The translations under genes and the position numbers were made by a program. This document shows, piece by piece, positions 1 through 15,986 of a DNA stretch of 15,986 bases; within the stretch, counting starts at the first letter, position 1, and every line of letters begins with the position of its first letter. This DNA is from Solirubrobacterales bacterium 70-9 (lineage in GTDB: Bacteria; Actinomycetota; Thermoleophilia; Solirubrobacterales; 70-9): the NCBI GenBank assembly GCA_001898095.1, contig MKSH01000039.1, positions 4,571 to 20,556 of the forward strand, written 5' to 3'. The notes under the pieces were generated by a model. The model worked only from the letters and a program-made list of their open reading frames with translations. It was not told the origin of the DNA and made no database searches.

Positions 1-10
1 CGCCCCCCAG

Positions 11-59
11 GTCGATGGGCCGAAAAGCGCTGATATAGAGCGCTTTCCGGCCCATCGAC
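11..59. repeat. Hairpin A, copy 1: 21-bp stem, GATATAG loop
   Basis: Bases 11-31 pair with 39-59 (20 of 21 pairs; A23/C47 is the only mismatch) around the 7-nt loop GATATAG at 32-38. The second copy at 13003-13051 is perfectly paired. Relative to that copy, the third pair from the base is C-G here and T-A there, so both strands changed together. There is no T-tract, so this is not a standard intrinsic terminator. Confidence 0.9.
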
Positions 60-73
60 ATCTCGGCCCTCAC

Positions 74-99
74 GGAAGGGTCACTTCGTGGCGCCTTCC
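74..99 (+). repeat. Small bulged hairpin, copy 1
   Basis: GGAAGG (74-79) pairs with CCTTCC (94-99). A bulged G (93) follows, and GTCAC (80-84) pairs with GTGGC (88-92) across the loop TTC. Copy 2 (13066-13092) has the same 6-bp, bulged-G, 5-bp plan, with a T-A pair where this copy has T-G. The shared plan suggests a structured RNA or ssDNA fold, but the stem is short enough that this is only moderately supported. Confidence 0.55.
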
Positions 100-195
100 C
101 TCGGGGAACGTGGAGTTCCCGGTGTCTCCCGCACGGCTCTCCGGCTTATCCCGCACGTCACCCGCACGGGACCCGCGCCCTCGCCCTCTCCCCGT

Positions 196-255
196 GACCC
201 GGCCCTCTCGTAGGCGGTCACAGCCTGCCCGGACCGCCTACGAGAGGGCCGGGTC
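196..255 (+). repeat. Hairpin B, copy 1: perfect 24-bp stem, ACAGCCTGCCCG loop
   Basis: Bases 196-219 pair perfectly with 232-255 around the 12-nt loop ACAGCCTGCCCG (220-231). The element at 13177-13236 is identical apart from one compensated pair: C199-G252 here, G13180-C13233 there. A third hairpin at 12869-12928 shares exactly the 24-bp stem length and the loop, on the opposite strand. It could act as a terminator, but an invariant loop with a changing stem is not what terminators show. Confidence 0.95.
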
Positions 256-270
256 CTTGGTCGTCCCTTG

Positions 271-335
271 TTGACAAACATGGGTTCTTGGATTCCTAGA
301 CGGGCATCCACCAAAAATTGGTCTTTAAATCGCGG
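271..335 (+). promoter_or_regulatory. AT-richer stretch, possible promoter for the 361 ORF
   Basis: This stretch is clearly poorer in GC than its surroundings. It contains a consensus-like -35 hexamer TTGACA (271-276), but no good -10 at 17 bp (TCCTAG, 294-299, is weak). It also holds a small dyad ACCAA-AAA-TTGGT (310-322) and TTTAAAT (324-330), which could be a -10 for a later start site. It lies between hairpin B and the small ORF at 361. Only base composition and partial motifs support it. Confidence 0.3.
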
Positions 336-360
336 ACGGGGAGTACTTAGATGTTGGGCG

Positions 361-681
361 ATGCCGAGGCTCTTCCACTTCCAGTACCTCGGTGCGGCCG
401 GGTGGGAATGCGTCGGCGCGGGGATCGGCGAGGGGCGCGAGCCGATCGCCGAGGCGCTGGAGGAAGTTCGGCGGCTCTCCGGGGGGCGGTTGCCGGCGGG
501 CCACTATCAGGCGATCGAGGCGCGGGCCGCCGATCCGCGGTTTGAATCGTTCGAGCTCGGCGAGGACGGTAAGCCGGTGATGGACAGGCCCGCGCTCAGG
601 CCTGCCCCCCGCCTCCGCATCGGCAGGTCGGCTCAGCTGAAGTCGCCGAGGCGCGGCGCCGGCCGGTACGCCTCGCCGTAG
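361..681 (+). CDS. Small hypothetical protein, 106 aa
   Basis: I do not recognise this protein. From ATG 361 it reads 106 residues, beginning MPRLFHFQYLGAAGWE, with a middle acidic helix-like segment and an Arg/Pro-rich tail. Codon third positions are mostly G or C, as in the neighbouring real genes, which is the main reason to keep it. The GGGGAG at 338-343 is rather far from ATG 361 and better placed for ATG 351, which is in another frame, so the start is uncertain. In-frame alternatives upstream (TTG 268, ATG 280) would add residues from the AT-rich stretch. The last 49 bp overlap the 3' end of the convergent 3-hydroxyacyl-CoA dehydrogenase gene, so the C-terminal tail may be a compositional artefact. 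It has no functional link to the operon that I can see. Confidence 0.4.
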   Translation: MPRLFHFQYLGAAGWECVGAGIGEGREPIAEALEEVRRLSGGRLPAGHYQAIEARAADPRFESFELGEDGKPVMDRPALRPAPRLRIGRSAQLKSPRRGAGRYASP

Positions 682-1826
682 TCCTCGCGCATACCGACCA
701 GGCGGTGGCGCACGGCGGTGAAGCCGAGGCGACGGCCGATCTCCAGCGGGCCGACCGGCCAGCGGTAGCCGAGGCGCATCGCCAGGTCGATGTCGGGCTC
801 GGCGGCGATCCCCTCTTCGAGCGCGAACGCCGCCTCGTTCACGAGCTGGGCGGTGATCCAGCGGACGACCGCCACGGCCTCGGGGCCGGCCAGCTCCTCC
901 AGCCGGGCCGCGTCGGTGAGCAGGTCCGGTCCGCCGCCCTCGGGATCGGGGGCGCGGCCGGGGGCATCGTCCCCGTAAGCGTAGAAGCCGGCGCCGGTCT
1001 TGCGGCCGAGGCGACCGCTCGCCACCTGCTGGACCAGGGTCCGGTGGGGGCGCCAGCGGGGCTCGCCGAAGGACTGGCGGAAGAACGATTCACCGACGCC
1101 GAGGCTGATGTCGGCGCCGACCAGGTCGATCAGCTCGAAGGGGCCCATCGGGAAGCCGACCAGGCGGCAGGCGAGGTCGACGCGGGCGGGCTCGAGGTCG
1201 AGCGCGGCGGCACAGCGCAGGCCCTCGGTGGTGTACGGGCGGGCGCAGCGATTGGCGAGGAAGCCGATCCCGTCGGCGACCCGGATCGGCGTCTTGCCGA
1301 GCGCCCGGGCGAGCGCCTCGGCGCGCGCCGCCACCCCGTCGTCGGTGCGCGCCCCGACCACCACCTCGACCAGCTCCATCGCCTTCACCGGGTTGAAGAA
1401 ATGGAGGCCGACGAAGCGGGTCGGGTCGGGCACGGTGCTCGCCAGCGCCTCGACCGAGAGCGAGGAGGTGTTCGTCGCCAGGATCGCGTCGGGGGCGACG
1501 ACCGCGGCCAGCTCGGCGAAGATCGCCCGCTTCAGGTCCAGATCCTCGGGCGCCGCCTCGATCACGATCCCACACTCGGCGAGCTCCGCCACCTCACCGG
1601 CCACCCGCACGCTCCCCAGCTTCGCCGCGGCCCGCTCGCGCGCCGCGGCGTCCGGCTCCAGCACCACGACCTCGAGCCCCGCCCGCGCCGCCACCGTGGC
1701 GATCCCGAGACCCATCGTCCCGGCGCCGACGACGCCGAGCGTCCGCACCGCGTTCCCGTCGTCGGCCGCTGCCTCGGCGCCGGCCGCTGCCCGGCCCTGC
1801 GCCACTGGCTCGGCGCCCTCAGCCAC
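633..1826 (-). CDS. 3-hydroxyacyl-CoA dehydrogenase
   Basis: This NAD-dependent enzyme oxidises L-3-hydroxyacyl-CoA to 3-ketoacyl-CoA, the third step of beta-oxidation, in the cytosol. Counting from GTG 1826 (397 aa), the Rossmann motif GAGTMG is near residues 34-39, TNTSS near 118-122 and the HFFNP signature near 142-146. The catalytic His142 and the Glu154 twelve residues later are both present, as is FLANR with its conserved Asn. The C-terminal part holds the helical 3HCDH dimerisation domain. The GTG at 1826 overlaps the upstream hydratase gene by 8 bp. GTG 1805 and GTG 1748 (giving VRTLGVVGAG) are alternatives, and 1748 gives the more usual family N-terminus; the extra residues are low-complexity Ala/Gly. 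It is the last gene of the minus-strand operon. The family call is firm, the start and substrate are not. Confidence 0.93.
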   Translation of the reverse strand: MAEGAEPVAQGRAAAGAEAAADDGNAVRTLGVVGAGTMGLGIATVAARAGLEVVVLEPDAAARERAAAKLGSVRVAGEVAELAECGIVIEAAPEDLDLKRAIFAELAAVVAPDAILATNTSSLSVEALASTVPDPTRFVGLHFFNPVKAMELVEVVVGARTDDGVAARAEALARALGKTPIRVADGIGFLANRCARPYTTEGLRCAAALDLEPARVDLACRLVGFPMGPFELIDLVGADISLGVGESFFRQSFGEPRWRPHRTLVQQVASGRLGRKTGAGFYAYGDDAPGRAPDPEGGGPDLLTDAARLEELAGPEAVAVVRWITAQLVNEAAFALEEGIAAEPDIDLAMRLGYRWPVGPLEIGRRLGFTAVRHRLVGMREDYGEAYRPAPRLGDFS

Positions 1827-2634
1827 GGGCGGCGAGCTTCGCCTCGAGCTCGGCGACCCGCGCGGCGAGCAGCGCCTTCGACTCCTCGGTGTTGTGGGAA
1901 AGCTGGTGGGTGAGGAAATGGTAGGAGGCGGCATCGTCGCGGCCGCGACGGCGCTCGATGAAGTCGAAGCTCAGCTTCGAGAGGGCGAGCGCCTCGCGCG
2001 GCACCTCGCGCAGCCCGGCGCAGACCTCGGCGACCTTCGCGTCGAGATCGTCCGGCTCCACCACCCAGTTCACCAGGCCGAGCTGGAGGGCCTGCTCGGC
2101 GCCGATCCCCTCGCTCAGCCAGAGCAGCTGCTTCGCCTGGCGCACGCCGATGTCCCAGGCGAAGGTCGGCACCTCGACATCGTCGGCTCCCTGGTCCCGG
2201 GTGACCCGCGAGGCGAACTGAGCGTCGCTCGAGGCGACCACCAGGTCGACGGCCGAGACCAGCATCAGCGCCGCCGCCACGCAGTGGCCCTGGACCCGGG
2301 CGACGGTCGGCATCGGCAGCTCCCGCAGCAGCGTCACCGGCCGCACGAACACCTCGGCCTCCTGCCACATCCGTCCCTCGACCGTCTTCAGGTTGCTCGC
2401 GTAGCCCGCGTCTTCGACCGCCGCGTTCAGGTCGTGGCCGGCGCTGAAGGTCGGCCCGCCGCCCGCCAGGACGACGACCCGGATCTCGCGCCGGTCGCGC
2501 GTCTCCAGCAGCACCCGCTCCAGCTCCCGCAGCAGCGGCGGGCTCTGGGCGTTCCGCTTGCGCGGCCGGTTCAGCGTGATCGTCCGCACCTCGCCCCGGT
2601 CCTCGACCAGGATCGGCGCCTCCGCCTCGCTCAT
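1819..2634 (-). CDS. Enoyl-CoA hydratase/isomerase family protein lacking catalytic glutamates
   Basis: This is a crotonase-fold protein of 271 aa, close to the family length. The oxyanion-hole motif SAGHDL (residues 64-69) and the second backbone element starting at GHC (116-118) are present, so a CoA thioester is likely bound. The segment normally reading GGGxE reads AAALM here, putting Met124 at the first catalytic Glu. The usual PE pair holding the second Glu appears as Ser-Arg (142-143). A standard syn-hydration mechanism is therefore doubtful; isomerase, thioesterase-like or accessory roles are possible. ATG 2634 overlaps the preceding ACAD stop by 4 bp (ATGA), indicating translational coupling. 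Family membership is clear; the reaction is not. Confidence 0.88.
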   Translation of the reverse strand: MSEAEAPILVEDRGEVRTITLNRPRKRNAQSPPLLRELERVLLETRDRREIRVVVLAGGGPTFSAGHDLNAAVEDAGYASNLKTVEGRMWQEAEVFVRPVTLLRELPMPTVARVQGHCVAAALMLVSAVDLVVASSDAQFASRVTRDQGADDVEVPTFAWDIGVRQAKQLLWLSEGIGAEQALQLGLVNWVVEPDDLDAKVAEVCAGLREVPREALALSKLSFDFIERRRGRDDAASYHFLTHQLSHNTEESKALLAARVAELEAKLAARG

Positions 2635-3698
2635 CGCACCCTCCTCTCCAGATAGCCGGCGCCGACCGCTTCGGCGCTCGCGCCCTCGCCGCCGAGCAGG
2701 TACTGGTCGGCGAGGATCCGACGATAGAAGAGGTGGAGGCCGAGCTCCCAGGAGAAGCCGATGCCGCCGTGGACCTGGATCGAGATCTCGCAGGCCTCGC
2801 GGGCCGAGGCGGGCAGGGAGTGGCGGAGCACGCCGAGGTGGCCGTCGAGGCCTTCGTCATGTCCCTCCTCGGCGGCCAGGTCGACGTAGCGGCCGATCCC
2901 GGCGCGGCCGATCTCGACCCCGAGCTTGGCGTTGGCGAGCAGGTGGGCCACCGCCTGGAAGCCGGCGATCTCCTGACCGAACTGCTTGCGCTGCCCGGCG
3001 TACTCCACCGCCATCTCGAGGCAGCGCTCGCCCGCGCCAAAGGCCTCGCAGACCAGCGTCAGCTCGTACTCGCGGCGCACCGCGGCGGCCGCCAGACCGC
3101 TGACCGTCGCGAACGGCGTCGCCCCGTCGAGGTCGATCTGGGAGAGGCCCTGGCCGGAGTCGAGCGCCAGGAACGGCGCGACCGCGACGGCGTCGAGGTC
3201 GTAAAGGGAGATTTCTTGGGAATCGAGAACGGCAAGGACCTCGGCCCCCTCCGGCACCGCCGTCGCCAAAGGTGCGTTCGCAGTTGTGTCCGGTATGCGG
3301 TCATTACTGCGAACGCACGCGAGGGCACCGGTCAGCTCCGCGGCGACGGCACGCTCCAGGAGCGCGGCCGTGCGCTCGTCGCCGTCGGCCGCCACGGCGG
3401 CCAGGGCCGGGGCGAGGCCGAAGGCGCCGTCGCGGAGGGCTGCCGGGACCAGGTTGCGGCCGAAGACGGCGGCGAGACGGACCCGCTCGCCGACTCCGAT
3501 CCCGAGGCCGCCTGAGTCTTCGTCGAGGCCGACCAGGTCGATGCCGAGCTCCCGGATCGCCCCCAGGACCGCGGCGTCGAGGGCGCGGTCCTCGGCGGTC
3601 ACCTCGAGCAGGGCCTCGACCGTGAGGATCTTCGCCAGCGACTCGTCCAGCGAGCGGGCCAGCTCGGCGCCCGCCCCGGCGTCCACGGGCGCGCTCAT
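2631..3698 (-). CDS. Acyl-CoA dehydrogenase, short FadE-type subunit
   Basis: This 355-aa flavoprotein subunit would take part in alpha,beta-dehydrogenation of an acyl-CoA. Family marks are the RKQFGQEIAGFQAVAH segment (residues 237-252) and QVHGGIGFSWE (308-318). It has no YEGT-type catalytic Glu near the C terminus, and the N-terminal and middle domains are shorter and more diverged than in a typical 380-400-aa enzyme. Its start overlaps the stop of the next ACAD by 4 bp (ATGA). Paired small and large FadE genes in actinobacteria, such as the ChsE pairs of cholesterol side-chain degradation, form alpha2beta2 heterotetramers, so I infer the same here. Residues 127-143 are encoded by a 47-bp imperfect palindrome with atypical codons, described separately. 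Confidence 0.9.
   Translation of the reverse strand: MSAPVDAGAGAELARSLDESLAKILTVEALLEVTAEDRALDAAVLGAIRELGIDLVGLDEDSGGLGIGVGERVRLAAVFGRNLVPAALRDGAFGLAPALAAVAADGDERTAALLERAVAAELTGALACVRSNDRIPDTTANAPLATAVPEGAEVLAVLDSQEISLYDLDAVAVAPFLALDSGQGLSQIDLDGATPFATVSGLAAAAVRREYELTLVCEAFGAGERCLEMAVEYAGQRKQFGQEIAGFQAVAHLLANAKLGVEIGRAGIGRYVDLAAEEGHDEGLDGHLGVLRHSLPASAREACEISIQVHGGIGFSWELGLHLFYRRILADQYLLGGEGASAEAVGAGYLERRVR
3272..3318. repeat. Palindromic element inside the ACAD gene
   Basis: GTGCGTTCGCAGT (3272-3284) is the exact reverse complement of ACTGCGAACGCAC (3306-3318), a 13-bp perfect stem around a 21-nt loop that itself partly pairs. It lies wholly inside an open reading frame and encodes ACAD residues about 127-143 without breaking it. 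On the coding strand it uses codons rare elsewhere here (GTT, AGT, AAT, ATA, ACA, ACT, GCA), unlike the flanks. It resembles an in-frame inserted palindromic element, but I see no second copy in the window. Confidence 0.8.
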
Positions 3699-4861
3699 CG
3701 CGAGGCTCCCAGGCCGAGCAACTGGCGGGAGATGATGTTCAGCTGGATCTCGGTGCTGCCGCCGTACATGCTCACCGAGCGTCCCTCCAGGAGGTCGTGG
3801 GTCCAGTGGTTCATGCCCAACGCCACGTCCGGCCCGAGCAGCTCCAGCGCCGCGGCGAAGAGGCGCTGCTCGACCTGGCCGAGGAAGAGCTTGTCGATCG
3901 AGGTCGAGCCCGGCGGCAGCGCCTTCGCCGCCTGCGCGGCGAGGGTCCGGTAGCCCTGCGACTTCAGCAGCTCGAGGTCGGCGTAGATGCGGCCGACCTG
4001 GCGACGCACTTCCGGCTCCTCAGCCCGGCCCGCCGCGAGCAGCGCGTCGACCAGGTCCTCGAGCGCCCGCCGCAGGCGGATCTGACGCTCCAGCACGAAC
4101 AGGCCGCGCTCGTAGGAGAGCATCTGCATCGCCGCCTTCCAGCCGTTGCCGAGGCCGCCGATCACGTCCTCGACCCGCGCCTCGACGTCGTCGAGGAAGA
4201 CCTCGTTGAAGTGGCGCTCGCCGAGCATCTGCGGCAGCGCGACGACGTTCACCCCCGGGTCCTCCATGTCGACGATCACCAGCGAGAGGCCGCGGTGGCG
4301 CTCCGAGCCGGGCTCGGTGCGGACCAGGCAGGCGCAGCGGCGGGCGATGTGGGCACGCGAGGTCCAGACCTTCTGCCCGCTGACGAGGATGCGGTCGCCG
4401 TCGACCCGGCCGCGGGTGCGGATCGCCGCCAGGTCGGAACCCGCCTCGGGCTCGGAGAAGCCCTGGCACCAGGACTCGGTCGCGTCCAGCATCTTCGGCA
4501 GGTAGCGCTCCGCCTGGCCCTCGTCGCCGAAGTCCATGATCGTCGGCCCGCACATGTAGACGCCGATCCGGTTGATCAGCTCCGGCATCGAGCTCGACGC
4601 CAGCTCCTCGGAGAAGACCGCCTCGGCGCGCAGGTCGAGCCCGCCGCCGCCGTAGCGCTCGGGCCAGGAGAGGCCGACGAAGCCCGCCTCGTCCAGCTGC
4701 GCCTGCCAGCGGACCAGCGCCGCGAGGCGCTCGCCGAAGTCCACCGGCGCCGGGCCGGGATCGTGGTCGGCCATCCAGGTGCGGATGCGGCCGCGCAGCT
4801 CTTCGTCCTCGGGACGGAAGCGCAGCGTCTCCACCGGCAGCGGCCCGGGCCCGGCACTCAC
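3695..4861 (-). CDS. Acyl-CoA dehydrogenase, full-length FadE-type subunit
   Basis: This is a 388-aa acyl-CoA dehydrogenase, the usual family length. It has an N-terminal helical domain (to about residue 120), the FAD/substrate-contacting middle-domain motif GFSEPEAGSD (134-143) followed by GQKVWTS (162-168), and a C-terminal helical domain ending in YGGSTEIQLNIISRQLL. Gly occupies the position of the medium-chain enzyme's catalytic Glu (YEGT), so the base may lie elsewhere, as in isovaleryl-type and FadE26/ChsE-type enzymes. GTG 4861 overlaps the preceding phosphotransferase stop by 4 bp (GTGA), and the stop overlaps the next ACAD start by 4 bp. I infer that it forms the FAD-binding partner of the short ACAD downstream. 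The substrate is unknown. Confidence 0.93.
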   Translation of the reverse strand: MSAGPGPLPVETLRFRPEDEELRGRIRTWMADHDPGPAPVDFGERLAALVRWQAQLDEAGFVGLSWPERYGGGGLDLRAEAVFSEELASSSMPELINRIGVYMCGPTIMDFGDEGQAERYLPKMLDATESWCQGFSEPEAGSDLAAIRTRGRVDGDRILVSGQKVWTSRAHIARRCACLVRTEPGSERHRGLSLVIVDMEDPGVNVVALPQMLGERHFNEVFLDDVEARVEDVIGGLGNGWKAAMQMLSYERGLFVLERQIRLRRALEDLVDALLAAGRAEEPEVRRQVGRIYADLELLKSQGYRTLAAQAAKALPPGSTSIDKLFLGQVEQRLFAAALELLGPDVALGMNHWTHDLLEGRSVSMYGGSTEIQLNIISRQLLGLGASR

Positions 4862-5880
4862 AGCGCCACCTCGAGCCCGCGGGCGACCAGCACGTCGGGG
4901 ATCTCGGCGATCTGCTCGAAGCCCTCGCCGAGCGTGTCGCCGGCCGCCATCCGGGCACCGATCCCGGCGACGATCACCGCCAGCTTGAAGTGAGCCAAGG
5001 CGACGAAGAAATCGAGGTCGGCGCCCGGATCGGACCCGGTGGCGGCGGCGTAGGCGTCGACCAGCTCGTCGCGCTCGACGAAGCCGGGCGCGGTGGTGAT
5101 CTCGTGGACCTCGGAGGCGCAGCGGTCGCCCGGCCGGCACCAGTACATGAGCAGCATCCCGAGGTCGGCCAGCGGGTCGCCGATCGTCGCCATCTCCCAG
5201 TCGAGGACGGCGACGATCCGGCCCGGGTCATCGGGGTCGAGGACGACGTTGTCGATCCGGTAGTCGCCGTGGACGAGGGCGGCGCGGGCGCTCGCCGGCA
5301 CCGCGCCCTCGAGCCGGGCGGCGAGCTCGCGCATCTGCGGCGTGACCCGGATCCCCGAGTCGAGCTGGCCGACCCAGCGGCGGACCTGGCGCTCGGCGTA
5401 GCCGTCCGGCCGTCCCAGCTCCGCCAGCCCGACGCGCTCGTAGTCGACGGCGTGGATCGCGGCCAACGTCTCGACCAGGGCGAGGGAGGTGCGGCGCGCC
5501 TCCTCCGGGGTCAGGTCGACGTCGCGGGGTGCGCGGAGGATGCGCCCGTCGACCCGCTCCATGACGTAGAACTCGGCCCCGATCACGCCCTCGTCGGCGC
5601 AGAGGAAGAGCGGCCGCGGGGCCGGCACCGCGCTCCCGGCGAGCCCTCCCAGCACCGCGAACTCGCGCCCCATGTCGTGGGCGGTGGCCAGCCGGCGGCC
5701 GAGCGGCGGCCGGCGCAGGACCCACTCGCGCTCGCCCTGGCGCAGGCCGACGGTGATGTTGGAGCGCCCGCCGCCGATCAGCTCAGCCTCCAGGGGCAGG
5801 GACGGATCGAGGTCCAGCGGCTCGGCGAGGACCGCCGCGAGGCGCTCCAGGTCGAGGCCCGGCACCGCTTGCTCGGTCAT
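4858..5880 (-). CDS. APH-family phosphotransferase (ACAD10/11 kinase-domain type)
   Basis: This is a 340-aa protein-kinase-fold phosphotransferase of the aminoglycoside phosphotransferase/choline kinase superfamily. It has the catalytic loop HGDYRIDN (204-211) with Asp206 and Asn211, and the metal-binding VLDWEMATIGDPLADL (225-240) with Asp227. The N-lobe contains SNITVGL (40-46) and WVLRRPP, where an Arg sits near the usual ATP-binding Lys. Proteins like this lie beside FadE genes in actinobacteria and form the N-terminal half of animal ACAD10/ACAD11. LvaA of Pseudomonas levulinate catabolism belongs to the same superfamily and phosphorylates 4-hydroxyvaleryl-CoA. Phosphorylation of a hydroxyacyl-CoA is therefore more likely than antibiotic resistance. 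ATG 5880 follows the SDR stop by 14 bp, with GGGGG just upstream as ribosome site. Confidence 0.9.
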   Translation of the reverse strand: MTEQAVPGLDLERLAAVLAEPLDLDPSLPLEAELIGGGRSNITVGLRQGEREWVLRRPPLGRRLATAHDMGREFAVLGGLAGSAVPAPRPLFLCADEGVIGAEFYVMERVDGRILRAPRDVDLTPEEARRTSLALVETLAAIHAVDYERVGLAELGRPDGYAERQVRRWVGQLDSGIRVTPQMRELAARLEGAVPASARAALVHGDYRIDNVVLDPDDPGRIVAVLDWEMATIGDPLADLGMLLMYWCRPGDRCASEVHEITTAPGFVERDELVDAYAAATGSDPGADLDFFVALAHFKLAVIVAGIGARMAAGDTLGEGFEQIAEIPDVLVARGLEVAL

Positions 5881-5894
5881 CAGGATCGCCCCCA

Positions 5895-6734
5895 CTAGAT
5901 GTTTTTCGCGTTCACGCCGATCGCCGCCGAGAGGGTCGCGCCGGTGATGTAGCGCGCCTGCTCGGAGGCGAGGAAGAGGACCGCGTCGGAGATGTCGTCG
6001 GTCTCCGCGTAGGGGACCGGGAGCACGTTGACGCTCTGGAACGCGGGCAGCGCGTCCTCCAGGGTCGGGTTCTCCAGGTCGGGGCGGAAGAGCTTGTAGG
6101 AGGCCTCGTTTTTCATCATCCTCGTGTCGACCGAGCTCGGGCAGACGACGTTGGCGGTGATCCCGCGCGGCGCCAGCTCCAGCGCCAGGCTCTTCACCAT
6201 CCCGATCAGCCCCCACTTCGCCGCCGCGTAGTGGCCGATGTTCTCCCAGCCGGCGCGGCCCGCCATCGAGGAGGTGGCCACCACCCGGCCCGCCTCCGAC
6301 CCGTACATATGGGGCACCGCGGCGCGCACCGTGTTGAAGGCGCCGGTGAGGTTGACGTCGATCATCGTCCCCCAGGTCTCGGCGCTCATCGTCGCCAGCT
6401 CGCCGAAGGTGCAGATGCCGGCGTTGACGACGAGGATGTCGAGCCCGCCGAAGGCCTCGGCCGCCTGGCCCACCGCCGCTTCCATCTCCGCCAGCGAGCG
6501 GATGTCGGCGACCAGCGCCGCGGCGCGCCCGCCCTCGGCGGCGACCAGCTCCGCGGTCTCCTCCAGCTCCGCGCGCGAGCCGAGCGGGTAGGCGACCGTC
6601 TCCATCTCCGCGGCGGCGATGTCCAGCACGGCGACGTCGGCGCCCTCGCGGGCGAAGCGCACCGCGTGGTTGCGTCCCTGACCGCGGGCGCCACCGGTGA
6701 CCAGCACCCGCCGCCCCTCGCAGCGCCCGCTCAC
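5895..6734 (-). CDS. Mycofactocin-type SDR family oxidoreductase (second of tandem pair)
   Basis: This is a 279-aa short-chain dehydrogenase. The cofactor motif TGGARGQG (13-20) followed by RNHAVRFAREGADV, a small insertion before the C-terminal half of the Rossmann fold, and the catalytic Ser155/156, Tyr169 and Lys173 (HYAAAKWG) match the mycofactocin-coupled, carveol-dehydrogenase-like SDRs. In that family NAD is bound very tightly and electrons leave through the peptide-derived redox carrier mycofactocin. No mycofactocin biosynthesis gene is in this window, so dependence is inferred. GTG 6734 overlaps the stop of the related SDR upstream by 4 bp. Likely role: oxidation of a secondary alcohol to a ketone, or the reverse, feeding the CoA pathway. 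Confidence 0.92.
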   Translation of the reverse strand: MSGRCEGRRVLVTGGARGQGRNHAVRFAREGADVAVLDIAAAEMETVAYPLGSRAELEETAELVAAEGGRAAALVADIRSLAEMEAAVGQAAEAFGGLDILVVNAGICTFGELATMSAETWGTMIDVNLTGAFNTVRAAVPHMYGSEAGRVVATSSMAGRAGWENIGHYAAAKWGLIGMVKSLALELAPRGITANVVCPSSVDTRMMKNEASYKLFRPDLENPTLEDALPAFQSVNVLPVPYAETDDISDAVLFLASEQARYITGATLSAAIGVNAKNI

Positions 6735-7567
6735 GCCGCGGTCCTCGCGTTCCAGCCGAGCGCCACCGGGACCGCCTCGCCGGTGATCATCCGCGCTTCG
6801 TCGGAGGCGAGGAAGAGGACCGTGTCGGAGATGTCGTCGGGCTGGACCCAGGGGATCGGGATCGGGTTCAGCTCGGTGAAGGCCCCCTCGACGTCGGCCA
6901 TCGTGTAGCTCGACTGGTCGGGGAGGAAGAGCTCGCGGAAGGCCTCGTTCTGGATCATCGCCGTGTCGACCGAGGTCGGGCAGACGGCGTTCACGGTCAC
7001 CCCGTGCTCGGCCAGCTCCAGCGCCAGGCTCTTCACCAGGCCGATCACTCCCCACTTGGCGGCGACGTAGTGGCCGATGTTGGGAGCGCCCACCCGGCCG
7101 ACCACCGAGGAGGTGGCGACGATCCGGCCGCTGCCGCGCTCGGCCATGTGCCCGGCCACCGCGCGCAGCGTCTTGAAGACGCCGCCGAGGTTGATGTCGA
7201 TCATGTTCTGCCATTCCTCGTCGGACATGGCGGCGATCGTCGAGACGCCCGCGATCCCGGCGTTGGCGACGGCGATGTCGATGCCGCCGAAGGCCTCGAT
7301 CCCGGCGGCGACGACGCGGCCGAGCGCCGCCGTGTCGCGGACGTCGGCCTCCATCGCCACCGCGCGGCCGCCCGCCGCCTCGACCGAGGCGACGGTCTCC
7401 TCCAGGTCGGTCGCCGAGGCGAGCCCGTAGGGGACGGTCCCCAGGTCAGCGCAGCGATCGCTGAGCACGAGGTCGGCGCCCTCGGCGGCGAAGCGCACCG
7501 CGTGCGAGCGTCCCTGACCGCGGCCGGCGCCGGTCACCAGCGCCACCTTGCCCTCGAACCTAGGCAT
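6731..7567 (-). CDS. Mycofactocin-type SDR family oxidoreductase (first of tandem pair)
   Basis: This is a 278-aa short-chain dehydrogenase with TGAGRGQG (12-19), the NAG segment (ANAGI, 101-105), Ser153/154, Tyr167 and Lys171 (HYVAAKWG). It carries the GRGQGRSHAVRFAAEGAD pattern of mycofactocin-coupled SDRs and the longer C-terminal substrate loop of that group. It is a clear paralogue of the next gene, so the pair arose by tandem duplication. The two may act on different stereoisomers or on successive hydroxyl groups (inference). ATG 7567 overlaps the upstream hydratase-like gene by 8 bp and is preceded by GAGAAGG. It differs from the plus-strand SDR at 11993, which lacks these marks. Confidence 0.92.
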   Translation of the reverse strand: MPRFEGKVALVTGAGRGQGRSHAVRFAAEGADLVLSDRCADLGTVPYGLASATDLEETVASVEAAGGRAVAMEADVRDTAALGRVVAAGIEAFGGIDIAVANAGIAGVSTIAAMSDEEWQNMIDINLGGVFKTLRAVAGHMAERGSGRIVATSSVVGRVGAPNIGHYVAAKWGVIGLVKSLALELAEHGVTVNAVCPTSVDTAMIQNEAFRELFLPDQSSYTMADVEGAFTELNPIPIPWVQPDDISDTVLFLASDEARMITGEAVPVALGWNARTAA

Positions 7568-8387
7568 TGGCCGCCTTCTCGGCGGCGCGCCGGCGCGCCG
7601 TCTCCTGCGCCATCGCGTCGAGGTCGTCGACGGCTTTGCGCACCTGGTCGCCGTGGAAACCGAAGGTCTGCATCTCCAGCGAGGCGGAGAGCTCGAAGCC
7701 GACGCTCGCCCCGAAGGAGAGCCACTGGTTGATCGCCCGCTTGGTGAAGCGGACCGCCTGCTCGGGCATCGCGGCGAAGTCTTCGGCGACCTTCGTCGCC
7801 CGCTCCAGCGCCGTGCCCTTCGGCACCAGCTCGGTCACCAGGCCGATCCGCTCGGCCTCGGCAGCCTCGATCCAGTCGCCGGTCATCAGGTAGCGCTTCG
7901 CCCGCGTGATCCCGACCGCCATCGGCCAGATCAGCACGCCGCCGTCGCCCGCCGCCAGCGCCGCCTTGATGTGGCCGTCGGCCATCTTCACGTTCTCCTC
8001 GACGATCGAGTAGTCGGAGAGCAGCGCCAGCATCAGCCCCGAGCCGGTGGCGACCCCGTTGATCGCGGCGACGACCGGCTTCTCCAGGTCGATGTGGGAG
8101 CGGACCAGCTCGCGCACCTGGGTCTGCAGTTCCGAGAGCGCCTGCTGATCTTCGGTCAGCTGCTTCATGTAGTCGTAGGTGGCGCCGACCGAGAAGGCGC
8201 GCCCGGCGCCGGTCAGGACGACGGCCTTCACCTCGTCGTCGGCGGCGACGTCGCGGAGGATCGTCGCGAACTCGGCGTGGTCCTCGTGACTGCAGGCGTT
8301 CATCTTCTCCGGGTTGTCGATCGTCACGAAAGCGATCGAGTCCCGCACCTCGGTCTTCAGGAACGTGTATCCGGCGTAACGGCTCAC
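7560..8387 (-). CDS. Enoyl-CoA hydratase/isomerase family protein with altered active site
   Basis: This is a crotonase-fold protein of 275 aa. The first oxyanion-hole segment is FSVGATYDY (65-73), and the second is GVATGSGLML (111-120), where Met119 stands in for the first catalytic Glu. The usual PE motif reads Gly-His (138-139). The AAGDGGVLIWP segment (145-155) marks a subgroup frequent in actinobacterial gene clusters and usually annotated only as enoyl-CoA hydratase. CoA-ester binding is likely; classical hydration is uncertain. GTG 8387 overlaps the IclR gene stop by 4 bp (GTGA), so it is the first enzyme gene read after the regulator. Confidence 0.88.
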   Translation of the reverse strand: MSRYAGYTFLKTEVRDSIAFVTIDNPEKMNACSHEDHAEFATILRDVAADDEVKAVVLTGAGRAFSVGATYDYMKQLTEDQQALSELQTQVRELVRSHIDLEKPVVAAINGVATGSGLMLALLSDYSIVEENVKMADGHIKAALAAGDGGVLIWPMAVGITRAKRYLMTGDWIEAAEAERIGLVTELVPKGTALERATKVAEDFAAMPEQAVRFTKRAINQWLSFGASVGFELSASLEMQTFGFHGDQVRKAVDDLDAMAQETARRRAAEKAANA

Positions 8388-9322
8388 AGTGCTCTGGATC
8401 TCCCTTCGTCGCGGGCCGCGCGCCGGCGCGATCGCGATTCGATTTTGTGGATGCGGCCCTTGGTCGATCCGCCGCCGACGGGTCCGCCGGCGCTGGGACC
8501 GGTGAGGTGGTAGGCGGAGGTGGTGACGTCGTCGGCGGCCTGGCGCAGGCGCTCGCCGATCGCCGGGATCAGCCGCTCCGGCATGAAGGAGGCGTGGCCG
8601 GTGACGATCATCAGCATCACCGGGGCGCCGTCGGGATCGAGGACCGCGGCGCCGACGGCGTTGTAGTCGGGCTCGTACTCGCCGAGGGAGATCGAGTAGC
8701 CGCGCTCGCGCACCTCGGCCAGCGAGGCCTTGAAGTCGGCGATCTCGGTGATCGAGGTCTTCGTCCGCGCGGGCAGGCCGTGGACGTCGAGCATCTCGTC
8801 GACGTCGCGCTCCGGCCGGTGGGCGTAGAAGGCCTTCGAGAGGACCGCGCCGTTGGGGGGCACGCGGCCGCCGAGCGGCACCGTGCCGCGCGGGTCGGGG
8901 CGGCCGCGGAGCTTGTCGACGACGACGAAGGAGCCGTCCTCGGCCTGGTGGCAGAGCAGCATGATCAGCTTGTAGGCGCGGACGAATTCGGCGCCCCGGT
9001 TGCGCGCCGCGAGCAGCACCGCGTCCTCGCCGCCGACCGCCGCGGCCAGCTCGCGCAACCCGACGCCGAGCCGGTAGCGCTTGCTGTCGTCGTCGCGGGC
9101 GAGCAGGTCGGCGGCCTCCAGCGTGCGCAGGATGTTGAAGCAGGTGCTCGGGTTCATCGCCAGCGCCGCCGCGATCTCGGTCATCGTCGCCGGCTCGTTG
9201 CCGCGTTCCTTGAGGAACTCGAAGATGTCGACCGCGTGGAGGATCGCCGGCACGCCTCCCTTGGCGGCGGCGGCCTCCGTCTTCAGCGGCGGCGGAAAAA
9301 TCTGATCGGTCGAGGCTTTCAT
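8384..9322 (-). CDS. IclR family transcriptional regulator
   Basis: This is a 312-aa DNA-binding regulator. A winged helix-turn-helix occupies about residues 26-85 (GGVPAILHAVDIFEFL through KRYRLGVGLREL), and the IclR effector-binding domain about 100-275. A basic Arg-rich tail of about 30 residues extends beyond the usual end of the family (roughly 250-280 aa). ATG 9322 is preceded by AGGAGGAGAG, a strong though slightly distant ribosome site (AGGAGG at 9336-9341). It is the promoter-proximal gene of the minus-strand operon and is divergent from the thiolase operon, the usual arrangement for local control of a catabolic cluster. The effector is probably a pathway acid or CoA ester, which cannot be read here. 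Confidence 0.93.
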   Translation of the reverse strand: MKASTDQIFPPPLKTEAAAAKGGVPAILHAVDIFEFLKERGNEPATMTEIAAALAMNPSTCFNILRTLEAADLLARDDDSKRYRLGVGLRELAAAVGGEDAVLLAARNRGAEFVRAYKLIMLLCHQAEDGSFVVVDKLRGRPDPRGTVPLGGRVPPNGAVLSKAFYAHRPERDVDEMLDVHGLPARTKTSITEIADFKASLAEVRERGYSISLGEYEPDYNAVGAAVLDPDGAPVMLMIVTGHASFMPERLIPAIGERLRQAADDVTTSAYHLTGPSAGGPVGGGSTKGRIHKIESRSRRRAARDEGRSRAL

Positions 9323-9523
9323 CAGGGGCGGCTCTCCTCCTGTTTTCGGCCCAGCCCGCTCCCCAACAGGCCGGGCGGCGATGTTCCCAGTGCGCAGAGC
9401 GCCCCCCAAAACCGATTCTGCCCAGAGAATCGGGGTCGGAGCAAGCGAACCGCAACGAGTGGTCAGGCTTCTCTCAGCAGAAACGATTTGGTTTCCAAGC
9501 CGCCCCGCAGCCAAGCTGCGCCG
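9323..9523. promoter_or_regulatory. Divergent control region with candidate IclR operator
   Basis: This is the gene-free stretch of 201 bp between the IclR and thiolase starts. It contains a perfect 8-bp dyad, CCGATTCT (9412-9419) and AGAATCGG (9426-9433), separated by GCCCAG, midway between the two genes. A weaker 6-bp dyad CCTGTT/AACAGG lies at 9339-9344/9365-9370. I could not recognise convincing -35/-10 pairs for either direction. The dyad's symmetry and central position fit an IclR-dimer operator, but this is inference. Confidence 0.5.
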
Positions 9524-10690
9524 GTGCCCACGCCGGTAGTCATCGCGACCCGTCGCACCCCGATCGGGCGGGCCTTCAAGGGCTCCCTGGCGGCCGAGCG
9601 GCCCGACGATCTGGCGGCCCTCGTCACCGGCGCCGTGGTCGACTCGGTGGAGGGCTTCGACCCGGCCGAGATCGAGGACGTGATCGTCGGCGCGGCGATC
9701 CAGGCCGGGCCGCAGAGCATGAATCTGGGCCGCGTCGTCGCCGCCCTCGCGGGCTTCCCGGAGACCGTACCCGGCAGCACCGTGAACCGCTTCTGCGCCT
9801 CCTCGCTGCAGGCGGTGCGGGTCGCGGCCAACGCGATCGCCGCGGGCGAGGGGGACGCCTACATCGCCGCCGGGGTCGAGTGCGTGAGCCAGGTGAACGG
9901 CCGCGCCTTCGATCCCGAGATCGACGTCAACCCGCGCTTCGCCGACCCCGACCGCGCCGACTACGTGAACGACATGTACATCCCGATGGGGATGACGGCG
10001 GAGAACGTCGCCGACCGCTGGGACGTCTCGCGCGAGGCGATGGACTCCTACGCGGCGCTCTCCCAGGCCCGCGCCCTGGAGTCCCGCGAAGACGGCTTCT
10101 TCGCCCGCGAGATCCTCCCGGTCAGGAACGCCGCGGGCGCCGTGGTCGAGGCCGACGACGGCATCCGTCCCGGCACCACAACCGAGGTGCTCGCCGGGCT
10201 GAAGCCGGTCTTCAAGGAGGACGGCCGGGTCACCGCCGGCAACTCATGCCCGCTGAACGACGGCGCCGCCGCGGCGCTGATCATGTCCGAAGAGCGCGCC
10301 GGTGAGCTGGAGCTGCCGATCCGCGCCCGGATCCTCGCCACCGGCCTCAGCGGGGTCGCGCCGGAGATCATGGGCGTCGGCCCGATCGAGGCGATCCGCA
10401 TCGCGCTGCGGCGCGCCGGGATGACGGTCGCCGACCTCGACATCGTCGAGCTGAACGAGGCCTTCGCCGCCCAGGTGCTGCCGATCTGCGACGAGGTCGG
10501 CATCGACATCGAGCGGCAGCTGAACCCGCACGGCGGCGCGATCGCCCTCGGCCACCCGTTCGGGATGACCGGCGTGCGGATGCTTGGCACCCTCCTCAAC
10601 GGGCTCGAGACCGCCGACGCGCAGGTCGGCATGGTGACGATGTGCGTCGCCGGCGGCCAGGGCATGGCGACGATCTTCGAAAGGACCTGA
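9524..10690 (+). CDS. Thiolase (acetyl-CoA acyltransferase)
   Basis: This is a degradative thiolase of 388 aa. It cleaves 3-ketoacyl-CoA with CoA to acetyl-CoA (or propionyl-CoA) and a shortened acyl-CoA, the last step of beta-oxidation. The nucleophile Cys91 lies in NRFCASSLQAV. The general-base segment GGAIALGHPFGMTG carries His344, and the second Cys374 is in CVAGGQGMA; NEAFAAQ is also present. All catalytic residues are intact. I chose GTG 9524 because it gives the family N-terminus (PTPVVIATRRTPIGRAF); TTG 9488 is in frame but adds unconserved residues. No strong ribosome site is seen. It is the first gene of the plus-strand operon, one base before the ACAD start. Confidence 0.95.
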   Translation: MPTPVVIATRRTPIGRAFKGSLAAERPDDLAALVTGAVVDSVEGFDPAEIEDVIVGAAIQAGPQSMNLGRVVAALAGFPETVPGSTVNRFCASSLQAVRVAANAIAAGEGDAYIAAGVECVSQVNGRAFDPEIDVNPRFADPDRADYVNDMYIPMGMTAENVADRWDVSREAMDSYAALSQARALESREDGFFAREILPVRNAAGAVVEADDGIRPGTTTEVLAGLKPVFKEDGRVTAGNSCPLNDGAAAALIMSEERAGELELPIRARILATGLSGVAPEIMGVGPIEAIRIALRRAGMTVADLDIVELNEAFAAQVLPICDEVGIDIERQLNPHGGAIALGHPFGMTGVRMLGTLLNGLETADAQVGMVTMCVAGGQGMATIFERT

Positions 10691-10691
10691 G

Positions 10692-11993
10692 ATGTGGGAT
10701 TTCTCGACCGAGCCGGAGTTCGAGGCGAAGCTGGCCTGGATGCGCGACTTCATGGTCGCCGAGGTCTACCCGCTGGAGGCGCTGGAGGGGATCGAGGAGG
10801 CCGACTTCGACCGCCTGCTGGAGCCGCTGCGCGAGCAGGTCAAGGACCAGGGACTGTGGGCCGGCCACCTGCCGCCCGAGCACGGCGGCCAGGGTTTCGG
10901 CGCGCTCGAGCTGGGGCTGATGAACGAGATCACCGGCGCCTCGATCTTCGGGCCGATGGTCTTCGGCTCACAGGCTCCCGACGCCGGCAACGCCGAGCTG
11001 CTCGCCGCCGCCGGAACCGACGACCAGAAGGCGCGCTGGCTGGAGCCGCTGCTGGCGGGCGAGGTGAAGAGCGCCTTCTCGATGACCGAGCCGAACTCGG
11101 CCGGCTCCGACCCGACCCTGCTGCGGACCGTCGCCACCCAGGTCGACGGCGGCTGGAAGATCGACGGGCTGAAGTGGTTCACCTCGAACGGCTCGGCGGC
11201 CGACTTCCTGATCGCGATGGTGGTGACCGACCCCGAGGCGGCGCCGCGGTCGCGCGCCACGATGATGCTGGTGCCGACCGACGCCGAGGGCCTGCGTATC
11301 GTCCGCGACGTGCCGACGATGGAGGACCCGGTGGGCGAGCGCGGCCGCTTCCGCGCCGGCGGCTTCGGCCACGCCGAAATCTCCTACGAGGGCGTCTTCG
11401 TCCCCGATGCCGACGTGCTCGGCCCGGTCGGCCAGGGCTTCGCGATGGCCCAGCGGCGGCTCGGCCCGGGGCGGATCCAGCACTGCATGCGCTGGCTGGG
11501 CCAGGGCCGGCGGGCCTTCGAGATGCTCTGCGAGCGGGCGGTCTCCCGCCACGCCTTCGGCACCACGCTGGGCGAGAAGGGCGTCGTCCGCGAGTGGATC
11601 GCCGACTCGGCCGCGGAAATCGAGGCGGCCCGGCTGATGACCCTGCACGCCGCCTGGAAGATCGACCGGGTGGGCGCCAAAGAGGCGCGCCAGGAGATCG
11701 GGATGATCAAGTACTACGGCGCCGGCGTCCTCTACCGGGTGATCGACCGGGCGATCCAGGTCCACGGCGGCCTCGGCTACTCGACCGACATGCCGCTGGA
11801 GTCGATGTACCGCAACGCCCGCGCGGCGCGCATCTACGACGGCGCCGACGAGGTCCACCGCGACAACGTCGCCCGCCGCATCCTCGCCGCCTACCAGCCG
11901 CGCGAGGTGCCGACCGAGAACGTGCCGGAGCGGCGCCGAGCGGCGGCGGAGAAGTTCGCCGAGCTGATCGACGTCGCCTCGCTGGACCTCTGA
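10692..11993 (+). CDS. Acyl-CoA dehydrogenase of the ACAD10/11 type
   Basis: This is a 433-aa flavoprotein. The middle-domain motif SAFSMTEPNSAGSD (127-140) is followed by a long C-terminal domain carrying IQHCMRWLGQGRRAFEMLCER and EIGMIK, and ending with IYDGADEVH (381-389). These segments resemble the dehydrogenase half of human ACAD11/ACAD10, including Asp383 where medium-chain enzymes have the catalytic Glu (YEGT). ACAD11-type enzymes and bacterial LvaC act with an APH-family kinase on 4-hydroxyacyl-CoA, passing through a 4-phospho intermediate. A kinase of that type is encoded at 4858-5880. ATG 10692 follows the thiolase stop by one base with AAGGA upstream; the stop overlaps the next ATG (TGATG). 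The family call is firm, the substrate inferred. Confidence 0.94.
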   Translation: MWDFSTEPEFEAKLAWMRDFMVAEVYPLEALEGIEEADFDRLLEPLREQVKDQGLWAGHLPPEHGGQGFGALELGLMNEITGASIFGPMVFGSQAPDAGNAELLAAAGTDDQKARWLEPLLAGEVKSAFSMTEPNSAGSDPTLLRTVATQVDGGWKIDGLKWFTSNGSAADFLIAMVVTDPEAAPRSRATMMLVPTDAEGLRIVRDVPTMEDPVGERGRFRAGGFGHAEISYEGVFVPDADVLGPVGQGFAMAQRRLGPGRIQHCMRWLGQGRRAFEMLCERAVSRHAFGTTLGEKGVVREWIADSAAEIEAARLMTLHAAWKIDRVGAKEARQEIGMIKYYGAGVLYRVIDRAIQVHGGLGYSTDMPLESMYRNARAARIYDGADEVHRDNVARRILAAYQPREVPTENVPERRRAAAEKFAELIDVASLDL

Positions 11994-12796
11994 TGCCTGA
12001 CGCGCGGGCCGAGGAGCGCCGCGCCGCCTTGGTCCTCGGCGGGTCGGGCGGGATCGGCCTGGCCATAGCCGCGATGCTGGCGGCGGAGGGCTATGACCTG
12101 ACGGTCCAGGGCCGGCGCGACGAGCGGGTCGAGGCGGCGGTGGCGGCGCTCGGCGGGGCCGGCGGCGGAGTGAGCGCGGGAGCGCCGGGTGAGGCCGTCG
12201 GCGCCGGCGCCGGCGAAGCGTCCGCGAAGGCCGGCGACGGGGTCGTCGGCGTGGCCGCCAACCTTGCCGAGGAGGCCGAGATCGAACGGGTCGTCGCCGG
12301 CCACGCCGAGCGCTACGGCCGCCTCGACGTCCTCGTCGACAGCGCCGGCCTCGGCATCGGCCAGGCCATCGGCGAGATCCAGGCCCGCCACCTCGACCGC
12401 CAGACCGAGATCAACTTCCGCGCCGCCGTCCTCGCCCTGCGCGAGGCCCGCCCCCTGCTCGAGGCGGCCGGCGCCGAGCACGGCAAGGCCCTCGTCTGCC
12501 TCGTCTCCTCCTGGGCCGCCACCCATCCGCCCGCCTGGCTCTCCGTCTACGGCGCGACCAAGGCCGCCCTCGACGCCTTCGCCCGCTCCGCCCAGATCGA
12601 GCTCGAAGGCAGCGGCGTCCAGGTCACCTCGGTGTCCCCGGCCACGGTCGAGACCGAGATGACCCGCTACGCCCAAGGCGAGATCCCCGCCGAGGCGATG
12701 CTCCGCCCCACCGACGTCGCCGAGGTGGTCCGCATGCTCCTCCGCCTCTCCCCCGCCGCGCGGGTGCCGGAAGTCCGGGTCGGGCGGGCGGAGTAG
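11993..12796 (+). CDS. SDR family oxidoreductase (classical type)
   Basis: This is a 267-aa short-chain dehydrogenase. The nucleotide motif GGSGGIG (16-22), QGRR after beta-2, catalytic Ser172/173, Tyr186 and Lys190 (YGATKAA) are intact. The usual NNAG motif reads DSAG. The Arg pair after beta-2 suggests NADP(H). A Gly/Ala-rich, low-complexity segment at residues 54-83 (12152-12241) lengthens the loop where other SDRs have a few residues. It lacks the mycofactocin-type marks of the two minus-strand SDRs. It is the last gene of the plus-strand operon; its ATG overlaps the ACAD stop by one base. A keto/hydroxy interconversion in the same pathway is likely. Confidence 0.92.
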   Translation: MPDARAEERRAALVLGGSGGIGLAIAAMLAAEGYDLTVQGRRDERVEAAVAALGGAGGGVSAGAPGEAVGAGAGEASAKAGDGVVGVAANLAEEAEIERVVAGHAERYGRLDVLVDSAGLGIGQAIGEIQARHLDRQTEINFRAAVLALREARPLLEAAGAEHGKALVCLVSSWAATHPPAWLSVYGATKAALDAFARSAQIELEGSGVQVTSVSPATVETEMTRYAQGEIPAEAMLRPTDVAEVVRMLLRLSPAARVPEVRVGRAE

Positions 12797-12814
12797 GGCG
12801 GGAAGGGTTCGGGG

Positions 12815-12865
12815 GGCCCTGCGGCCGCGGACGGCGCACTTCGCGGCCCCTGCGGCCGGGGACGG
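12815..12865. repeat. Short tandem GC-rich repeat
   Basis: Two near-identical units of about 20 bp (12815-12834 and 12846-12865), each built on CCTGCGGCCG-GGACGG, lie just after the SDR stop. They precede the inverted 24-bp hairpin and may be remnants of an element arm. No function can be assigned. Confidence 0.6.
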
Positions 12866-12868
12866 TCC

Positions 12869-12928
12869 CGTCCTGGGCGTCTCGCGGCGGCCCGGGCAGG
12901 CTGTGGCCGCCGCGAGACGCCCAGGACG
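12869..12928 (-). repeat. Hairpin B, third copy, inverted: perfect 24-bp stem, same loop
   Basis: Bases 12869-12892 pair perfectly with 12905-12928. On the minus strand the loop (12893-12904) reads ACAGCCTGCCCG, identical to the loops at 220-231 and 13201-13212. Stem length (24 bp), loop length (12 nt) and total length (60 nt) are the same, and GGCGG next to the loop is shared. The rest of the stem has a different sequence yet stays fully paired. It lies 72 bp after the SDR stop and may terminate that operon, though no T-tract follows. Confidence 0.95.
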
Positions 12929-12964
12929 CGAGCCTTCCGGGGGGAGGTGCGCGGGGTCCGTGCG

Positions 12965-12995
12965 CTTGCGGGGAGTGACGCCACGCCTCCGCAAG
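12965..12995. repeat. 9-bp hairpin upstream of repeat copy 2
   Basis: CTTGCGGGG (12965-12973) pairs with CCTCCGCAAG (12987-12995 for the paired part, including one G-T), and GTG/CAC (12975-12977/12982-12984) extends it inside. It sits directly before repeat copy 2, so it may be part of that element; the matching region of copy 1 is outside the window. Confidence 0.5.
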
Positions 12996-13002
12996 GCCCC
13001 AG

Positions 13003-13051
13003 GTTGATGGGCCGAAAAGCGCTGATATAGAGCGCTTTTCGGCCCATCAAC
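13003..13051. repeat. Hairpin A, copy 2: perfect 21-bp stem, GATATAG loop
   Basis: Bases 13003-13023 pair perfectly with 13031-13051 around GATATAG (13024-13030). Compared with copy 1, one outer pair is T-A rather than C-G, and the single A/C mismatch of copy 1 is a proper A-T pair here. Confidence 0.93.
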
Positions 13052-13065
13052 ATTTGGCCTGTCAC

Positions 13066-13092
13066 GGAAGGGTCACGACCGTGACGTCTTCC
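13066..13092 (+). repeat. Small bulged hairpin, copy 2
   Basis: GGAAGG (13066-13071) pairs with TCTTCC (13087-13092, one G-T), then a bulged G (13086), then GTCAC (13072-13076) with GTGAC (13081-13085) around the loop GACC. It has the same plan as 74-99. Confidence 0.55.
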
Positions 13093-13176
13093 CTTGGTGA
13101 ACGTGACGTTTCCCTCGTCTTCGACACGCATTTCCCCCGAGACATGCACGGGATGCGCACCCACCCTCTCCCCACA

Positions 13177-13236
13177 GACGCGGCCCTCTCGTAGGCGGTC
13201 ACAGCCTGCCCGGACCGCCTACGAGAGGGCCGCGTC
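13177..13236 (+). repeat. Hairpin B, copy 2: perfect 24-bp stem, ACAGCCTGCCCG loop
   Basis: Bases 13177-13200 pair perfectly with 13213-13236 around the loop ACAGCCTGCCCG (13201-13212). It is identical to copy 1 except for one swapped base pair, G13180-C13233 in place of C199-G252. It ends 33 bp from the 3' end of the SnoaL-like gene and could act as a terminator on either strand. Confidence 0.95.
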
Positions 13237-13268
13237 CCTTTCCCCGTCCCTTCCCAGCGAGCCGGCCC

Positions 13269-13760
13269 TCAGGCCGACCGCGGCAGGGGGTTGAAGCGCC
13301 AGCCCTCCTGCTTCGGCTGCGTCCCGGCGACGAGGAGGCGGCGCTCGTCGATCAGCCAGTCGCCGGAAGGGGCGCGGACGAGGACGTCCTCGTAGCGGGC
13401 GTGGAGGCTCCAGGGCTCGCCGCGGTGGGGCTGGTGCCAGGCGTGGACGACGCTCGCGGCGCGGGCTCGGTCGGAGCCTTCGAAGTCGATCGAGACGTTG
13501 CCGAGGAGATGGCTGGTGGCCTCGAAGAGGGCGAGGTCGTTCTCGGCCTGGATGCGGCGCGCCTCGGCGCCGGGGGTGCGCGCGTCGGGGCCGTAGTCGG
13601 CGCGGCAGTCGGCGGTGAAGCAGGCGGCGACGGCGTCGGGGTCGTTCACGTCGCAGGCGCGACAGTAGGCGAAGAGGAGCTCGCGGATCGCCTCGCGGTC
13701 GGCGAGGTGCGAATCGGTGTCGGGCGTGGCGGTCACGTCTCTACCGTCAACCCGCGCCAC
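13269..13760 (-). CDS. NTF2/SnoaL-like fold protein
   Basis: This is a small cone-fold protein of 163 aa from GTG 13760, or 155 aa from GTG 13736. The pattern DREAIRELLFAYCRACDVNDPDAVAACFTADC near the N terminus, then HLLGN, then HARYEDVLVRAPSGDWLIDERRL is typical of the SnoaL-like polyketide cyclase/dehydratase and ring-hydroxylating dioxygenase beta-subunit-like group. Such proteins bind small hydrophobic ligands and may act as isomerases or dehydratases; no specific reaction can be read. Neither start has a clear ribosome site; 13736 places the conserved DREAI motif closer to the N terminus, as in most relatives. It is divergent from the luciferase-like gene and convergent with the SDR operon across repeat copy 2. 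Confidence 0.85.
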   Translation of the reverse strand: MARVDGRDVTATPDTDSHLADREAIRELLFAYCRACDVNDPDAVAACFTADCRADYGPDARTPGAEARRIQAENDLALFEATSHLLGNVSIDFEGSDRARAASVVHAWHQPHRGEPWSLHARYEDVLVRAPSGDWLIDERRLLVAGTQPKQEGWRFNPLPRSA

Positions 13761-13792
13761 GGCCGAAGCGAGCGGTTTCGCTGGACAGAAAG

Positions 13793-13831
13793 TTGATGCC
13801 CCCCGGTTGCGGGCCTCCTAGCGTGGCGACG
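13793..13831 (+). promoter_or_regulatory. Possible leaderless promoter of the luciferase-like gene
   Basis: TAGCGT (13819-13824) matches the actinobacterial -10 pattern TANNNT and lies 7 bp before GTG 13832, where a leaderless transcript would begin. TTGATG (13793-13798) could be a -35, but the 20-bp spacer is long. No ribosome site precedes the GTG, which fits but does not prove leaderless initiation. Confidence 0.3.
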
Positions 13832-14806
13832 GTGAAGGTCGGGCTCTTCCTCGACATGCGCAACCCGGGACCATGGCGACGCTGCCCGACGGCAATGTAC
13901 GAGGGCTGGCTGGAGCGGCTCGCCTGGGCCGAGCGGATCGGCATCGACGCGGTCTGGCTGACCGAGCACCACCTCTTCGCCGACGGCTACCTGCCCCAGC
14001 CGCTGACCCTGGCGGCGGCGGTGGCGGCGCGGACCGAGCGGATGCGGATCGGCACCGCGATCCTGCAGGCGCCGCTGCGCCCCGCCCTCGACATCGCCGA
14101 GCAGGGCGCCCTCGTCGACATCATCAGCGGCGGCCGGCTGGAGCTCGGCCTCGGCGCCGGCTACCGGGTGCCCGAGTGGGAGGCCTTCGGCACCGACGGG
14201 TCGCGGCGCTACGAGCTGCTCGAGGAGCGGGCGGCGGAGATCCGCCGGCTCTGGGACGAGGGCACCTGCACCCCCGCCCCGGTCCAGGGACGGGTGCCGA
14301 TCTGGATCGGCGGCGAGGGCCCGCGCGGGGCGCGGATCGCCGGACGACTCGGCGAGAGCCTGCTGGTGCTGAAGCCGGAGCTGCTGCCGATCTACCGTGA
14401 GGCGCTCGCCGGCGCCGGCCACGATCCCGAGGCGGCGGCGATGGGCGGCTGCGCGAACCTGATCCTCGCCGACGATCCCGAGGCGGCCTGGGAGCGGATC
14501 CGCCCCCACCTCGAGTTCCAGTGGCAGACCTACTTCGACTACGCGGTCGAGGGCGTGCCGGGGACCGAGCCGGCGGTCGCCTACCCGGACGACCTGCGGG
14601 TCACCGAGGGCCCGCCGATGCTCCCCCGCTTCGACGTCGTCACCCCGGCCCAGGCGCTGGAGCGGCTGCGGCCGTGGCTGTCCCAGATGCCGACGAAGCA
14701 CGTCTACTTCTGGGGCTCGATCGCGGGCATGGACGACGACCTCGTCGACCGCCACGTCGAGCTGCTCGCCGAGGAGTTGGCGCCGGCGCTCCTCAGCGGC
14801 CGCTGA
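13832..14806 (+). CDS. LLM-class (luciferase-like) flavin-dependent oxidoreductase
   Basis: This is a 324-aa TIM-barrel oxidoreductase of the bacterial luciferase-like family, using FMN or F420. The N-terminal strand VGLFLDMRNP, the WLTEHHLFADGYLPQP segment (42-57) and LPLRPALDIAEQ-like barrel motifs, here APLRPALDIAEQGALVDIISGGRLELGLG in separate conserved blocks, are characteristic. PIWIGGEGPRGARIAGRLGE lies in the C-terminal half. It likely oxygenates or hydrogenates a hydrophobic substrate; flavin type and substrate are not determinable. GTG 13832 gives the usual short N-terminus; ATG 13796 and GTG 13823 are in-frame alternatives. Its last 14 bp overlap the convergent hydratase gene. Confidence 0.9.
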   Translation: MKVGLFLDMRNPGPWRRCPTAMYEGWLERLAWAERIGIDAVWLTEHHLFADGYLPQPLTLAAAVAARTERMRIGTAILQAPLRPALDIAEQGALVDIISGGRLELGLGAGYRVPEWEAFGTDGSRRYELLEERAAEIRRLWDEGTCTPAPVQGRVPIWIGGEGPRGARIAGRLGESLLVLKPELLPIYREALAGAGHDPEAAAMGGCANLILADDPEAAWERIRPHLEFQWQTYFDYAVEGVPGTEPAVAYPDDLRVTEGPPMLPRFDVVTPAQALERLRPWLSQMPTKHVYFWGSIAGMDDDLVDRHVELLAEELAPALLSGR

Positions 14807-15538
14807 AGCGGGGCGGCCGGCGCTCGCGGAAGGCGGCGCTGCCCTCGGCGAAGTCCTCGCTGCCCTGCAACAGCACGCCGGACTCGACCGCGCTGCCGAG
14901 GTCGGCCCGGGCAAGCGCCGACTTCACCGTCGCCACCGCCAGCGGCGCGCCCGCCGCCAGCTTCGCGGCGAGCTCCGCCGCCCGCTCCAGGTGCTCGCCG
15001 GCGGGGACGACGAAGTTCACCAGCCCGGCGAGCCGCGCCTCCTCGGCGTCGATCGGCTCGCCGCTCAGCGCCAGGTAGCGCAGCCAGTGGTCGCCGATCC
15101 GCTCCCGTCCCCAGGCGAGAAGGACGCCGGGGACGAGGCCTACGCGGGCCTCGGGCGCGGAGAAGCGGGCGGTCGCGTCGGCGACGACGATGTCGCAGGC
15201 GAGGGTCAGCTCGAGGCCGCCGCCGATGCAGTGACCGTGGACCGCGGCGACGGTGGGCAGCGGCAGCGCCACCAGCTCCTCCAGCGCCGTCGTAGCCTCG
15301 GTGAGGAAACGGGCGCGGGCGTCGACGTCGGCAGCGTCGGGGAAGTCGGTGATGTCGGCGCCGACCGAGAAGCAATCCCCGGCCCCGTGCAGGACGACCG
15401 CCCGCACCTCCTCGTCGGCGGCCAGCTCGGCGCTCGTCTCGCGCAGCAGCCCCCAAAAAGCGGCGGGGATCGCGTTGCGGCGCTCCGGTCGGTCGATCCG
15501 CAGCCAGGCGACGCCGTCGCGGACCTCCCGCGCCAGCA

Positions 15539-15539
<1 letters not shown>
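14793..15539 (-). CDS. Enoyl-CoA hydratase/isomerase with intact catalytic residues
   Basis: This is a crotonase-fold enzyme of 248 aa. It hydrates trans-2-enoyl-CoA to 3-hydroxyacyl-CoA, or isomerises a double bond. FSVGADI (57-63) forms the first oxyanion-hole element, HGHCIGGGLEL (101-111) the second with catalytic Glu110, and SAPEARVGLVPG (127-138) supplies Glu130. Both glutamates are present, unlike in the two ECH-like proteins of the main operon, so this is the best candidate for the real hydratase of the region. ATG 15539 overlaps the ligase stop by one base (TGATG), and its 3' end overlaps the luciferase-like gene by 14 bp. Confidence 0.93.

Positions 15540-15986
<447 letters not shown>

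Follow-up and report, generated by a model that had tools for sequence, protein, structure and literature searches.

The question raised by this locus is why three hairpins lying within a window of 15,986 nucleotides (the whole stretch of DNA analysed, from Solirubrobacterales bacterium 70-9) share one loop, ACAGCCTGCCCG, on stems that are not all alike. The initial annotation had placed these hairpins, each with 24 paired bases and the common loop, at 196-255, at 12869-12928 on the minus strand and at 13177-13236, and all three are indeed present there. It had taken the first two as the pair separated by a single swap, which is mistaken: 196-255 and 13177-13236, both of type A, have stems differing by a single C-G/G-C swap, and the stem largely unlike these two is that of 12869-12928, of type B. 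From the sequence comparisons presented below, the best explanation, to which we give a probability of about 0.5, is that such hairpins bound a composite mobile element that is non-autonomous, its two ends (A and B) facing outward and differing from each other. The window would be organized as follows.

1..269, plus strand: right part of a first element (inner hairpin and A end); the left (B) part, if any, lies inside a run of N just upstream of the window
11..59, no strand assigned: inner hairpin of family C, with 21-base arms, 95% complementary, around GATATAG
196..255, plus strand: A-type end hairpin, 24 bp, loop ACAGCCTGCCCG, 88.5 bits with the covariance model
256..269, plus strand: A-side outer tail, CTTGGTCGTCCCTT
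11993..12796, plus strand: flanking gene running into the second element, short-chain dehydrogenase
12810..12868, no strand assigned: B-side outer repeat units of the GGCCCCTGCGGCCGGGGACGG type, edges approximate
12869..12928, minus strand: B-type end hairpin, 24 bp, loop ACAGCCTGCCCG, stem unlike A, 78.4 bits
12929..13176, no strand assigned: interior of the second element, made of linkers and inner hairpin C
12994..13060, no strand assigned: inner hairpin C, with perfect central arms (13003-13023 and 13031-13051) around GATATAG
13177..13236, plus strand: A-type end hairpin, 24 bp, loop ACAGCCTGCCCG, 87.5 bits
13237..13252, plus strand: A-side outer tail, CCTTTCCCCGTCCCTT
13269..13736, minus strand: convergent flanking gene, SnoaL-like

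Folded on the strand carrying the loop, the three hairpins reach -54.8 to -58.0 kcal/mol (z from -9.5 to -9.9), values that were never equalled by shuffled sequences. Prediction gives the opposite strand a higher stability than the loop strand (-59.6 to -62.8 kcal/mol), owing to extra pairs inside the loop, which speaks against a fold read on the loop strand. The second element occupies 12797-13268, i.e., the gap between the two convergent genes, and this 472-nt gap folds at z = -13.6. Such folding is in line with an element acting at the RNA level, that is, bidirectional terminators, protectors of mRNA 3' ends or sites for a loop-reading RNA-binding protein, spread by recombination and kept by selection; we consider this explanation unlikely, though worth weighing at several points below. 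Against it, a simple scan of 12700-13400 returned 0 terminator-like sites and no T-run was found in the A-side tails. The hairpins are like Rho-independent terminators in being stable and lying at gene 3' ends, and unlike them in that no T-run was found in the scanned interval or the tails, in their near-fixed 12-nt loop and in their occurrence in only six of the searched genomes. A known Rfam RNA was rejected: the window gave 0 matches at the gathering score, and the nine hits that 12797-13268 gave at a relaxed threshold (E up to 1), mostly miRNA precursors, were all below that score.

Elsewhere in the window, two adjacent similar genes (5895-7567) contain direct repeats that are 836-839 bp apart and 72-82% identical, the first of the two genes matching short-chain dehydrogenases. 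Thiolase, acyl-CoA dehydrogenase and enoyl-CoA hydratase are also encoded.

Paired ends and mosaic interior

The initial annotation had regarded the single hairpin as the unit, a view that had to be abandoned, as two different hairpins, A and B, delimit a single co-inherited element. Among adjacent hairpins less than 900 bp apart, the loop strand faced outward in 64/66 pairs, B being inverted in both exceptions, and 62 of these 66 close pairs consisted of one A and one B (N masks part of one same-type pair, L040); the named-record subset of this set overlaps two of the genomes, G009 and G003. The A/B pair sets used for spacing, subtype and identity were gathered by exact loop, so that the loops within them are identical by design, and any element whose loop has changed is counted as a single. 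From hairpin to hairpin, the element measures about 320-560 bp. Over 26 pairs from the source genome (G000) and the window, the loops were 261-502 bp apart, with a spacing of 465-467 bp in 8/26. Subtypes were strictly matched in the 26 G000 pairs, B1 being associated with A-TAGG (11/11) and B2 with other A types (15/15; Fisher p = 1.3e-7). Because the A and B subtypes match in 26/26, the unit of inheritance is B-interior-A. The two end hairpins align with each other and are homologous. Outside A, a short tail (CCTT..CGTCCCTT) is found, and outside B, repeated units of roughly 30-36 nt. A short repeat, approximately GCTGGCGCCCGG / CCGGGCGCCAGC, was also observed just outside elements in L121, L129, L140 and L153 and in the A-side flanks of L006, L007, L032 and L076; in L140, it lies on both sides of the element.

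Linkers and additional near-perfect hairpins make up the interior, whose composition is too mosaic for a single consensus of the 26 pairs, which was rejected. In several inner-hairpin families, the outer stem is kept while the inner stem and the loop are swapped together. Further near-perfect hairpin families of this build (GTTGATGGGCCGAAAA..., CTGAGTGAGTTGA..., CTCCGCTGTTCCTTATG... and GTGCGTTCGCA...) were noticed at 11-59 and 12994-13060 of the window and at other loci, with related forms in G000, G007 and G009. In G000, the loops of inner family D are found both ways (6:7), and those of families C and E are mostly held in one direction (9:1 and 5:1, respectively). The end loops thus keep their orientation, though not uniquely, as inner C and E mostly keep theirs.

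These observations bear on a second alternative, in which the hairpins are passive repeats left by past amplification, the arm pairs being corrected by template switching during replication so that paired changes arise without selection. The exchange of both arms together in several inner families agrees with it, as does spacer inversion, a template-switching outcome reported in PMC8604942 and seen here in D and in the inverted B of 2/66 pairs. The orientation held by the end loops, unlike those of D, argues in the other direction, with a contrast limited by the behavior of C and E. Overall, this alternative appears distinctly improbable.

Family size, distribution and genomic location

The source genome (4.2 Mb in 278 contigs) contains the exact loop 88 times on the forward and 92 times on the reverse strand, against 0 and 1 for the reversed pattern. 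In the G000 stretches examined, the flanks of the exact-loop matches are paired except in L004, setting apart three matches that N obscures in part and another displaced by a single-base gap. The initial annotation had proposed that its hairpin family would fall if only these three copies existed or if the loops occurred without paired flanks; the search returned neither outcome. Across 61 genomes, exact-loop matches numbered 16-212 in six members of this genus and 0-4 in the remaining 55. With the pattern ACAGCCTGCCMG, in which position 11 is C or A, the counts were 196 in G000, 313 in G006, 311 in G009, 86 in G008, 67 in G007 and 63 in G003, against 0-3 in the remaining 6 of the 12 genus genomes and 0-1 for the reversed control; these copy numbers are counts of loops, not of verified hairpins. 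Position 11 is mostly A in G006, where the 313 matches with either base compare with 49 with C. The 12-nt loop, described as invariant in the initial annotation, is so in the three hairpins of the window; family-wide, it is nearly constant, at about 11/12 positions, as scored on hairpins of the six genomes collected with at most two loop changes allowed, the variation lying mainly at position 11. The 14 loop matches outside the family (L043-L055 and L059) have unpaired flanks. In L021, L033, L041 and L066, the end hairpin takes a variant form whose loop region is enlarged (GCAAGCGGGCAGCCTGCC...) and which escapes the exact-loop search.

The view of the initial annotation that the hairpins form an intergenic family of many copies, its stems covarying, is supported by the loop counts, the hairpin alignment and the location of the clusters. 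The covariance-model search that it suggested was also run, with a model built from 64 aligned hairpins. Of the 12 genus genomes, the six rich in loops were matched, and under stricter filters these six were again the only ones matched among 232 from the order Solirubrobacterales. Its counts of 133 to at least 150 per rich genome include both strands of each hairpin (62 matches correspond to 31 hairpins). On 200 kb of G007, from the stretches sampled below, it found 9 distinct hairpins, and none on 200 kb of the hairpin-free genomes. An exact 24-nt core occurs in at least 78 named records, all of them, among the matches listed, from the MAGs SZAS-14, SZAS-10 and RYN_247, which are labelled Actinomycetota or Solirubrobacterales. 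Many listed copies lie close to contig starts. A viral origin was rejected, the exact core having 0 matches in viral contigs. Within the 12 genus genomes, the rich ones are larger than the hairpin-free ones (3.8-4.7 vs 2.4-3.4 Mb). In sampled stretches of genomes among G000, G002, G007, G009 and G010, the median convergent gap was 81 and 78 bp in two rich genomes vs 15 and 21 bp in two free ones; perfect intergenic hairpins of at least 14 bp, counted in these stretches as well, reached 8.5 and 11.7 per 100 kb in the rich pair and 1.0 in either free genome.

Genes were called with a custom GC-frame script rather than a standard gene finder. According to these calls, no hairpin cluster lies inside a gene, all being between genes. 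Gaps between convergent genes held 35/59 clusters in G000 (background 11/112), 10/26 in G009 (93/779) and 8/12 in the four other genomes (0/20), clusters at stretch edges (4, 39 and 7, respectively) being omitted. Convergent gaps therefore account for the majority of clusters in G000 and the four others, but for 38% in G009. This enrichment is a point in favor of an RNA-level role. Relative to tandem genes, the elements are oriented 22:14, which speaks against such a role, and on this ground a directional mRNA function was rejected.

Orthologous gaps were then compared between G000 and G009. Among 13 adjacent ortholog pairs, 9 were without an element, 4 had one in a single species and 0 in both; once enlarged to 16 gaps, the comparison gave 12, 4 and 0. 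The difference is visible in the lengths of orthologous gaps (679 vs 75 bp; 31 vs 923 bp). This sample leans toward empty gaps, because a gap could be compared only if its two flanking genes shared a G009 contig, because these assemblies are interrupted at the repeats, and because several stretches ended just short of known hairpin matches. The synteny comparison shows differences in presence and absence at the sequence level, not a rate. When loci were picked for holding elements, five orthologous gaps were occupied in both species (L010/L093, L013/L110, L066/L129, L074/L121 and L005/L153), the A/B order being reversed and the interior different in L010/L093. These five gaps would fit vertical persistence or insertion hot spots. 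In L186 (2150-2264), the G009 ortholog of the L035 gap, which is without the element, another inverted repeat was observed, with arms of about 25 bp and a centre of roughly 50 nt.

The absence of the element from some orthologous gaps argues against the RNA-level explanation. Together with the copy number, it is what would be expected of a classical DDE-type MITE, whose terminal inverted repeats would be A and B, the parent insertion sequence being lost and the folding incidental; the homology and inverted arrangement of the two ends agree with this as well. A DDE end needs no palindrome of its own, whereas each end here forms by itself a palindrome, about 24 bp long, whose two arms covary. 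In addition, no clear target-site duplication was seen by eye in four empty-gap comparisons, in which the outer edges were ragged and the flanks diverged. We therefore hold this third alternative to be very unlikely.

Stem changes, loop conservation and strand asymmetry

An alignment of 64 hairpins, chosen from 105 distinct ones, was used to follow stem changes. Of its 1363 pair cells, 94.7% were paired, compared with 85.0% after shuffling and 34-52% with slid partners. Changes on both sides affected 13 of the 22 counted pairs and 126 cells (shuffled, 8.0 and 44.6); three column pairs, in which the alignment gap is placed differently in the two arms, are omitted from this count. Further pair types, one of five covariation measures, numbered 26 vs 23.6 and were not clearly above shuffles (65/500). 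Of the argument by which the initial annotation concluded that the fold and the loop are selected, the covarying stems and the nearly fixed loop are supported; paired change alone is no proof of selection. Indeed, template switching between arms has been reported, in PMC8604942, to homogenize inverted repeats and to invert spacers. Because template switching homogenizes the arms of inverted repeats, compensatory stem change is insufficient to establish selection on the fold, and any case for selection must draw on the conserved loop and its orientation, on the asymmetry of the wobble pairs and on hairpins that evolve slowly beside fast linkers. The fixation of about 11/12 loop positions in the six-genome hairpins goes against passive repeats.

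The contrast in rate is illustrated by the eight copies of the 467 class, in which pairwise identity was 99.2% for the B hairpin, 94% for the G hairpin, 78% for the F hairpin, and 85% and 87% for two linkers, the A hairpin being neither located nor scored. In wider sets, the A and B hairpins were 84-97% identical and the adjoining inner linkers 60-80%. This slow evolution suggests maintenance of the hairpins in place, beyond what mobility alone would need, and as such counts against the mobile-element reading, although the high identity of the B hairpin next to its linkers is also among the points in favor of recognition of the ends. Conserved hairpins with drifting linkers would in turn suit an element acting as RNA.

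Non-Watson-Crick pairs are unequally distributed on the loop strand. Among 146 distinct hairpins, G-T/T-G pairs numbered 43 and A-C/C-A pairs 15 (p = 3e-4 if independent), pair 3, which is G-T in one lineage, being excluded. Counted as species-position events, the ratio becomes 30:14 (p = 0.02), and only 17:8 when collapsed to position and type. By end type, it was 26:7 for A alone and 16:7 for B alone (p = 0.09). This modest bias hints that the fold would be read on the loop strand and, together with the end-loop orientation, would favor strand-specific recognition. Being strand-specific, it counts against passive repeats, and an excess of G-U-type wobble on the loop strand is also what an RNA-level element would leave. 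In the inner hairpins, read on the strand from B to A, no such bias was seen (5:11, not significant), a result that weakens the RNA-level explanation and led us to reject a single RNA read through the whole element.

Mechanism, driving factor and relation to known systems

At the level of sequence, the comparisons show a high copy number restricted to six of the searched genomes, ends that are paired and co-inherited, occupied and empty versions of the same gaps, paired stem changes, a near-fixed loop and enrichment in convergent gaps. In the mobile-element reading, the whole element would be copied as one. A factor supplied in trans would recognize each end hairpin on the loop strand through the loop and the loop-proximal stem, the recognized form being most likely a single-stranded DNA hairpin. 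Insertions would persist chiefly where two genes meet at their 3' ends; there, the stable hairpins may in addition terminate or protect transcripts arriving from either side. Template switching between arms was probably the source of many paired changes in the stems, and the loop and its orientation would be kept by selection or continued mobility. Three points limit this reading to even odds: the bias of the synteny sample, the better folding of the opposite strand and the orientation that some inner hairpins keep as well.

A more specific version, in which hairpin ends of a new kind of mobile element would be joined by a loop-loop (kissing) contact forming a single-stranded synapse for a non-Y1 enzyme, seems to us a long shot. 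Since A and B face outward with a shared loop, any single strand of the element has the loop in one of its end hairpins and the complementary sequence in the other. The A and B stems differ and would be unable to cross-pair fully, and a kissing contact would account for pairs being nearly always A and B. The loop complementarity between ends is automatic from inverted repeats, and in four rare loop variants (L021, L024, L078 and L087) the partner loop does not match, which counts against such a contact.

Enzyme families that might drive the element were searched across the 12 genus genomes, which are incomplete assemblies. The Y1/RAYT family (PF01797) was found in 0/12 (control positive in 5/14), the IS91 type (PF04986) in 0/12 with a control that was silent too, the reverse transcriptase (PF00078) in 2/12 and IS110 (PF02371) in 4/12. 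None of the four tracks the six rich genomes, a point against the mobile-element reading, and all were rejected as driver, with the reservation of the silent control for PF04986. Among the candidates of the initial annotation, a hairpin read by a protein and a mobile element both still lead, and its hairpin-binding transposase, if of the Y1 type, finds no counterpart in the 12 genomes. Between neighboring elements, seven distinct stretches of 1-4.5 kb contain 26 called genes, of which the 10 checked were all ordinary; as far as these 10 go, a transposase gene between elements was rejected as well. SbcD did not pass the curated cut-off in any of the 12 genus genomes, rich or free (weak sub-cut-off matches in 7), and 8/14 controls did. 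This agrees with passive repeats. Loss of SbcCD was rejected as the cause, SbcD being below the cut-off in rich and free genomes alike, so that it would be permissive at most.

Among known systems, the closest in behavior are REPINs/BIMEs, described in PMC3116915 as doublets of REPs presumed to be mobilized by RAYT. As in that description, the elements found here are extragenic, have a high copy number and consist of two inverted palindromes with a spacer, the doublet being the unit. They differ in their 24-bp stem, 12-nt loop, ends that are nearly always A and B, long interior with hairpins and the finding of no RAYT in 12 genomes. Tagged REPs (GTAG or CGTC) are reported in PMC3733652 to have stems of 5-13 bp and mostly short loops; the same source mentions CGTC REPs also without a dedicated transposase, as well as untagged REP-like families. 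Like these tagged REPs, our family has opposite-orientation dimers that lie between convergent ORFs, complementary alternatives among its stem bases, and GT pairs, whereas the stem of about 24 bp, the 12-nt loop and the absence of an unpaired GTAG or CGTC tag from the A and B flanks set it apart. A CGTC does occur at the B1 end, where it is paired with GACG and hence is not an unpaired tag.

Bacterial MITEs are non-autonomous, intergenic and bounded by inverted ends. The elements resemble them in these inverted homologous ends, intergenic position and non-autonomy, and differ in that each end is a long palindrome. Among the best-ranked titles of the open-licence literature, no account of the A/B hairpin family was found, the sole paper containing the loop string being an unrelated chicken study. 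This is consistent with the statement of the initial annotation that no named family matches, as is the Rfam result for the window. The A/B family can be filed as a kind of paired-palindrome repeat that is REPIN-like in behavior and is not a REPIN.

It would represent a large and apparently unnamed repeat family that acts like REPINs where RAYT was not found, implying either an unrecognized hairpin-reading enzyme or another route for spreading paired palindromes. The sharp split within the genus (63-313 copies of the loop in six genomes and 0-3 in the other six) may make the missing factor findable through gene content. Besides, the family offers a natural test of whether perfect palindromes are kept by selection or by template switching.
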